Source: an uncultured Schlesneria sp.
GTDB taxonomy: Bacteria; Planctomycetota; Planctomycetia; Planctomycetales; Planctomycetaceae
DNA length: 62,097 nucleotides
Direction of reading: 5' to 3'
Assembly (NCBI GenBank): GCA_903858935.1
Contig: CAIOKO010000047.1
Location: 1-62,097, forward strand
Each line of letters starts with the position of its first letter. Position 1 is the stretch's first letter. A program made the translations under genes and the position numbers. Below, piece by piece: positions 1-62,097 of the stretch. A model generated the notes under the pieces. That model saw nothing but the letters and a program-made list of their open reading frames with translations, was not told the origin of the DNA and did not search any database.

Positions 1-3
1 AAA

Positions 4-702
4 TCAATTCGAACTGAACTTGGGCGGGAACTTCTGTTTTTCGTCAGACTTCGAACCTTTAACAGCGTTCTTCAGAAATTCCAGCAGCTTCTGGCTGCGA
101 ACGTCGATATCCAGTTCCTCTTGAAATTGCTGGGACACCTCAGACGGCAAGGGCAGGGAGCCGAGCAGAAGGTCACAGACTGTCCCCAGTGGCAGATCCG
201 AGACCGCTTGAAGGAACAGTTTTTGAAGCATGATTTCGGGGAACAGTTTTCCGAACAGGCTGGCGAGTTCTTCCGCCCGATCCTGGCGATTGAATAGTGG
301 CTGATCGCTGATGATTTCTCGGCAAATTTCGAGCTGCCCAAGACGGTAAGGGAGACCAACCTGTTGTTCACCCAGCAGTTTTGCGCGAGCCAGTCCGCGC
401 AGAACAAGGTAGTAACGGCCATCATCCAGCTTCTCGTGAGCGATGATTTTTCCGAGTCCCACGATGCCATGAATTGGGGGAAGCTTGCTGGACGGTAGCA
501 TATCCCAGCCGGGACGAAGCAAACTCATTGCGATCAGCCGCTCGCCATCCAGTGCATCCGCTGTCATTTTACGGTAACGAGATTCGAAGATATGCAGCGG
601 CAACAGCGCCTGCGGAAACAGCACAACGTTCGGCAATGGAAATAACGGTGCGAGACCCGAGAAGTCCTTTAATTCAGCGTCAAGTTGGGTCGATGGGTCC
701 AT
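4..702 (-). CDS. Stand-alone Lon N-terminal (LON substrate-binding) domain protein
   Basis: The protein has about 232 residues and matches only the N-terminal substrate-binding domain of Lon protease: the opening PLFPLPNVVLFPQALLPLHI and the later FESRYRKM segment are the family hallmarks. No AAA+ or Ser-Lys protease part follows, so it is not a protease; a role in binding unfolded protein is inferred. I start it at the ATG at 702 (residues MDPSTQ) because the upstream gene's TGA overlaps this ATG by one base (TGATG), a translational coupling arrangement. A longer in-frame reading to 807 would run into the DUF309 gene and has no family similarity there. Confidence 0.85.
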   Translation of the reverse strand: MDPSTQLDAELKDFSGLAPLFPLPNVVLFPQALLPLHIFESRYRKMTADALDGERLIAMSLLRPGWDMLPSSKLPPIHGIVGLGKIIAHEKLDDGRYYLVLRGLARAKLLGEQQVGLPYRLGQLEICREIISDQPLFNRQDRAEELASLFGKLFPEIMLQKLFLQAVSDLPLGTVCDLLLGSLPLPSEVSQQFQEELDIDVRSQKLLEFLKNAVKGSKSDEKQKFPPKFSSN

Positions 703-1109
703 CAGATCAGCTCCTGCGAAACATACTGAATCTTGGGGACAAGCTCGTCCCGGATCGCTACGGTGGTTGGGTAGGTTTCGGTGTTGTCGAGCAATTCCTG
801 AAAACAACGTCGAAAATCCTGCAGAAACTCGCCGAGTTTAATACCCATGAATTCGTCACCATGGGGATCAAGATTTTTGATTGCTGAAAGATATAACTTT
901 TTTGCCCCGCCAAAATTTTCATTGCCAAAATGAAAGAGAGCAATCGATGCCTGGATTAGCCCCTGAAGGAATTTTCGTTCGGCTCCGACGGTTTCCGACC
1001 ACAATTCTTCCAGAACATCGTGACATTCAAAGAATTCCTCGTCATTGAAGAGTCGTAGTCCTTCACGGTACTGTTCGGGAAGCTCGTCAGTCACATTAAA
1101 CCTTCGCAA
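702..1109 (-). CDS. DUF309 family protein
   Basis: A 135-residue protein with the DUF309 signature: FNDEEFFECHDVLEELW followed by a helical segment with FLQGLIQASIALFHF. This is a small all-helical family of unknown biochemical role, often described as a possible metal-binding or hydrolase-like fold because of the conserved His/Glu pair in HxxxExxW. It is the first gene of a two-gene unit with the Lon-domain protein; the stop overlaps the next start by one base, so the two products are probably made together. Function is unknown. Confidence 0.85.
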   Translation of the reverse strand: MRRFNVTDELPEQYREGLRLFNDEEFFECHDVLEELWSETVGAERKFLQGLIQASIALFHFGNENFGGAKKLYLSAIKNLDPHGDEFMGIKLGEFLQDFRRCFQELLDNTETYPTTVAIRDELVPKIQYVSQELI

Positions 1110-1271
1110 TCGATTAACTAAATCATCAAAAACAGGTGTTTATGATGATCGGCAATGAATGGCGAGCAATCCTGCCCAGGTCATCATTCAAGACTCGCAG
1201 AATTCTAGTCTTGTCCGTCAATGTCAGTCCATGACTAAATACCACAGCACCGTAACTTAAAGTGTTTTCTG

Positions 1272-1949
1272 ATGGCAAAAGCTCGTTCAAACCGATCCGC
1301 TGATGATAAATCTCAACGTGTCCAGCGAATCATTCGTGGATTGCGCGCGACTTACCCTGAGGCAATTTGTGCTCTCAACCACGAAACGCCATTTCAACTT
1401 CTGGCTGCGACAATTCTGTCGGCTCAATGTACCGACGAACGAGTCAACATGGTCACGCCGGCGCTTTTTAAGCAGTATCCAACACCACAGTCGCTTGCGA
1501 AGGCCGTGCCTGAGGAGCTTGAAGAAGTCATTCGTTCCACTGGTTTTTTTCGCAACAAAGCCAAAAACCTGATCGGCATGGCACAGGGGGTGGTAGAAAA
1601 CCATGGTGGCGAGTTACCCCGGACTCTGGATGAACTGGTTCGGCTGCCCGGTGTCGGTCGAAAGACCGCCAATGTCCTGCTTGGGACGGCATTCGGAATT
1701 CCGAGTGGCGTTGTGGTCGACACTCATGTGGGCCGAATCAGTCGATTACTCGGGTTAACCAAAAACGCAGGTGCCGAGCAGGTCGAGCGAGACCTCATGA
1801 CGTTGGTCCCTCAAGAGGAATGGATTAATTTTTCACACCGGCTGATCCATCATGGTCGTCGCATCTGCATTGCTCGGCGGCCAAAATGTACGGAATGTCC
1901 GCTCGTCGAAAACTGTCTTCGTGTAGGATTGCCGAAGTTGCCAGATTGA
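1272..1949 (+). CDS. nth: Endonuclease III (DNA glycosylase/AP lyase)
   Basis: Base-excision repair enzyme that removes oxidised pyrimidines and nicks the abasic site. The 225-residue length is normal. The helix-hairpin-helix [14 protein letters not shown] carries the catalytic Lys at about residue 131, and VVDTHVGR carries the catalytic Asp at about 150. The C-terminal 4Fe-4S loop is intact, C-x6-C-x2-C-x5-C, at about residues 199, 206, 209 and 215. The gene stands alone, with non-coding flanks of about 160 and 270 bases. Start ATG at 1272 gives a short basic leader typical of the family. Confidence 0.96.
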
Positions 1950-2220
1950 CACGTATCGGGTTACAGGTAGAATTGTGATACCGCTCCCCCCACCTGCACT
2001 CTCGCGGGCGAACCGAGTGGAAACACGTTAAGAATTTCATCGACGCGCGTTGTTCGCTCGACAAATTCCGTGCCCGGTTCGTTTTTAAGCCCTCTGTCGT
2101 CGTTTTACATGTTGCCTGAGCTCGTTTCAGGCGAAGATTTTCGCGATCTTAAGTGATATCGCCCCATCGAAATGTGGCGTTTTTCTGATGTTCTTAATGC
2201 GGACTTGAAGGAGAAGGATC

Positions 2221-2412
2221 ATGGTTCCAACGCTGGCCTTGCTGGGGCCCGGTGAGATGATTTTCTTTGGAATCATCGTTCTAGTGTTGTTTGGCAGTCG
2301 ACTTCCATCCGTGATGAAATCGCTGGGGCAAAGTGTCACGTCGTTTAAAACTGGCTTGAATGATAGTGATGATCCAGATGCCGACGAAAAAATCGGCGAA
2401 AAGAAAAAATAA
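2221..2412 (+). CDS. TatA/TatE-like twin-arginine translocase subunit (first copy)
   Basis: A 63-residue protein with one N-terminal membrane helix, the LFGSRLP hinge (the FG motif that ends the TatA membrane helix), an amphipathic helix and a short charged tail. It would form the size-variable pore of the Tat export system in the inner membrane. A GGAGAAGG Shine-Dalgarno sequence lies just ahead of the ATG. A second, longer TatA-like gene follows 182 bases downstream. No tatC is present in the window, although Tat-type leaders occur nearby (DUF1501 proteins). TatA versus TatB cannot be settled from length alone; TatA is favoured. Confidence 0.85.
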   Translation: MVPTLALLGPGEMIFFGIIVLVLFGSRLPSVMKSLGQSVTSFKTGLNDSDDPDADEKIGEKKK

Positions 2413-2460
2413 GCGACATGATTGTCGCAGCGCGGGCTTTGCTCGTCACCCGAAATGAGG

Positions 2461-2521
2461 GCAAGGCTCTCGCCGAGCCGCTAAGTCGATGCGTGTACCA
2501 GCGGCTAGGCAGGAGCCTTGC
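2461..2521. repeat. Imperfect inverted repeat between the two tatA-like genes
   Basis: Two arms of 22 bases face each other: GCAAGGCTCTCGCCGAGCCG plus CT at 2461-2482, and its near-complement at 2500-2521, with three mismatches and a loop of about 17 bases. There is no run of T after it, so it is not a classic rho-independent terminator. It resembles the dispersed GC-rich palindromes seen in planctomycete intergenic spaces. It could stabilise the upstream mRNA or attenuate read-through into the second tatA-like gene. Confidence 0.75.
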
Positions 2522-2594
2522 GCTTCCGAAGAAATAAAACAGTAGTCATTCAGTCGAACCAGAAATTTGGATTTCTTAAAAAAGGAAAACGGTC

Positions 2595-2879
2595 ATGTAT
2601 CCATTCGCGTTTATTGGTAGCCTTGGTCCAGCCGAGATGCTGTTCGTCGGAATCATTGCGCTGCTTTTGTTCGGCAAGAAGCTTCCGGAAGTTGCCCGCA
2701 GTCTTGGCAAGGGTGTCATCGAGTTCAAAAAGGGATTGCGTGGTATCGAGGACGACATTGATGTCAACACGTACTCAAGCCGTAACGACAATATCAGCAA
2801 TTCACGACCGACTCCTAAGGACGAAAGCGTCGAGACCACCGCTCCAAAGTTCGAGCCTCCGAAGTCTGAGCCGAGTTGA
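2595..2879 (+). CDS. tatA: TatA-like twin-arginine translocase subunit (second copy)
   Basis: A 94-residue protein with a single membrane helix (about residues 12-27), the canonical LFGKKLPEVARSLGKG hinge and amphipathic helix, and a longer polar C-terminal tail rich in Pro, Ser and Lys. This is a closer match to standard TatA than the first copy. AAAAAAGGAAAA precedes the ATG. The two TatA-like genes differ in tail length and sequence, so they are diverged paralogues rather than a recent duplication. Confidence 0.9.
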   Translation: MYPFAFIGSLGPAEMLFVGIIALLLFGKKLPEVARSLGKGVIEFKKGLRGIEDDIDVNTYSSRNDNISNSRPTPKDESVETTAPKFEPPKSEPS

Positions 2880-3137
2880 TTGCAGGGCAGTTCAGTTTTT
2901 CACGATCGCAAAAGCAGGGTGTTATGATCATGGAGTCTTCGACATGGTCGTGCAAAACGGATTACGCGGCATTCGATCGCACGGCATTGTCGAAGAGTCT
3001 AAAACCGTGTCACCCCAGATTGAAACACGACTGCTCCTGGGCCTGAATGCGGGAACGACAGACGTTTCTTCTGATGGTTGCTACAATCACGCCGGTATTA
3101 ACGTCTGATTATTTCACGTTACGGAAAATAGATTGCC

Positions 3138-4637
3138 ATGGCCGAGCCCAAGCGTTCGGAGGTTTCTCCAGCATCGAGTGCAAGCTCGGTTGACCCGGCA
3201 AAATCGCCTTCAGTCACGGAAAAAAACGCTGGCGACGTTTCCAATTCGACGTTGGGCGAGTTCCGCCTGCTGCGGAAGCTGGGCACAGGGGGAATGGCTG
3301 AGGTTTATCTGGCCGAACAGACGTCATTGCGACGTCAGGTGGCGGTCAAAGTTCTGCGCCCCGAGTACGTCACTGACGAACAGTATGTGAAACGGTTCAG
3401 GCATGAGGCGGCGGCCGCTGGAAGCCTGAACCATCCGAACATTGTTCAGGTCTACATGGTTGGTGAAGACAATGGCATTAACTACATCGCCCAGGAATAT
3501 GTTCAAGGCCGCACGCTGAAGGACTATCTCAATCGCAAGGGGCCGATGGAGATCAAGATCGCATTGCACATCTTACGACAGGTGGCGTCGGCCCTGCAGG
3601 TCGCCAGTGATAATGGCATTGTTCATCGCGATATCAAACCCGAAAATATTCTGCTGACGAATAAAGGCGAAGCGAAAGTCGCGGACTTTGGTCTGGCGCA
3701 GTTGACGTTACAGGGGGAACGAATTTCGCTCACTCAAACGGGTCTGACGCTCGGTACCCCGCTGTATATGAGTCCCGAGCAGGTGAATGGCCAGCCGCTT
3801 GATTCGCGAAGCGACATTTATTCGTACGGCATCATGGCCTGGCATATGTTCGCGGGTCGCCCCCCTTTCTCGGGTGAAACGGCGATGGCGGTCGCGGTCA
3901 AGCATCTCAACGACAAACCACCCTCGCTAAGCGAATTCCGACCAGATCTTCCTGTGTCGCTGCGTGATCTGATCAAACGGATGATGAACAAGAAAAAGGA
4001 AGACCGACCTGCCGGTTTTGCCGTCGTCATCAACGAACTTAAGCAGATCATCCGGCAGGTTTCGGGGAAAGAGGACGCGACAGTTGCGGTCAAACCTCAA
4101 CCTCAACAGAAAGCACGTCTGCTTTTTGACCGCCCCATCCGAAAGCAACTGGGCTGGTTGATCGGGACAAGCCTGCTTGTACTGGCTTCGTCGAGTGGTA
4201 TTGGATGGGCGATGCGAACGCCGAATCTTCTGCTGACAGAATCGACCGGGCAGCCGAAGGTTCACGATATGCAGACCGCCGATGCTCAACTTTACTGGGC
4301 GATGACGCACCGTGACGATGAGCGAGCCTGGGTTGCCCTCAAGAAATTTCCGGGTGCATCGGACGAAATGATTGCCAGAGCCAATACGGCTCTGGGGCTG
4401 ATCTATCTCAAAACCAATCGGATGTCGTTCGCGCAATCGACGTTTAGCGATCTGGCGGAAGACCGAAAGTTCCGGGTCAATGGACTGGCTGGCCAGGCAC
4501 TTTATGCGAAATTGACGGGCGACAACGATCGGGCGAAAACATTGATTGCGCAGGTCGATGGAATGAACACGAAGCTCTTCCACGAGATTGACACCGCGTT
4601 CAGGGATCTTCGCAAGCGTCTTGAAACCGCAAAATGA
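3138..4637 (+). CDS. Membrane-anchored Hanks-type serine/threonine protein kinase
   Basis: A 499-residue protein. A Ser/Pro-rich leader (1-40) is followed by a full kinase domain (about 41-310): glycine loop GTGGMAEV (49-56), VAVK lysine (71), HRDIKPEN catalytic loop (Asp155), DFG (173-175) and SPEQ in place of APE. All catalytic residues are present, so it should be active. One membrane helix (about 339-358) leads to a C-terminal domain of about 140 residues with TPR-like helical character (alternating Ala/Leu, LGLIYLKTNRMSFAQ). The expanded kinase set is typical of planctomycetes. The substrate is unknown, and no phosphatase gene is adjacent. Confidence 0.93.
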   Translation: MAEPKRSEVSPASSASSVDPAKSPSVTEKNAGDVSNSTLGEFRLLRKLGTGGMAEVYLAEQTSLRRQVAVKVLRPEYVTDEQYVKRFRHEAAAAGSLNHPNIVQVYMVGEDNGINYIAQEYVQGRTLKDYLNRKGPMEIKIALHILRQVASALQVASDNGIVHRDIKPENILLTNKGEAKVADFGLAQLTLQGERISLTQTGLTLGTPLYMSPEQVNGQPLDSRSDIYSYGIMAWHMFAGRPPFSGETAMAVAVKHLNDKPPSLSEFRPDLPVSLRDLIKRMMNKKKEDRPAGFAVVINELKQIIRQVSGKEDATVAVKPQPQQKARLLFDRPIRKQLGWLIGTSLLVLASSSGIGWAMRTPNLLLTESTGQPKVHDMQTADAQLYWAMTHRDDERAWVALKKFPGASDEMIARANTALGLIYLKTNRMSFAQSTFSDLAEDRKFRVNGLAGQALYAKLTGDNDRAKTLIAQVDGMNTKLFHEIDTAFRDLRKRLETAK

Positions 4638-4661
4638 GATTTCTCTTCGCGCTCACTGGTA

Positions 4662-4681
4662 GCATGGGCTTCAGCCCGTGC
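4662..4681. repeat. Short GGGCT-tc-AGCCC hairpin
   Basis: GCATGGGCTTCAGCCCGTGC forms a 9-base stem (one G-T pair) with a two-base centre, in the 135-base gap between the kinase gene and sthA. The same core in variant form occurs at 54938-54949, so it belongs to a dispersed palindrome class. No T run follows, so terminator activity is uncertain. Confidence 0.6.
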
Positions 4682-4772
4682 AATACAATCGATCAGGGCG
4701 AGGTGGAAGCCCGCGAAGCAAAGTTGAAAAGCCGCTCCCGAAAAACCAGGGCATCAATAGAAACGGATCTCG

Positions 4773-6191
4773 ATGGCTGACTCGATTCAGGAATACGATG
4801 TTGTCGTGATTGGAACAGGTCCCGGGGGCGAAGGGGCTGCCATGCAGGCGGTCAAACACGGGCGAAGCGTGGCAGTCGTCGAGCGTGAACTTGCCGTCGG
4901 GGGCAATTGTACGCACCGCGGAACCATACCCAGTAAGGCTCTTCGTTTTGCCATCTTTCAGATGACAGAAGTGAACAATAACACATTGTTTCGCGAGCAC
5001 GGAATCACAGCCAACTTCATGCTGCCGGAATTACGACGACGAGCCAAATCTGTCATCGAAGCTCAAGTCAAGATGCGAACGGCCTTTTACGACAGAAACG
5101 ATATTCCCATCGTTCGCGGCCAGGCAAAATTTCTTGATCCCCACACCATCGAAGCCACGCAGGAAGACGGATCAAGAACGACTCTTCGAGGCAAGTATTT
5201 CGTCATTGCCACAGGTGCTCGCCCCTACCGTCCCGCCGATATTGACTTTAATCATCCTCGCGTTTTCGATAGCGACTCCATTCTTAAAATCGATTTCCAT
5301 ATGAAATCGATCTCGATTTTTGGAGCGGGTGTCATTGGTTGCGAATACGCATCAATGTTTCGCAATCTTGAAGTCAAAGTGAACCTGATTAATAACCGTG
5401 ACCGGTTACTGGATTTTCTCGACGAAGAAATCGTCGACGCCTTAAGCTATCACCTGCGTGAGCGAGGTGTCATTGTGAGGCATCGCGAAGCGTATGACCG
5501 AGTCGAAACGTGCGACGACGGAGTGATCCTGCACCTGAAATCAGGGAAGCAACTGAAGACCGATGTCTTGCTCTGGGCGGCTGGTCGAACGGGAAATTCG
5601 GATCAACTCGGGCTGGAGAATGCCGGGGTTGTACCTGACAAACGTGGCAACATTCCGATCAATGAAAATTTGCAAACGACAGTTCCGCATATTTACGCTG
5701 TCGGAGATGTCATCGGCCCCCCAGCGCTCGCCAGTGCCGCCTACAACCAGGGCCGATTTGCTGCGAGCCATCTGCTTTGTGAATCGGGAAGCAGTGAATC
5801 GTGTGGTCCTCCACCATCTCTGGATATCCCGGCGGGAATTTACACCAGTCCCGAAATCAGTTCTTTGGGGAAAACGGAAAGGGAGCTGACTGATGCGATG
5901 GTCCCCTACGAAGTCGGCCATGCCCATTTCAAGAGTATTGCCCGTGCTCAGATCACCGGCCGGACAACAGGGATGTTAAAGATTCTGTTTCATCGAGAAA
6001 CGCTGGAAGTCCTCGGAATCCACTGTTTTGGTGCGAATGCAACCGAGATCATCCACATCGGTCAGGCCATCATGGCTCAGCCCAAGCCGAACAACACGCT
6101 GATGTACTTCATCAATTCGACATTTAACTATCCCACGATGGCCGAAGCGTACCGGGTGGCCGCTCTCAATGGTTACAACCGCTTGTTTTAG
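4773..6191 (+). CDS. sthA: Soluble pyridine nucleotide transhydrogenase (Si-specific)
   Basis: A 472-residue FAD flavoprotein that passes hydride between NADPH and NAD+ in the cytoplasm. FAD-binding GTGPGGEG lies near residue 14; the second Rossmann motif [13 protein letters not shown] and the GD motif AVGDVIG are present. In [15 protein letters not shown] the second cysteine of the usual redox disulfide is Thr51, as expected for SthA; this separates it from lipoamide dehydrogenase and glutathione reductase. The C-terminal dimerisation domain is complete. It stands alone, followed by a hairpin shared with the convergent gene. Confidence 0.94.
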
Positions 6192-6221
6192 GGTTTCAGC
6201 CACGTTTTAAGTCGAGTTATG

Positions 6222-6255
6222 CCACTGCGTCGGAGTCTTCTTCGACGCAGTGGCT
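6222..6255. terminator. Likely bidirectional terminator hairpin
   Basis: GCCACTGCGTCG and its perfect complement CGACGCAGTGGC (12-base arms) flank a 10-base loop, 30 bases after the sthA stop and about 95 bases past the stop of the convergent minus-strand gene. The T content downstream is only moderate. Position between convergent genes supports a terminator role. Confidence 0.7.
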
Positions 6256-6349
6256 TCTGTTTCAGCCGTCCAAAGAGCACTGCTTAACCGAGGACGGTAA
6301 AGCAGTTGCACCCGAGTTTATGCTGTGACAAAGTTGCGCCGGCAGGGGC

Positions 6350-7327
6350 TCACCAGGTGGCCAGTTGTGCCATGCGTGAAACCGGTTTTCCGTTTCCGCC
6401 GTCCAGTCGAATTTCTTCGTTGGGTTTTCCCCGTTCTTTGACGGCAAACAATGTTTCGTTAAGGATGCCGTCCGATTTCTTGTCTTCGGCAATACGGTCG
6501 TAGACATCCTTGGGGACCTGCTCGGCCCAGCGATCGACTTTTACCGTCTGGCGGGTTTCAGCGTTTTCAATCGTGCGGCGGAGGAGTTGGCCTTTTTCAT
6601 TTTTCGCGTAAACGATCAGGTAATAAGCTGGTCGCCGCCCGTTTTCGTCTTCGAAATAACGCGTGAACCCGGATTGTTCATTGGGATCGGCCAGAATGCG
6701 AACTTCGTATACGTCGTCAAGTTGCGTGAGCAATTCCGCCAATTGACTTTTAATTTTGTCGAGCGTTGCGGTATCAAGCTGTTCGCGGGCGAGTTTGGAC
6801 TGATCTTGCCAGCGATCTAATTCCTCGATCACCGCCGTATCTTTGCTGATTGCACGAGCGCGCATCAGGTCTGAACTAATGGCACTTTCAATTCGACTTG
6901 CTTTTCGGTTTGAACGAGCCGACCGCGAGAACTTCGTGGCGGCGATGTGCATTGTCCACCAGGCAGTAACAAGTAATGTCGCTGCGAGAAGACCGACAAT
7001 GGCCAATTGCCCGCGCCGGACGTAAAGATGAGCAAGCATCAGGGGAAGACTTCCCTTCGGCTCACGGTAGGTGTAAAGCGTGCTGAAATAGGCCTCGATT
7101 GCCGCATCAACTTCCGCTTCGGTGACTCGCTCGCCCGTGATGGCTGTGGTTTGCAGCAGCTTTTCACGCAGTAAGCGTTTTGTTTCATCGACAGCGAATT
7201 CTTTCTCAACGGTCTCACGTTGATTACGCATCTCAGTCGCGACGTCCATGATTCGCATCATTTCGGACAGACTAAGTGAACTCGTTTTCTTCGATGGTGG
7301 TGACGGCGGTGGTGTTGTCTCGGGCAT
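6350..7327 (-). CDS. Single-pass membrane protein of unknown function (DUF6384-like)
   Basis: About 325 residues from the ATG at 7327 (MPETTPPP). The order is a Pro/Ser leader, a charged helical segment (SEMMRIMDVATEMRNQRE, then a conserved-looking VDAAIEAYF), one membrane helix (LAIVGLLAATLLVTAWW), a coiled-coil region, and a C-terminal beta-rich domain containing RILADPNEQSG and AYYLIVYA. The MDV-xx-(R/Q)xxE start and DAAIEAYF recall the DUF6384 family, a tentative assignment made from memory of the family. An in-frame GTG/ATG reading extends to 7444 but adds a segment without similarity. Function unknown. Confidence 0.75.
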   Translation of the reverse strand: MPETTPPPSPPSKKTSSLSLSEMMRIMDVATEMRNQRETVEKEFAVDETKRLLREKLLQTTAITGERVTEAEVDAAIEAYFSTLYTYREPKGSLPLMLAHLYVRRGQLAIVGLLAATLLVTAWWTMHIAATKFSRSARSNRKASRIESAISSDLMRARAISKDTAVIEELDRWQDQSKLAREQLDTATLDKIKSQLAELLTQLDDVYEVRILADPNEQSGFTRYFEDENGRRPAYYLIVYAKNEKGQLLRRTIENAETRQTVKVDRWAEQVPKDVYDRIAEDKKSDGILNETLFAVKERGKPNEEIRLDGGNGKPVSRMAQLATW

Positions 7328-7506
7328 GACTTTATGAGTACGAGGAAAAAAAGTTTTCGGCGAGGCTACCGACCTGAGAAGCGGTTCACAAGTGGCTTTG
7401 TCCAGTCTGAAAGACTTGCTAAACGACGGGACATGGTTTCGCAAGTCTGACCACAGCGGTAAGATTATCTACATTATCCTCCATGACTCAAAAATTCAGC
7501 TGATCC

Positions 7507-8304
7507 ATGACTTTTCAAACCGTTCCGAACATTCTTTCAAAAATCATCGACCGCAAACGAATCGAGGTCGAGGAAGCAAAACGCTTGCGCCCGGAAGCCA
7601 GTTTGCTGGATCAGGTGGATGCCGCTCCGCCGGTGCGAGATTTTGTTTCTGCATTAAGTTCGGCTTTGGATATCGGGCTGATTGCCGAAGTCAAAAAAGG
7701 TTCGCCATCGGCAGGAATCATTCGCGCTGATTTTGACCCTGTTCAGATTGCCAAGACTTACGAGTCGCACGGGGCGTCATGTTTGAGCGTGCTGACCGAC
7801 GAGCATTTTTTTCTGGGACATCTCGATTACTTGCGCGCCGTTCGTCAGGCGGTCGGCATTCCCGTCCTTCGAAAAGATTTCATCGTCGATCGGTATCAGG
7901 TACTTGAAGCGCGGGCGGCCGGAGCCGATTGCATCCTGCTGATTGCGGAATGTCTTGACGATTGTCATTTGCGTGACCTCTATTTCTACGCATCCGAGTT
8001 GGGGATGGAATCACTGATCGAGCTTTATGACGTCGAGAACCTGGATCGTGTGTTGAAGCTTGAACCCGCCTTGATGGGAATCAATAATCGCGACTTGCGA
8101 TCATTCGTGGTCGATCTCGAACATACCATTCGATTGGCCAGACAAGTTCCCTCGACGACATTACTCGTCAGTGAAAGCGGGATCAAAACTCGCGCGGATA
8201 TTGATCGAGTCAAATCGGGAGGAGCCCGGGCGATCCTGGTAGGTGAAACCTTGATGCGCTCACCAGACATTGGGCTGGCAGTAGACGAATTGATGGGACG
8301 TTAG
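7507..8304 (+). CDS. trpC: Indole-3-glycerol phosphate synthase
   Basis: A 265-residue TIM-barrel enzyme of tryptophan synthesis that closes the indole ring from CdRP. Visible motifs: IAEVKKGSPSAGII (catalytic Lys), KDFIVDRYQVLEARAAGAD, GINNRDLRSF, and the phosphate-binding SESGI and GARAILVGETLM. The length is normal. The gene is not in a trp operon here; its neighbours are unrelated, as is common for scattered trp genes in planctomycetes. The 29-base gap to the next gene allows co-transcription. Confidence 0.95.
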   Translation: MTFQTVPNILSKIIDRKRIEVEEAKRLRPEASLLDQVDAAPPVRDFVSALSSALDIGLIAEVKKGSPSAGIIRADFDPVQIAKTYESHGASCLSVLTDEHFFLGHLDYLRAVRQAVGIPVLRKDFIVDRYQVLEARAAGADCILLIAECLDDCHLRDLYFYASELGMESLIELYDVENLDRVLKLEPALMGINNRDLRSFVVDLEHTIRLARQVPSTTLLVSESGIKTRADIDRVKSGGARAILVGETLMRSPDIGLAVDELMGR

Positions 8305-8333
8305 TTTTTCGTTTTCTCGTAGTGGACGTTTTC

Positions 8334-10745
8334 ATGGCCGGTAAAATTTCCGTCGAATGTCCTTCGTGTTTGGCAAAGCTGAATCTTGCGGACAGCAGCA
8401 AGCTTGGCAAGAAAATCCGCTGCCCGAAATGCACGGAGGTGTTCACACCCGAGGCATCGGACGACGACGAAGAGTTTGATGATGAAATCGAGGACGAGCC
8501 GAAGCGGGGGGCGAGCAAAAAGCCGTCTGTCGGCGGTGCGGCCGCGTCAAAGGGAGCCAAAAAGGGGGCGAAGAAGGGAGGGGCGTCCGGCGGCGGTTCC
8601 AACCTGCCTGTGATTATTGGCGCTGTGCTCGGATTGCTCGCACTGGTGGGAGGCGGGTTATTCTTTTCCGGGATCTTCAACAGTAAACCGTTGCCAGCGC
8701 CACCAGCCATGCAGCCCATGGCGGCCGCTCCGCCACCTGTTCATGCCGCGCCACCGCCCCCGCCTCAAATCTCGCCTGCCGAAAAAGTACTCGGGCTGCG
8801 CTGGATGCCTGCGGATACGGATATTCTGATTCACGCCAAAGTCGCGAACATTTGGCAAGCTCCGCTCTTGAAAGAGCCACTGAGCAATCCGTCGGTCGCA
8901 ACGGGACTGAAGGAATTCGAAAAGCAAACCGGAATGCTGCCGACTGACATTGAGAGCATTACGATTGGCATTGCCAATTTTACTGGATCGATCTTTCAGG
9001 CGAAGCTCGATAATGATATGTCGTCGGCCCCTGCTGCGGCACCGGCCGCAAGCGGCTTGGGAGCAGGCCCCCGCAATCCGATCAACATTCCGATTCCTAC
9101 AGTCCGTTACGTTGCGATCGTGAAAACAAAGAAGCCCTTCGACCTGAAATCGCTCGCTCAGGCTGATCCCAACACAAAACTGCAAGAGAAAAATGGCAAA
9201 AGCTACTTTGAAGTTCCAGCGATTCCGCAGAGGAGTCCTGCGAACGGAGGTTGGTCGCCGGATTCAACGACGCTGATTCTGGCCACTACGAAAGAACTCT
9301 TTGAAACCATGGAACGCGGCGAGACGATCGTGCCGCGAAAAGAATGGAGTATTGTCGATCATCAGCCACATCTGGTGATCGCCGCAGCCGTCCCGACAGC
9401 TATGGAAAGCATCAAGGCAAGTGCGGCCAAATACTCAGGAACAACACTTCCAGATGCCAATGTGTGGTTGTTCGAAGCCAACGAAAAGTACGCGTTTCAG
9501 TCGGCCTTCGTTGGATTGACCGTCAAAGGGGGATTCGACTTACAGGCTTCCTCACTCAGTGGTACGGACGAAGGAGCAAAAAAAACTAAAGAAGTGATGG
9601 AAAAACAAATCGCCGATGTTCGATCGATGTTCGATGGGTTCAAGGTGGCGGCACCGCCGGTCATCGCAGAACTGGGCGAAATGTTGCTCGCAAACCTGAA
9701 AATCGAAGAACGAGGGCGCATCGTAAAATTGACGACAACCGTTCCCGATTCGGCTCAGGAAAAGCTAGAACAATTGCCGGCCATCGTAATGATGATGGCG
9801 ATGACGGGTGGCTTCGCCGGATTACCCGGTGGTCCACCGATGGGTGCCCCGCCGAATTTTGCCGGTAGCCCCGGATCAATTCCGATGAATCAGGCTTTTA
9901 AGACCGCTGCCACGATTTCGTTGCCAGGGGAAACGGAATCCGTTGAACCTTCGACGGTCGAAGGATTACCTGAAGGGCTGTCGCTGACCGCGAAAGCCGC
10001 TTGGAGTTCATTGCCCGCGACACCGACACCAGATGGAAAGCTGACGGAGACCATCGAAATTCTGATTGATGTAACAGGCGATGATCTGGAATCAATCTGC
10101 GCCGCCACGGGAGTCACTTCCAAAACACTAACAATCGGCAGCAGCTCACTGAAGAAGTCGAAGCGGACGCTACCTGGTGGTGTTGACGCCCAGAAGACAT
10201 TCCTGGCATTCGATGCGGATAACAGTTTGCCCGGCGAGCATCCTCCAGAAACACTTCGCGTGCGATTGGCCGTTGATGCACCCCAGAATTTGCCCGCAAA
10301 AATCGATGTTCTTGAGGGATCGTTTAAAATCCTGACTGCAGGAAAATCGCAAGAACTGACAATTGAAAACGTCCCTCAAAGGGCAAAAACTCCGTTGAAC
10401 GAACCGGAATTCAAAGCCGGGGGAGTGAAGCTGATCAGAGGTCCGAAAGATGTTGTCCCTCAGACGTTGAAACTTCAATGTGGTGAGGATTTCTCACTGG
10501 GCAGAGTACGCGGGACGCCAGGTGATGTTCTCAGTTTCACCGAAGTAGAAAAAGGGGCGACGATCCAGCGGATTTATGCAAATCAGCCCGACGGCAAATT
10601 TCCCGAGGAATTCGAAATCGCATTCAAGCTTCATTCTGATCTGAAAGAGCAGAAAGTTACTTTTCGCTTCGAAAATGTCCCGCTGCCCACCGCTGAAACA
10701 AAGCCGGGATTGCAGCAACAGCAAGTCCCCTTGCAGCCACAATGA
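8334..10745 (+). CDS. Large zinc-ribbon, membrane-anchored protein of unknown function
   Basis: About 803 residues from the ATG at 8334; a GTG four codons upstream is a weaker start. The N-terminus is an MJ0042-type zinc ribbon (CPSC, about 17 residues, CPKC). It is followed by an acidic then Lys/Gly-rich linker, one membrane helix (LPVIIGAVLGLLALVGGGLF, about 90-114), a Pro/Ala linker, and an exported domain of about 650 residues. Cytoplasmic zinc ribbon plus periplasmic bulk is a recurring planctomycete layout. The exported part has no motif I can name; DILIHAKVANIW near its start recalls planctomycete proteins of unknown role. Confidence 0.8.
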   Translation: MAGKISVECPSCLAKLNLADSSKLGKKIRCPKCTEVFTPEASDDDEEFDDEIEDEPKRGASKKPSVGGAAASKGAKKGAKKGGASGGGSNLPVIIGAVLGLLALVGGGLFFSGIFNSKPLPAPPAMQPMAAAPPPVHAAPPPPPQISPAEKVLGLRWMPADTDILIHAKVANIWQAPLLKEPLSNPSVATGLKEFEKQTGMLPTDIESITIGIANFTGSIFQAKLDNDMSSAPAAAPAASGLGAGPRNPINIPIPTVRYVAIVKTKKPFDLKSLAQADPNTKLQEKNGKSYFEVPAIPQRSPANGGWSPDSTTLILATTKELFETMERGETIVPRKEWSIVDHQPHLVIAAAVPTAMESIKASAAKYSGTTLPDANVWLFEANEKYAFQSAFVGLTVKGGFDLQASSLSGTDEGAKKTKEVMEKQIADVRSMFDGFKVAAPPVIAELGEMLLANLKIEERGRIVKLTTTVPDSAQEKLEQLPAIVMMMAMTGGFAGLPGGPPMGAPPNFAGSPGSIPMNQAFKTAATISLPGETESVEPSTVEGLPEGLSLTAKAAWSSLPATPTPDGKLTETIEILIDVTGDDLESICAATGVTSKTLTIGSSSLKKSKRTLPGGVDAQKTFLAFDADNSLPGEHPPETLRVRLAVDAPQNLPAKIDVLEGSFKILTAGKSQELTIENVPQRAKTPLNEPEFKAGGVKLIRGPKDVVPQTLKLQCGEDFSLGRVRGTPGDVLSFTEVEKGATIQRIYANQPDGKFPEEFEIAFKLHSDLKEQKVTFRFENVPLPTAETKPGLQQQQVPLQPQ

Positions 10746-11255
10746 TGATGCGAGTTATTAATTCCTGGCAAAGCCAATGGCTTGAGCACTGTGACACAAT
10801 GTTTGAGGATTAACGTCAGGCCAAAGTAGTCATCATCACTCCGCGTGAAGAGCCTTATTCGAGACCTCTGTAACAAATGTTACCGAGGTCTCGAAGCATT
10901 TTGGCAGGATGCAAGTCGTCGCTACACCTTCCATCCGCAGACGGACGTATTACGCTAAGGCTGGAAGCTTCCACTACTAACAGTCGCATTTCTGCGTGAT
11001 AAGCCTGACTGAATTATTTTCGAGTCGTCAAATCACATTGCAGGGCCGTCAACACCAAAAATCAGGCATTATTCTCGACATAAATGCTTTGCTCGACAGA
11101 CGAAAATCATTCTTCCCAATTTCTTAATCAACTATTCATCACAGCTAAATAACTCTTCCTATTATTACCGCTCAGGAAACTGTTGCGAAGGGAGTCCTCA
11201 ATTTAATGGCTCCGGCTTGCTTCGTAACTTCAGGCCGTGAGAAAGGACACTCCCC
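10746..11255. other. 510-base intergenic region with a long palindrome
   Basis: No convincing gene. It holds a palindrome at 10859-10896 (separate entry). The stretch at about 10824-10855 (AAAGTAGTCATCATCACTCC and on) weakly resembles the left arm of the inverted repeat at 35343, suggesting a degraded dispersed repeat. The last part, with AAAGGA at 11241, carries the ribosome-binding site of the next gene. Confidence 0.6.
10859..10896. repeat. 38-base near-perfect palindrome
   Basis: TTCGAGACCTC pairs with GAGGTCTCGAA, and inside it GTAACA pairs with TGTTAC around a two-base centre; only one position on each side (T/C) fails to pair. It lies 114 bases after the stop of the zinc-ribbon protein and lacks a T run. 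Either a transcript-end hairpin or a dispersed palindrome; an operator cannot be excluded. Confidence 0.7.
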
Positions 11256-12185
11256 ATGCCTGCTCAATATCCGCGAGGAGCGACAAGACGTTGCTTCCGG
11301 ACCCTCTTCGTCAGTGACGTCCATCTTGGCTGTCGATACGCCCAGGCTGAAAAATTCCTGGCGTTTCTCGAGCAAGTGCAACCAGAACACATCTATATCG
11401 TAGGCGACTTTATCGACGGCTGGCGACTTTGCCGACGTTGGCATTGGCAACCAGTTTACGTGCGGATTCTTCAGCGGCTGGTCCAGTTGGCCTCGCAGGG
11501 GACTCAGGTTTATTACGCTCCCGGTAACCATGACGAATTCCTTCGCGATTATTTACATGACTTTGGCCTGGTTACAGTCGCAGATCAATTTATCCATCGA
11601 ACCGCCGATGGCCGGCGATTTGTCGTGCTGCACGGCGACCAGTTTGACGACGTCGAACGTGGTGCCAAATGGCTGTCAGTCGTCGGGGCGTTTGCTTATG
11701 ACCGGCTGGTATCTGCGAATGGCATGATCAATCAAGTTCGTCGCTGCTTCAACATGAAAGACTGGCGGTTCAGTTCATCCGTGAAGGTGTGGGCCAAGCA
11801 GGCTGTTCAGTTCATCAGCGATTTTGAAGAGCGCCTTGTCTGTCACGCGAAAGAGCTGGAATGTGACGGAGTCATCTGTGGACATATCCATGTTCCCCGG
11901 GTCGAGAATCTCGGTGACATTACATACTGCAATACAGGGGATTGGGTCGAACACTGTACGGCATTGGTGGAACATGAAACCGGCGAATTGGAACTGGTTG
12001 ACTGGTCACATGACAGTATGCAACTGCCAGTTCGAATTCGGGAAAGATCATTAGAAATGGCCGCGCTGTGTGATACCACGCCAGTCGTCGAACATGTCGC
12101 TGCTTCGGTTCTCGTTCCTGCCGATCAGCGGATGAATACACACAAATCACTGACACCTGCGAATCTTGCAGGGTTGCTTCGATAG
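11256..12185 (+). CDS. LpxH-like metallophosphoesterase (UDP-2,3-diacylglucosamine diphosphatase family)
   Basis: A 309-residue calcineurin-type phosphoesterase. Metal-binding motifs in order: SDVHLG, GDFIDGW, GNHDEFLRDY, HGDQFDD and GHIHVPR. This set fits the LpxH branch, which cleaves UDP-diacylglucosamine in lipid A synthesis. The protein is longer than E. coli LpxH (about 240), so the substrate may be a different envelope nucleotide-sugar lipid. AAAGGA lies about 9 bases before the ATG. It starts a same-strand run with a glycosyltransferase and a radical SAM gene, which suggests a shared envelope-glycolipid pathway (inference). Confidence 0.85.
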   Translation: MPAQYPRGATRRCFRTLFVSDVHLGCRYAQAEKFLAFLEQVQPEHIYIVGDFIDGWRLCRRWHWQPVYVRILQRLVQLASQGTQVYYAPGNHDEFLRDYLHDFGLVTVADQFIHRTADGRRFVVLHGDQFDDVERGAKWLSVVGAFAYDRLVSANGMINQVRRCFNMKDWRFSSSVKVWAKQAVQFISDFEERLVCHAKELECDGVICGHIHVPRVENLGDITYCNTGDWVEHCTALVEHETGELELVDWSHDSMQLPVRIRERSLEMAALCDTTPVVEHVAASVLVPADQRMNTHKSLTPANLAGLLR

Positions 12186-12341
12186 TCAACAAAACTGCTT
12201 TAGCCACTCAGGAAAATACCAATACCGATCCGGTGTTTATTGAAAGTGTCATAGTGATCAGTAGGTGATTCTATCAATCAGGCCGAGTCGGAATTGATGG
12301 GATTCAGGGTGAAGTAACCTTGCTAGGATAGGAAGTCGATC

Positions 12342-13445
12342 ATGGGCAGGATCTTCTACAGCGTGGCCGGAGAAGGGCGCGGGCATGCTACTCGTGTCCG
12401 GACCGTCGTCGAAGAATTAAGGCAGGAACACGAGGTCGTCCTGCTCGCACCGCATGTGGCGTTCGAGTTTCTGGACGATATCTATCACGACTCAGACGAC
12501 GTCGAAGTCAGGCGTATTCCCGGATTGCAGTTTTGCTACAACGGACGTCGGGTGAGCTATTTCAGCTCGATTCGCCAGAGCGTTCCCTATCTTCGGCAGC
12601 TCCCCGAACTGGTCAACTCGATGGAGCGTATGCTGCGAGACGAGCAGCCGGATTTAATTATCACCGATTTTGAGCCGGCTCTCCCCCGTGCCGCCAAGCG
12701 GCTTGGTCTGCCATTTTTGAGTTTCGATCATCAGCACTTTCTTACGTCGTTTGATCTGTCGTCGCTTCCATTGCCACTCTGGCTCAAGGCACAGTCAATC
12801 GCGTTATCGATCAACCTGTTTTACAGCGGTCAGCGCGAAACGATCGTATCATCGTTTTTCACTCCGCCTCTTCGTCGTGGCTGTGGAAACGTCACGTCTG
12901 TCGGTGTCATGTTGCGGCGGGAGTTGCAACAGGCAATTCCACACGACGAACGTCATCTGCTCGTTTACCTTCGTCGGTTCGCGCCTCCTCGTTTGATGGA
13001 TGCCTTGCGTCGCTGTGGGCGTGATGTCGTGATTTATGGTTTGGGTGAGCTCCCTCGCGAGGGAAACTTGCGATATTTTGAAGTGAATGAAACAGGTTTT
13101 ATTGATGACTTGATCAATTGCCATGCGTTAATTTCCAACGCGGGAAACCAACTGGTCGGCGAGGCACTCTCGTTGAAAAAGCCAGTTCTGGCGATTCCAG
13201 AAGAAGGAAACTTCGAGCAATCAGTTAACGCTCATTTCCTCGCCCAAACCGGATACGGCGTCGGCCACGATGCCGCGTCGCTAACAGATAAACATCTGAA
13301 GCAGTTCCTTGAACAAGTTCCTGAAATTCGCGAGCGGATCGATCCCAGTCAAGTGATTGGAAATTCTGCAGCGCTTGATGCGATTCGTCGTTACTTGCCA
13401 ATTCCGACCAACACCATGTCGGATGAGGTTGTACGAGTCGCCTGA
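12342..13445 (+). CDS. Glycosyltransferase, MJ1255/VC2487 family (GT-B fold)
   Basis: A 367-residue protein opening with FYSVAGEGRGHATRV, the nucleotide-sugar transferase signature of the MJ1255/VC2487 group related to MurG and UGT-type enzymes. The acceptor half includes PDLIITDFEPALPRAAKRLG and the donor half HALISNAGNQLVGEALSL, followed by KPVLAIPEEGNFEQ, which resembles the C-terminal donor site of GT-B enzymes. The likely role is transfer of a hexosamine or similar sugar to a lipid or exopolymer at the inner membrane. AGGA lies just upstream of the ATG. Neighbours are the LpxH-like and radical SAM genes. Confidence 0.85.
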   Translation: MGRIFYSVAGEGRGHATRVRTVVEELRQEHEVVLLAPHVAFEFLDDIYHDSDDVEVRRIPGLQFCYNGRRVSYFSSIRQSVPYLRQLPELVNSMERMLRDEQPDLIITDFEPALPRAAKRLGLPFLSFDHQHFLTSFDLSSLPLPLWLKAQSIALSINLFYSGQRETIVSSFFTPPLRRGCGNVTSVGVMLRRELQQAIPHDERHLLVYLRRFAPPRLMDALRRCGRDVVIYGLGELPREGNLRYFEVNETGFIDDLINCHALISNAGNQLVGEALSLKKPVLAIPEEGNFEQSVNAHFLAQTGYGVGHDAASLTDKHLKQFLEQVPEIRERIDPSQVIGNSAALDAIRRYLPIPTNTMSDEVVRVA

Positions 13446-13476
13446 GTGAATTCTGTTACCCTGTCGAAAGCCCGTC

Positions 13477-14553
13477 ATGCTGAACCGTACATTTTCGTTT
13501 ATGCGCAGCGTCTATCGAAATCGAAATGACCAGACAGACCTGCCAAGATTTTTGACCTACACTGTGACGTTTGGCTGCAACGCCAAATGCATCATGTGCG
13601 ATTCCTGGAAGATGCCCGCGAAAGGGGACCTGACGCTCGACGAGGTCGATGGGATCTTTGCTCAACTCCCCGAAATGGACGCTATTCGACTGACTGGCGG
13701 CGAACCGTTTGTCCGCCGCGATCTGGCAGAAATCGGGCAGATCGCCCAAACGCGATTGAAACCTCTGGTTCTGCACATCACCACAAACGGCTTTCTGACT
13801 GACCGAGTCGTCTCGTACTGCGAAAAGCGGGACCGCAGCGTTCCCTTGCAGATGCTCGTTTCGATCGATGGAGTCGGCGATAAGCACAACCATGTTCGTG
13901 GTAGTACCCAGGCCTGGAACATGGTGATGGAGACGATTCGTGCTTTGGCACCGCATCAGAAGAAGCTTCGGCTTCGGTTGGGTGTCAACCAGACCATCGT
14001 CGATGCGGAAGGAGCAGACCATTACAAGCAACTGCGAGAAGTGCTGCGTCCGTTCGGTGTTCATAATAACGTCGTACTGGCCTACGACATGAGTGCCACG
14101 TACAACATGGAAAAAGAAGTTGACGTCGCCCCGACGGAAATCGGTCAGTTCACCACGTTCGGCGAGTTCACTGATGACAATCTTCGAGATCTACTGAATG
14201 AAGTCGAACAGGATGCCAAATCACTTCCGTTCGGCGAGCGTCTGGCAAAGCGGTACTACTTGAAAGGTATCCGTAACCGTCTGCTGAAAAAGCAGGGGAC
14301 ACCAAACCCGAAGTGTGTGGCATTGAAAGCCCATCTGCGGATCTTCCCGAACGGAGATGTGCCGACCTGCCAATTCAACAGTCATGTCGTTGGCAACCTG
14401 CGAGAGAGTTCCTTCAAAGAAATCTGGAGCAGCATCGCTGCGACCGAACAGCGAACCTGGGTCAAAAAATGCCCCGGCTGCTGGGCAGAATGTGAAGTCT
14501 TACCTAGCGCGATTTATACGCTGGATCTGCTAAAGCCCACATTCGCCAAGTGA
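13477..14553 (+). CDS. Radical SAM protein with SPASM-type C-terminal cluster
   Basis: A 358-residue protein. The SAM-binding 4Fe-4S motif C-x3-C-x2-C is at Cys34, Cys38 and Cys41, in FGCNAKCIMCDSW; RLTGGEP and HITTNG follow as in the radical SAM barrel. The C-terminal SPASM-like region has Cys280, Cys298, Cys332, Cys335 and Cys339, ligating auxiliary cluster(s). Family members modify peptides, sugars or lipids; the substrate here is unknown. It lies 31 bases after the glycosyltransferase gene, so co-transcription is likely. No small precursor-peptide gene is visible beside it, which argues for a non-peptide substrate. Confidence 0.87.
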   Translation: MLNRTFSFMRSVYRNRNDQTDLPRFLTYTVTFGCNAKCIMCDSWKMPAKGDLTLDEVDGIFAQLPEMDAIRLTGGEPFVRRDLAEIGQIAQTRLKPLVLHITTNGFLTDRVVSYCEKRDRSVPLQMLVSIDGVGDKHNHVRGSTQAWNMVMETIRALAPHQKKLRLRLGVNQTIVDAEGADHYKQLREVLRPFGVHNNVVLAYDMSATYNMEKEVDVAPTEIGQFTTFGEFTDDNLRDLLNEVEQDAKSLPFGERLAKRYYLKGIRNRLLKKQGTPNPKCVALKAHLRIFPNGDVPTCQFNSHVVGNLRESSFKEIWSSIAATEQRTWVKKCPGCWAECEVLPSAIYTLDLLKPTFAK

Positions 14554-15025
14554 CGTCGCCGTTGTGCGAAGGTCTGTTGTTGTGCTCGGTCTCATGACCC
14601 CGAACGAGCGACTGACCAAAGGTCTTCTCTTAATTCTTCGGGTGAGTGATCGCCAAAAAGCAGACATTCTCAGTTGCGTCCGAAGCGAGCAGCGTCGACC
14701 ACGTCGTCGATGCTGCTTGTTCGGAAAGGTTTCTGTCGATGACGTCTCCCTCTGTGATGGCGTCTGTAAATCACGTAATTCACGGCTTACAACGCACTAG
14801 ATCTCTGATAAACTGTTGTTGATGAGTCGTCGAACTCGGGCGGGGTGCATCGAATATTAACCGTACTTGGCGGATCTGCGGGATTGTGCGACGGGATCGC
14901 TCGTCGTGAACTTATGCAATTTATCACCTGCGGGGAATCGATCCTCAAATGACGATTTCCGACTGCTTGAGACGTCCTGTGGTGATCGCACATGTCGGCG
15001 ATCCGATTGATGAGACCTTAACGTA
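14554..15025. other. 472-base intergenic region
   Basis: No gene supported. It contains a palindromic repeat at 14680-14726 related to one at 16835-16887 (separate entries). The last 250 bases should hold the promoter of the DUF1501 gene, but I see no clear -35/-10 pair. Confidence 0.5.
14680..14726. repeat. Palindromic repeat, copy A
   Basis: TCCGAA-gcg-AGCAGCGTCGA and TCGATGCTGCT-tg-TTCGGA form a long imperfect stem. The centre, GCAGCGTCGACCACGTCGTC, is shared with copy B at 16835-16887 with only two or three changes. Both copies lie downstream of the gene to their left, like REP-type elements. Confidence 0.7.
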
Positions 15026-16549
15026 ATGCTGCGAATTTCAGGCTCACACCGACGACTTTGCGACGGCGTCTCTCGACGCGACGTCTTGCAGGCGTGCGGC
15101 TTGGGAGCTTTGGGTGCAGGTGCTGCCGACTGGAATGCATTGCGGGCATCTCCTGCCATTGAAGCGGCAAGCATCCCAGGGTTCGGCAAGGCGAAATCGG
15201 TCATCATGCTGTTCCTCTATGGAGGAGCCAGCCAGCTAGAGACTTTCGATCCCAAGCCCGAAGCACCCATCGAAGTTCGTGGAAAGCTCGGTTCGATCGA
15301 ATCGAGTCTTCCCGGTTGTCGTGTCTGCGAAGGGTTGCCGAATCTGGCTCGTGTGATGGACCGAACGACGGTGGTCCGTTCGATGACTCACCCGTTTCCG
15401 ATTCATGGCACCGCGTTTTCGGTGACAGCCACTCCGTTCCTTGATACGCCCATGCAGGATAATCCTCGCGACGCCCGACATTGGCCGTTTATCGGGTCGA
15501 TCGTTGATTATCTCGACGAGCAGCAGGGCCGTGCTGCGGCGGATGTCCCTCGCAACGTTGGTATGCCGTTCCTGCATAGTTCTCGCCGTAAGCATCCGAT
15601 TCACAACGCCGGTCCGTACGCCGCGTTCCTCGGGCAGGCCTACGATCCGATCTGGACGGATTTCGAGGGTGAGGCACTTCACAGTCAGAAATATCACTTT
15701 GCCTCGACCATCACGACGGCCATTGATCCGTATGGAGGGGTCAAACCGGACTGCCAGTTTCAATGGGCGAAAGGCGAGGCGACCCCGGCAGAATTAACGC
15801 TCGATCGATTGTCGCTTCGGCGGTCGTTGCTCGAACAGTTCGATCTCGCACGACGAGACCTTGATGCCCAGTCGCGGATTCGCGAGTTCAGCCGAACTCA
15901 AGATCGTGCCTTTGCCTATCTGACAAACCCGCGCCTGCGCGAGGCACTCGACTTGAAGCGTGAATCGATCTCACTCCGCGAACAATATGGCATGACATTG
16001 TTTGGCCAGTCTTCGCTCGTCGCCCGCCGGTTAGTCGAAGCGGGAAGCCGGTTTGTGACCGTGTTCTGGGATGAATACGGTTCGGTGAACTCCGCCTGGG
16101 ATACACACTATTGGCATTATCCCCGTTTGACCGAGCAACTGTTGCCTGGATTGGACCGAGCCTATTCGGCATTAATTCTCGACCTCGAACAACGAGGCCT
16201 GCTTGATGAAACACTGGTCCTCTGCATCACTGAACACGGTCGCACGCCAAAACTTGATCCGCACGGTGACCATCCCTCTGGAACTGGTCACGGTGGCCGC
16301 AATCATTGGTCACGAGCATACTCGTCGGTCCTGGCCGGAGCAGGAATCTGTCGAGGAAAGGTAGTAGGACGGACCGACCGAATCGCGGGCGAAGTTGAAG
16401 AAACACCCGTTTCTCCACAAGACATCCTCGCGACGACATACCATCTATTGGGAATCGACCCGCATTCGTTGATCCACGATCGAACAGGTCGGCCATACGC
16501 GGTCGGCGGCAACGGACGAATTTTGCATGAGGTTCTGGCTCAGGGATAA
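15026..16549 (+). CDS. DUF1501 family exported protein (first copy)
   Basis: A 507-residue protein of the DUF1501 family, sulfatase/alkaline-phosphatase-like, with a Tat-type leader (SRRDVLQACGLGALGAGAA). Family landmarks are present: VIMLFLYGGASQLETFDPKP, VRSMTHPFPIHG, YGMTLFGQSSLVARRLVEAG, and CITEHGRTPKLDP near the end. The biochemical role is unproven. Most DUF1501 genes sit next to a DUF1549/1553 partner; this one stands alone between two repeat-rich gaps. The second copy in the window (44815) is only distantly similar. Confidence 0.9.
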   Translation: MLRISGSHRRLCDGVSRRDVLQACGLGALGAGAADWNALRASPAIEAASIPGFGKAKSVIMLFLYGGASQLETFDPKPEAPIEVRGKLGSIESSLPGCRVCEGLPNLARVMDRTTVVRSMTHPFPIHGTAFSVTATPFLDTPMQDNPRDARHWPFIGSIVDYLDEQQGRAAADVPRNVGMPFLHSSRRKHPIHNAGPYAAFLGQAYDPIWTDFEGEALHSQKYHFASTITTAIDPYGGVKPDCQFQWAKGEATPAELTLDRLSLRRSLLEQFDLARRDLDAQSRIREFSRTQDRAFAYLTNPRLREALDLKRESISLREQYGMTLFGQSSLVARRLVEAGSRFVTVFWDEYGSVNSAWDTHYWHYPRLTEQLLPGLDRAYSALILDLEQRGLLDETLVLCITEHGRTPKLDPHGDHPSGTGHGGRNHWSRAYSSVLAGAGICRGKVVGRTDRIAGEVEETPVSPQDILATTYHLLGIDPHSLIHDRTGRPYAVGGNGRILHEVLAQG

Positions 16550-16570
16550 GTCGGCGATCGGTTCGTCATC

Positions 16571-16650
16571 GTTTGACCGCGCCTCGTAGAGAAGCGGGGT
16601 ATGTGGCGGAATTGACGTCAGCGGTGGCGTCGTTTCTCGTTTGAGCGGTG
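16571..16650. repeat. 80-base direct repeat, copy 1
   Basis: From GTTTGACCGCGCCTCGTAGA to TTGAGCGGTG. Copy 2 at 16745-16825 matches over its whole length with roughly a dozen differences. Both share GCCTCG(T/A)AGAGAAGCGGG at the left, TTGACGTCAGC in the middle and CGTTTGAGCGGTG-like ends. Non-coding in all frames as far as I can see. Confidence 0.75.
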
Positions 16651-16744
16651 CGGTAATGAGGGCTCGGCAACGTTCGAAGAGATCGGCTGAACGCCGATTC
16701 GCCTGCGCCGGTGGCTTCGGGTTAAACTAGGAGGCGGTGGTATT

Positions 16745-16825
16745 GTTTAGCCGCGCCTCGAAGAGAAGCGGGAATTGGCGGCGGTGTTGACGTCAGCCGA
16801 GGCGTCATTTCTTGTTTGAGCGGTG
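16745..16825. repeat. 80-base direct repeat, copy 2
   Basis: Begins GTTTAGCCGCGCCTCGAAGA and ends TTGTTTGAGCGGTG; direct repeat of 16571-16650, 174 bases away. The palindrome at 16835-16887 follows at once. The copies have diverged, so duplication is not recent. Confidence 0.75.
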
Positions 16826-16834
16826 ATCACAAGC

Positions 16835-16887
16835 CTTCCGATGCTAGCAGCGTCGGCCACGTAGTCGATGCTGCCAGCATCGGAAAG
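16835..16887. repeat. Palindromic repeat, copy B
   Basis: CTTCCGATGCTAGCAGCGTC pairs with the complement strand of CGATGCTGCCAGCATCGGAA just downstream, giving arms of about 22 bases around CCACGTAG. Its core is shared with copy A at 14680-14726. Confidence 0.75.
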
Positions 16888-17056
16888 ACTCCAAGCGATC
16901 CGACAATTAATGCATCATGAATCTCTTTGTCGAAGATCGAAAGTCGTGCTCTGAAGAGCCGTGATTGACGTACTAAAGACATTTTGACATTATATTCCCA
17001 TGCGAATCGGACAACTAAGACGGTTGGAGTGATCGCGAATTCGTCTGAGGTGAATC

Positions 17057-17521
17057 ATGGGCGAGTTTTTCAAACCGTCGAGGCGGAAACTCGGCTTGCT
17101 GACGCTTCTGATGGCGTTGGTGATCATGGCAGGTTGGGTGAGGAGTTCGATTAGTCGGGATTGGATTGCATTTGACGTCGGAAAGCATTGGGTCGTGTTC
17201 GGGTCTGATTCTCAACGCTTGTATTGCATGGTCGATTACAGCAAAAATAAAAAGGACGGGGCCACTTGGAAAGTCCCGTCCTTCGGGACCGCCGTGATAT
17301 CAAAGAATGATCCGCTAGCTCCAGCTTCTCTCGACGACTCGTCTCGTTCCTGGTCGCGGTATTGGTTGGGATTCTCTATTTGGCAAAAAACGTACTGGGA
17401 TTTCTACCAAAGTACGCTCTGTGTCATCCCGTACTGGGCTGTCGTTATCCCTTTGACCCTTGCGTCAGCCTTTCTACTCTTCACCAATCCCCGTCAATCC
17501 AATCAAAAGAAAGTCACTTAA
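17057..17521 (+). CDS. Small two-pass membrane protein, GEFF family (intact copy 1)
   Basis: A 154-residue protein. Layout: MGEFFKPSRRKLG start, a first membrane helix ending in AGWVRSS, a polar exported domain of about 85 residues, then IPYWAVVIPLTLASAFLLF as a second helix and a short SNQKK tail. The same frame of motifs recurs at 19120 (intact), 19627 (broken) and 17549 (fragment), so this is a locally amplified family. Both termini would be cytoplasmic. No function can be assigned; similar proteins recur in planctomycete genomes as far as I recall. Confidence 0.75.
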   Translation: MGEFFKPSRRKLGLLTLLMALVIMAGWVRSSISRDWIAFDVGKHWVVFGSDSQRLYCMVDYSKNKKDGATWKVPSFGTAVISKNDPLAPASLDDSSRSWSRYWLGFSIWQKTYWDFYQSTLCVIPYWAVVIPLTLASAFLLFTNPRQSNQKKVT

Positions 17522-17548
17522 ACCATCACAAGCTCAGGAACATAAATC

Positions 17549-17620
17549 ATGGGCGAGTTTTTCAAACCGTAGCGACGGAAGATTGGCTTTGCGACGCGTG
17601 TTGGAAGTAGCACCCGAAAA
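17549..17620 (+). pseudogene. Remnant of a GEFF-family gene (5' end only)
   Basis: The first 22 bases from the ATG are identical to the start of copy 1 at 17057, then a TAG stop appears at codon 8 (MGEFFKP-stop). Similarity continues briefly (RRK-IG) before fading into unrelated sequence. It begins 27 bases after the stop of copy 1, so it is a decayed tandem duplicate or a truncated insertion. Confidence 0.6.
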
Positions 17621-17868
17621 TTAAGTCGCTGAATCGTTCTTCCGTTCGCCTTTCAACGCAACGGCGCGCATCACTACTCCAACCGCCGCCATGCTCAGGC
17701 CGACAGGAATTGACAATACCAACAGGACGGTCAACCACAGTCCCGGCCATATCACATCCGTGAACAACGGAAAATGGTTACAAAAACAAAAGATCTTGTG
17801 AGTAGGATGATTGGCAAGTCCAATCCCCAGTAACTCAGTCTTTTACCGATCTTCTTCACACGCGGCAT
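17621..17868 (-). pseudogene. Frameshifted small membrane protein gene
   Basis: Reading the minus strand from the ATG at 17868 gives MPRVKKIGK and then the frame breaks at GGTAAAAGACTG. One base added to the A run restores an 82-codon reading frame that continues TELLGIGLANHPTHK, then a clear membrane segment IWPGLWLTVLLVLSIPVGLS, and a charged end ERKNDSAT before TAA at 17621. The restored protein looks genuinely coding. Either a real single-base deletion (pseudogene), a slippage site, or a sequencing error in the homopolymer. Confidence 0.55.
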
Positions 17869-17948
17869 CGCAGTCCCCCCCCCTATAGAATGAAGTGTCT
17901 GAATCTGGGTAGTCTTAAGCGATTTCACGGGAAGTTCAGGTGACATGA

Positions 17949-18479
17949 ATGTCGATTGCGATAGGTTATGCTGGCATTCTGGCAACTTTGGCGTCGCTAT
18001 TCATTCTACTTCTGATGCGAAAACGTCAACCGAAGAACAAACCTCTCGGCTGCCTGTGTGCGGTGATTGCGTTTCCCATACTGTTTATCCCACTCGTTCC
18101 GATGATTGATACGATGGGTACGTCCCGTGGGTTCGACCTGACGCTCACCGAGGTTAAAGCAAGTTGGTTGGGGCTGCAGCTTCCAAACGACGCTTCTCAT
18201 ATCACATTTCATCAACACTTCAACCAGGTCTGTTCGGTGGATTTTTCGATCGGCGAGAATGACTTTCTTGCCTGGTGCCACGAGAATCATTGGATTGCCG
18301 AACCGATCAAGACTAGCAGGCTGGTTCGTATCCTTGACAAGTCCTCTTCTGAAACGGGGCGTCATGTCGTCATGGAGGGTTATCATGCCATCGTGTTTCC
18401 CGAGAGTAAGGAAGGGGGAGCCAATGTTGTCTTTGACAAGCGGGCAGGGCGTGCATTCTATCGGTGGTACACATACTGA
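17949..18479 (+). CDS. Membrane protein of unknown function
   Basis: A 176-residue protein with two N-terminal membrane helices (about 5-23 and 33-54, separated by MRKRQPKNKPLG) and a soluble C-terminal domain of about 120 residues with HQHFNQVCSVDFSIGENDFLAWC. The domain after the helices probably faces the cell exterior or periplasm. I cannot name the family. The following gene starts 37 bases after this stop on the same strand, so the two may be co-transcribed. Confidence 0.7.
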   Translation: MSIAIGYAGILATLASLFILLLMRKRQPKNKPLGCLCAVIAFPILFIPLVPMIDTMGTSRGFDLTLTEVKASWLGLQLPNDASHITFHQHFNQVCSVDFSIGENDFLAWCHENHWIAEPIKTSRLVRILDKSSSETGRHVVMEGYHAIVFPESKEGGANVVFDKRAGRAFYRWYTY

Positions 18480-18515
18480 GTCGGCAGCGATTATCGGGTG
18501 AATTCGGAGGATTGT

Positions 18516-19079
18516 ATGGAAGCGGTGAAGATTGTCCTGCTGTGTATTGCGTCTGCCATCGTCTTCGGCATCCTTCACGATCAGGTGACGGCGAGGGTCT
18601 GCGTCGAGTATTTCACGATTGGCCACCCTGCCATTTTCAGCACCGATTCACCGACACTTCTTGCGCTCGGCTGGGGCGTCATCGCCACATGGTGGGTCGG
18701 TCTTCTTCTGGGCATTCCTCTGGCAATTGTTTCCCGACTCGGTTCGGGGCCGAAGTTCGACGCGGCTCATCTGATTCGTCCCTTGTGCAAACTGCTGGTG
18801 GTCATGTTCTGTGTCTCACTGGTCGCGGGTCTGATCGGCTACTTCGCGGCAAGACAGGGTGGTGTGTGGCTGCTGGAACCACTCCGGTCACGAGTTCCGG
18901 CTGAGAAGCATTCGGCGTTCCTCGCTGACCTCTGGGCACATCTCGCTGCGTATGGTGTCAGCGTTCTCGGCGGAATCACGATTTGTCGATGGGTCTTTTC
19001 GAGACGACGACAGATGGCGAAATCAGTTGGCAATCAGAATTTTCTCACCCCCGATCATCAAGCTCCGCAGATCGACTGA
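18516..19079 (+). CDS. Four-helix membrane protein of unknown function
   Basis: About 187 residues from the ATG at 18516, chosen because GGAGG lies 6 bases upstream; a GTG at 18498 is in frame but lacks this. Hydrophobic segments occur near residues 3-20, 43-70, 87-110 and 138-158, with an ARVCVEYFTIGHP loop after the first. The tail is Arg-rich then polar (SRRRQMAKSVG). No enzymatic motif. It may be an integral scaffold or an unrecognised transporter fragment; function unknown. Confidence 0.7.
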   Translation: MEAVKIVLLCIASAIVFGILHDQVTARVCVEYFTIGHPAIFSTDSPTLLALGWGVIATWWVGLLLGIPLAIVSRLGSGPKFDAAHLIRPLCKLLVVMFCVSLVAGLIGYFAARQGGVWLLEPLRSRVPAEKHSAFLADLWAHLAAYGVSVLGGITICRWVFSRRRQMAKSVGNQNFLTPDHQAPQID

Positions 19080-19119
19080 ACATTCTAGAACACATTGTCA
19101 GAGAAGGGAGGGCGACATC

Positions 19120-19623
19120 ATGAGTGAGTTTTTCAAATTCTTGATTCGCTTTTCCCATGGTTGGAGACGGAAGATCGGGTTGTCGCTACTTCTGATTTCG
19201 TGCGTGTTGATGGGGGGGTGGTTGAGAAGCGTTTTTGTCGCTGACTCCATCGCTTGGACCAGCGGTTCGAACGCCAGCGACGATATCATGTCGGCGGAAC
19301 AAAATCTGACGTGGCAGACAACTTATGATATCAAAGGGATGCTCCCAACGATGGTTCCGGTGTGGCACAGCAGTGCACTCGATTTTTCCATTGTTGACGA
19401 TGCCGCTGATCAGCCGGTATGGCGATGGCGTTTTCTTGGATTTGAAGCGGGAGAATTTACAACCCAAATGACGGGAGACTCTTCTCACGGTTCATTTTGC
19501 TCAATTCCCTATTGGTCCGTCACCGTTCCACTGACACTCGTCTCACTTTGGTTTTTGCTTTCCAAACCTCGCCCAGTAAATCAAAAGAATTTCACTGAAC
19601 TTGACGCAAAAGAGGGAGGGTGA
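19120..19623 (+). CDS. Small two-pass membrane protein, GEFF family (intact copy 2)
   Basis: 167 residues from the ATG at 19120 (MSEFFKFL), preceded by GGGAGGG. It shares the family layout: WRRKIG, a first helix ending GGWLRS, a polar central domain, then IPYWSVTVPLTLVSLWFLL and VNQKN. Identity to copy 1 is concentrated in the two membrane ends; the central domain differs greatly, as if it were the variable functional part. An in-frame reading extends upstream to 18859 but overlaps the previous gene and is not credible. Confidence 0.75.
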   Translation: MSEFFKFLIRFSHGWRRKIGLSLLLISCVLMGGWLRSVFVADSIAWTSGSNASDDIMSAEQNLTWQTTYDIKGMLPTMVPVWHSSALDFSIVDDAADQPVWRWRFLGFEAGEFTTQMTGDSSHGSFCSIPYWSVTVPLTLVSLWFLLSKPRPVNQKNFTELDAKEGG

Positions 19624-19626
19624 ATC

Positions 19627-20160
19627 ATGGGGGAGTTTTTTCGGGGTTGGAAAAGAAAAGTTGGCGTCGTGACGCTCGTGATGGCGTGCGTCTTGGTGGC
19701 AGGGTGAGTGAGAAGTTTTACCACGCTGGACATGGTCGTGATTCCCATCTCACGGCCAGAGGCGATTGAGTTCTCGTCGTTGCGAACCAAGTTGTGTCTG
19801 ATGAGACGTTCTGAGTCCCTTGACTTGAGTTGTGAGTCGAGCCGGGTCGAGAAAGCCTCGGATCATTACTTGAGTTACCTTTCGGCAGATTGAAGCCGTC
19901 ACGTCTGTGGCCTGAGACTGTTCTCCAATCTTCATGCCATTTTTGCAAAGACTGCTGGGATTGTCGTGTCGTACTGGATGCTTGTCGTACCTTTGACCAT
20001 TTCGTCATTTTGGCTGTTGCTTTCAACCGTCCAAATATCGAATCAATGGTTAATCATTAACCCGCATGCCAATGAATTAGAGGAAAAGCAAAATCAACAA
20101 TTTGTCGAGAACAGCAAATCGTCGAATAAATCGCAACCAAATGAAAACGAGAAGCTCTGA
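19627..20160 (+). pseudogene. Broken GEFF-family gene (copy 3)
   Basis: Starts MGEFFRGWKRKVGVV three bases after copy 2 ends. At the conserved W of the AGWVRS motif the codon is TGA instead of TGG (AG-stop-VRS). After the stop the same frame continues to a second stop at about 19893, then the family's C-terminal helix VSYWMLVVPLTISSFWLLL appears in another frame from about 19900 to the stop at 20160, with a Gln/Asn-rich tail. One nonsense change plus at least one frameshift mark it as a pseudogene. Confidence 0.75.
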
Positions 20161-20556
20161 CGACTTTGGCAGTTGCCCGTAGTCCAAAGGGAACTCGACA
20201 CAGGTATGTGCCAAACCGCTTGCAGAGAACCGAAAACGAAAAAAGAAGGATTGGAACACTTATCTGCACTCATTTACGCTAATAAGAAAATTCAAAACAG
20301 GCGACTTATGGGACATGTCGGTCAGGTGTTCGGCCAAAAGCTCTGGCAGGGCGGGGAACCGGATTCGTAGGGTTCACCCGATAAAACTGGAGAGAAGTGT
20401 GCTTGTTGGGGCCGGAAAACTAAAAAACTCTCGGGAAAACCGGTCTGGTCTTGGTTAAAATCTTTCGCTAGGATTCGCGCTTCGCCGGGCTGGACGGATG
20501 AATGTCCGTTCGCGGTTCCGTGTGTCGATCATGGATGACTGACGCTACCGTTCAGG
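20161..20556. other. 396-base intergenic region
   Basis: Only a weak short reading frame (20173-20370) with no similarity and poor start context. I see no RNA gene or strong hairpin. The last part should carry the promoter of the 20557 gene. Confidence 0.4.
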
Positions 20557-21708
20557 ATGAACGCTCCCATCATGCGACAGAATTTTCGAATCCCATTCGT
20601 ATTGTTGACAGTCTGTTCACTTCTGAGCACGGCCTCGACGCTGTTTGCCCAGCAGGGAAAACGACCAGACCCGTCCGCTAAGAATAGCCAGCCGACAGGC
20701 AAGGCGACCCTTTCGAATTCCGCCGTGCCGACAAAGTCGGCGGCTGACAATTCACAAGCAAGTCCAACTGCAGAGAAGAGGCCGCGCCCGGCTCCTCAAG
20801 ATCTGGAGAAAGATCCGGAGATCGACAAGCTCGATCCAAAACTGGAAAAGATTCTGATCGATTGGGAAGCTCATTCGTCCAAGATCAAATCGCTGCAAGG
20901 AAAGCATATTCGCAAGGAATTCATCAAGACATTTGCGGTCGAGAAAGTTTCCGAAGGGCAATTCTTCCTGGAAACCCCCGATAAAGGCCGGATCGACATG
21001 ATCGCGAAGCCAATTGCTAAGGGAGCAGTCGCCTCGAGAAAAGATTACTCGCTCGAAAAAGGTTCCTCGGAGCGTTGGATTTGTACGGGGGAAGAAATCC
21101 TTGCGTTTAACGAAGACGACAAGACTTATAGCCGTGAGGTTCTTCCGGCTTCCATGCGAGGCAAAAACATTGTCCACAGTCCGCTTCCATTCCTGTTCGG
21201 CATGAAGGCGGACGAGGCGAAACAGCGATTCAATCTGAAACTGGTCGGGTTCAACAAGGATAATACGGCAGTTCAGATTCAAGCGATTCCGCGCATGGAT
21301 TCTGACCGTCAGAATTATAGTGAAGCCGCGATTATGCTTGATTTAAAGCGATTCGTTCCCAACGCGGTGCGGTTGTTAGACCCGAATGGAATCGAAACGG
21401 TTTACATTTTCGAAGGGGTCAAAATTAACGACAGTGGTTTCTGGCAAGAGTTAAAAACCAAGTTCAGCGGCGATCCGTATCATCCCAGTCTGAAGGGATA
21501 TAAGCTGCAAATCTCGAACGATATTCAGCCGGCAAGCAACACAGAGCCTGCTGGCTCCAAAGCGGGAAACAGGGGAAGCCAGGCCAACCCTTCCGGCAGT
21601 CCAGCGGGTCGAGGGACAACTTCAAAGCCGGACGCCGATGAAACACCGGCCGAGCGACCAAAGACGACTCGGACCTCGAGTGCAAATCCACCGTCAATGA
21701 AACGTTGA
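20557..21708 (+). CDS. Exported planctomycete protein, TIGR03009-like
   Basis: A 383-residue protein with a signal peptide (about 1-31, ending STLFAQQ), a Pro/Ser/Lys linker, then a domain of about 210 residues starting DPKLEKILIDWEAHSSKIKSL and including GRIDMIAK and FLFGMKADEAKQRF. This resembles the planctomycete-specific TIGR03009 domain (recalled, not searched), whose beta-rich layout is similar to the LolA/LolB-type lipoprotein carriers. The tail is low-complexity Ser/Pro/Thr. A second ATG at codon 6 is also possible. Role unknown; it is probably periplasmic. Confidence 0.8.
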   Translation: MNAPIMRQNFRIPFVLLTVCSLLSTASTLFAQQGKRPDPSAKNSQPTGKATLSNSAVPTKSAADNSQASPTAEKRPRPAPQDLEKDPEIDKLDPKLEKILIDWEAHSSKIKSLQGKHIRKEFIKTFAVEKVSEGQFFLETPDKGRIDMIAKPIAKGAVASRKDYSLEKGSSERWICTGEEILAFNEDDKTYSREVLPASMRGKNIVHSPLPFLFGMKADEAKQRFNLKLVGFNKDNTAVQIQAIPRMDSDRQNYSEAAIMLDLKRFVPNAVRLLDPNGIETVYIFEGVKINDSGFWQELKTKFSGDPYHPSLKGYKLQISNDIQPASNTEPAGSKAGNRGSQANPSGSPAGRGTTSKPDADETPAERPKTTRTSSANPPSMKR

Positions 21709-22015
21709 TCAGGTTGATTGCGTTTCGCTGTCTTGAGACGTTTCGTGACGTGATACTCCGACATTGTCTGTCGTTGTGATGTGAATCAGGCGAGCGATCT
21801 GCCTTAGCAACGGTTTTCCGTCGCTGACGAAAAAGAGAGGTGTCGGCTGCAGGCAGACACTTCGAAAACGGAAATCCTCTCTGTGTGAACCGTTGACGCT
21901 GTCGCATTGGATGGTATCGTGGCAACAGCCCGATCATCGTGCCCGTTCCCGCCGCGATGATTCCTGTTGGCGGATGCCGGGAATACATTCCACGATGAAG
22001 AATCGTGAGGAGTCA
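21709..22015. other. 307-base intergenic region
   Basis: No gene, RNA or strong hairpin recognised. The end holds the GAGGAG ribosome-binding site of the SET-domain gene. Confidence 0.4.
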
Positions 22016-22480
22016 ATGGACATGACGTCTGTGGTTGAATCTTTGGTTCGCGTTGGAAAAGTTCCGTTTGGTAAAGGCGTATTCGCTCGTCAAGACATTC
22101 CTCAAGGAACAGTCATCGGACAAGTCGAGGGGCGGGTGATTGACGATCCCAATTACGCCACGTCGTATTGCATTGATTTAGGGGGATCGCTTTCACTGGA
22201 ACCACGTGCTCCGTTTCGGTTCCTGAATCACTGCTGTACCCCCAACAGCACATTGTGTATTTCCGAAGTGACGTACGAGGACGGTAGCCCGGCTCCTTCG
22301 GAAGTCACGATCGAAGCGCTGATGGATATTCCCAAGGGAGCGGAACTGACAATCGACTACCAGTGGGCGGCACATGGAGCAATCAAATGTCTCTGTGGCA
22401 GTCCAAAGTGTCGAGGCTGGGTTGTTGCCGAAGAAGAATTACCGAAATTGCTGAAGTCCAAGAGGCGCAAGGCAAAATAG
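22016..22480 (+). CDS. Short SET-domain protein (putative lysine methyltransferase)
   Basis: 154 residues from the ATG at 22016, set by GAGGAG five bases upstream; a longer frame to 21893 has no similarity. SET motifs in order: GKGVFARQDIPQGTVIG, FRFLNHCCTPN (the NHxC pseudoknot motif), ELTIDYQW, and a post-SET CLCGSPKCRGW zinc-binding Cys cluster that helps form the active site. All signature residues are present, so a SAM-dependent protein lysine methyltransferase is likely. Such proteins are common in eukaryotes and sporadic in bacteria. The substrate is unknown. Confidence 0.87.
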   Translation: MDMTSVVESLVRVGKVPFGKGVFARQDIPQGTVIGQVEGRVIDDPNYATSYCIDLGGSLSLEPRAPFRFLNHCCTPNSTLCISEVTYEDGSPAPSEVTIEALMDIPKGAELTIDYQWAAHGAIKCLCGSPKCRGWVVAEEELPKLLKSKRRKAK

Positions 22481-22606
22481 GGCTAGGGGTGTGAAGCAGG
22501 CGGGTTCAAGGCATCTGCGACTTTGTCGGTTCCGACGGAATTCGCTTTCATCGCAAAATCCTGAAAGCTCAGGCTCATTCTCGGGGCCCAACGAGGAAAT
22601 TGCATC

Positions 22607-23638
22607 ATGCATTGCATCGCCAGTCGCCTGGTTTGTTTGGTATTTATTTTCGTTTTGTCCGTCCGTTGTTTGGACGGAGCCCAATATTCCGTCACGGAAA
22701 CCGACGATGAGATTCGTCTGGAAACGTCTGAACTAGCTGCAGGAATTCGCAAGCGAGGCTATGTCACCGGCGTCAAAGCTCAGTCTTTCGTCGATAAGAA
22801 AACCGGCGCAAAGGACCTGGGATTCGGGCTCGATATTGCCGACTGGATCATGGAGCCAGGGAGCGATGAAGCGTATCGGGATCAGCTGGAGCAGGCGGGT
22901 CACAAGGAATTGATCTACACGTTTGGCAACGAGTATCACGGGAAAACGCCGAAACGCAGTGTCGAAGGTCCGCAGATTTGCACTCAAGCAAAAGAGTTGG
23001 CGCCAGAAGTCATTCGTGGTCCGAACTTCATTGCCGTCCGTCAGACATTTCGATATCGAACTGCAGCTCCTGGAAAAAATATTGGTTCATTATGGACCCA
23101 GGTGATGGTCTTTCCTGAAGGGAAGCGGTACTTCATTTCAATGCAGCGAATCGACGCAGTTAACAGCAGCGAGGCGATGTTCCTGCGAATTGACATGCCA
23201 GGCCATATTCAGCACAAGAATGGCGACAGCTTCAGCGAAGTCTATCTGAGCTATTGCGGTCGTATTCCCTCCCAAGAGTTTTCGAAGAACTTTGCTCCCG
23301 ATGAACGATTCAACTATCGCCGTGGCGAAACTCCTGTTCCTGATCGAATGATTCGTGGCTATCAGATTCGCGACTTGCAATCAGGGAGCACGGGGCCGTG
23401 GCTTGTGGGAATGACGCTTGACCCCGGTGTTGTCTCGGAAGCATGGTGTCATCAACGGGGCTATGTTTGTCTGATTGAAGAGTTTAATGGGCGCCCTGTG
23501 AAAGCGGGTGAGTCCTTCAGTGCCGCGTTTATTGTCGGTTATTTCGACAATATCGAAGAAATGCACGCAGTTTATGATGCTCATAAAGGTCATACTGGTC
23601 TGAAAGTCGACGCAAAGACCTGGATGCTGACGAAGTGA
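22607..23638 (+). CDS. Exported protein of unknown function
   Basis: A 343-residue protein with a short signal peptide (about 1-25, ending RCLDGAQ) and GAGGAA eight bases before the ATG. The body is beta-rich with GGFGL-like and repeated aromatic motifs (ADWIMEPG, YHGKTPKR, LWTQVMVFPEGKRYF, MFLRIDMPGHIQHKNG). The pattern suggests a sugar mutarotase-like or carbohydrate-binding beta sandwich, but I recognise no family and this is inference. The next gene, PPK2, starts 46 bases downstream. Confidence 0.7.
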   Translation: MHCIASRLVCLVFIFVLSVRCLDGAQYSVTETDDEIRLETSELAAGIRKRGYVTGVKAQSFVDKKTGAKDLGFGLDIADWIMEPGSDEAYRDQLEQAGHKELIYTFGNEYHGKTPKRSVEGPQICTQAKELAPEVIRGPNFIAVRQTFRYRTAAPGKNIGSLWTQVMVFPEGKRYFISMQRIDAVNSSEAMFLRIDMPGHIQHKNGDSFSEVYLSYCGRIPSQEFSKNFAPDERFNYRRGETPVPDRMIRGYQIRDLQSGSTGPWLVGMTLDPGVVSEAWCHQRGYVCLIEEFNGRPVKAGESFSAAFIVGYFDNIEEMHAVYDAHKGHTGLKVDAKTWMLTK

Positions 23639-23684
23639 ATCCACGGTCGGATTTGCTTCGGCATAACCTGGTTCAGGAGTCGCG

Positions 23685-24590
23685 ATGCTGCTAAATCTGT
23701 CTGATGTCATCGAAATGTGTCGTGTACCCGAAGACAAGAAGATTCGGCTCAAGGATTACCATCCGAACTGGGAAGCAGAAGGGGCCGGAACAGCGACTGA
23801 GCGGTTGCGCGAGGCTCGTCGGTTGCTGGTTGAAGATGTCCAGGAACTCGAGAGCTCGCAAGAGCTATTATACGCAGCCAATTCGTGGTCGGTGCTGGTC
23901 ATCATTCAGGCGATGGATGCCGCCGGGAAAGATAGTACGATCAAACATGTCATGACGGGTGTCAATCCTGAAGGGGTTAAGGTGGTCAGTTTCAAGCAGC
24001 CCTCGGCGGAGGAACTGGATCATGACTACCTGTGGCGTTGTTCCAGGGAACTACCAGAAAGGGGACAGATCGGTCTCTTCAATCGTTCCTATTACGAGGA
24101 AGTTCTTGTGGTAAAAGTTCACCCTGAACTTGTTGCAAAACAGCGAATACCCGGGGCTAATCCCGGCGAAAAATCCTTCTGGAAATCGCGCTACAAGGAG
24201 ATCAACCAGTTCGAGCGACGTCTCACTCGCAATGGCACTCGAATCATCAAGTTTTTCCTGAATGTTTCGAAGGATGAGCAGAAGCGGCGCTTTCTTGCTC
24301 GGATTGACGATCCGACGAAGAACTGGAAGTTTTCGCCGGGTGATCTGGTCGAGCGGACTTACTGGGATGAATACATGTCGGCTTACGAGCAGATGTTGAA
24401 TGCCACGAGCACAACTTCAGCCCCCTGGTTTATCATTCCCGCCGATCAAAAGGCGACAACTCACCTGCTGGTGGCGAAAATTCTGTCGAGCGAAATCCGA
24501 AAGTTAAACTTGAAGTTTCCTGCGTTGACCGCATCGCAGCATGAAGCACTGATTGAGTGTAAGGCTCGGCTGGAAGCAGAAGCAGACTGA
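23685..24590 (+). CDS. ppk2: Polyphosphate kinase 2 family protein
   Basis: A 301-residue PPK2-family enzyme that transfers phosphate between polyphosphate and a nucleotide. Walker A lies in IQAMDAAGKDSTIKHVM (about 77-86). FNRSYYEEVLVVKVHPE and the lid segment RFLARIDDPTKNWKFSPGD are typical. Single-domain length fits class I or III enzymes that regenerate NDP/NTP. AGGAG lies five bases before the ATG. The next gene, a lipase, starts 64 bases after; no functional link is obvious. Confidence 0.93.
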   Translation: MLLNLSDVIEMCRVPEDKKIRLKDYHPNWEAEGAGTATERLREARRLLVEDVQELESSQELLYAANSWSVLVIIQAMDAAGKDSTIKHVMTGVNPEGVKVVSFKQPSAEELDHDYLWRCSRELPERGQIGLFNRSYYEEVLVVKVHPELVAKQRIPGANPGEKSFWKSRYKEINQFERRLTRNGTRIIKFFLNVSKDEQKRRFLARIDDPTKNWKFSPGDLVERTYWDEYMSAYEQMLNATSTTSAPWFIIPADQKATTHLLVAKILSSEIRKLNLKFPALTASQHEALIECKARLEAEAD

Positions 24591-24654
24591 GGTTGATAAG
24601 CTAGGTAATTGCTCAACTTCTGCGTCAATCAAAGCGAAAAGTGAAAGTGGACTG

Positions 24655-25515
24655 ATGCGACTGGAATCGCAAATTGTAAAAGCTCGAGACGGGGTTGAAC
24701 TGTTTGTTCGAAGTTATTGGCCAGATCAACCTGATCCTGGTCGAGTCCTATATTGGGTACATGGTCTGGGGGAACATGGGGGCCGACATACTCATGTTGC
24801 CGAAGTGCTTGCAGAAAACGGCTGGCGCATGATCGTGGCGGATTTAAGGGGACATGGTCGGTCAGGCGGAGTTCCTACCTACGTCAAGTCCTTCAATGAC
24901 TATGCAGCCGATATCGCCACCATTTGGGGGCAACTCGGCTTAAATGATGCCCCGCCGGTATTGCTGGGTCACAGCATGGGTGGGCTTGTTGCGGTCAGGA
25001 CGGTGCAAACGGGAAGTGTACAACCATCGGCGCTTGTTCTTTCTTCTCCCTTATTGGGTTTAAAACTTCGGGTGAACCCAGTGACTGTGATGATTGGTCG
25101 GATACTCGTCAATTTTCATCCGACGGTTCGTTTTTCCAATGGCATCGATCCTGCGAATATGACTCGTGATTCCGAATTCGCGTCGCAGCGGCGCGGTGAT
25201 ATTTTGATTAACAAGACGGTGACCGCCGGCTGGTTCATCGCGATGCAGTCGGCCCTTAAAGCCGCGAAACAGGATGCCTCGAAAGTCTCTCTTCCTGTCT
25301 TGGCGTTACAAGGGGGCGATGATCGGACAACTGATCCTGTCGCACTGTCAGACTGGTGGGATCACATTCAATCGACCGAGAAGAAACTGATCGTCTTTCC
25401 CAACCACGTTCACGAATTGTTTTTTGAGCCAGATTGGCGTGCGACAACGCTACAAATGTTAAACTGGCTGGAAGAACAACGGGACCGAAAAATCGCGACA
25501 GCCAGTGTTAGGTAA
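24655..25515 (+). CDS. Alpha/beta hydrolase (monoacylglycerol lipase/lysophospholipase type)
   Basis: 286 residues from the ATG at 24655; an in-frame start at 24553 would overlap the PPK2 gene and lacks support. Hydrolase_4/S33 signatures: YWVHGLGEHGGRH (oxyanion), GHSMGG nucleophile Ser107, Asp in GGDDRTTDP (about 222-227) and His in PNHVHELFFE (251 or 253). There is no signal peptide, so it is cytoplasmic. It fits monoacylglycerol lipases rather than esterases of drug-like substrates. The next gene starts 1 base after its TAA, so the pair is likely co-transcribed. Confidence 0.87.
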   Translation: MRLESQIVKARDGVELFVRSYWPDQPDPGRVLYWVHGLGEHGGRHTHVAEVLAENGWRMIVADLRGHGRSGGVPTYVKSFNDYAADIATIWGQLGLNDAPPVLLGHSMGGLVAVRTVQTGSVQPSALVLSSPLLGLKLRVNPVTVMIGRILVNFHPTVRFSNGIDPANMTRDSEFASQRRGDILINKTVTAGWFIAMQSALKAAKQDASKVSLPVLALQGGDDRTTDPVALSDWWDHIQSTEKKLIVFPNHVHELFFEPDWRATTLQMLNWLEEQRDRKIATASVR

Positions 25516-25516
25516 A

Positions 25517-28456
25517 ATGATGATGGACGAACACGTTGTGAGGCATCTCGATCGAATTCGAATCTCTGTTGGATTCGCTCGAATCTGCGTGATTGGGCTG
25601 GCGGTGACGGTCTTGTCCGGTAGGACGATCTTCGCTGAGGAAAGTCCAGCATTACCCCCCGCCGCGAAGCGAGATGTCACTTTCAAAGCCGACATCGAGC
25701 CGATTTTTCGTGATCACTGCATCAAGTGTCATGGAAAAGATAAACAACGAGGCGACCTTCGGCTTGATCAGAAAGCTGCGGCTCTTAAAGGGGGCGAAAG
25801 CTTTGCGCCGGCGATTATCCCGGGGAACGGAACGGATAGTCCCCTGGTTCGGTTTACTGCCGGAATTGTCGAGGGGATGCAGATGCCGCCTGAGGGGGAG
25901 CGGAAACTCTCTAAGGATGACATCGGGTTACTTCGAGCATGGATCGATCAAGGGGCGAAATGGCCAGATGAACCTGCGCCGAAAAGTGATGTCGTCCAAC
26001 ATTGGTCATTTCAAACACTGAAGCGACCGGCAATTCCGATTGTTTCCAGGACGAATGTTATCTGGTCCCGAAATCCAATTGATCTTTTTGTTGCTGAAAA
26101 ATTGGAAGCGGCGAGTGGTTCACAAAGCCACGGCAATTCAACAGGTCTTTCGCCCTCCAGGGAAGCCGAACGCCTGACGTTGATTCGTCGAGTTACGTTC
26201 GATCTGATCGGACTGCCGATGTCGCCCAGTGAGGCTGATGAATACTTGTCTGACGCCCATCCAGACGCTTTCGAGCGACTCGTAGATCGCCTGCTGGCTT
26301 CGCCGCATTTTGGCGAACGATGGGCACGGCATTGGTTGGACATTGTAAAGTTCGCTGAAAGCGATGGGTTTGAAACGAATCAACCTCGGCCCAATGCGTG
26401 GCCCTATCGTGACTACGTGATTCGTGCGTTTAATGAAGACAAGCCGGTTAATCAGTTCCTGTTTGAACAACTTGCTGGAGATACGGCAGGTGTCGACGAG
26501 GCGACTGGCTTTCTGGTGTCAGGCGCAATGGATCGAGTCAAAAGCCCCGATCCCGGTCTAACCGCTCAGCAACGAGCCGATGAGTTGCATGATATGGTCA
26601 GCACAACATCCAGTGCGTTCATGGGACTGACAGTGGGCTGTGCGCGCTGCCACAATCACAAGTTCGACCCGATCACGCAGGCCGACTACTACGGAATGAA
26701 AGCTGTGTTTGCCGGTGTCCAGCATGGTGATCGACCGATGAAAAACGCCGACTTTGAAAAACGGCAAAAATCGATGGAAGTGATTCGCGAGGAACTGATT
26801 GTTGTCGATCGAGAGTTGTCGCGACTTGTCGAATTGAGTGCCGAGCGAGAATCGCAGAACCCGAATCCCGCACGACTTCGTCCGCCCGTTCAGCGGAAAG
26901 CCAACTTCGAGCGGTTTTCCCCTGTGAACGCCAGGTTCGTGAAATTCAGCATCGAAGCCACAACGGGCGGTGAACCCTGCTTGGATGAACTTGAAGTCTT
27001 CGAGACGAATACCCAATCGGGGACGAAACCACGAAACGTGGCATTGGCGAGTCAAGGGACTGTCGCGACATCGTCGTCCAACCTGCCTGGGTACGAAATC
27101 CATCAGCTGAAATTCGTCAACGACGGGCGGTACGGAAATTCGGCAAGTTGGATTTCGAATGAACCGGGACGTGGCTGGGTGATGCTCGAGTTTGCCGAAC
27201 CGTTTGAGATCGATCGCATATTGTGGAGTCGTGACCGACCGGACGATGGCAAATTTCAAGATCGGATTCCAACTCGATATCGCATTGAAGCCGGGCTGAC
27301 GGCCGAAACTCTGAAAGTCGTTGCCTCCTCCGATGACCGAATACCTTTCAACGGTCAGACAACTTCACCACCGACATTTGAAGGGCTGAATGACGAGGAA
27401 CGAAATGTTGCGAAACAGCTGACAGCGCAACGTGAAAGACTTCAGCAGCGGTTGCAATCACTCTCGAGGATGGATGTCGTCTACGCAGGTCGATTTGTCG
27501 CGCCAGAACCGACCTTTCGGTTGCATCGTGGTGACCCACTGCAACCAAAAGAAGCGACGCCACCAGCGGGGCTGAGCTCATTCGGTTCGTCGTGGCAGTT
27601 GGGGAATGAATCATCGGATTCCGACCGGCGGCGAGCATTGGCAGGCTGGATTACCTCGTCAGATCATCCTTTGACGACTCGAGTCATGGTCAATCGAATC
27701 TGGCAATTCCATTTTGGCCAGGGGTTTGTATTAACACCGAGTGATTTTGGCCATAACGGTGTTCTGCCATCACACCCATCACTTTTGGATTGGCTCGCGA
27801 GCGAAATGCATTCTGACGGATTACCAAAGCGACTGCACCGATTGATGGTTACCTCAGCCACCTACAGACAGTCGAGCGAGGCACAAACTGACGCCATTCA
27901 GGTGGACGCTGCCACGCGGCTGTTGTGGCGATACCCCCCGAAACGACTTGAAGCAGAATCGATTCGCGACGCCATCCTGGTGTTTGCTGGAAACATTGAT
28001 GATCGAATGTACGGACCCGGTTTCGATTTGTTTGAGTCGAATACGAACTACGTAAAGGTTTATAACTCAAAGCGGGAGTTCGGTCCTGCTGAGTGGCGTC
28101 GGATGGTTTACCAGTCGAAGCCACGCATGCAACTCGACGAGATCTTCGGCCAGTTTGATTGTCCTGATGCAGGGCAGATCGCACCGAAACGAACGTCATC
28201 AATTACGGCATTGCAGGCGTTGAATTTACTCAACAGCCGGTTCATCCTGCGGCAAGCCCTGGAGTTTGCAAATCGATTGCGCCGTGAGGCGGGTGATGAT
28301 CCTGTCTCTCAAGTGGGTCAGGCGTTTCAGTTGGCTTTTCATCGTCAACCAACTGCCGATGAACTCACGGAGGCCACGCAACTCATTCGCACACATGGGT
28401 TGGAAGCATTCTGCCGAGCGACGTTCAATGCGAATGAATTCTTGTTCGTCTTCTAA
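25517..28456 (+). CDS. PSCyt1-DUF1549-discoidin-like-DUF1553 exported protein
   Basis: About 979 residues. A signal region with a hydrophobic segment (IGLAVTVLSG) is followed by a PSCyt1 heme domain with CIKCHGKD, DUF1549 (PSCyt2) with WARHWLDIVKFAESDGF, a CARCHNHKFDP heme site, a discoidin-like beta domain (NARFVKFSIEATTGGEPCLDEL), and DUF1553 (PSD1) with NRIWQFHFGQGFVLTPSDF and ending in NEFLFVF. The whole is a planctomycete-specific exported cytochrome of unknown electron role. I take the ATG at 25517; a GTG at 25505 overlaps the lipase stop. Confidence 0.9.
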   Translation: MMMDEHVVRHLDRIRISVGFARICVIGLAVTVLSGRTIFAEESPALPPAAKRDVTFKADIEPIFRDHCIKCHGKDKQRGDLRLDQKAAALKGGESFAPAIIPGNGTDSPLVRFTAGIVEGMQMPPEGERKLSKDDIGLLRAWIDQGAKWPDEPAPKSDVVQHWSFQTLKRPAIPIVSRTNVIWSRNPIDLFVAEKLEAASGSQSHGNSTGLSPSREAERLTLIRRVTFDLIGLPMSPSEADEYLSDAHPDAFERLVDRLLASPHFGERWARHWLDIVKFAESDGFETNQPRPNAWPYRDYVIRAFNEDKPVNQFLFEQLAGDTAGVDEATGFLVSGAMDRVKSPDPGLTAQQRADELHDMVSTTSSAFMGLTVGCARCHNHKFDPITQADYYGMKAVFAGVQHGDRPMKNADFEKRQKSMEVIREELIVVDRELSRLVELSAERESQNPNPARLRPPVQRKANFERFSPVNARFVKFSIEATTGGEPCLDELEVFETNTQSGTKPRNVALASQGTVATSSSNLPGYEIHQLKFVNDGRYGNSASWISNEPGRGWVMLEFAEPFEIDRILWSRDRPDDGKFQDRIPTRYRIEAGLTAETLKVVASSDDRIPFNGQTTSPPTFEGLNDEERNVAKQLTAQRERLQQRLQSLSRMDVVYAGRFVAPEPTFRLHRGDPLQPKEATPPAGLSSFGSSWQLGNESSDSDRRRALAGWITSSDHPLTTRVMVNRIWQFHFGQGFVLTPSDFGHNGVLPSHPSLLDWLASEMHSDGLPKRLHRLMVTSATYRQSSEAQTDAIQVDAATRLLWRYPPKRLEAESIRDAILVFAGNIDDRMYGPGFDLFESNTNYVKVYNSKREFGPAEWRRMVYQSKPRMQLDEIFGQFDCPDAGQIAPKRTSSITALQALNLLNSRFILRQALEFANRLRREAGDDPVSQVGQAFQLAFHRQPTADELTEATQLIRTHGLEAFCRATFNANEFLFVF

Positions 28457-28460
28457 GAAA

Positions 28461-29576
28461 TCAGAATGACCCTTGGCCACCCTGACCGCCCCGGCCCCCT
28501 TGTCCACCCTGGAAACCCTGTGCACCTTTTTTGGGCTTACTGATTGAAAACTCAGTGATCTTGTATTCTTCGTCCTTATCCTTTTTAACGGTAAAGGAGA
28601 TGACTTGATTCTTTCTGTTACGAAGGGATCGTTTGGTGACCGTCTGGCTTGGGTTCGGTTGCAGCTCGGTGACCGGAGAAATCGCATCTGTGATTTCTTC
28701 GAGTTTCTCCTCGGATAACTCGCCATCGCGAATTTGCCCGATCAAACCTTTCGCTTTGGGACTCACATACTCGGCAGCCGCTGCGGTATCACCATCTGCG
28801 ATCGCGACGCAGAATCGATAGAGTGTATCTTCGATGCTTCCTGGAGTCAGATTTCCAGCCGGGCTGCCAGCCCCACCAGGTTGGCCTGGCAATGCACTTC
28901 CAGGCTGGCCTGGCATTGCGCTTGGTTGACCGTTCGCTCCGCGCATTTGGGCTGCGGCAGCATCCTGAGCGTTTGCACCACCGGAACTGCTCATTCCAGG
29001 CGCAGCGCCGTGGCCTGCTGCAGGCGCACCCGCACCGCCAGGTGCCATCCCTGCGGGAGCCGACATTCCGGGTGGCGCTGCCATCGCTGCGCCATTTGAC
29101 GATGAGGCCCCGCCAGAACCAGTGTGGGCCAACATTTTTGACGATTCCATGTTCAAGGAGTTACTGGAATTCGAACTGGATCCCCCGGAATTACCCGCTG
29201 ATGACATATGGGCAGCCATATTCGGCGAACCTGTCGCTCCATTGGCACTGGAATTTTGTTGCGGCATATTGGCTGCCATTTGTGCCATGTACTGGCTATT
29301 TTGCGACCCAGGTGCCCCGGGGGACGCCGACGAGCCGCCGGACGACGAAGATTGGCCTCCCTGCGCCATCTGTTGCATATGAGCTGGATTCATATGGCCT
29401 GCGCCGCCCGGAGTGTTCGCGGGCATACCCGGCCTGGCGGGTGCAACAGCCGTCGTCTGCGCTGGAGGAACCGCCGTCGTCGTTCCTGGAGTGCTACTCG
29501 ATCCACAACCGATGAGGCTTGCGGCCACGATCAAAGAGAAAGAATCCTGCCATACCTTGAAGCGGTTGCAGATCAT
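28461..29576 (-). CDS. Low-complexity lipoprotein
   Basis: About 371 residues from the ATG at 29576, chosen for the AGGTG six bases upstream (GTG at 29585 is the alternative). The leader ends SLIVAASLIGC, a lipobox, so Cys would be lipid-linked to a membrane. The next 200 residues are very rich in Gly, Ser, Ala, Met, Pro and Gln with imperfect repeats (for example GQPGSALPGQPGGAG). A folded part of about 100 residues (GSIEDTLYRFCVAIADGDT) looks like a small NTF2/DUF-type domain. The C-terminus is Gly/Gln-rich. It converges with the preceding gene across a 4-base gap. Confidence 0.75.
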   Translation of the reverse strand: MICNRFKVWQDSFSLIVAASLIGCGSSSTPGTTTAVPPAQTTAVAPARPGMPANTPGGAGHMNPAHMQQMAQGGQSSSSGGSSASPGAPGSQNSQYMAQMAANMPQQNSSANGATGSPNMAAHMSSAGNSGGSSSNSSNSLNMESSKMLAHTGSGGASSSNGAAMAAPPGMSAPAGMAPGGAGAPAAGHGAAPGMSSSGGANAQDAAAAQMRGANGQPSAMPGQPGSALPGQPGGAGSPAGNLTPGSIEDTLYRFCVAIADGDTAAAAEYVSPKAKGLIGQIRDGELSEEKLEEITDAISPVTELQPNPSQTVTKRSLRNRKNQVISFTVKKDKDEEYKITEFSISKPKKGAQGFQGGQGGRGGQGGQGSF

Positions 29577-29751
29577 TATGAACACCTTGAATCGAAAAAA
29601 GGAACGACGTGAACGCTCCGATGGCCTTGCCTGTTAAACCGGGTAACAAAACCAACGTGCGATAGCCCCTTGACTATGCCAATTTTCTAACCCCATTGCA
29701 AGTTCTTAGCCAATTTAAGGAAATCCTGAAAAAGCACATTTGCCCGCTTCC

Positions 29752-30867
29752 TCAACCTTGTTCAGTGGTCGAAATCCAGATTCTCGACAAATGACGGCAA
29801 GGTTCGTCCCCAACTCGGTGTGGCGATGTCGAGATGATTTGGCTTTCTTCGAACAACATTTGGATTTGTGTATTGGTTTTTGGTCCATGAAGCCAGACGC
29901 CACGCTGACCCTGACCGATCAATCGCTGCAGACCAAGGCTAAGTCGTCCCATTGTCCATCGAGCGTTGATATCCTGCAGCGGACGAATTCGAAGTGAACC
30001 ATCAGTGTCTCGATATAACATCGCGTCGATTCCGACCGGGCCGAAATAGCCCTGCGACTGTAAATGAGTTGCTGCGCGCAACGCCGTCGAAATCGCATCG
30101 TGCCACAAGGGATGTTGTGCCAGGGGGCGTGACTCGTAACCTGCAAACCAGCTTCCAGCATATTGTCCTCGCTCGTCAACAATCATGGGTGAGACACCAA
30201 TTAATCGAGGTGGTCCATCATTCGGTATCTCAATCTGGATTCCCACCTCGTCCACCCGTTCGACCCACGGTTCAAAAAACACGGCTCGTTGTTGTTTCAA
30301 ACGGCGACCTACCCAATTCTTGTCCGCCTCAATTGCCCGACCTCGACCTAATATTCGCTCGCGAGCCGACATGCCAAATTCGGCCTTCACCACCCATTGA
30401 CTGTCGGAGGTCAGCGTCGATTCAATCGCTTCGTCGAATTGTGTTGCCGTTTCAATCCTTCGCGAACCGTGCAGTCCAATATTCCAGTCTTGTTCCAACT
30501 GGTGGGATGTGGCTCGCGAATTGGCGAACCTGACTGCGACTTCTGAAGGTGCGTTGGTGCGGCACCCAAACCGGTTTGCCAGCTTTCTGACTTCCGCCGA
30601 CCAACCCCACGGGACAAATTCAACTTCGTTCGGGATCTTGGATAGCGATGTGACCGGTACAACGTGTGGCAAACCCAGCTTAGCCGCGTGATGAAAGAAA
30701 TCTGGATCGATCGAGAAGGGCGTCCATACCAGGTCGCCGTCTTCAGCCACGGCCAGCCAACACGTCGCTAATTCTGCGTTTAATCGGATTAATGCAGTGG
30801 AAGACGCATGATTTGGATCGGCGAGACGATGTTCAAAATCGAAATTACCGAAGAAAAATCGGGGCAT
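29752..30867 (-). CDS. ATP-grasp-like protein of unknown substrate
   Basis: About 371 residues from the ATG at 30867, with AAAGGG eight bases upstream. WVVKAEFGMSARERILGRG resembles the ATP-grasp nucleotide-binding loop, and FEPWVERVDEVGIQIEI, SYFGPVGIDAM-like YFGPVGIDAMLY and LQDINARWTMG look like the metal- and carboxylate-binding core near the end. Such enzymes ligate a carboxylate to an amine or similar. The substrate is unknown. It faces away from the PLP-decarboxylase gene (31118) across a 250-base gap. Confidence 0.6.
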   Translation of the reverse strand: MPRFFFGNFDFEHRLADPNHASSTALIRLNAELATCWLAVAEDGDLVWTPFSIDPDFFHHAAKLGLPHVVPVTSLSKIPNEVEFVPWGWSAEVRKLANRFGCRTNAPSEVAVRFANSRATSHQLEQDWNIGLHGSRRIETATQFDEAIESTLTSDSQWVVKAEFGMSARERILGRGRAIEADKNWVGRRLKQQRAVFFEPWVERVDEVGIQIEIPNDGPPRLIGVSPMIVDERGQYAGSWFAGYESRPLAQHPLWHDAISTALRAATHLQSQGYFGPVGIDAMLYRDTDGSLRIRPLQDINARWTMGRLSLGLQRLIGQGQRGVWLHGPKTNTQIQMLFEESQIISTSPHRVGDEPCRHLSRIWISTTEQG

Positions 30868-31117
30868 CCGTTTCACCCTTTCATTATGACTTTTGTCGAT
30901 TTGCGTCTGGAAACCCCCGCCTGCTTCCGCACATCGTAAGGATTGTTCGCGGGAATTTGGATTGGATGTCCGTGAGTCAAGTGAAGCCTATAATGCAGTC
31001 AGGTGATAAACGATGCGAACAGGAGGCAACTGAAATGTGACAAGTTTTTGCAATCTCTGATAGAACTCGTCATCAAACACTTACTTGGATCTGTCGCTCA
31101 ACTCCGGATACAGACTG

Positions 31118-32776
31118 ATGTCCGCTCCCTATCTCAACCTTGTCATGTCACTCAGACAAGGATTTCCTCAACCGGTTTCCGATCGCGTGCACGATGCCTA
31201 TTTCGTGTTTTCCTTTCTTCGGGCACTCGATCAACTTGATGGAATGAAATCGGTCACGCCCTTACTGGGCACGGCCAAGACACTCGATTATGACGCCGCC
31301 CAACGCTCACAAGTTGCTGACGGGCCCCTGCCGCTTGAGCAAGTGACTCAGACTTTGGTCGAGCACCTGTCTGGAATGTTCATCTGGGGCCATCCCCGAG
31401 CACAGATTAACGTGATTCCGCCCCCAACGATCGCCAGCATCATCGGTGGTTTGCTCCCTTCAATCTATAACCCCAATCTGGTCAGTGAAGAATCGTCGAG
31501 GCAGGTGGCTGTCGCAGAAGTCGAGGTCTCGTCGATGACCGCTGATCTCGTTGGATATGACCCCACTCGGTCCGCAGGCCTGTTTACATTTGGCGGAACA
31601 GGAACATTGTTATACGGAGTCAAGCTGGGATTGGAGAAAGCCTGTCCTGGAACCGCCCAGCACGGTGCCCGCGATCGGGCCGTTATCTTCTGTTCCGAGC
31701 GTGCCCATTATGCCTGTCTGAGCGTGGCAAACTGGCTGGGGATCGGGCGAGAGAATGTGATTCAGATTCCCTGTTCTCCCGAAAACGAAATGCGGACGTG
31801 CCTGTTGGAATCAATGGCCCGCGACGTTTTGAAAGAAGGAGGCAAAATTGCCGCGATCGTTGCGACGATGGGGACGACGGACCATTTCGGGCTGGATGAC
31901 CTGAAATCCATTCACGAGATTCGCGACCGTTTGGTAGATGAATTTCATCTGGAATATCGCCCGCACATTCACGGCGATGCTGTGATCGGCTGGGCCTGGT
32001 CCGTCTTCAATGATTACAACTTCGATTCCAATCCACTTGGTTTTCGACATCGTACGGTCAGAGCTCTCGCCGGTACGCGACGACGCATTACGCAACTTCC
32101 ACTCGCGGATTCCATTGGGATCGACTTTCACAAGACAGGATTCACTCCGTATGTCTCAAGTCTTTTTCTGGTGAAGGACGCGATTGATCTCGAACTGATT
32201 ACGCGAAAACAATCCGACACCCCCTATTTGTTTCACGACGGTCACTACCATCCCGGCCGCTACACTCTTGAAACGTCGCGAAGCGGCAGTGCACCGATGT
32301 CCGCTTTGGCAAACCTGCGATTGTTCGGAAAGAATGGCCTGCGCGCGCTGTTGGGCCATGTTGTCACCATGGCTGAAGTGTTGAGGGAGCAGCTCGAAGG
32401 ACATGCAGCGACGACCGTGGTGAATCGGGGGAACTTCGGGCCGGTCACGCTGTTTCGCGTCTATCCCGATGGAGTCGATACTTTCGGAGTCACCGAACGT
32501 GAACAGAAGGATGTGTCGTATCGCGACCAGCTTCGGATTCACAACGAGTATAACCGACGTATCTATCAGGTCGTTCAGGCTGATGCACTACATGGAGATG
32601 GTGTCGTGATTTCGTTGACCGACTGTTATCGCGAAACCGATTACGGCGAACCGATGGTCGCGTTGAAAAGTTACCTGCTGAGTCCTTTCGCGGAAGAGCA
32701 ATACATTAATGCGGTCCTTGAATCGATTTGGAAGGCTCGTGCAACAATCGCCAATGAATCCGTCAAAACACATTGA
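31118..32776 (+). CDS. PLP-dependent (group II type) amino acid decarboxylase
   Basis: About 552 residues from the ATG at 31118; a TTG at 31085 is in frame but weaker. Fold-type I motifs: FTFGGTGTLLYGVKLGLEKA (phosphate contacts), HGDAVIGWAW (Asp to the PLP ring N), and IGIDFHKTGFTPYVSS with the Schiff-base Lys. It belongs to the group II decarboxylases (aspartate, glutamate, aromatic and diaminobutyrate types); the specific substrate cannot be read from sequence. AspDC for beta-alanine/pantothenate is one possibility. The 92-base space to the next gene is compatible with, but does not prove, an operon. Confidence 0.82.
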   Translation: MSAPYLNLVMSLRQGFPQPVSDRVHDAYFVFSFLRALDQLDGMKSVTPLLGTAKTLDYDAAQRSQVADGPLPLEQVTQTLVEHLSGMFIWGHPRAQINVIPPPTIASIIGGLLPSIYNPNLVSEESSRQVAVAEVEVSSMTADLVGYDPTRSAGLFTFGGTGTLLYGVKLGLEKACPGTAQHGARDRAVIFCSERAHYACLSVANWLGIGRENVIQIPCSPENEMRTCLLESMARDVLKEGGKIAAIVATMGTTDHFGLDDLKSIHEIRDRLVDEFHLEYRPHIHGDAVIGWAWSVFNDYNFDSNPLGFRHRTVRALAGTRRRITQLPLADSIGIDFHKTGFTPYVSSLFLVKDAIDLELITRKQSDTPYLFHDGHYHPGRYTLETSRSGSAPMSALANLRLFGKNGLRALLGHVVTMAEVLREQLEGHAATTVVNRGNFGPVTLFRVYPDGVDTFGVTEREQKDVSYRDQLRIHNEYNRRIYQVVQADALHGDGVVISLTDCYRETDYGEPMVALKSYLLSPFAEEQYINAVLESIWKARATIANESVKTH

Positions 32777-32894
32777 TCCGAAGTCGCGGCGCGTTGTTGG
32801 TTCCTCCGGTGGATCGTAGAATCTTGTATTAATGTTGGCTACTTGCATGCTGAGTCGTTCGTGATTCACCCGCCGATCGTTTGAAAGACGTTTC

Positions 32895-33686
32895 ATGTTG
32901 CCTCGCCGCGAAGTATTTCCCAATGTCATCGAAATGAATTACCAGGCCCGACAAAGGATTGGTTGTTCCGTGTACCTCGTGCACGATGCGGGGGAATGGA
33001 TGTTGATCGATATTGGTTTTGAAGAGACGACTGACGAGATCATCAATTTGATTCGACAGATGGACTTTTCGCTCGCAAACTGTAAATACCTCGTCGCCAC
33101 ACATGCCGATGTCGATCATATTCAAGGGTTGAAACGAGCCAAAGAGCTGTTGCCGAACGCGATCACCGTCTCACATCCCGAATGCCAGCAGTTACTCGCC
33201 AGCGGGGATCGGATTGTGACCTATGCTGAAATTTCGGCTCAAGGAATCTCCATCGATCTCCCCGAGATTAAGATCGAACAGACTATTAATGAAGGTGACA
33301 CGTTAACGGTCGGAAAACTGACGCTGGATGTCTGGAATACCCCGGGTCATACCCCCAGCCAGCTTGCGTTTCGGCTTGGCGAACTGTTGCTTTCAGGTGA
33401 CAACATTTATCGTGATGGGGGTGTTGGCAACATCGACGCCCATCATGGCTCGGACATTCCCGCATTTATTAAGTCTCTTGAACGAATCCGCGATTCTGAA
33501 GTCAAATGGCTGCTGCCCAGTCATGGCCCCATCTTTCGTAAGGACAATGCACAGCTTCAAAAGACAATCGACCGCCTGACGGGATACCAGCACATGGCCG
33601 ATTTCGGAACTTGTGCGGTCGATTGGCCGCTGCTGGATGAATGGGAAGAAGAGCTCGTGCGCGGGTTCGATCCTGACAATGCCTGA
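32895..33686 (+). CDS. MBL-fold metallo-hydrolase
   Basis: A 263-residue metallo-beta-lactamase-fold protein. The metal motif reads [10 protein letters not shown], so the usual second His of HxHxDH is Asp; the other ligands follow as [20 protein letters not shown] and PSHGP. This variant is seen in some COG0491 hydrolases. No rhodanese, flavin or tRNA-processing domain is attached, so the substrate is undetermined. The protein is cytoplasmic. Its stop lies 21 bases from the convergent nadC stop. Confidence 0.85.
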
Positions 33687-33707
33687 ATCGGCTTGTCGTA
33701 TTACGGA

Positions 33708-34595
33708 CTACGGCCAGTCGAAACCAAGGTCCAGAGCCGGAGCGGAATGGGTTAAGGCTCCGATGCTGATTCGTTCCACCCCGGTTCGTGCGATGCCAGC
33801 GACGGTCTCAAGATTCACGCCGCCTGAGGCTTCGAGCAGGACACCTGATGCCAGCCGATTCCTCACCGAAACCGCTTCGTTTAATGTCTCCACGTCCATA
33901 TTGTCCAGCAGCACAATGTCGGGCGACCCCTGCAGGGCATCCTGCAACTGAGTGATCGTATCAACTTCGACTTCGATCGAAACTCCCTTCGGAGATTTCG
34001 CACGAGCTGTTCGGACCGCTTCGGCAATACTGGATGACTCGGTCCACGCCGCAATGTGGTTGTCCTTGATCAGCACTCCATCATAAAGACCCATGCGATG
34101 GTTCGTCCCACCCCCACAGCGAACGGCGTACTTTTCGAGTAATCGCCAACCGGGGAGAGTCTTGCGAGTATCCAGAATTCTGGCTCGCGTCCCTGCCACG
34201 GCATCAACGTATATTCGTGTCAAAGTGGCAATGCCACTGAGATGCGTCATAAAGTTCAGCATCGTTCGTTCGCCGATTAACAGCGACGTCAGTGGTCCCG
34301 AAACCTTGGCGATAATGGTCCCCGGAGAAACTCGATCCCCATCCCGACGAAAGGCCTCCCAACGGACTTGATGGTCAAGTTTGGCAAAGACCATGCGGCC
34401 AATCGGCGAGCCAGACAAAACCCCGTTTTTTCTCGCGACAACTTGTACTATCGCTGTTTGATCGGGACGAATCAAAGCGTTGCAGGTTAGATCACCGGCC
34501 GTCGACAAATCTTCGGCCAAGGCCATATCGATCAGTTGTGTTGCAGCCGATTGTTCGCCGCTGCCAAAAGTCTCTTCAATCATTGTTTTATTCAT
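33708..34595 (-). CDS. nadC: Nicotinate-nucleotide pyrophosphorylase (carboxylating)
   Basis: A 295-residue enzyme that joins quinolinate to PRPP to give nicotinate mononucleotide in NAD synthesis. Visible motifs: ALAEDLSTAGDLT, RTMLNFMTHLSGIAT, ILDTRKTLPGWRLLEKYAVR (quinolinate site), GGGTNHRMGLYDGVLIKDNH and VDTITQ. All key Arg, Lys and His residues are present. The ATG follows immediately after the TGA of the upstream exported protein (TGAATG), so the two are translationally coupled. No nadA or nadB in the window. Confidence 0.95.
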   Translation of the reverse strand: MNKTMIEETFGSGEQSAATQLIDMALAEDLSTAGDLTCNALIRPDQTAIVQVVARKNGVLSGSPIGRMVFAKLDHQVRWEAFRRDGDRVSPGTIIAKVSGPLTSLLIGERTMLNFMTHLSGIATLTRIYVDAVAGTRARILDTRKTLPGWRLLEKYAVRCGGGTNHRMGLYDGVLIKDNHIAAWTESSSIAEAVRTARAKSPKGVSIEVEVDTITQLQDALQGSPDIVLLDNMDVETLNEAVSVRNRLASGVLLEASGGVNLETVAGIARTGVERISIGALTHSAPALDLGFDWP

Positions 34596-35153
34596 TCATC
34601 GAGCGGATGTTTGAAGAGTTGAAACGCGTGACAATTCTGCCAGCCGAGTTTCCGCGAGCTTGGAACCGTATTTCGCCGCAACCTGCCAATGCAGTTTGGC
34701 CACTCCCAACTTGCCTGCTTCATCCGCTTTTCGAGCCAGTTTCTCAAACTTCGCGGCCTTTTCGGCAGGGGATGCCACCGGTTCGACCGGCTGTTCCCGT
34801 TCCTTCGAACGAACGAGTTTTGGGCCGATTGAACTTTTCGCAGTCGTGGATTCGGAAGGCCCCGAGTTCAGCAGAGCTTCCTCCATGGCCTGAAGATCGT
34901 GAATATAAACGTGCGTAGTAATCGAAGTCGCCTGCCGTGAGATTCCGGTGTTCGTTCCTGAGCGCAAAGGACCATATTGAGCTCGCCCTGATTGGACAGA
35001 AGAAACACCACCCAACAGAGCACTGCCACGGTCAGGAACCGAAACGGTTGTACTCACTGCGGTCGTCGCGACGACCGGCTGCTGGATCACTTGCTGAGCA
35101 AATGAGGTCCGACCAACCAGTAGCAGAATCGCGATCAAAACAGAGCAACGCAT
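34596..35153 (-). CDS. Exported protein of unknown function, upstream of nadC
   Basis: About 185 residues from the ATG at 35153, chosen for AAGGTGA just upstream and for the signal peptide it opens (MRCSVLIAILLLVGRTSFAQ). After a Ser/Thr/Val-rich stretch comes a helical part (PAEKAAKFEKLARKADEAGK, then AKLHWQVAAKYG) with alternating Ala, like an SLR/TPR-type helix pair. It has a Lys/Ala-rich end. No catalytic motif. A longer frame to 35639 lacks similarity. The overlap with nadC suggests co-expression, but a shared role is unlikely. Confidence 0.75.
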   Translation of the reverse strand: MRCSVLIAILLLVGRTSFAQQVIQQPVVATTAVSTTVSVPDRGSALLGGVSSVQSGRAQYGPLRSGTNTGISRQATSITTHVYIHDLQAMEEALLNSGPSESTTAKSSIGPKLVRSKEREQPVEPVASPAEKAAKFEKLARKADEAGKLGVAKLHWQVAAKYGSKLAETRLAELSRVSTLQTSAR

Positions 35154-35872
35154 TGCTTCACCTTTAATAAGAATCATCGACTGCCATCCTATCGAGATTG
35201 ATTGATTTCTGACAATCCACGTGCCGCTCGGTTGTTTCAAGCTGGCCCCTTCCCGGTATTTGGGAGTCAATACGGGCGCCGCGGTTTTGGACTTTTTCAG
35301 GTTTGAAACTTGACTCATCGAGTCAATTTTCAGGATTTCTGCAAAAGTAGCCTTATCGCTCCGCGAGAAGAAAGCCGAATTGCCATTGACCTTGTGATCC
35401 ATCGGGGCTTTCAAGTGCCAGTCGAGGTCTGTTGCAATTCGGCTATCGTCTCGGCGGAGCGAGACGGCTACTTGGTCTGAGGCAAAGCCTCGCTGGGGTC
35501 CTCGACAAAGCCGTGCTCTTTCCATTGAGATCGTTTCACGAGAAAGTGAGGCCAGGTGCCAATGTGGAAAGCAGAAGAAAAGAGACGATTTGAATTGAGT
35601 CGCGATATCTGGTGACCAAATTTGATCCCGCCTGGGCAAGCCAGGGCGGAAAGCTAAGAACGTGGATTGCGGTCTGCCCGATCAACAATTTGCCGCGTGC
35701 ACTGTTTCCGGCGAAAACGTTGTCGCTCGTTGAACAACCGACACATCTTGACTTTTCGATGTTCCGTGCCCGTCGTTGCCCACGTGCCGAGGCGATTCGA
35801 CTTGAAAACCAAACCCGACTTGACAATGCTCGCTACGATGAACTGTTCTGTCACTTGAATCAGGACTTACCT
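35154..35872. other. 719-base intergenic region with an inverted repeat
   Basis: No coding capacity I trust. It includes the long inverted repeat at 35343-35475 (separate entry), a small GAGGC-aaa-GCCTC hairpin near 35480, and a CCGCCTGG...CCAGGGCGG stem near 35629-35652. The last third carries the promoter region of the 35873 gene; I cannot assign a definite promoter. Confidence 0.5.
35343..35475. repeat. Long imperfect inverted repeat (dispersed element)
   Basis: The left arm (35343-35383) reads AAAAGTAGCCTTATCGCTCC and on to GCCGAATTGC. The right arm (35432-35475) reads TTGCAATTCGGCTATCGTCT and on to GGCTACTTG. These are near reverse complements over about 42 bases, with a spacer of about 50. 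Outer and inner ends (AAGTAGCC/GGCTACTT, GCCGAATTGC/GCAATTCGGC) match exactly. Looks like a small non-autonomous or REP-like element. Confidence 0.7.
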
Positions 35873-36517
35873 ATGCATCTCGGCATTTTGGTAACAGCGG
35901 TTTTCGTGTTCGCTCTCCCAGCACTTGCGAATGCACAGACGTGGACATCACCTGACGGTTTTCTTTCAATAACGCCGCCGGATGCGAATACATTTACAGC
36001 GATGCCTGAGCCACCGCCGCCATTCGTTGGACTTTGGGTATCCAATGACAATTCAATGAGGTTTGGCGTCACGACAATGCAAATCCCACCGACTATCAAA
36101 CTCATGCAGTCGTCGGCAGAGCAAGGACTCGCGAAAGAGATCGGTGGGCCGGTAACGCGACTGCCCATGACGGAAGTGTCCGGACACGAAGTTTGGAACA
36201 TGACAGCCACGGGTCCAACTGGCGAAGTCACGCAGGCAATGGTACGACACGGTGGTACGCTCTACAAAGTGATGGCAGCGACTGTCGGAAGTACCGCCGA
36301 CAATGAAACGGTCAATCGATTCATCGGTTCTTTGTCAATCGCGGAACAATCAGACGTACAACTGTCAAAACTATCTGCGGTTCAACCAGTTAAGGATCTC
36401 GGCGGAGGAGTCGATCTTCACAATCTATCGAAAACCATCGGTGGTGCAGGCGCTCTCCTCGGAATCGGGCTATTGCTATTCTGGGTAATACGCGGCAAGA
36501 ACAGCCGCCAATCGTAA
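35873..36517 (+). CDS. Exported single-pass membrane protein of unknown function
   Basis: About 214 residues from the ATG at 35873; a longer frame to 35612 is ignored because it lacks a signal. Signal peptide MHLGILVTAVFVFALPALANA, a beta-rich domain (WTSPDGFLSITPPDANTF, LWVSNDNSMRFGVTTM, GHEVWNMTATGPTGEV), then one C-terminal helix (GGAGALLGIGLLLFWVI) and a basic tail GKNSRQS. It is probably tethered to a membrane by its C-terminus. Family not recognised. Confidence 0.72.
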   Translation: MHLGILVTAVFVFALPALANAQTWTSPDGFLSITPPDANTFTAMPEPPPPFVGLWVSNDNSMRFGVTTMQIPPTIKLMQSSAEQGLAKEIGGPVTRLPMTEVSGHEVWNMTATGPTGEVTQAMVRHGGTLYKVMAATVGSTADNETVNRFIGSLSIAEQSDVQLSKLSAVQPVKDLGGGVDLHNLSKTIGGAGALLGIGLLLFWVIRGKNSRQS

Positions 36518-36541
36518 GAGTGCCAATGGTTCCAGCGGACT

Positions 36542-36922
36542 TTGGACCTGTCTGTAGGTTCCATCGCCCATGTGCTGGTCTCCGTGACCTTTCTTTTGAC
36601 GGTAGGTGCAGCAGACGTTGCGGTAGACGGCGACGCGACGGGATTTCGCGCGGATTTGGGAATGACCTTGTTGCGCATCAATGACGTAGATGGCAAGAAA
36701 CTGGAATCGCCCATCGACGTCGAATTCGGGCGGGCCAGCCGTGATGTGCGCAAGCCTACGGCGGGTGAACGGTTCGACTATTACGTGCATGAATACGGCC
36801 ACTTTGACGGGGAGGTGGAACCGCCGAAAGAGCTGAATATTCCAAAGCTGCCGGTCGCCAGCAATGGTTTTCATTACCAGAGGTATGTCACAGTGCACGC
36901 GTCGAATGCGATCCGAAAATAA
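36542..36922 (+). CDS. Hypothetical protein, start uncertain
   Basis: A 126-codon frame beginning with TTG; a GTG at 36572 or ATG in MTLLRINDVDGKKL are alternatives. The central and C-terminal parts have coding-like composition (GERFDYYVHEYGHFDGEVEP, ending VTVHASNAIRK), while the first 30 codons could be a hydrophobic leader or upstream non-coding DNA. The SUKH gene starts 18 bases after its stop. It may be a truncated or shortened remnant. No function can be proposed. Confidence 0.45.
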   Translation: MDLSVGSIAHVLVSVTFLLTVGAADVAVDGDATGFRADLGMTLLRINDVDGKKLESPIDVEFGRASRDVRKPTAGERFDYYVHEYGHFDGEVEPPKELNIPKLPVASNGFHYQRYVTVHASNAIRK

Positions 36923-36940
36923 TCTGCGGCAATTCCAGCA

Positions 36941-37387
36941 ATGACTCATCAAAAATGGACAGACCGTGTCAAGGCGTTGTCACCCGACTGTGAATTCTTC
37001 TCACCAGCATTGTGGGCTGATGTGACCTCGGCAGAAGCGAAACTTGGTGTCCGTTTTTCCGACGAATTAAGGCAGCTCCTGTTCGAATCAAACGGCGTAC
37101 ACGGAGAATATGGTCTTGGACTCATTTGGCCTGTTGATCGGATTGTTAAGGATAACCTGAGGTTTCGGGAAAACGTGGCGTTTCAGGAGCTCTATATGCC
37201 ATTTGATCCATTGTTATTTTTCGACGACGCAGAAAATGGAGACCAATTTGCGTTTTCAATACTCAAAGGGGAAATTCGGCGTCCCGATGTGTTTGCATGG
37301 AATCACGAAGACGACAGTCGACAATGGGTCGCTCCGTCGCTCGCGAAGTACTTAGAATCGTCGCTGAACGGCACTATGAAGTTCTAG
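36941..37387 (+). CDS. SUKH (SMI1/KNR4) superfamily protein
   Basis: A 148-residue protein with the SUKH fold signature: LGVRFSDELRQLLFESNG (helix and FxxxxxxSNG), GLGLIWPVDRIVKDN, and LFFDDAENGDQFAFSI followed by VFAWNHEDDSRQWVAPSLAKYL. SUKH proteins act as immunity partners for nuclease or deaminase toxins of contact-dependent systems, or as other adaptors. No toxin gene is recognisable beside it, so it is likely an orphan immunity gene or an adaptor. It is cytoplasmic (no leader). Confidence 0.85.
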   Translation: MTHQKWTDRVKALSPDCEFFSPALWADVTSAEAKLGVRFSDELRQLLFESNGVHGEYGLGLIWPVDRIVKDNLRFRENVAFQELYMPFDPLLFFDDAENGDQFAFSILKGEIRRPDVFAWNHEDDSRQWVAPSLAKYLESSLNGTMKF

Positions 37388-37409
37388 CGAGATTAAATCT
37401 CATGCATAA

Positions 37410-37713
37410 GGTGACGGTGATGGAATCGACGAATCCGAAACCCGTTCTTGCCTTTACGCCAACGGCGTTGCGCATCAAAGCCAAGGGTCGTGAGCTTCAG
37501 CGAGCGCACCCTGGGTAACATCACGCGAAGAGTGTTTTACACCAAAGGTGTTACATCGCTCTTTGCCCGCTTCGCGAACTCGTCTCGATTACGTCTTTGC
37601 GGTTACCGCACACTCGGATTCGTGTGAACCGAAGAATGATGTAACTCCGTTGGAGTAAAACCCCATTCTAAACATCGCGACCCAGGGTAGGTCGCATGGC
37701 GACCTACCCTGGG
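37410..37713. repeat. Dispersed-type palindromic repeat cluster
   Basis: This 300-base gap carries several hairpins: GCCAACGGCGTTGC, ACACCAAAGGTGT, ACTCCGTTGGAGT, and a perfect one at 37681-37713 made of CCCAGGGTAGGTCGC and its complement around ATG (15-base arms). GCACCCTGGGTAAC near 37510 echoes CCCAGGGTAG. The mix recalls the dispersed repeat block seen in many planctomycete intergenic spaces (general recall). No reading frame looks real. Confidence 0.7.
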
Positions 37714-37788
37714 CTGTGGTATGCAACGCCTTTGTCGTAAAGTCGAGGCAACCATGACGCTTGGGACAATTCTAGTTCGGCACGTTGT

Positions 37789-38220
37789 TCAGATGTTTGC
37801 CGCCAGCACCCCGATATCGACACGGAAATACTCTGCCAACTTGCGGATCATCTGGCGGCTGAAATTCTTCTTTCCTGACAACACTTCCGAAATTGAGGAT
37901 TTTGGCAAAGCGATGTCACTGCTTAATTGCGTCTGGGACACCCCCCTGGCGTCCATCAGATGACGTAGCATCTCACTGTCCGAGGCTGGGGCGATGGCAT
38001 GATGTTCATCCTCGTATGATCCCACGAGGTCGCTTAAGGCGTCGAGATAGGTCTCTGCGCCGTCATCGAGTGAGCCTCGAGCTAGTAAACGGTCCATAAC
38101 TCGCTGGGCTTCGGCGAGATGCTCGTCTGACTTGATCGAGGCCAAGGGGAAATCGAGCACAAGTTCCATGTAGGAGTCTCGACTCTTACCCTTCAGGCGG
38201 AACTGCGTATTGGTCGCCAT
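37789..38220 (-). CDS. higA: HigA-type antitoxin, Xre-family HTH regulator
   Basis: 143 residues from the ATG at 38220, with AGGAG seven bases upstream; the ATG at 38226, overlapping the toxin TGA, is two codons longer. The N-terminal half is the COG5499-type extension (AEAQRVMDRLLARG). The HTH is QTQLSSDIALPKSSISEVLSGKK, with FSRQMIRKLAEYF after. Antitoxins of this type neutralise HigB and repress their operon; two palindromes upstream of the toxin gene fit as binding sites (38646-38691). Confidence 0.9.
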   Translation of the reverse strand: MATNTQFRLKGKSRDSYMELVLDFPLASIKSDEHLAEAQRVMDRLLARGSLDDGAETYLDALSDLVGSYEDEHHAIAPASDSEMLRHLMDARGVSQTQLSSDIALPKSSISEVLSGKKNFSRQMIRKLAEYFRVDIGVLAANI

Positions 38221-38222
38221 AG

Positions 38223-38606
38223 TCATTCTCCTCGCTTCTTTTGTTTGACCGGCGCGGTTTTAGTCTTTTTAGTGGACTTTGTTGGAGGAGCGTCGTAGCA
38301 GCCGCAATCGGCCTTCCACTTGTCTTCGTCGTATTCGGCGTGGGTCATGCACCTTAAAACAAAGATCTTTTGGCTTGGATAAAGGATGCGTGTCACCAGC
38401 CGATATTTGTTACCGCCGATGTTGAAGACCGCGCAGTTCCCGACAAGGCTCGCCGATCCATATTCTGCTTTCACGTCCGACCACGAATGCCATGCCACAC
38501 TTTTATGGCTGACGTGCGTGTGCCACGCCCGCAAAGGGCCTTCGGAGTCCTCGCAGTTGGGGGTGACCCAGAAATCTCGAAGTCTCGTTTTTGAGATAAT
38601 CCGCAT
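38223..38606 (-). CDS. higB: HigB-type mRNA interferase toxin
   Basis: A 127-residue protein with the HigB core: SLVGNCAVFNIGGNKYRLVTR, followed by KIFVLRCMTHAEYDEDKWK. It is a RelE-fold ribosome-dependent endoribonuclease by family. The unusual part is a Lys/Thr/Pro-rich tail of about 25 residues after CGCYDAPP (KSTKKTKTAPVKQKKRGE), which is not needed for the fold. The toxin gene precedes the antitoxin gene, as in canonical higBA. The promoter and operators lie upstream at 38646-38691. Confidence 0.88.
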   Translation of the reverse strand: MRIISKTRLRDFWVTPNCEDSEGPLRAWHTHVSHKSVAWHSWSDVKAEYGSASLVGNCAVFNIGGNKYRLVTRILYPSQKIFVLRCMTHAEYDEDKWKADCGCYDAPPTKSTKKTKTAPVKQKKRGE

Positions 38607-38645
38607 CCGCGCCGACTCCCATCGTCTACACTTCGGTCTATTCTA

Positions 38646-38691
38646 GTTCGTGAAATACGAACAGGCAAGACTGTGTTCGCGTAATGCGAAC
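38646..38691. promoter_or_regulatory. Two HigA-type operator palindromes
   Basis: Two copies of GTTCG(T/C)-N5-(A/G)CGAAC lie 29 bases apart centre to centre: GTTCGTGAAATACGAAC at 38646-38662 and GTTCGCGTAATGCGAAC at 38675-38691. Each is a perfect 6-5-6 palindrome. They lie 40-85 bases upstream of the toxin start (minus strand), where the operon promoter must be. HTH antitoxins bind such sites, so autoregulation is the likely reading. Confidence 0.8.
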
Positions 38692-38853
38692 AATCTGATT
38701 CTGGTCTCGACCAATGAAACCGCTGTTGTCGACGAACTCGTCAACTATTGTTTAAACTGATTCCCTTTCGCCGTCCCACTACGAAGTATTATTCCAACTC
38801 TCACGACGAGTTATTTCCCCAAGGCTGATTAACGCTTAACAAAGGTCGACGCG

Positions 38854-40410
38854 ATGAAACGCCAAATGTGCGGATGCAATTCGTTGGTATTTGCTCACAC
38901 TGTTGATACTCAGGCTGTTCTTTTGGCACTCCTCGTTCTGTTTTGTCTCCCCGCAGCCCTGCAGGCTCAAGTTGATTATCACGACAGCGGCGAGCCCTGG
39001 AATCAGCGGGCTGATTCGGGGCCGGATGCCGAAGTTCCCGGCTGGTTTTACAACCTGGGAATCACGGGTCTGCGAGTCCAGTTAATGAAAGATGATCCCA
39101 AGTCGCTGCTCGTGAAGTATGTTTTCCCGGATTCTCCGGCAAGTAAACAAATCAAAGCGGGTGATCGGATCACCGGAGCCGACAACAAGCCCTTTTTGCA
39201 TGAACACCGCAACGGGTATGGCATGAAAGTGTTCGGGTTCCACGGACCGATTGCTGAGTTTGCCGATACCCTGGAAGCCGGCCAGGGGGATGCTGGAAAA
39301 GGTCAACTTTACCTGACGCTGCGGCGCGGTGGCGAGAACCGGAATGTGGTTCTCGATGTAGGGCAGAAATATGGGACTTATTCTGCGACTTATCCCGACA
39401 AGTGCCCGAAGTCAGATCTCATTCTTACGGAACTGCTGGACTATCTGGTCGCTCATCAGGACGAAGAAGGTTCGTTTGGCGACCCGATGCATAACACATT
39501 TGCTCCGCTGGCGCTGCTTGCGAGCGGTGAGACTCGCTACATGCCCGCAGTCGAACACTGCGTCCGCTATTTCTGCAAAACGACACAAGCCAAAGACCGC
39601 CGCGTGGCTGATTTGATTAACTGGCATTATATGGGGGCTGCGATCGTCCTCAGCGAATATTACCTGGCGACTCAGCAGGCGTGGGTGATTCCCGAATTGC
39701 AGGAGGTTCACGATTTTCTGATCTCGGGCCAATATCTTCATATGTCGCAGATCAATCCGATGGCCAGGAAAACACACCCCGATGACTACCCTAAAGGTCC
39801 GGCAGATTCTCATGGTGGGTGGGGTCACAATCCGGGTTTCGAGGGTTATGGCCCAATCGCCATGCTGACGGGGCAAGGGGCGCTGGCATACTCGTTAATG
39901 CACCGCTGCGGGATCAAGATCGACCGGACCCGTCACGACGCAGCTTATAAGTTTTTGAAGAAAGCCACGGGAGCGAACGGATATGTCTGGTATAAGGACG
40001 AAGTCGGCGGAGCGCCCCTTGACTGGGCCGACATGGGCCGGACGGGTGCTGCAGGAATCGCCAATTTCATGAGCCCTTATCCCGAACCCGTTTATCGGGA
40101 ACGCGCACTATTGCACTCAAAAGTGATCGGCGAACATCCGCAGAGTTTCCCGGATACGCACGGTTCGCCCCCGATGGGGATGGCCTACACGGCCTTGGCA
40201 GCGAATATCGAACCGGCCAACTTCCGAAAGCTGATGGATGCTAATCGCGGATGGTTCACGCTCGCCCAGTGCACTGATGGCAGCTTTTATTACCAGCCCA
40301 ATCGAGATAATGCTGGCTACGGTTCGGATGCTCGCATGACAGCGTCATCCGTCGTGGCGTTCATCTTCACTCTGCCAAAACACAGCCTGGCGATTAGCGG
40401 CAGAAAATGA
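38854..40410 (+). CDS. Exported PDZ protein with DUF6288-like alpha/alpha toroid
   Basis: A 518-residue protein. After a signal peptide (about 1-39, ending LPAALQAQ) comes a PDZ-like domain (about 68-170: LGITGLRVQL, VFPDSPASKQIKAGDRITGADN). The rest is an all-helical toroid (about 185-505) with GSFGDPMHNTFAPLALLASG, HGGWGHNPGFEGYG and GSFYYQPNRDNAGYGSDARM, like terpene-cyclase/prenyltransferase-type repeats. This fits the DUF6288 family of planctomycetes (tentative). The role is unknown, probably substrate binding in the periplasm. Confidence 0.78.
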   Translation: MKRQMCGCNSLVFAHTVDTQAVLLALLVLFCLPAALQAQVDYHDSGEPWNQRADSGPDAEVPGWFYNLGITGLRVQLMKDDPKSLLVKYVFPDSPASKQIKAGDRITGADNKPFLHEHRNGYGMKVFGFHGPIAEFADTLEAGQGDAGKGQLYLTLRRGGENRNVVLDVGQKYGTYSATYPDKCPKSDLILTELLDYLVAHQDEEGSFGDPMHNTFAPLALLASGETRYMPAVEHCVRYFCKTTQAKDRRVADLINWHYMGAAIVLSEYYLATQQAWVIPELQEVHDFLISGQYLHMSQINPMARKTHPDDYPKGPADSHGGWGHNPGFEGYGPIAMLTGQGALAYSLMHRCGIKIDRTRHDAAYKFLKKATGANGYVWYKDEVGGAPLDWADMGRTGAAGIANFMSPYPEPVYRERALLHSKVIGEHPQSFPDTHGSPPMGMAYTALAANIEPANFRKLMDANRGWFTLAQCTDGSFYYQPNRDNAGYGSDARMTASSVVAFIFTLPKHSLAISGRK

Positions 40411-40457
40411 AGAACATGTTGTGCAGACGTTTAAGAAGATCTGCGCACAACCGTTCT
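40411..40457. terminator. Likely bidirectional terminator hairpin
   Basis: GAACATGTTGTGC-AGA pairs with TCTGCGCACAACCGTTC around a 12-base loop. It lies between the stop of the PDZ protein gene (40410) and the stop of the convergent TIGR03067-like gene (40480). Confidence 0.7.
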
Positions 40458-40479
40458 TCACTCCGGACCGTGGATGTGA

Positions 40480-41271
40480 CTATTTTCGCTGATAGTTTAC
40501 CAAAAAGAGGGGAGTACCAGGTTTGGTCATGAACTCCGTCGGCCGGCTCTTGCCACCAAGGTCGTAGCAGATTTTCAAACCGTCTTTCGATAATTCACAA
40601 ATTGCCAGAATCGTTTTTCCCTTATTAGGGCCTTCAGTACCTGTGATGTCCATCGCCAGTGGCGTTTTGGAAGTATCCACCGACCACGTCCCCTGGTCAG
40701 CTTCTTTGCCGTTTTCGAACTGATATTGCTCAGTTTTTAGAGTCAGTTTCCAGTTTTTGAGGCTTTCCACGGGCAGCTTGACTCCTGCGAGTTCTGCATC
40801 CGCTGGCACCCAAACCCCTTCGAGGGATTGCTTCTCTTCAGCGCAACGTTTGAACACCCTTAACGAACAAGCCGAACCTGGTTTGGATAAGAATTCCGTG
40901 GGAAAGTCTTGATCTGCGGCGGCCATACAGCTTGTCAGAGTCTCTCCTTCAAGTTTGTAGATCCCTTTAATCTTCTTCCCGTCTGGAAGGGTGTCAATCG
41001 TCGTCTTGGGAACTCTTGTCGAATCGATCGTGAAAGGGATCTCTTTGGCCAAAACAGTCTGACCCAGATAGACAGAGTGCTTACCGTCTTTGATCACGAT
41101 ACGGATGTTTTTGACCGTCTCTGCCGGCATTTCTTTTCCATCCGAAACGGCGGATACGAGTTCCCAGGTCCCATTGAATTTCGCAAGTTCAACTTTCGAG
41201 TCTTCGCCGTTGGTAATGGACACCGACAACACCACGCCGAGAATAATCGTGGTACGGAATTTGTGTTTCAT
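40480..41271 (-). CDS. Exported protein with two TIGR03067-like domains
   Basis: About 263 residues from the ATG at 41271 (MKHKFRTTIILGVVLSVSIT signal peptide; AAGGTGA upstream). Two copies of a planctomycete lipocalin-like domain: the first FNGTWELVSAVSDGKEMPAE with KKIKGIYKLEGETLTSCMA, the second SLEGVWVPADAELAGVKLP with TILAICELSKDGLKICYDLG and the PTEF-xTKPG end. TIGR03067 domains occur in large numbers in planctomycetes, mostly of unknown role. A longer frame to 41439 lacks a credible start. Confidence 0.85.
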   Translation of the reverse strand: MKHKFRTTIILGVVLSVSITNGEDSKVELAKFNGTWELVSAVSDGKEMPAETVKNIRIVIKDGKHSVYLGQTVLAKEIPFTIDSTRVPKTTIDTLPDGKKIKGIYKLEGETLTSCMAAADQDFPTEFLSKPGSACSLRVFKRCAEEKQSLEGVWVPADAELAGVKLPVESLKNWKLTLKTEQYQFENGKEADQGTWSVDTSKTPLAMDITGTEGPNKGKTILAICELSKDGLKICYDLGGKSRPTEFMTKPGTPLFLVNYQRK

Positions 41272-41548
41272 GACTAGATCACCTTCGAATTGCTTGTCAG
41301 ACCAAAATTCCCATGACATTATTCTGAAGTACGCACAGTGAAAAAAACAGACTCGAATGGACTTCGATATTGAACTTGTGGTTTTCCGCACATCCATATG
41401 ATGGACCGGATGAGCCCGGGGTACGGCTTTCAATTCCATTTAACGAAGGTTCTTCGTTTCATACACGTAAAATGACCATCGAGAAGCAGATGCCTTCGGC
41501 CTTTCCAAAAAAACGTCATCGGCAAACAGAAACGAGAAGGACAATTCG

Positions 41549-42691
41549 ATGCTGATCCTGGTCGTTCTTTTCAGCCTTGTTTGGGTTCTTCTCTGTACCT
41601 TTCTCTACAAAAATCTTCGTACAAAACCTGAAATCCTGCTGGCATTAATTATCCTTTTCGCTTTACCTGCGGCGTTGTTGGGGTTTGCGTTGCAGTCAAC
41701 TCCACTGCTGATCCTGATCGTGGGAACGGTCGCATTTGTACTTGCGTTTATGTCGTTTCCAACTCTACCAAGCACATGGTGGTTCGGATTCCTGCTGACA
41801 ACATTGACCGGCGTGGGGCTGTTTATTGGAAATCTATCTGCGAAATCGTACTACGATCGAATCGCGGAAACACAAGCCGAGTTTCCACTCGAAAAACTGT
41901 CTGACCGACTTCCGGCACCTTCCCCATTCGTGCTCACCTCGGCGCCTGTCAGAAATGTTGAGCCGCCTCCTCAATTAGACGGAAAATACCAACTCCGTCA
42001 GCTCGGCCTGAAACTCTTGCATGACGATCAGTTGACGCATTTCATCAATAGTCCGGGATTTGGTAACAACCGGATGCCCCATCTGCATATGTTTCGATTC
42101 TCGAAATACGCTCCCCCTGGACGACCAGTCATCCCGATCAAGCTCGACTCCGGGCAGTATCAGATTTTCGAAGGGATTACGAATGCACGATTGAAGGACT
42201 ATCATGAACAGGGTGTAAGTGACTTCGTAAATCCAGAAGGGTACGGCTGGGTGAAAGAAAAACAGGCGGTCGCCGGATTTCACGAACACCAGTTTTCACA
42301 ACGGCCGTCGATCCAATGGGATGGTGTGTCTGAGAGGCGTGATCGATGGAACATCGTTCAGCTTCAGTTGGTGAGTCTGCTGAAGCACGATCCTCCAATG
42401 GTCTATCAGTCAGCCAATCTGCCAAGAATGGGCGAATTGAAAGACTGTGCCGTGCGACCGCTGACTTCATTTGAATCCAACGGGCTGGCGTCACTTCATT
42501 CGGGCGAATCGCCGACAATTTATACACTGCGCAACGACAGAATAGTGAATATGCTGGGTGCGATCCGCACACGAAAAGATTGCACGGACTGCCATCATGT
42601 CCCCGAAGGGACTCTATTGGGGGCCTTTTCGTACGAACTGCAAGAGATTGATTCCGTCAAATACGTGCCGCAAGAGACGATCGCCAATTGA
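41549..42691 (+). CDS. Four-helix membrane protein with C-terminal c-type heme site
   Basis: A 380-residue protein. Three to four membrane helices occupy about residues 1-95, the rest is exported, and a single CTDCHHVPEG heme motif lies near residue 353, followed by LLGAFSYEL. The heme site at the end after a long domain without other cofactors is unusual. Tat or Sec export of the loop is implied, with a heme attached by the Ccm system. Family not known. It could be a membrane redox sensor or an electron carrier. Confidence 0.65.
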   Translation: MLILVVLFSLVWVLLCTFLYKNLRTKPEILLALIILFALPAALLGFALQSTPLLILIVGTVAFVLAFMSFPTLPSTWWFGFLLTTLTGVGLFIGNLSAKSYYDRIAETQAEFPLEKLSDRLPAPSPFVLTSAPVRNVEPPPQLDGKYQLRQLGLKLLHDDQLTHFINSPGFGNNRMPHLHMFRFSKYAPPGRPVIPIKLDSGQYQIFEGITNARLKDYHEQGVSDFVNPEGYGWVKEKQAVAGFHEHQFSQRPSIQWDGVSERRDRWNIVQLQLVSLLKHDPPMVYQSANLPRMGELKDCAVRPLTSFESNGLASLHSGESPTIYTLRNDRIVNMLGAIRTRKDCTDCHHVPEGTLLGAFSYELQEIDSVKYVPQETIAN

Positions 42692-43092
42692 GCGGGCTGA
42701 TTGACAACGATCTGGCGTTAAAAACGATGATCTGCGGAGGCGGAGCCAAGTCCTTTATGGGACTTTGTTTGATATTCGGGTACCACGCAATCGTCGATGA
42801 TGGATTTCAAGCGAGATTCACTCGAGACGGCAACGGAACTTTTCAACGCATCCAGCGGCAGATCGTGCCGAAACTGACTGATGCCTTTCCGATAGGATGT
42901 GCAAGCACACGAATGCGATGTCGCAGCCTCTGGCCGCAGCGTGTCGGGATCGTGCGAAATCGTCTTACAGGCCGATATTTCGGAAGGGACATGTGGAAAG
43001 TGATGCTAATGCGCCCACAGTTCATCAGGGGTCGGATCTTTGAACTTGACGGGAACAATACCGGTATCGAGCAGTAACGACTTTTATCAATC
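42692..43092. other. 401-base gap, no convincing gene
   Basis: Short reading frames on both strands (for example 42688-43077 plus) lack a good start and coding-like composition. No hairpin or RNA seen. Probably regulatory DNA for the porin gene. Confidence 0.4.
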
Positions 43093-44466
43093 ATGCGTTC
43101 GGATCGGCTGACCAACGTGAAACCGCCGCGTAAAAATTCGTTGTATCCAGTAACGTGCCATCGATCACGTTGCGCGATCACGTCTGTATTCGCGGCTTTT
43201 ACTTTTTGGATCAGTTTTCTGGCGCTCAATACCGTCTCGCTCGCCCAGTCGGTTACCGATTTGGGATCGAAGTGTTCTCTTTGTCCGGTTGATCGAGTTC
43301 CCACACAGGCGATTTGTTTTCAACTGCCGACAAACCGGTTCGAGAATGGTTCCGTAGTAGCCGTTCAAAAAGATGAAGGATTACTTGACGTTGTTGGGCT
43401 TCCAGGACGACTTGCAACAACAGCACCGTTGCAGATCTATGGATGGTTAGATGTCGGTTACACATCGGCTTCGACGGTCGCAGGACGGCTCGCGGTGGCA
43501 CCGGTTCCCAATCGATACGGAGATACGGTGCTATTCAACCAGGCGGCCATCGTTGTTACCAAGCCGCTTCGAACGGATGAATTGTCGTGGGGATTCTATA
43601 GTCAATTATTCGCTGGTTCCGATGCCAGTCTTTTGCAGGGGCCTGGCGATATTCATTCGAGTAATCCACTGTTTGGGATGACGATTCGCCAACTGAATAC
43701 TTCCGTTCACTTACCACTGCTGACAGCGGGCGGAATCGATGTTGTGTTGGGGCGGCAGGGGACCTGGATGTGTTATGAGTCGTACATGGCACCAGGTCGT
43801 CCGCTTTATTCTCTCAGTTACCAGTGGAATTTTGCCGAGGATGGCAGTGACACAGGTGTCTGGACGACCTGGCATGCGACCAGTCAACTCGATCTCCGAT
43901 ATGCGATGACCTTGGGTTCAAACACATTTTTTGAATTACGAGGGAGCGCACCATGCCATTTGACACAGGTGGTCTATCGCCTTGATGACGAGTGGAAAAC
44001 GGTTTTGACGGGGAGCTGGATTATCGGGAATGGGGCGATCGGGAACGTGGTTCCCTATGCCACAGGTCGCCTGGATTCGGTCGTCGAACTGCGTGCCGTT
44101 CAGCAATACACCAGGAACTGGAAGCAAATCGTTCAGGCAAACCTGGGAATTGCTCCGGGAATCGCTGTCATTGGAACTGGAGAATGGTACGGAGTTTTTG
44201 GTTTGACAGAGTATGCGATTAACCGGTCGGTAGATGCCATTTTTCGGTACGAATGGTTCGACGATGTAAATGGTACTCGCACGGGGATCGCAACAACTTT
44301 CAACGCGTTGACTGTCGGGTTGAATTATCGGCCAAAGGAATGGATTTCAATCCGACCGGAAATACGAGGTGATATGGCGGACCGGCCGGCGTACGGACAT
44401 TTGGAAAGCATTCATCGCCAGCGAGAGCAATTAACGTTGGCGCTCGAGTGTCTCGTGAGATTTTGA
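43093..44466 (+). CDS. Outer-membrane beta-barrel porin (BBP2/OmpL-like)
   Basis: A 457-residue protein. A long leader ends near SLAQ (about residue 50). The barrel begins IYGWLDVGYTSAS and runs through alternating aromatic/polar strands (WGFYSQLFAG, QLNTSVHLPLL, VVLGRQGTWMCYESYMAPG, HATSQLDLRYAMTLGSNTFF, LNYRPKEWISIRPEIR) to a final strand ending ALECLVRF, the Phe-terminal signature of outer-membrane proteins. The YSLSYQWN segment resembles planctomycete putative porins. It supports the presence of a Gram-negative-type outer membrane. Confidence 0.82.
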   Translation: MRSDRLTNVKPPRKNSLYPVTCHRSRCAITSVFAAFTFWISFLALNTVSLAQSVTDLGSKCSLCPVDRVPTQAICFQLPTNRFENGSVVAVQKDEGLLDVVGLPGRLATTAPLQIYGWLDVGYTSASTVAGRLAVAPVPNRYGDTVLFNQAAIVVTKPLRTDELSWGFYSQLFAGSDASLLQGPGDIHSSNPLFGMTIRQLNTSVHLPLLTAGGIDVVLGRQGTWMCYESYMAPGRPLYSLSYQWNFAEDGSDTGVWTTWHATSQLDLRYAMTLGSNTFFELRGSAPCHLTQVVYRLDDEWKTVLTGSWIIGNGAIGNVVPYATGRLDSVVELRAVQQYTRNWKQIVQANLGIAPGIAVIGTGEWYGVFGLTEYAINRSVDAIFRYEWFDDVNGTRTGIATTFNALTVGLNYRPKEWISIRPEIRGDMADRPAYGHLESIHRQREQLTLALECLVRF

Positions 44467-44814
44467 GTGCACTATTCCGTGCGAGCCGTTGTATCTCGGA
44501 TTTCCGAATTATTCTGCCCGATTTCCCTCACATTCGGTGAACACACTTGACGATTCCGATGCGTGATGGTTAGTCTCAATGTTATAGTTGCGTAAAAAGT
44601 AGAAGAGATATTGACCCTGCCTGCGACCTGCCTTGCTAAAGAGTAATTCACTCCGATTGTGAATTCACCCGCCGAAGTTATGTAACCCAATGATGGTCAC
44701 TGCCAATGATGTGATACAGGGTCTTGTTGTTACATCCTGCCCGACAGTCTTGGATTGTCGTTATTTATAAAGTCAAACTGTTAAACAAGTTACAAAAAAC
44801 GCGGAGAATTTCGA
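44467..44814. other. 348-base gap, no convincing gene
   Basis: No coding or RNA feature recognised. It lies upstream of the DUF1501 cytochrome cluster, so it likely carries that cluster's promoter; no clear -35/-10 pair. Confidence 0.4.
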
Positions 44815-46137
44815 ATGTCCGTTAACTGCAATCCCCAGCATTTTAACAGTCTTAATCGTCGAGGTTTTCTGTCGCTTGGCCTTTTGGCTGGTACGAGCCT
44901 GACTTTGCCGCAACTTCTTCGCAGCAATGCGGCTTACGGCGATTTGAAGGACTATAAGAACTTCGAAGGGACCGCCAAGTCGATCATTCATATTTTCCTG
45001 CCAGGGGGAATTGCTCATCAAGAGTCGTTCGATCCAAAGCCTTATGCTCCCATCGAATACCGCGGCGAGATGGGTCAAGTCGCGACCAAGATCAGCGGCG
45101 AAGTGTTTGGCGATACGCTCGCAAAGACCGCTCAAGTCGCTGACAAGTTGACCGTGATTCGGTCGATGACTCACGGCGAAGCGGCTCATGAACGTGGCAC
45201 GCACAACATGTTCACAGGATATCGACCAAGTCCCGCACTGATTTATCCCTGCATCGGGTCGGTTGTCAGTCACGAATATGGTCCTCGAAACAACCTTCCG
45301 CCTTATGTTTGCATTCCAAATATGCCAACGGAATTTGCCGGAAGTGGTTATCTAAGTTCAGCTTTCGCGCCATTCAGTCTGGGAAGCGATCCCGCCACGA
45401 AGGGATTTAAAGTGCGCGATCTGGATCTTCCAAAAGGGGTAGATGACAGCCGTTTTGCTACTCGCCGTTCAGCTCTCGAAGCGGTGAATGCTCATTTCCA
45501 GAAGAAAGAAAAGTCAGACGATCTGACGGCGATGGACACGTTCTACGATCGAGCTTACAGCTTGATCAGTTCACCTGCCGCTCGTGAAGCCTTTGATATT
45601 GAGAAAGAGTCTGACGCGGTTCGCGATGAATATGGTCGCAACACGGCGGGTGCTCGAATGCTGTTGGCTCGACGGCTGGTTCAGGCGGGGGTTCGGCTTG
45701 TGAACCTGACTTACGGTGGCTGGGACATGCATAACAGCATTGTGGCTGGATTCCGTAATCAGATGCCATCTTTCGATCAGGCGTTTGCAACTTTGATCAA
45801 TGACCTTGATCGAACAGGGTTGCTGAAGGAAACACTGGTGATGGTCTCGTCGGAATTCGGACGGACGCCAAAGATCAACGCTCAATCCGGTCGCGATCAC
45901 TATCCCAAGGTCTTCAGCGTGGTGCTGGCTGGTGGTGGGATTAAGGGTGGTTACATCCACGGTTCGTCGAACTCAACCGCGTCCGAACCTGAAGAAATGG
46001 CGATGGGACCAGAGGACTTGTTTACGACAGTTTACCACTGCATGGGGATCGTCGCCGACAAGGAACTGATGGCTCCTGGTGATCGTCCGATTGAGATTGT
46101 TGATGGCGGGAAAGTCATTAAAGAACTGCTGGCATAA
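44815..46137 (+). CDS. DUF1501 family exported protein (second copy)
   Basis: A 440-residue DUF1501 protein with a Tat-type leader (NRRGFLSLGLLAGTSLTLPQ). Landmarks: IIHIFLPGGIAHQESFDPKP, VIRSMTHGEAAHERGTHNMF, YGRNTAGARMLLARRLVQAG, and MVSSEFGRTPKINAQSGRDH near the end. It starts a run with a PPC-domain protein, a DUF1549/1553 protein and a cytochrome/WD40 protein (44.8-53.8 kb), the usual planctomycete partners. All are exported, so a shared envelope complex is likely, though no reaction is proven. Confidence 0.92.
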   Translation: MSVNCNPQHFNSLNRRGFLSLGLLAGTSLTLPQLLRSNAAYGDLKDYKNFEGTAKSIIHIFLPGGIAHQESFDPKPYAPIEYRGEMGQVATKISGEVFGDTLAKTAQVADKLTVIRSMTHGEAAHERGTHNMFTGYRPSPALIYPCIGSVVSHEYGPRNNLPPYVCIPNMPTEFAGSGYLSSAFAPFSLGSDPATKGFKVRDLDLPKGVDDSRFATRRSALEAVNAHFQKKEKSDDLTAMDTFYDRAYSLISSPAAREAFDIEKESDAVRDEYGRNTAGARMLLARRLVQAGVRLVNLTYGGWDMHNSIVAGFRNQMPSFDQAFATLINDLDRTGLLKETLVMVSSEFGRTPKINAQSGRDHYPKVFSVVLAGGGIKGGYIHGSSNSTASEPEEMAMGPEDLFTTVYHCMGIVADKELMAPGDRPIEIVDGGKVIKELLA

Positions 46138-46453
46138 TTTTTCTCGGGTTGTAAGCGAAAAAGCGAGCACCCACCGAATGACGGAACATTCCAGGCGAGC
46201 CGGGTGCCGTCGGGTCCCGGATTATCGATTGAAAGAATCCAGGTCCCGACAGCCGCCTGCTCGCCTTTTTCGTATTATGTTGTCATTGAGCGCTTCAGGG
46301 ATGAAGCCCTTTGGTTGATAGGGTCAGGAAGACCCGCGCATTTCGGGGAGAAGGATATTCACCCTGTCGGGTTAACAGCCCTGCGCAGCAAAGGGACGTG
46401 AGTCGTCAATCGAACCTGGTTCGACCGGCTCAACTTTATCTGAGGCGACTACG
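46138..46453. other. 316-base gap within the DUF1501 cluster
   Basis: No gene. It includes a GGG-atgaag-CCC stem (near 46300) with weak similarity to the dispersed GGGCTTCA-type palindromes. A separate promoter for the PPC gene is possible. Confidence 0.45.
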
Positions 46454-48913
46454 ATGTTTCGATTTGTGATGGTGATTTTCTTTTGCGGAGCGGTTCCCGC
46501 TTTTGCATCGAGCCCCGTGCTTTCAAACATTCTTCCCCGCGGTGCTCAGCGCGGTACCGAGACCGAAGTTCTTTTCAACGGGCAACGGTTGGAAGATGCT
46601 CAGGAGCTGATGATCTACGAACCGGGGATCGAGGTCACCGAATTTGCGGTCGTCAATGATAAACAGGTTAAGGCGAAGCTGAAGATTGCTGCCGACTGCA
46701 CTCTTGGAACCAAGCATTTCCGCATTCGAGCTGCTACTGGACTGTCCGACCTGAGAACGTTTCGCGTTGGTGCACTTCCTAATGTGATGGAAGTCGAGCC
46801 GAACAGCGATTTCAAACAGCCACAGGCCATCGCAAGTAATGTCACGGTCGAAGGAATCATTCAAAATGAGGATGTCGATTACTTCGTGATCGAAGCGAAA
46901 AAAGGGGATCGGATCACGGCCGAAGTCGAAGGGATTCGGCTGGGTGATTCGATGTTCGATCCCTACGTAGCCATTCTGAATGAAACTCGATTTGAGCTGG
47001 ATACGAGTGACGATGCCGCCCTGGTCTGGCAGGATGGAATTGCATCGATCATCGCCCCGGCAGACGGCAAGTACATCATTCAGATTCGGGAAAGCAGCTA
47101 TGGCGGTAGTGGAAATTCCCACTACCGATGTCACATCGGAAACTATCCACGTCCTTTAGCGATCGTTCCCTCAGGTGGCAAACCAGGACAGAAAGTCGCC
47201 GTCAAGTTCCTCGGTGACATTTCGGGTGAGTTCAGTCGTGAGTTTGATTTGCCTGCCAGCGGGGGATCAGATTTCGCCTTATTTGCAACCGACGATAAAG
47301 GGATTTCGCCATCAGGTAACCGCTTCCGTATTGTCGATCTAGAGAACTCGCTGGAGCAGGAGCCGAACGAAAACATTGCGCAAGCCACGAAGGCTGCCGC
47401 GCCGATTGCATTCAACGGGGTGCTTTCTTCGAAGACGGACGTGGATTACTTCGGTTTTACGGCAACAAAAGGTCAGTCACTGGAAATTCACGTCTGGGCG
47501 AGACGATTGCGGTCAGAACTCGACCCTGTGTTGATTCTTTACAACGCACAGGGTGGTGCCATCGCCAGCAACGACGATACCGGCGGGCCTGACAGCTTCA
47601 TCCGATTCGCTGTTCCTGCCGACGGAGAATATTTTCTTGAGGTTCGGGACCACCTTCGACGGGGTGGCAATGCGTTTCATTATCGGATCGAAGTCAGTCC
47701 GCTCGTTCCAGAAGCGCTGCTCGGCGTTAACGAGTTCGTTCAGTATGTTGAGCCTAAGGCCGCGATTCCTCAAGGGAACCGTTTCCCGTTAGTTGTCAAT
47801 GCCAATCGTATCGGATTCGGGGGTCAGCTTGATTTCAAAGGGTTGGATCTTCCCGCCGGAGTGACCGTTGAATCGTTTGGGATGGCTGCCGATCAGGGTG
47901 TTGCTCAGGTGATCCTGGCAGCGGCACCCGAAGCTCCAATCGCAGGACGTTTTGGTCAACTGGTTGGAGTGTTGGCCGATCCGAATAACCCTAACCCACC
48001 GAAGGGTGAGGTTCGGCTTCCAACCGTTCTTGTGCGTGGCCGGAACAATATTCCATTCTGGACCGAACCAACATATTCGCTGGCAATGGCGGTGACACAA
48101 AAGGTTCCCTTCACGTTGCAGATTGTTGAGCCCAAAGTGCCGCTGGTACAGGGGGGACAGATGTCATTGAAGGTCGTTGCAACTCGCGAAGGTGACTTCA
48201 AAGCACCTATCAAAATCGAACTGATCTTGAACCCGAACGGGGTGAATTCCAGCCGTGAAATCTCGATTGCCGAAGGTCAGGTCGAGGCGCTGATTACCCT
48301 GAACGCTGCCGGAAATGCCCAGGTGAAAGAGCACAAGATCGCGGTTCGCGGTGAGGCGACGGTGGGGACCGGTCCTGTGATGGTCTGTTCGCCATTTGTG
48401 AGTCTGCGCGTTGCCGAACCCTATTTGAAGTTTAAGTATGAAGCGGCCGCTGTGGAGCTGGGGGCTGAGACAGATCTTGTGGTGAAGATCGAAACGCCGA
48501 AGCCGTTCGAAGGGGATGCGACAGTCCAGTTGCTTGGACTTCCTAATAAAGTCACGACGACTCCGGCAACATTAAACAAAGATGCCAAAGAACTGGTCTT
48601 TAAAGTGAAGGCGGAAGCGGACGCTGCTCAGGGCGTGAATAAGAGTTTGTTCTGTCAGGTTGTCGTCACGGAAAACGGTGAGCCGATCATTCACAATATT
48701 GGCAGCGGTCAGATTCGTGTTGACAAGCCGTTGCCACCAAAGGCTGCGGCTGCACCGGTGGCTCAGACCGCCACGCCGACTCCTGATCCGGCCGCGCCTG
48801 TAAGGCGGTTGACCCGACTTGAGCAACTTCGATTGGATCAGGAACTACGGGTCAAAGCACTGAACGGGGCCGCACCAGCGGGTGAGGCGAAGCCTGCGAG
48901 CGGACAGCAATAA
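46454..48913 (+). CDS. Exported protein with two PPC (pre-peptidase C-terminal) domains
   Basis: An 819-residue protein with a signal peptide (MFRFVMVIFFCGAVPAFASS). Two PPC-type beta sandwiches: one about 113-230 (VEPNSDFKQPQAIA, VDYFVIEAKKGDRITAEV) and one about 294-415 (LEQEPNENIAQATKAAAP, VDYFGFTATKGQSLEI). Between and after are Ig-like beta domains (KVPLVQGGQMSLKVVATREG), ending in a Pro/Ala-rich, Lys/Arg-containing tail. PPC domains elsewhere bind surfaces or proteins. The next gene starts at its stop (gap 0-30 bases). Confidence 0.87.
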   Translation: MFRFVMVIFFCGAVPAFASSPVLSNILPRGAQRGTETEVLFNGQRLEDAQELMIYEPGIEVTEFAVVNDKQVKAKLKIAADCTLGTKHFRIRAATGLSDLRTFRVGALPNVMEVEPNSDFKQPQAIASNVTVEGIIQNEDVDYFVIEAKKGDRITAEVEGIRLGDSMFDPYVAILNETRFELDTSDDAALVWQDGIASIIAPADGKYIIQIRESSYGGSGNSHYRCHIGNYPRPLAIVPSGGKPGQKVAVKFLGDISGEFSREFDLPASGGSDFALFATDDKGISPSGNRFRIVDLENSLEQEPNENIAQATKAAAPIAFNGVLSSKTDVDYFGFTATKGQSLEIHVWARRLRSELDPVLILYNAQGGAIASNDDTGGPDSFIRFAVPADGEYFLEVRDHLRRGGNAFHYRIEVSPLVPEALLGVNEFVQYVEPKAAIPQGNRFPLVVNANRIGFGGQLDFKGLDLPAGVTVESFGMAADQGVAQVILAAAPEAPIAGRFGQLVGVLADPNNPNPPKGEVRLPTVLVRGRNNIPFWTEPTYSLAMAVTQKVPFTLQIVEPKVPLVQGGQMSLKVVATREGDFKAPIKIELILNPNGVNSSREISIAEGQVEALITLNAAGNAQVKEHKIAVRGEATVGTGPVMVCSPFVSLRVAEPYLKFKYEAAAVELGAETDLVVKIETPKPFEGDATVQLLGLPNKVTTTPATLNKDAKELVFKVKAEADAAQGVNKSLFCQVVVTENGEPIIHNIGSGQIRVDKPLPPKAAAAPVAQTATPTPDPAAPVRRLTRLEQLRLDQELRVKALNGAAPAGEAKPASGQQ

Positions 48914-48943
48914 ATGATGCGGATGCAATTGAGGGACTTTGAA

Positions 48944-51379
48944 ATGCGTTGGATTTCCATATCGTGCATGGCGTTTGTCTGCGTGACCACCGGTTCGTTT
49001 GGTGGTGTGGCGAGAGCCGAGTCACCCCTGGTGCAACTGAATGTCTATCCTCCGGACATTAACCTGACGACTGCAAAGGATCGTCAGCTAGTTGTCGTGC
49101 AGGCGGTTCAAGCGGATGGCATTACTCGTGATGTCGCGAAAGAGGCGACTTACACGCTCGGGAATCCGGCGGTGTGCCGTCGAGAAGGGTCCACGTTTTT
49201 CCCAATCGCCGATGGTCAGACGGAATTAAAGGTCGAATACGGCGGCAAAATGCTGACGATCCCTGTGAAGGTCGAGCGAGCTGCCGAAGCAAGACCAATC
49301 AGTTTTAAGCTCGACGTGATGCCTGTCTGGATGAAGACCGGCTGTAATACAGGGAGTTGCCACGGTGCTGCTCGCGGTAAGGACGGATTTCGATTGTCGT
49401 TGTTCGGGTTCGATCCTGATGGTGATTACCTCCGCATAACCCGAGAGTTGCCTGGTCGCCGAATCGACCTCGCGGTTCCGGAGGCGAGTTTGCTGATCGA
49501 AAAGTCGATCGGAGTTGTCCCTCACACGGGTGGTAAACGATTTGATCGCGAATCAGAGCTTTGCAACACCGTGATCGAATGGATCACAGCCGGTTGTCCT
49601 CGCGATCCTGCTGAGGTTGCAACGTGTGTCGGACTCGAAATTTATCCTCGCGACGGTGTGCTCGACGGTGAAGGAACTCAGCAAGCTGTTACGGCACGAG
49701 CCAAATATTCCGATGGAACGGACCGCGATGTTACGTCGCTGGCGCTTTACCTTTCGAACAACGACACTTCGGCGGCGATCTCTCCCGACGGAATTATTAC
49801 GGCAGGTGTACGAGGTGAAGCCTATATCATGGCCCGGTTCTCGACGTTTACTGTCGGGTCACACTTCGTCGTTCTGCCAAAAGGTCTTCGCTATGAAGAC
49901 TCGCCGAAACCCCAAGTCAATTACATTGATGAACTTGTCAATCTGAAGCTGAAAAAGCTGCGTATTGATCCGTCAGGCCGAGCTTCAGATGAAGCTTTTC
50001 TTCGACGAGTGTTTGTTGATCTCGTCGGACAGGTTCCGACGGAAGAGGAATACAATCGTTATATGTCCAGTACCGAACCGGACAAACGAGACAAGCTGAT
50101 CGATGAACTGTTGTCGCGGAAAGAGTTCACCGAAGTCTGGGTAAGCAAGTGGGCCGAATGGCTGATGATGCGTTCATCGAATCAGACAAGTCCTAAGTCG
50201 ATCACATTGTATTATACGTGGTTGAGCGAGCAGATCGCGGAAAATGTGCCGCTCGACAAAATGGTACGCGGCATTCTTGGTGCCAGCGGCGGGACATTCA
50301 AAAATCCTTCGACCAATTTCTATCAGATTGAGCCTGACGTCTTGAAGGTCAGCGAAAACGTGGCCCAGATCTTCATGGGGATGCGAGTTCAATGTGCTCA
50401 ATGCCACAATCATCCGTTTGACCGATGGACGATGGACGATTATTACTCGTTCGCCGCCTTCTTTAAGCAGGTTGGACGGAAGCAGGGTGAAGACTATCGG
50501 GAAACGATTGTCTTCAATGCCGGTGGCGGTGAGGTGAACCATCCGGTTGGTGGCCGAGTCATGCCCCCTGTGTTTCTCGGTGGTGGACCGGCCGATGTGG
50601 CGGGAAAAGATCGTCGTGAAGTCGTGGCCGATTGGCTCGCTTCCCCCAGAAATCCTTACTTCGCTCAAAACTTCGTTAACCGGATCTGGCACCACTTCTT
50701 CGGGATTGGGATCGTCGAACCCGTTGATGACGTTCGAGTCAGTAACCCCGCCTCGAATGATCCGTTGCTTGTTGAACTGGCCAAACGATTCACCGAGTCG
50801 AATTACGACTTCAAGGCATTGGTTCGAGACATCTGCCGGACGGAAGCCTATCAGCGATCAACGGAGAAAAATCCAAGCAACGCGACCGACGAGCGAAACT
50901 TCGCATCGCAGACTTTGAGGCGAATCAAAGCCGAATCGATGCTTGACATCATCAGCCAGGTAACAAGTACGAAAGACAAGTTTCCGAAGCTGCCGTTGGG
51001 GTCTCGTGCTGTTCAAATCGCTGACGGAGCAACCAGCACTTACTTTCTGACGACGTTCGGTCGAGCGACTCGTGAGACGGCCTGTTCGTGCGAAGTGAAA
51101 ATGGAGCCGACATTGTCACAGGCGTTGCACCTGCTGAACGGAGATACTTCCAATCAGAAGATTCAGCAGGGAGGTGTGATTGCGGCATTACAAAAAGAGA
51201 ATCTGACCCCCGATCAGATCATCGAAAAGATGTATATCCGCTGCCTCAGCCGAAAGCCGCAGCCTGAAGAATTAGCGGCTTTGAAACCAATGTTTGCTGA
51301 GGGAAGTGATGTGAAGCGATCGTTGGATGATATCTTCTGGGCACTGCTGAACAGTCGCGAATTTTTGTTCAACCATTGA
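48944..51379 (+). CDS. Exported DUF1549/DUF1553 cytochrome-type protein with bacterial Ig-like domain
   Basis: About 811 residues from the ATG at 48944, chosen because GAGGGA lies seven bases upstream (48914 is the next alternative). Signal peptide MRWISISCMAFVCVTTGS. An Ig-like beta domain (LNVYPPDINLTTAKDRQLVV) leads to a CNTGSCHGAARG site, a second Big-type domain (about 238-316, AKYSDGTDRDVTSLALYLSN), DUF1549 with a heme-like CAQCHNHPFDRW, and DUF1553 (NRIWHHFFGIGIVEPVDD), ending SREFLFNH. Note CNTGSCH has three residues between the Cys, not the usual two. Confidence 0.9.
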   Translation: MRWISISCMAFVCVTTGSFGGVARAESPLVQLNVYPPDINLTTAKDRQLVVVQAVQADGITRDVAKEATYTLGNPAVCRREGSTFFPIADGQTELKVEYGGKMLTIPVKVERAAEARPISFKLDVMPVWMKTGCNTGSCHGAARGKDGFRLSLFGFDPDGDYLRITRELPGRRIDLAVPEASLLIEKSIGVVPHTGGKRFDRESELCNTVIEWITAGCPRDPAEVATCVGLEIYPRDGVLDGEGTQQAVTARAKYSDGTDRDVTSLALYLSNNDTSAAISPDGIITAGVRGEAYIMARFSTFTVGSHFVVLPKGLRYEDSPKPQVNYIDELVNLKLKKLRIDPSGRASDEAFLRRVFVDLVGQVPTEEEYNRYMSSTEPDKRDKLIDELLSRKEFTEVWVSKWAEWLMMRSSNQTSPKSITLYYTWLSEQIAENVPLDKMVRGILGASGGTFKNPSTNFYQIEPDVLKVSENVAQIFMGMRVQCAQCHNHPFDRWTMDDYYSFAAFFKQVGRKQGEDYRETIVFNAGGGEVNHPVGGRVMPPVFLGGGPADVAGKDRREVVADWLASPRNPYFAQNFVNRIWHHFFGIGIVEPVDDVRVSNPASNDPLLVELAKRFTESNYDFKALVRDICRTEAYQRSTEKNPSNATDERNFASQTLRRIKAESMLDIISQVTSTKDKFPKLPLGSRAVQIADGATSTYFLTTFGRATRETACSCEVKMEPTLSQALHLLNGDTSNQKIQQGGVIAALQKENLTPDQIIEKMYIRCLSRKPQPEELAALKPMFAEGSDVKRSLDDIFWALLNSREFLFNH

Positions 51380-51540
51380 TGTCAAGATTCGGGTGAGCCG
51401 CGGGACGTCAGCCCCCGGATTCCTGACCTATGCTGTAAAGATGATGTTTGATGACGAATCCGACTAAGCCTGAATTCAGGCGAGCGGTATTCACGAGATT
51501 TATAGACGTTGATTTGATTGCGGTTGCGGAGTTGTTTGTT

Positions 51541-53796
51541 ATGCGTTCATTCGCTGCCTGTCTTGTTTTTTCGAGTCTGTTCGGGGTATTTGCTGCTGCA
51601 GAAGAGAAGGCAGCCCCGAAGGAAGAGAAGATCACATTCGATCAGCACATTCTTCCGATCTTTCGTGAGAAGTGCGGTTCGTGTCATAACGCGAACGACA
51701 AGAAGGGCGACCTCGTTCTGGATAATTATGGCCTTGCGATGCAGGGTGGGGCTTCGGGCGAAGTTGTCCGGTCAGACGGTGACGCGTCACAGAGTCAACT
51801 TTATCTCGTCGTCGCGCATCTTGCCGAACCAAAGATGCCTCCACAACAGCCGAAATTGCCAGACGAACAGCTGACGTTGATTCGTAAGTGGATCGAAGGT
51901 GGGTCACTGGAAAACAGTGGCAGCAAAGCCAAACCGAAAAAGAATATGGCCGTGTCAAAGGTGACCGTGTCCAATCAAAGGCCTGCAGGCCCGCCGCCGA
52001 TGCCGGAAAGTCTGCCACTTGAGCCGTTGGTTCAATCCAGCAGAGGGAACGGGACGACAGCTCTCGCTGCTAATCCTTGGTCACCGCTGATTGCTGTGGC
52101 CGGACATAAACAGGTGATTCTTTACGACACGCGAACACGTGAACTCGCCGGGATTTTGCCATTTCCGGAGGGTGTGGCACATGTGTTGAAGTTCAGCCGG
52201 AACGGACAATGGCTATTGGCGGGCGGAGGTCGCGGTGCTCATTCGGGCAAAGTCATCCTGTGGGACGTCAAGACGGGAAAACGAGTTGCTGAAGTTGGGG
52301 CCGAATACGACGTCGTTCTGGCTGCGGATATCAGTCCTGACCATACGCAAGTCGCCTTGGGTGGACCGAAGAAAATCGTCCGCGTCTACGACACCTCGAC
52401 TGGCGAACTGCTTTACGAAAAGAACAAGCATACCGATTGGATCACCGCATTGGAGTTCAGTCCCGATGGTGTCTTGCTGGCGAGCTCGGATCGCAGTAAT
52501 GGACTCATTGTCTGGGAAGCATTTACCGGACGGGAATTCTATGTGCTCACCGGACATACGGCAGCCGTGACTGATGTCAGCTGGTCTCCCGACAGCAATG
52601 TGCTCGCTTCATGCAGCGAAGATACGACGATTCGCCTGTGGGAAATGCAGAATGGGGGTCAAATCAAGAACTGGGGTGCGCATGGTGGTGGAGTCACTGC
52701 TGTCGAGTTCACCCGGGACAGCCGGATCGCTTCGACAGGTCGCGACAATACGGCAAAGTTGTGGGACATTAATGGCGGGGCGATCCGAGGGTTTCCGGGA
52801 CTGGGCGATATCGGAATGGAAGTCGCCTTCGATTCTGAAAATGACTTTATGGTCGCAGGTGACCTGACTGGAACGATTCATTTCTGGAATGCCAAAGACG
52901 GAGCGGTGATTGGTCAACTGAATACCAATCCTCCTCCACTGGCCAAACAAATCGAAATTGCCACGCAAGCGCTGGCTGCGATTGAACCGGCGGCGAATCA
53001 GGCTGCGGCAAATTTTGCTGCGTTGAATAAACCGTTTGCTGATCGGAAGGCTGTGGCGGCAGCGGCTCTCAATGTTGTTGCCGAAGCAAACTCAGTCGTT
53101 GAAGTGACAACCAAGGCCAAAGCCGATGCTGATGCAGACTTGGCGGCAAAAACTCAGGCATTGCAGGGGGCAGAAACCAATCTGACGGCGGCTCAAACGG
53201 CTCTGAACCAGGCGGCAGTTGAGCGTGACGCTGTCAACAAAGCTGTCGTCGATTTGCGTGCCAGGGTGAAAGCCTTGTCAGATGCCGTCACCGCTGCCGA
53301 TGCGGAGGCGACACAGGCCTTGGCCGCGTTTGAGGCGAAGCAAGAAGACGCTAACCTGAAAGCGGTCCATGTCGCAGCGAATAAGAAGCTGTCAGACGCT
53401 CTGGTTGCTTTGTCAGAAGCCGCGAAACAATCGGCCGCGGGTGTGCTGGAATCGCCCGTCAAAGGGGATGCGTTCACTTCGACGATGGCGGCTCTTAATG
53501 CAGCGAAAGCGGCTCGAGAAAAAGGAATCACGGACAAAGCTGCTGCTGAAAAGGTTGTGGTTGACATTACAGCGAAACTAAAAGCCTGGACCGATGTTGC
53601 TGTTGTTGCCAAGGCCAATGCAGATAAGGCGGTGGCGGAAGCGACCCCCACACCGGAACAGCAGAAGCAACTTGCTGATGCGGAATTAGCGGCCAAGACT
53701 TCGATGGAAAAATTGGCCGCGGTGAGGGGCCAGGTTGAACGTCTGAATGCCGCTAAAGGTCGCTCGTTTCAAACAGCGAACGTCACATCAAATTGA
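51541..53796 (+). CDS. Exported PSCyt1-WD40-coiled-coil protein
   Basis: About 751 residues from the ATG at 51541, which opens the signal peptide (MRSFAACLVFSSLFGVFAAA); the frame continues upstream to 51448 without sense. Order: a PSCyt1 heme domain (CGSCHNANDKKGDLVLDNYG, then PKMPPQQPKLPDEQL), a seven-repeat WD40 propeller (about 175-460, DVSWSPDSNVLASCSEDTTIRLWEM), and an Ala-rich coiled coil of about 270 residues. The propeller probably docks the exported partners encoded upstream. The coiled coil is unusual for a soluble exported cytochrome. Confidence 0.87.
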   Translation: MRSFAACLVFSSLFGVFAAAEEKAAPKEEKITFDQHILPIFREKCGSCHNANDKKGDLVLDNYGLAMQGGASGEVVRSDGDASQSQLYLVVAHLAEPKMPPQQPKLPDEQLTLIRKWIEGGSLENSGSKAKPKKNMAVSKVTVSNQRPAGPPPMPESLPLEPLVQSSRGNGTTALAANPWSPLIAVAGHKQVILYDTRTRELAGILPFPEGVAHVLKFSRNGQWLLAGGGRGAHSGKVILWDVKTGKRVAEVGAEYDVVLAADISPDHTQVALGGPKKIVRVYDTSTGELLYEKNKHTDWITALEFSPDGVLLASSDRSNGLIVWEAFTGREFYVLTGHTAAVTDVSWSPDSNVLASCSEDTTIRLWEMQNGGQIKNWGAHGGGVTAVEFTRDSRIASTGRDNTAKLWDINGGAIRGFPGLGDIGMEVAFDSENDFMVAGDLTGTIHFWNAKDGAVIGQLNTNPPPLAKQIEIATQALAAIEPAANQAAANFAALNKPFADRKAVAAAALNVVAEANSVVEVTTKAKADADADLAAKTQALQGAETNLTAAQTALNQAAVERDAVNKAVVDLRARVKALSDAVTAADAEATQALAAFEAKQEDANLKAVHVAANKKLSDALVALSEAAKQSAAGVLESPVKGDAFTSTMAALNAAKAAREKGITDKAAAEKVVVDITAKLKAWTDVAVVAKANADKAVAEATPTPEQQKQLADAELAAKTSMEKLAAVRGQVERLNAAKGRSFQTANVTSN

Positions 53797-53962
53797 TCTA
53801 AGATCCTGCGACCGGGGCCCGGCAGGTGTTTACGTAACCGCTGCTTCCAGCCGCAGAGTGAGGAATTGGCAACTTGCTGACTGCCTGATTCCCCTTGAAA
53901 AACGCTTTGTTCAATGGCGACCTTGCCACGTATGAATCAAGATCGTCGGCAGGAAGCTGCTG

Positions 53963-54781
53963 CTATGCGACTTCGCTAACGACGGTGGCCTCAGGGGTGG
54001 ATGTTTCAGTTTCTGTTGCAGGCGCTGATTCGGGTGTTCCCGTGGCGGATTCTGCCAGCGGCGGCAGAACATATATCTCGCCATGCTCGAACGGTTGTTC
54101 GGCTCGATACGAGTGGTGCCTTAGCAGTTCGAGGACGGCCAGGAAGATTCCTACGATCTTGCTCCGCAGGTTGCTTCCCTCGAAGAATTCGCTGAACGCC
54201 ACTTTCCCCGTTTCACGGACGCGCGCACCGATCCGTTCGATGTAAACCGAAATGGGTGTGTCATCGTAGCGGATGCTGGAGGTTGACTCGACGACTTTCT
54301 TCTGGATCACTCGCGATAAGGCACTGACGAGGTCCCAGAGTTCCACTTCCTTGATCGAATCGGCACTCGGGTCTTTACCGATGGTCGGCCGGTCGTCAGT
54401 CAGGCGCGGATACCGTTCCTGCCATTCCTCGGCCAGATGTTCCAGGGATGTCGCGGCGTCTTTATATCTTTTGTATTCCAGAAGTTGTTCGATCAATTCG
54501 CCGCAGGGGTCGTCTGCGAGGGTCAATTCTTCGGCGGTCTCCTCTTCAGCTCTCGGCAGAACCTGCCGACTTTTGATCTCGATCAACGAACTGGCCAGCA
54601 CAACAAAGTCGCCGATCAGATCGAGATCCAAGAGCTGAAGTACGTCCAGAAACTCAAGAAATTGATTGGTAATTTTGGCGATCGGAAGGCGTACGATATC
54701 AACTTCGTTCCTGCGAACGAGATACAGCAGCAGATCCATCGGCCCGCTGAACGAATCAAGTTGTACGCGGTAATCCGCCAT
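53963..54781 (-). CDS. scpA: Segregation and condensation protein A
   Basis: A 272-residue kleisin that joins SMC and ScpB in chromosome organisation. The N-terminus MADYRVQLDSFSGPMDLLLY and the region LPIAKITNQFLEFLDVLQLL are diagnostic, with EIKSRQVLPR following. The tail beyond about 240 is Ser/Thr/Pro/Glu-rich and likely disordered. No scpB is in the window. It is the last gene of its strand block; convergent with the WD40 gene. Confidence 0.93.
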   Translation of the reverse strand: MADYRVQLDSFSGPMDLLLYLVRRNEVDIVRLPIAKITNQFLEFLDVLQLLDLDLIGDFVVLASSLIEIKSRQVLPRAEEETAEELTLADDPCGELIEQLLEYKRYKDAATSLEHLAEEWQERYPRLTDDRPTIGKDPSADSIKEVELWDLVSALSRVIQKKVVESTSSIRYDDTPISVYIERIGARVRETGKVAFSEFFEGSNLRSKIVGIFLAVLELLRHHSYRAEQPFEHGEIYVLPPLAESATGTPESAPATETETSTPEATVVSEVA

Positions 54782-55273
54782 GTCCCGCCTGGATTTTAGA
54801 GTTTTCGAGGCAGCCGCATGAGTTTTGAATGAGCGGCTTAATCGTTATCGACCGACTCGGCGACGTGAGGCCATTCGTAAGGAATAGCCCGCAGAGTCTT
54901 CCCAGACCCCCAAGTCGCGTATGTGCTTTTTTAGAGTGGGCTTTAGCCCGGATGAGTTGTCGTGGCTCTCGGGCTGAAGCGCAATCCGAAGAAACCCCAC
55001 CGCCCCCCCCGTATGTATAGACTGCACACATATGTGGCGCGCGTTCGGGGACATGGGTAACACGTAGGTGATGTGAGAAGATCCCCTGTGAAAGGAGAAT
55101 GCCATGTCTTGGAAGTTATCAATAATAGTTCAGCGAGCAGAGTTTGTGAGTCTTTTGCAGCCTCGACACGATAAGAGGTTCAATGGCCTGACGCTTGATG
55201 ATGAACTGGCCGAGCGAGATGTCGTTGCGCAGTGTGGTTTGCAGGACATCGGTCTCAAGTCGGGAGATATCGC
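54782..55273. other. 492-base gap with a dispersed palindrome
   Basis: Contains the inverted pair at 54937-54983 (separate entry). A short frame at 55104-55349 has GGAGA before its ATG but no recognisable similarity and runs into the minus-strand gene, so I leave it out. Confidence 0.5.
54937..54983. repeat. Dispersed palindromic element (GGGCTTTAGCCC type)
   Basis: TGGGCTTTAGCCCG at 54937-54950 pairs with the complement of CGGGCTGAAGCGCA at 54970-54983, around GATGAGTTGTCGTGGCTCT. The first arm is itself a hairpin. Related to the hairpin at 4662-4681. Confidence 0.65.
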
Positions 55274-55987
55274 TCATTGCAGTTCGAAGTCAATGACCAG
55301 CGGTAAATGGTCAGAGGCATCACGGGCAAGGCGGCGCCTGGCAACATGAGCCGTCAATTGCGAGAATGAGCCGCGCCAGAATGCCTTGTCGAGCGAACCC
55401 AGAGGAAGATAGGCAGGAAACGAACGGAATCGGGAGATCGGTGTTGTTAACTGGCGAAAGCCATGAACTTCAAATGGTCCGCTCGCTAAAGTGTTCCGCC
55501 AGTCGTTGAAGTCCCCGACGATCAGTTGTGGTAAATCGCGGCCTTCGCGAAGCAGGTGGTGTTCCAGCAACCGACGTGTCTGCCAGTGACGTTCTCGTTC
55601 TCCCAGTCCCAGGTGCCAGTTCACGATGTGAACCGCACCATCAGGTGTGTCGATGATCGCCATCTGGGAACCGCGTGGTTTTTTCGTCTGCCGCGTCAAT
55701 GAGATCTGATGATGGCTAAGGAACGGCCAGCGTGAAAGCAGCAGATTGCCGTAACCACCGGTTTGAACGTGAACGTTGAGCTGGTACATCCGATGTTCGA
55801 GTTTCAGGCGCTCGGCGAATAGTTCTGGCTGGTTATCGAACCGGCTGCGGCGAACGTTGCGATCCACTTCCTGCAGGCAGACGATGTCTGGCGATTCTGT
55901 AGCAATGACGTCGATAACGCGTTGCAGCCGGTACCGCCGGTCACGTCCACCAATCCCCTTGTGAATATTGTAGCTCAGCAGTCTCAA
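55274..55987 (-). CDS. Endonuclease/exonuclease/phosphatase family protein
   Basis: A 237-residue member of the EEP fold: RLLSYNIHKGIGGRDRRY, CLQEVDRNVRRSRF, VHIVNWHLGLGERERHW, PQLIVGDFNDWRN (catalytic Asp/Asn) and RDASDHLPLVIDFEL (catalytic His). No signal peptide. The nearest families are bacterial EEP phosphatases/nucleases with unassigned substrates (for example YbhP-like). All catalytic residues are present. It is followed at its 3' end by the repeat-bearing gap. Confidence 0.88.
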   Translation of the reverse strand: MRLLSYNIHKGIGGRDRRYRLQRVIDVIATESPDIVCLQEVDRNVRRSRFDNQPELFAERLKLEHRMYQLNVHVQTGGYGNLLLSRWPFLSHHQISLTRQTKKPRGSQMAIIDTPDGAVHIVNWHLGLGERERHWQTRRLLEHHLLREGRDLPQLIVGDFNDWRNTLASGPFEVHGFRQLTTPISRFRSFPAYLPLGSLDKAFWRGSFSQLTAHVARRRLARDASDHLPLVIDFELQ

Positions 55988-56299
55988 AGGATGAGCCCCA
56001 TTCGACGGTTGTGAGGGTTAGGCATTCCACGGTTCCCAGGAGCTTTTGCTTTTACCCAATTCTCACAAAGATCGATAGCGAGTCACCGGGGGTATTAGCG
56101 GCGCCACAAGGTGCTTACCATACAAGAAACTCAAATGTCACTTCCCTGGCGGTGTGGCGTTCGACATCATCGCATGCTTGCGCTGCTTTTGGGCATCTCT
56201 GTAATACACTGAAAACAGAATCGTCCTGCGGGAGTGTCGCGCATTCCAAGACGATCTAAAGGAATACGTCAACAACAGGACATTCTGAGGATTCTGAAA
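55988..56299. other. 312-base gap between divergent genes
   Basis: No gene or RNA identified. It must hold the promoters of the EEP gene and of the 56300 gene; no clear motifs. Confidence 0.4.
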
Positions 56300-56770
56300 A
56301 TGAGGTCCACGATTCGTCGGATGTTATTGCTTGTGACGCTGATGTTCTGGCAGGGCGGTTTTATGTTTTATGGAGGCGTGGTTGTTCCTGTGGGAGCAAA
56401 AATTCTTGGATCAGACACAAAGCAAGGCTTCGTGACGCAAGCCGTGACGAATTATCTAAACGTTGCAGGGGCCGTTTGTCTGATAGTTTGGCTCGAGCAT
56501 TTATGGCATTACCGGCGAAGCGGCGTTTCATGGGCGGAGTGGTCGGTTTGGTCGCTGATAGCGATCTCGCTTGTCGGACTCGCCGGGATCCATCGTCAGA
56601 TGGACCAGATTCTCGTTTCAGAAACGACAAGTGTATCTGATCCAAAACAGTTTCATCTGCTGCACAAGATGTATATCGGGACCAGTTCTCTTCAGTGGCT
56701 CGCAAGCCTGTTTCTGTTGTTCCTGGCATTACGGACTTGGAACAAACAGGATCTCAAAAGGCCTTGTTAA
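56300..56770 (+). CDS. Four-helix membrane protein of unknown function
   Basis: 156 residues from the ATG at 56300, with GAGG nine bases upstream. Membrane helices near 6-30, 50-70, 80-98 and 128-148; short polar loops, with WLEHLWHYRRSG and a His-containing HRQMDQ segment. It may be an unrecognised DUF4149/DUF420-type small membrane protein. The charged end is NKQDLKRPC. Function unknown. Confidence 0.65.
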   Translation: MRSTIRRMLLLVTLMFWQGGFMFYGGVVVPVGAKILGSDTKQGFVTQAVTNYLNVAGAVCLIVWLEHLWHYRRSGVSWAEWSVWSLIAISLVGLAGIHRQMDQILVSETTSVSDPKQFHLLHKMYIGTSSLQWLASLFLLFLALRTWNKQDLKRPC

Positions 56771-56949
56771 CCGATGTCGATACGCAAAAACCTTGTTCCA
56801 GTGTGAAACGAGGTGGTTCATGCGGAGAGAAATTTAAAAACTGCCGAAAAATTCCTGATTCCCTGTTTTTTCGTTCGTTTTTCGCGGTCACCTGACACGA
56901 CTTGTTTTTCAGGCATCATGAGATATAGTTTCGTTTCGGTTTTGCCGCC

Positions 56950-57039
56950 GGAGAGGTGGCTGAGTGGCCGAAAGCACCGCTTTGCTAAAGCGGCGTCTGG
57001 GTATTCCCCGGACCCAGGGTTCGAATCCCTGCCTCTCCG
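56950..57039 (+). tRNA. tRNA-Ser (anticodon GCT)
   Basis: Acceptor stem GGAGAGG/CCTCTCC with discriminator G; the anticodon arm is CCGCT-TTGCTAA-AGCGG with anticodon GCT at 56984-56986, reading AGC/AGU. A long variable arm (CTGGGTATTCCCCGG) and the T arm GGGTTCGAATCCC are present. CCA is not encoded. It is a class II tRNA with normal features, read directly from the sequence. A rho-independent terminator follows. Confidence 0.95.
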
Positions 57040-57043
57040 CATC

Positions 57044-57082
57044 AACCGTCGAGAAAGCCCCTGTTTTCTCGACGGTTTTTTC
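57044..57082 (+). terminator. Rho-independent terminator after tRNA-Ser
   Basis: AACCGTCGAGAAA pairs perfectly with TTTCTCGACGGTT around an eight-base loop, followed by a T-rich tail (TTTTTTCG). It ends the tRNA transcript, 5 bases past the tRNA end. Confidence 0.9.
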
Positions 57083-57413
57083 GTTTCCAAAGCTTGACCT
57101 TCTTCGCAATAGATGGAAGTTTCGACTGACTGATCATTTCCGATGTCAAAGTGCAGCAGCAATTCAGCCACTCAGGAAATGACACATCGGTTTTTGTCGC
57201 GACATCTTTCAATTGGTCTGGTTGCCGCTGATGGTTCTGAACTTCATACTTCGAGCAGTCAATTCGACATGAATATCCGTCAATTTTTTCGCGGAATTCA
57301 GCATGCAAGAATGATTTTCCCCTAGACTTGAGCTTGCTATGCGGTAATGTTTTCGTGATTAGGCGACATCGCGTACGGTATTTACTACAGCACCGAGTTG
57401 TATTGGGGTCCAC
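57083..57413. promoter_or_regulatory. 331-base leader of the H-NOX operon
   Basis: No gene. It must hold the operon promoter. A GG-N10-GC arrangement at 57293-57306 (CGGAATTCAGCATGCAA) weakly resembles a sigma-54 -24/-12 element, and the operon encodes a sigma-54 activator, but the match to TGGCAC/TTGC is poor, so this is a lead only. Confidence 0.3.
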
Positions 57414-57953
57414 ATGAAGGGTGTTGTTTTCACCGAATTCTTAGAGTTGGTCGAGTCCAATTTCGGAATGGAAGTGGCCGACCGGGTTCAAACAAAAGGA
57501 TTTCCAGAAGATACTGGATTTACCTCAGTGGGGACCTATGATCACCAGATCCTTATTAGCTTGGTCGTCGAATTAAGCCAGGAAACCGGTGTCCCTGTTC
57601 GTGACCTCGTTCTCGCCTTCGGCAAACACCTGTTTCACAGTTTTAGCAGGAATTTCCCTCATACACTGGATGGGGTCAATAATTCGATTGATTTCTTGCA
57701 AAAAGTTGAGGGTGTCATTCACGGTGAGGTACAGAAGCTTTATCCCGATGCGGAATTACCGAATTTCAGCTTTTCCCCGTCGCCGGAAGGGCACTTTCAA
57801 ATGGAATATATTTCAGCTCGCCCCTTCGCGGATCTGGCAGAAGGCTTGATTGGGGCTACGATTGAACATTTCGGTGACGATTTGAGATGTGTACGTACAG
57901 ATCTTGACGGGCCACCGGGAACCCATGCTCTCTTTAAACTTTGTCCGAAGTAG
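57414..57953 (+). CDS. hnoX: H-NOX heme sensor protein (nitric oxide sensing)
   Basis: A 179-residue stand-alone H-NOX (HNOB) domain. The start MKGVVFTEFLE matches the family. Proximal heme ligand His103 lies in VEGVIHGEVQKLYPD. The propionate-binding YxSxR motif is EYISAR (Tyr132, Ser134, Arg136). The residue at the distal Tyr position of O2-binding H-NOX (Tyr140 in Thermoanaerobacter) is Leu141, so NO selectivity is predicted. It sits first in a four-gene unit with a histidine kinase and two response regulators; NO-bound H-NOX would control that kinase (known pattern in Shewanella and Vibrio). Confidence 0.92.
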   Translation: MKGVVFTEFLELVESNFGMEVADRVQTKGFPEDTGFTSVGTYDHQILISLVVELSQETGVPVRDLVLAFGKHLFHSFSRNFPHTLDGVNNSIDFLQKVEGVIHGEVQKLYPDAELPNFSFSPSPEGHFQMEYISARPFADLAEGLIGATIEHFGDDLRCVRTDLDGPPGTHALFKLCPK

Positions 57954-59353
57954 TAACTGAAAGGGTTGATCCGGAAGATATTCCCACAACGATTTCTCGA
58001 GAAACGCTCGAACGTTTTTTTCGCCGCGAACGGAGTGCGAGAAAGCAAGCCGAACAGTTGCTGGAAGAAAAAAGCCGGCAGCTTTACCGGACCAATCAGG
58101 ATCTCTTGAAGTCGACTCAGGCACTGGCAGATGAAGTCCAGCGCAGCAAGGTGATTTTTGAAACAGCTGCCGAAGGGATCATTCTGTTTGATCAGCTGGG
58201 CCACATTGAACTTGTTAATCCTGCCGCCAAGCGTATTTTTGAATTGACTGACGACGACTGCGTGAATCTTAATATCAACGACATCCTTCCGTTGACTGAT
58301 GGCCAAAACTCCGACTCGTCTATTTGTTTCTACACCGAACCTCTTTTTCTCATGGGTGATGACCACGAGATTGTTGGTAGGAAAAAGACAGGAGGAGAGT
58401 TTCCCGCCGAATTTGTCGTCGCTGAATTCAGTCATAACGGACGAGTCGCCTACAGCGGGGTCGTGCGGGATTTAACGCGACGAAAATTTCTGGAATCGCG
58501 ACTGGCTCAAGCAGAACGACTGGAGTCCGTCGGTCAGTTAGCAGCCGGGGTCGCGCACGAAATCAATACCCCGATTCAGTTCGTCAGCGAAAATACGCGA
58601 TTCTTGAAAACATCGTTTCAATCGCTATTGGAGATTTTTTCATCCACGAATCAATTGCTGGAAAAGTGTGAGGAGATTGCGGATCTGAATCCGTGGGTTT
58701 CGCAAGTCCATGAAGCGATTGAACGAGCCGATCTATCCTTTCTTCTTTCCGAAATCCCGTTGTCGATTGATCAGACACTGGAAGGAACGAACACCGTTGC
58801 CAGAATTGTCCGGGCCTTGAATGTCTTTTCGCATCCTGGCACGACCGAATTTCAAAAAGTTGATCTCAATAGTGAATTGGAAAGCACGCTGACTGTTTCG
58901 AAAAACGAATGGAAGTACGTGGCGGAAGTTGAAACCGACTTTGCGCCGAATCTTCCCCGCGTCATGTGCTTGCCCGGCGAAATGAATCAGGTCTTTCTCA
59001 ATCTTATTATTAATGCTGTTCACGCAATCCAGGGTCGGAAATCGGATGGACTCGGCAAGATCACGGTTCGAACACGTCGTGAATCAGATCGTGTGATCGT
59101 CGATATTTCGGACAACGGAACAGGAATACCTGAGGCGATACGCGGTCGTATCTTCGACCCGTTTTTTACGACAAAAGGAGTTGGAAAGGGGACCGGGCAA
59201 GGTCTTACCATCTGTTATAACGTTGTGGAATCACACCGTGGAAAATTGACATTTGATACCATCGAAGGGGAAGGGACGACATTTCACGTCGAGCTATTGC
59301 TGGATCCAAGGCCAAAGGGAACTGCAGTGACTGAAATCAACGAAGAAGCATGA
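57941..59353 (+). CDS. hnoK: PAS histidine kinase partner of H-NOX
   Basis: A 470-residue kinase without membrane segments. A TTG start at 57941 is forced: a TAA lies just upstream in frame and no ATG or GTG occurs near it; it overlaps the H-NOX stop by 13 bases. Domains: a coiled coil (20-75), PAS (68-180, [20 protein letters not shown]), H-box [11 protein letters not shown] (His206), N-box [11 protein letters not shown]1/[21 protein letters not shown] and G2 [10 protein letters not shown]. It is active by sequence. It is soluble, which fits a sensor controlled by direct contact with H-NOX rather than by an external signal. Confidence 0.93.
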
Positions 59354-60327
59354 ATAAAAAAGTTCTGATTGTCGACGACGAATTAAACTTATTACGATCA
59401 CTGCAACGCAACTTGAGAGGGAAATTTGACTTGACGATTGCCGAAGGGGGCGTCGCAGGGATGACTCAAATCCTGGAAGGGGGACCATTCGGTGCGATTG
59501 TAAGTGACTTGCGAATGCCGGAAATTGACGGTCTGCAAGTCTTGGGATTAGCACGTATCGTCACGCCAGACACGTTTCGTGTCATGCTGACTGGCAACGT
59601 AAGCAGCCATATTGCTCCAGCAGGGCCGAATCAGATGCCTTGGTTCCAATACGTCAGCAAGCCTTGCACGACTAAGGGTTTGTGTTCGGTGCTCAAGGAT
59701 GGGCTTGATCGGTATTCCATTTCAAGCTCCCAAAGACGACTGAAATCAAAAACGGCCACTGAAGAGAACGCGCGACAGATTTCCGAGAAATTTCGTGGAA
59801 GTGTTATGCGTTGCCAACGCTTGCGCCAATTAGCCAGGCGCTTGGGAGATTTGATGAATCTCAATGAAACATGGCAGTACGAACTGGCTGGGATGTTGTC
59901 ACAGTTGGGCAGTCTTGTCCCTGCGGCGGATGCAGAACACCGTGAAAAGACCGTCGATCACGACGAAGCGTTTCTAAGAATGCAGGCAGGATTAACGAGC
60001 CGAATGATTCGTGAAATTCCTCGATTCGAACAGATCGCAGACATGGTGGGGCATCAATACACCGACAAATTCGAACCCTCCGTACCAGATTGCATTCGAA
60101 AGGGGGCACGAATTCTACGCATGTTGATGGATTTCGACGTTCTGACACGAACATTTTCTGAAGTCGAGGCGATTCATAAAATGAAAGAACGGTCCAATTG
60201 GTACGGTGAACCGTTGTTTCTGAGTTTCTCGGAATTAGTTTCGGGAGAACCAATGCGTCGATCAAATATTCCGAGTCATCCGAATAAATTAGAAGCATTC
60301 AGTGTTTCGCGTTCAATAACGAAGTAG
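59350..60327 (+). CDS. Response regulator with degenerate HD-GYP output domain
   Basis: A 325-residue protein: a receiver (1-120) with acceptor Asp53, Thr81 and Lys104, then an HD-GYP-like helical domain (about 140-310). At the position where active enzymes have HD of LLHDIGK, it reads MLSQLGSL (Ser184, Gln185), and no GYP motif is evident in the corresponding loop. It should therefore not hydrolyse c-di-GMP. This parallels HnoD of Shewanella H-NOX systems, a degenerate HD-GYP regulator. The start overlaps the kinase stop by 4 bases (ATGA). Confidence 0.85.
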   Translation: MNKKVLIVDDELNLLRSLQRNLRGKFDLTIAEGGVAGMTQILEGGPFGAIVSDLRMPEIDGLQVLGLARIVTPDTFRVMLTGNVSSHIAPAGPNQMPWFQYVSKPCTTKGLCSVLKDGLDRYSISSSQRRLKSKTATEENARQISEKFRGSVMRCQRLRQLARRLGDLMNLNETWQYELAGMLSQLGSLVPAADAEHREKTVDHDEAFLRMQAGLTSRMIREIPRFEQIADMVGHQYTDKFEPSVPDCIRKGARILRMLMDFDVLTRTFSEVEAIHKMKERSNWYGEPLFLSFSELVSGEPMRRSNIPSHPNKLEAFSVSRSITK

Positions 60328-60334
60328 ATCATCT

Positions 60335-61993
60335 ATGGCCTTCTCAAAAACCTCTGAAAATAAGCGGTCGAACATTATGGACGCGGAAGAGGTAACGACT
60401 TCGCACGCCGAAAGAGGTTCGATCGTTGCCATTGACGATGATCCGATGACGTTGCGTTTGCTTCAGGGATTGTTGAAAGGTTCGGAATATCGAATTCAGG
60501 TTTCCAGCGACGCATCGTCAGGACTGAAGCTGATCGATGCCTCAACATCCGTCGTCCTCGTTGACCTTCAAATGCCTAAAGTCAGCGGATTTGATTGCTT
60601 GCGCTATATTCGAAAAAACCACCCCCAGGTGCAGGTGATTGTTGTCACCGGTTCCAGTCAAACCTCAGATGCTGTGGAAGCGATGAAGGCCGGGGCATTT
60701 CAGTATGTGACCAAGCCATTCGATCCGAAACAGTTGCGAGTTTATGTCGACAAAGCCATGCAGGCTTCTAAAACCGCAAATGAAAACCTGGAGCTTCGTG
60801 AATCCCACAGCCACAACTTGCCAGTGGAAGTTCCTCAAATTGTCGGTGATGTCAATGACTGGCTGATGACCAGAATCGATTCGCTGGCCAAGCTCGATTC
60901 AACGGTCTTCATTGGGGGAGAAAGTGGTACAGGAAAATCCACAATCGCGAGGATGATTCATCAAAAAAGTAATCGTGCGAGTAAGCCCTTTGTCTCGATT
61001 AATTGTGCGTCTTTGCCCCGTGACCTGCTCACCTCAGAACTGTTTGGTCACACCAAGGGGGCATTCACAGGGGCCGTTAGTGATCGCGCTGGTCATGCAG
61101 AGGTCGCGAACGGTGGAACGTTGTTTCTCGACGAAATCGGTGACCTTCCGCTCGAGTTACAGCCGAAGCTGTTAACATTCCTTCAAGACAGAACAATCCA
61201 GCGACTGGGGTCGTCGGAAGTTCGGAAAGTGGATGTCCGTTTGATCGTGGCAACGCACCGGAACCTGGCGGAAATGTGCCGTGAACAGGCATTTCGCCAA
61301 GACCTCTTTTTCCGTTTAATGGTGTTGAGTCTTGAGCTTCCACCGTTGCGGCATCGGCTTTCGGAATTACCGATGATGGCGGAAGCGGCGTTGACTCGAA
61401 TCTGTAAGCGAATGGGCATGCCTCCCAAACGTCTCACGGCGAACGGACTTGGCGTATTATTGAAACATAGCTGGCCGGGGAATATCCGCGAACTGGAAAA
61501 CGTCCTGGAGCGTGCTGCTGCATTTTCGCCAGGTTCGGAAATTGGTCCTGACGAATTGGTGTTCACTAACATGTTTTTGAGTCGCCCGAGTTCAACGCGC
61601 GATTCCGACGCATCGGCGATGCCCCCTTCGCGACCCTTCGCCGTACCTCGGGCAGACAATTCAACAAGCACCTCAGGAAACGCGTTTGATCGCGATCGAG
61701 GGAGATATGACGAGCAACCGCCGGTTTTTGAGAACCATACGTTTCCGGCGAATGGTGTTCCCGTGCCGAAAACTCAAGCCGATCCCGTTTTCACGCTGGC
61801 GGGCAAGTCACTCGATGCGATCGAACGAGAAGCAATTTTGCAGACATTAGCGGTTTGTAATGGCAACAAGGCAAAAAGTGCCCGTATGCTGGGGATCAGC
61901 GAAAAGAGTATTTACAACAAAATGCGTCGACTTAACGTAGAATGGCCACCGACGCCAGGTACGATGGACCCCAAAAACTGGACCAGGAAATAA
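60335..61993 (+). CDS. Sigma-54-dependent response regulator (NtrC family)
   Basis: A 552-residue protein: receiver (about 29-145) with acceptor Asp77 in VVLVDLQMPK and Lys127; AAA+ domain with Walker A GESGTGKS (195-202), GAFTGA sigma-54 contact loop (242-247), Walker B GGTLFLDEIGD; and a Fis-type HTH (NGNKAKSARMLGISEKSIYN, about 505-535). Between is a low-complexity Ser/Pro linker. It starts 7 bases after the HD-GYP gene. The last codons (MDPKNWTRK) lie inside an IS end, see separate entry. Confidence 0.93.
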   Translation: MAFSKTSENKRSNIMDAEEVTTSHAERGSIVAIDDDPMTLRLLQGLLKGSEYRIQVSSDASSGLKLIDASTSVVLVDLQMPKVSGFDCLRYIRKNHPQVQVIVVTGSSQTSDAVEAMKAGAFQYVTKPFDPKQLRVYVDKAMQASKTANENLELRESHSHNLPVEVPQIVGDVNDWLMTRIDSLAKLDSTVFIGGESGTGKSTIARMIHQKSNRASKPFVSINCASLPRDLLTSELFGHTKGAFTGAVSDRAGHAEVANGGTLFLDEIGDLPLELQPKLLTFLQDRTIQRLGSSEVRKVDVRLIVATHRNLAEMCREQAFRQDLFFRLMVLSLELPPLRHRLSELPMMAEAALTRICKRMGMPPKRLTANGLGVLLKHSWPGNIRELENVLERAAAFSPGSEIGPDELVFTNMFLSRPSSTRDSDASAMPPSRPFAVPRADNSTSTSGNAFDRDRGRYDEQPPVFENHTFPANGVPVPKTQADPVFTLAGKSLDAIEREAILQTLAVCNGNKAKSARMLGISEKSIYNKMRRLNVEWPPTPGTMDPKNWTRK

Positions 61994-62097
61994 GATAGAA
62001 TTTCAGTGGTTCAGTTTTGGAGGGGAAGATGCCCGGTAAGCGTAAGATTCGGAGCGGGAGTTTCAAAGCGAAGGTTGCGATCGCAGCGTTGCGAGAG
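61965..62097 (+). mobile_element. Left end of an IS3-family insertion sequence (truncated by window edge)
   Basis: TGGACCCCAAAAACTGGACC at 61965-61984 has the look of an IS3-family left end, and the element's OrfA begins at 62029 with MPGKRKIRSGSFKAKVAIAA, a transposase start typical of the family. The element lies across the 3' end of the sigma-54 regulator gene, so that gene's final codons and TAA come from IS DNA. The exact outer boundary and target duplication cannot be set, because the right end lies beyond the window. Confidence 0.7.
62029..62097 (+). CDS. IS3-family transposase OrfA, partial (5' end)
   Basis: The first 23 codons of a transposase: MPGKRKIRSGSFKAKVAIAA then LRE, with GGAGGGGAAG just before the ATG. 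The basic start and FKAKVALAAL-type helix are typical of the HTH_Tnp_1 N-terminus of IS3 OrfA. The gene continues past the window. OrfB is not seen. Confidence 0.8.
   Translation, partial: MPGKRKIRSGSFKAKVAIAALRE

What the first reader, a model, noticed from the sequence alone, without database searches (positions are those of the whole stretch)
57414..61993. A four-gene H-NOX / histidine kinase / degenerate HD-GYP / sigma-54 regulator operon in a planctomycete
The genes overlap by 13 and 4 bases and then sit 7 bases apart, so they are one transcript. Sensor, kinase and two response regulators of different output types are all present. In known H-NOX systems of Shewanella and Vibrio the kinase feeds an EAL enzyme, an HTH regulator and a degenerate HD-GYP protein. 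Here no EAL is present in the window, and an NtrC-type sigma-54 activator replaces the HTH regulator. This is a new combination for nitric-oxide signalling, with transcription through sigma-54 as the likely output.
Basis: partly seen in the sequence, partly recalled or inferred. Interest (0 to 1): 0.85.

Follow-up and report, generated by a model that had tools for sequence, protein, structure and literature searches.

The report
NO-sensing operon tied to envelope genes
A planctomycete operon that probably senses nitric oxide turns out to be the front half of a longer, conserved gene cluster whose back half looks like a cell-surface sugar-building machine, so it may let these bacteria change their surface when they meet nitric oxide; the parts are known kinds, but this assembly is new to us.

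Summary
The four genes are real and at the stated places: H-NOX, PAS-histidine kinase, receiver plus degenerate HD domain, NtrC-type sigma-54 activator. That the operon has only four genes is an artefact of where the contig ends. An IS sits in the last codons of the NtrC gene (left end 61960) and the contig stops inside it. The rest lies on contig C149, and uninterrupted in three same-genus genomes: an HPt protein, a HlyD-like adaptor, a membrane protein and a ~1210-aa PMT-type glycosyltransferase, with a receiver and an LPG-synthase-type gene on the other strand. Within the genus, H-NOX and HlyD occur in the same 4 of 15 genomes. Outside it, 3 of 5 NtrC-HlyD clusters fetched carry a linked H-NOX. 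Module-linked H-NOX form one clade. Five genomes with more distant HlyD clusters, lacking the NtrC-HPt pair, have no H-NOX. Best reading: an NO-responsive phosphorelay acting through HPt and a sigma-54 activator on surface-glycan genes. Against it: no sigma-54 promoter could be shown. New variant of a known kind.

The parts
57300..57413 (+). upstream region of the operon with two stretches nearly unchanged in 4 of 4 same-genus genomes (around GCGGTAATGTTTTCG and GTATTTACTACAG); promoter/operator candidate, type unknown
   Evidence: no sigma-54 -24/-12 site scoring 8 or more in 55901-62097
57414..57953 (+). H-NOX (HNOB), 179 aa; H103, P116, Y132/S134/R136 and L141 invariant in 8 of 8 aligned
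57941..59353 (+). histidine kinase (PAS, H-box AHEINTP, HATPase), no receiver domain and no membrane domain recognised; 470 aa, TTG start
59350..60327 (+). response regulator: receiver (D53, T81, K104) plus degenerate HD domain (SQ where HD is expected, placed by eye against the recalled motif)
60335..61993 (+). NtrC-type sigma-54 activator: receiver, AAA+ with GAFTGA, Fis-type HTH; last residues (after PPTPGT) come from the IS
61960..62097 (+). left end of an insertion sequence (11 matches in the genome, this one included), inserted in the last codons of the NtrC gene with a 3-base AGG duplication; the other flank is contig C149

Best explanation
The window shows the sensory front of one conserved module. 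H-NOX binds NO and changes the activity of the kinase encoded next to it. The kinase passes phosphate to receivers encoded in the same cluster. Flow reaches the NtrC-type activator either directly or, more likely, through a receiver (the HD-domain regulator or the stand-alone receiver) and the HPt protein encoded just downstream. The activator then works with RpoN on promoters of surface-glycan genes: the HlyD-like adaptor, the membrane protein, the PMT-type glycosyltransferase and their partners, or unlinked genes. The degenerate HD regulator is a non-enzymatic side branch or relay receiver. Shown: gene content, intact signature residues, conservation of the module, one-clade H-NOX. Inferred: NO as ligand, direction of control, phosphate path, promoter targets, surface-glycan function.
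For: Intact signatures in every part. Order H-NOX-HK-RR/HD-NtrC-HPt-HlyD-membrane protein-GT in three same-genus genomes, and in the window's own genome once the IS is recognised. H-NOX and HlyD occur in the same 4 of 15 genus genomes. The genome-contig scan with HlyD gave 8 loci, three of them the same-genus ones: NtrC beside HlyD in 8 of 8, HPt in 7 of 8, H-NOX on the stretch in 6 of 8, one cut by a contig end. In the class, 10 of 397 genomes have HlyD at E 1e-40 or better: 5 with NtrC-HPt, all 5 with H-NOX; 5 without the NtrC-HPt pair beside HlyD, 0 of 5 with H-NOX. Module-linked H-NOX form one clade, support 97/84, 96% of bootstrap trees. Locus L166 lacks both HPt and the stand-alone receiver, as expected if those two work together. 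RpoN present. Similar logic is established in Vibrio.
Against: No convincing sigma-54 promoter: of 49 module gene starts in the window and nine loci, 7 had a hit of 8 or more within 400 bases upstream; only one lay at the same place in two orthologous loci (9.3, inside the HPt gene, L160 and L144; not in L161 or L164), and the strongest (17.0, before the LPG-synthase-type gene on C149) lies inside an open frame. The kinase has no receiver, so a four-step relay needs a separate one. The kinase tree does not make the module kinases one clade (2 changes). Two of the 8 HlyD loci (L162, L166) show no H-NOX on the stretch held. The NtrC-HPt gap is 52-56 bases in the relatives, and the HD regulator-NtrC gap 245 in G505, so internal promoters are possible. 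Some clusters without the NtrC-HPt pair have such parts not far off: L179 a GAFTGA activator about 4 kb from HlyD on the other strand, L177 a hybrid kinase with an HPt-like part, L176 a receiver/AAA protein at its edge. In the window's genome an IS now separates regulators from envelope genes. The envelope function rests on weak or general family matches.
Confidence: 0.48

Rival explanations
1. Branched two-component system without a relay: the kinase phosphorylates the HD regulator and the NtrC regulator directly, and the HPt belongs to another pathway or acts as a phosphate sink.
For: The kinase has no receiver; NtrC lies 7 bases after the HD regulator in three of the four same-genus genomes, the window's included; the NtrC-HPt gap is 52-56 bases in the three relatives.
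Against: HPt follows NtrC in 8 of the 9 NtrC-HlyD loci examined (the 8 and the own genome, there after the IS), and L166 lacks HPt and the stand-alone receiver together.
Confidence: 0.28
2. Mainly a c-di-GMP-type output, as in Shewanella and Vibrio cholerae: the degenerate HD regulator acts as an allosteric partner of a phosphodiesterase elsewhere, and sigma-54 control is minor or is autoregulation.
For: Best NCBIfam match of the regulator is NosR (104.7 bits, below its cut-off 400); degenerate HD; no sigma-54 site shown at the envelope genes.
Against: No EAL, GGDEF or HD-GYP motif in the window's longer frames (the rest of the genome was not searched); no relative of the HD domain was detected beside the module outside the genus, whereas NtrC is kept in 8 of 8 module loci.
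Confidence: 0.16
3. The H-NOX responds to oxygen or redox state rather than NO.
For: H-NOX domains are described as NO or oxygen sensors, and heme-free V. cholerae H-NOX responds to oxidation (start of the abstract of PMC7108781 in the listing).
Against: Leu at 141, the position of the oxygen-stabilising Tyr140 of the Thermoanaerobacter protein by recalled numbering, is invariant in the 8 aligned H-NOX.
Confidence: 0.08

Closest known systems
Vibrio fischeri HnoX-HahK-SypF/LuxU-SypG-syp
   Same: H-NOX encoded next to its kinase; HPt relay to a sigma-54-dependent response regulator; output is a surface polysaccharide locus (PMC12369376 passages; SypG as sigma-54-dependent from a reference title in PMC3843225)
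   Different: HahK has its own receiver (D506) and its HPt partners are SypF and LuxU; the kinase here has no receiver, the HPt is a single-domain protein in the cluster, an extra degenerate HD regulator is present, and sensor, relay and envelope genes form one cluster
Vibrio harveyi / V. parahaemolyticus H-NOX-HqsK-LuxU
   Same: H-NOX-controlled kinase feeding an HPt (PMC8738867 passages); LuxO after LuxU is a sigma-54-dependent regulator (stated for V. fischeri, PMC3843225 passages)
   Different: merges with quorum sensing; the HPt here reaches only 19.7 bits against the LuxU cut-off of 140
Shewanella oneidensis / V. cholerae HnoK-HnoB-HnoC-HnoD
   Different: no EAL regulator seen here; a full sigma-54 activator where Shewanella has the repressor HnoC; HPt present
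NosP-NosK-NosR (FIST sensor) operons
   Same: kinase with an H-E-x-x-T/N motif and a receiver-degenerate-HD regulator (PMC12570481 passages); best NCBIfam match of the HD regulator is NosR
   Different: sensor is H-NOX, not FIST; score far below the NosR cut-off; sigma-54 arm and HPt added
PEP-CTERM-box response regulator (TIGR02915)
   Same: best NCBIfam match of the NtrC protein, 366 bits
   Different: below its cut-off of 502.6; a PEP-CTERM kinase or exosortase was not looked for

Membership tests
H-NOX (HNOB, PF07700) | profile match above the curated cut-off | tested here: met
   117 vs 25.5 bits
H-NOX (HNOB, PF07700) | proximal His and Y-x-S-x-R heme motif | tested here: met
   H103, Y132, S134, R136 invariant in 8 of 8 aligned; aligned to solved H-NOX structures; role of the residues recalled
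H-NOX (HNOB, PF07700) | binds heme and NO | not testable with these tools
   needs purified protein
NtrC-type sigma-54 activator | receiver + AAA+ with GAFTGA + Fis HTH, with rpoN in the genome | tested here: met
NtrC-type sigma-54 activator | -24/-12 promoters at target genes | tested here: inconclusive
   simple recalled matrix; 7 of 49 gene starts with a hit of 8 or more within 400 bases, none convincing; no genome-wide scan
Catalytic HD-GYP phosphodiesterase | HD and GYP motifs | tested here: not met
   SQ (3) or TQ (1) in place of HD in 4 of 4 same-genus copies; HD pair also absent in the 7 more distant homologues aligned; no HD-GYP motif in the window's long frames
NosR (NF053512) | score above the curated cut-off 400 | tested here: not met
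   104.7 bits
NosP-NosK-NosR system | FIST-domain sensor next to the kinase | tested here: not met
   the gene before the kinase is HNOB
LuxU/SypF-type H-NOX phosphorelay | HPt with its active-site His in the pathway's gene cluster | tested here: met
   PF01627 33.5 bits, cut-off 24.6, in G034; A-H invariant in 8 of 8; on C149 in the own genome
LuxU/SypF-type H-NOX phosphorelay | hybrid kinase with its own receiver | tested here: not met
   no Response_reg in the kinase
LuxU equivalog (NF041948) | score above cut-off 140 | tested here: not met
   19.7 bits

The most novel reading that the evidence does not exclude
A self-contained NO-to-sigma-54 phosphorelay (H-NOX, kinase, receiver, HPt, NtrC-type activator) built into one planctomycete cluster with the surface-glycan genes it controls, found in Schlesneria and in Pirellulaceae, and arrived at independently of the scattered Vibrio HnoX-HahK-SypF-SypG-syp pathway. 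In one Schlesneria-like genome an IS stands between sensor and effector genes, a natural uncoupling experiment.
Probability: 0.33. Interest if true: 0.7.

Novelty: new variant of a known kind. Interest (0 to 1): 0.52.

Why it matters
If right, NO sensing would be tied by gene order to surface-glycan genes in a phylum for which our searches gave no title or abstract on H-NOX signalling (no paper holds both terms; 39 papers, 15 listed, none read; 6 listed, none read). The same circuit logic as in squid-symbiotic Vibrio (H-NOX, kinase, HPt, sigma-54 activator, polysaccharide) would have arisen in a second lineage. Sensor, relay and presumed effector sit in a few consecutive genes, so the path could be rebuilt in a laboratory strain and tested.

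Tried and rejected
Sigma-54 promoter scan with a simple matrix (consensus and weights recalled): no hit at 8 or more in window 55901-62097. Over 49 module gene starts in the window and nine loci, 7 had a hit of 8 or more within 400 bases; the strongest, on C149, lies inside an open frame running in from the contig end, so rejected. AlphaFold models of the HD regulator (mean pLDDT 40) and of the ~484-aa membrane protein (57) were too poor to search with; only the helical C-terminal part of the latter was fair, and its TPR_2 match is below cut-off (11.8 vs 27 bits). A 23.8-bit profile match of that protein to an 87-residue stretch of Shiga-type toxin chains was judged chance and not followed. 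The first neighbourhood survey by single-sequence phmmer showed no H-NOX in 20 of 57 stretches and was replaced by a profile survey. The kinase tree did not give one module clade. Paper searches combining H-NOX with HD-GYP, HnoK, sigma54, Planctomycetes, gene neighborhood and NtrC, one for HnoC, one for planctomycete NO and kinase terms, and one for Schlesneria with nitric oxide listed no title or abstract start describing this cluster; the library is open-licence only and I looked for terms inside four papers.
Full report
1. What is there. Pfam names them H-NOX, PAS-histidine kinase, receiver plus HD_5, and receiver plus sigma-54 AAA+ plus Fis HTH. Signature residues: H-NOX H103, P116, Y132/S134/R136 (solved H-NOX structures match at up to 128 bits); kinase H-box AHEINTP; receiver D, T and K in both regulators; GAFTGA in the activator, the only such motif in the window's 74 frames of 150 aa or more. 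At H-NOX position 141, which by recalled numbering is that of the oxygen-stabilising Tyr140, all 8 aligned proteins have Leu, which points to NO rather than oxygen. The third gene has SQ where HD is expected, and the seven more distant planctomycete homologues aligned also lack the HD pair (position judged by eye). Its best curated match is the NO-related regulator NosR at 104.7 bits, below the 400 cut-off.

2. The operon is longer than the window shows. The window is contig C47, 62097 bases, ending in an IS with 11 matches in the genome. The IS left end is at 61960, inside the last codons of the NtrC gene. Contig C149 carries the other flank: the same AGG triplet, a right end with 24 of 34 matching inverted-repeat bases, then the original gene end. 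Joining the flanks reads PPTPGTHEA-stop, as in relatives (PPTSGTHEA, PPSPGMHEA, PPSPGMHEV); with the IS the protein ends PPTPGTMDPKNWTRK. The HTH (residues 493-532) is untouched. The end of C149 matched none of the ten other IS stretches held, which stop soon after the left end, so the junction rests on the inverted repeat, the AGG duplication and the restored frame. C149 goes on with HPt, HlyD-like, membrane protein and glycosyltransferase, and carries the receiver and the LPG-synthase-type gene on the other strand.

3. Relatives. Spacing: overlaps of 13-22 and 4 bases, then 7 (245 in G505), 52-56, then overlaps by the starts listed. H-NOX is in 4 of 15 genus genomes, HlyD in the same 4 of 15. 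The HD regulator matches in 20 of 150 family genomes at 1e-15, but at 65% identity or more only in those four. The NtrC protein matches at 1e-120 in 2 of 294 phylum genomes, the own and G362.

4. Wider. A genome-contig scan with the HlyD alignment gave 8 loci, three of them the same-genus ones. Of 8: NtrC beside HlyD in 8, HPt in 7, stand-alone or N-terminal receiver in 7, H-NOX on the stretch in 6 (L160, L161, L164, L163, L167, and L165 cut by the contig end). L163 and L167 have H-NOX on the opposite strand to NtrC. In L163, which is G362, the NtrC frame is split in two and the receiver gene is a receiver-HDOD fusion. L162 shows no H-NOX, but a kinase that pairs with that of L163 at 100/99. 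L166 lacks HPt, receiver and H-NOX on the stretch. In the class, 10 of 397 genomes have HlyD at 1e-40. Five are the module type and all five have H-NOX. The other five (G528, G538, G579, G585, G643) lack the NtrC-HPt pair beside HlyD and have no H-NOX, against 7 of the other 75 genomes in that search. In three of these five, regulator-like genes stand further off: L179 a GAFTGA activator about 4 kb away, L177 a hybrid kinase with an HPt-like part, L176 a receiver/AAA protein at its edge. The ten are not independent.

5. Trees. In a 56-row H-NOX tree (58 found; the partial L165 and L008, the same gene as L052, left out; L017 and L187 gave no long enough match) the six module H-NOX are one clade, 97/84, in 96% of bootstrap trees. 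In an 18-row kinase tree the six module kinases fall in a nine-row set behind a 100/99 branch, with L162 and two others, and need 2 changes; several rows are long-branched.

6. How usual is it? H-NOX is in 17 of 101 genomes of the family sample and 42 of 392 of the phylum sample. I fetched 57 neighbourhoods; some weak and second hits were left out. Within 6 kb, 33 of 57 had a kinase like the window's and 3 of 57 a GAFTGA-type activator: two are the module (L052, L062), the third is L064. In 20 of the 57 the stretch is shorter than 6 kb on a side.

7. Envelope half. HlyD-like: HlyD_D23 39.7 bits; the ~484-aa protein: no family above cut-off, helical at low confidence; the ~1210-aa protein: PMT 25.4 bits (cut-off 22.7); the convergent gene: LPG_synthase_TM 63.2 bits. 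A family-2 glycosyltransferase stands nearby in L167 and a GT4-type one in L166. A surface-glycan role is inference.

8. Mechanism and rivals. The best account is an NO-dependent kinase feeding a sigma-54 activator of surface-glycan genes, with HPt as relay. The kinase lacks a receiver, so the relay needs the HD regulator or the stand-alone receiver. The latter travels with HPt: both present in 7 of 8 loci, both absent in L166. RpoN is present. No sigma-54 promoter could be shown: 7 of 49 module gene starts had a hit of 8 or more within 400 bases, none convincing. This is the main gap.

9. Known systems. H-NOX signalling through HPt to sigma-54 regulators is established in Vibrio: HnoX-HahK acting through SypF and LuxU on SypG (PMC12369376, passages), SypG sigma-54-dependent (a reference title in PMC3843225), the H-NOX-regulated kinase phosphorylating LuxU (PMC8738867, passages), LuxO sigma-54-dependent (PMC3843225, passages). 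What our paper searches did not list is the assembly in one cluster with envelope genes in planctomycetes. Hence: observation confirmed, interpretation partly supported, new variant of a known kind.

Noticed in passing
window 61960-62097 and L144 (C149) 9225-9341: An IS interrupts the last codons of the NtrC gene and separates the regulators from HPt and the envelope genes in this genome; the three same-genus relatives with the cluster are uninterrupted.
   Followed up: yes
L176, L177, L178, L179, L180: More distant HlyD/membrane-protein clusters (LPG-synthase-type gene in 4 of 5, ~1170-aa glycosyltransferase in 3 of 5) without the NtrC-HPt pair and without H-NOX in the genome: a planctomycete envelope cluster I could not name.
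   Followed up: partly
L064 (G202) 8582-11744: Another planctomycete H-NOX stands near a 733-aa GAFTGA-type AAA+ protein, a possible second H-NOX/sigma-54 pairing.
   Followed up: no
L130 9098-11709: A same-genus genome without H-NOX (G487) has a kinase, an HPt-like protein and a receiver-degenerate-HD protein in a row, a similar set with another sensor.
   Followed up: no
L062/L163: The NtrC frame is split into a receiver ORF and an AAA+/HTH ORF; real break or assembly error unknown.
   Followed up: no
window 57300-57413: Two blocks upstream of H-NOX are almost unchanged in four same-genus genomes; no known site type recognised.
   Followed up: partly
window 56950-57040: tRNA-Ser (GCT) gene just upstream of the operon.
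   Followed up: no
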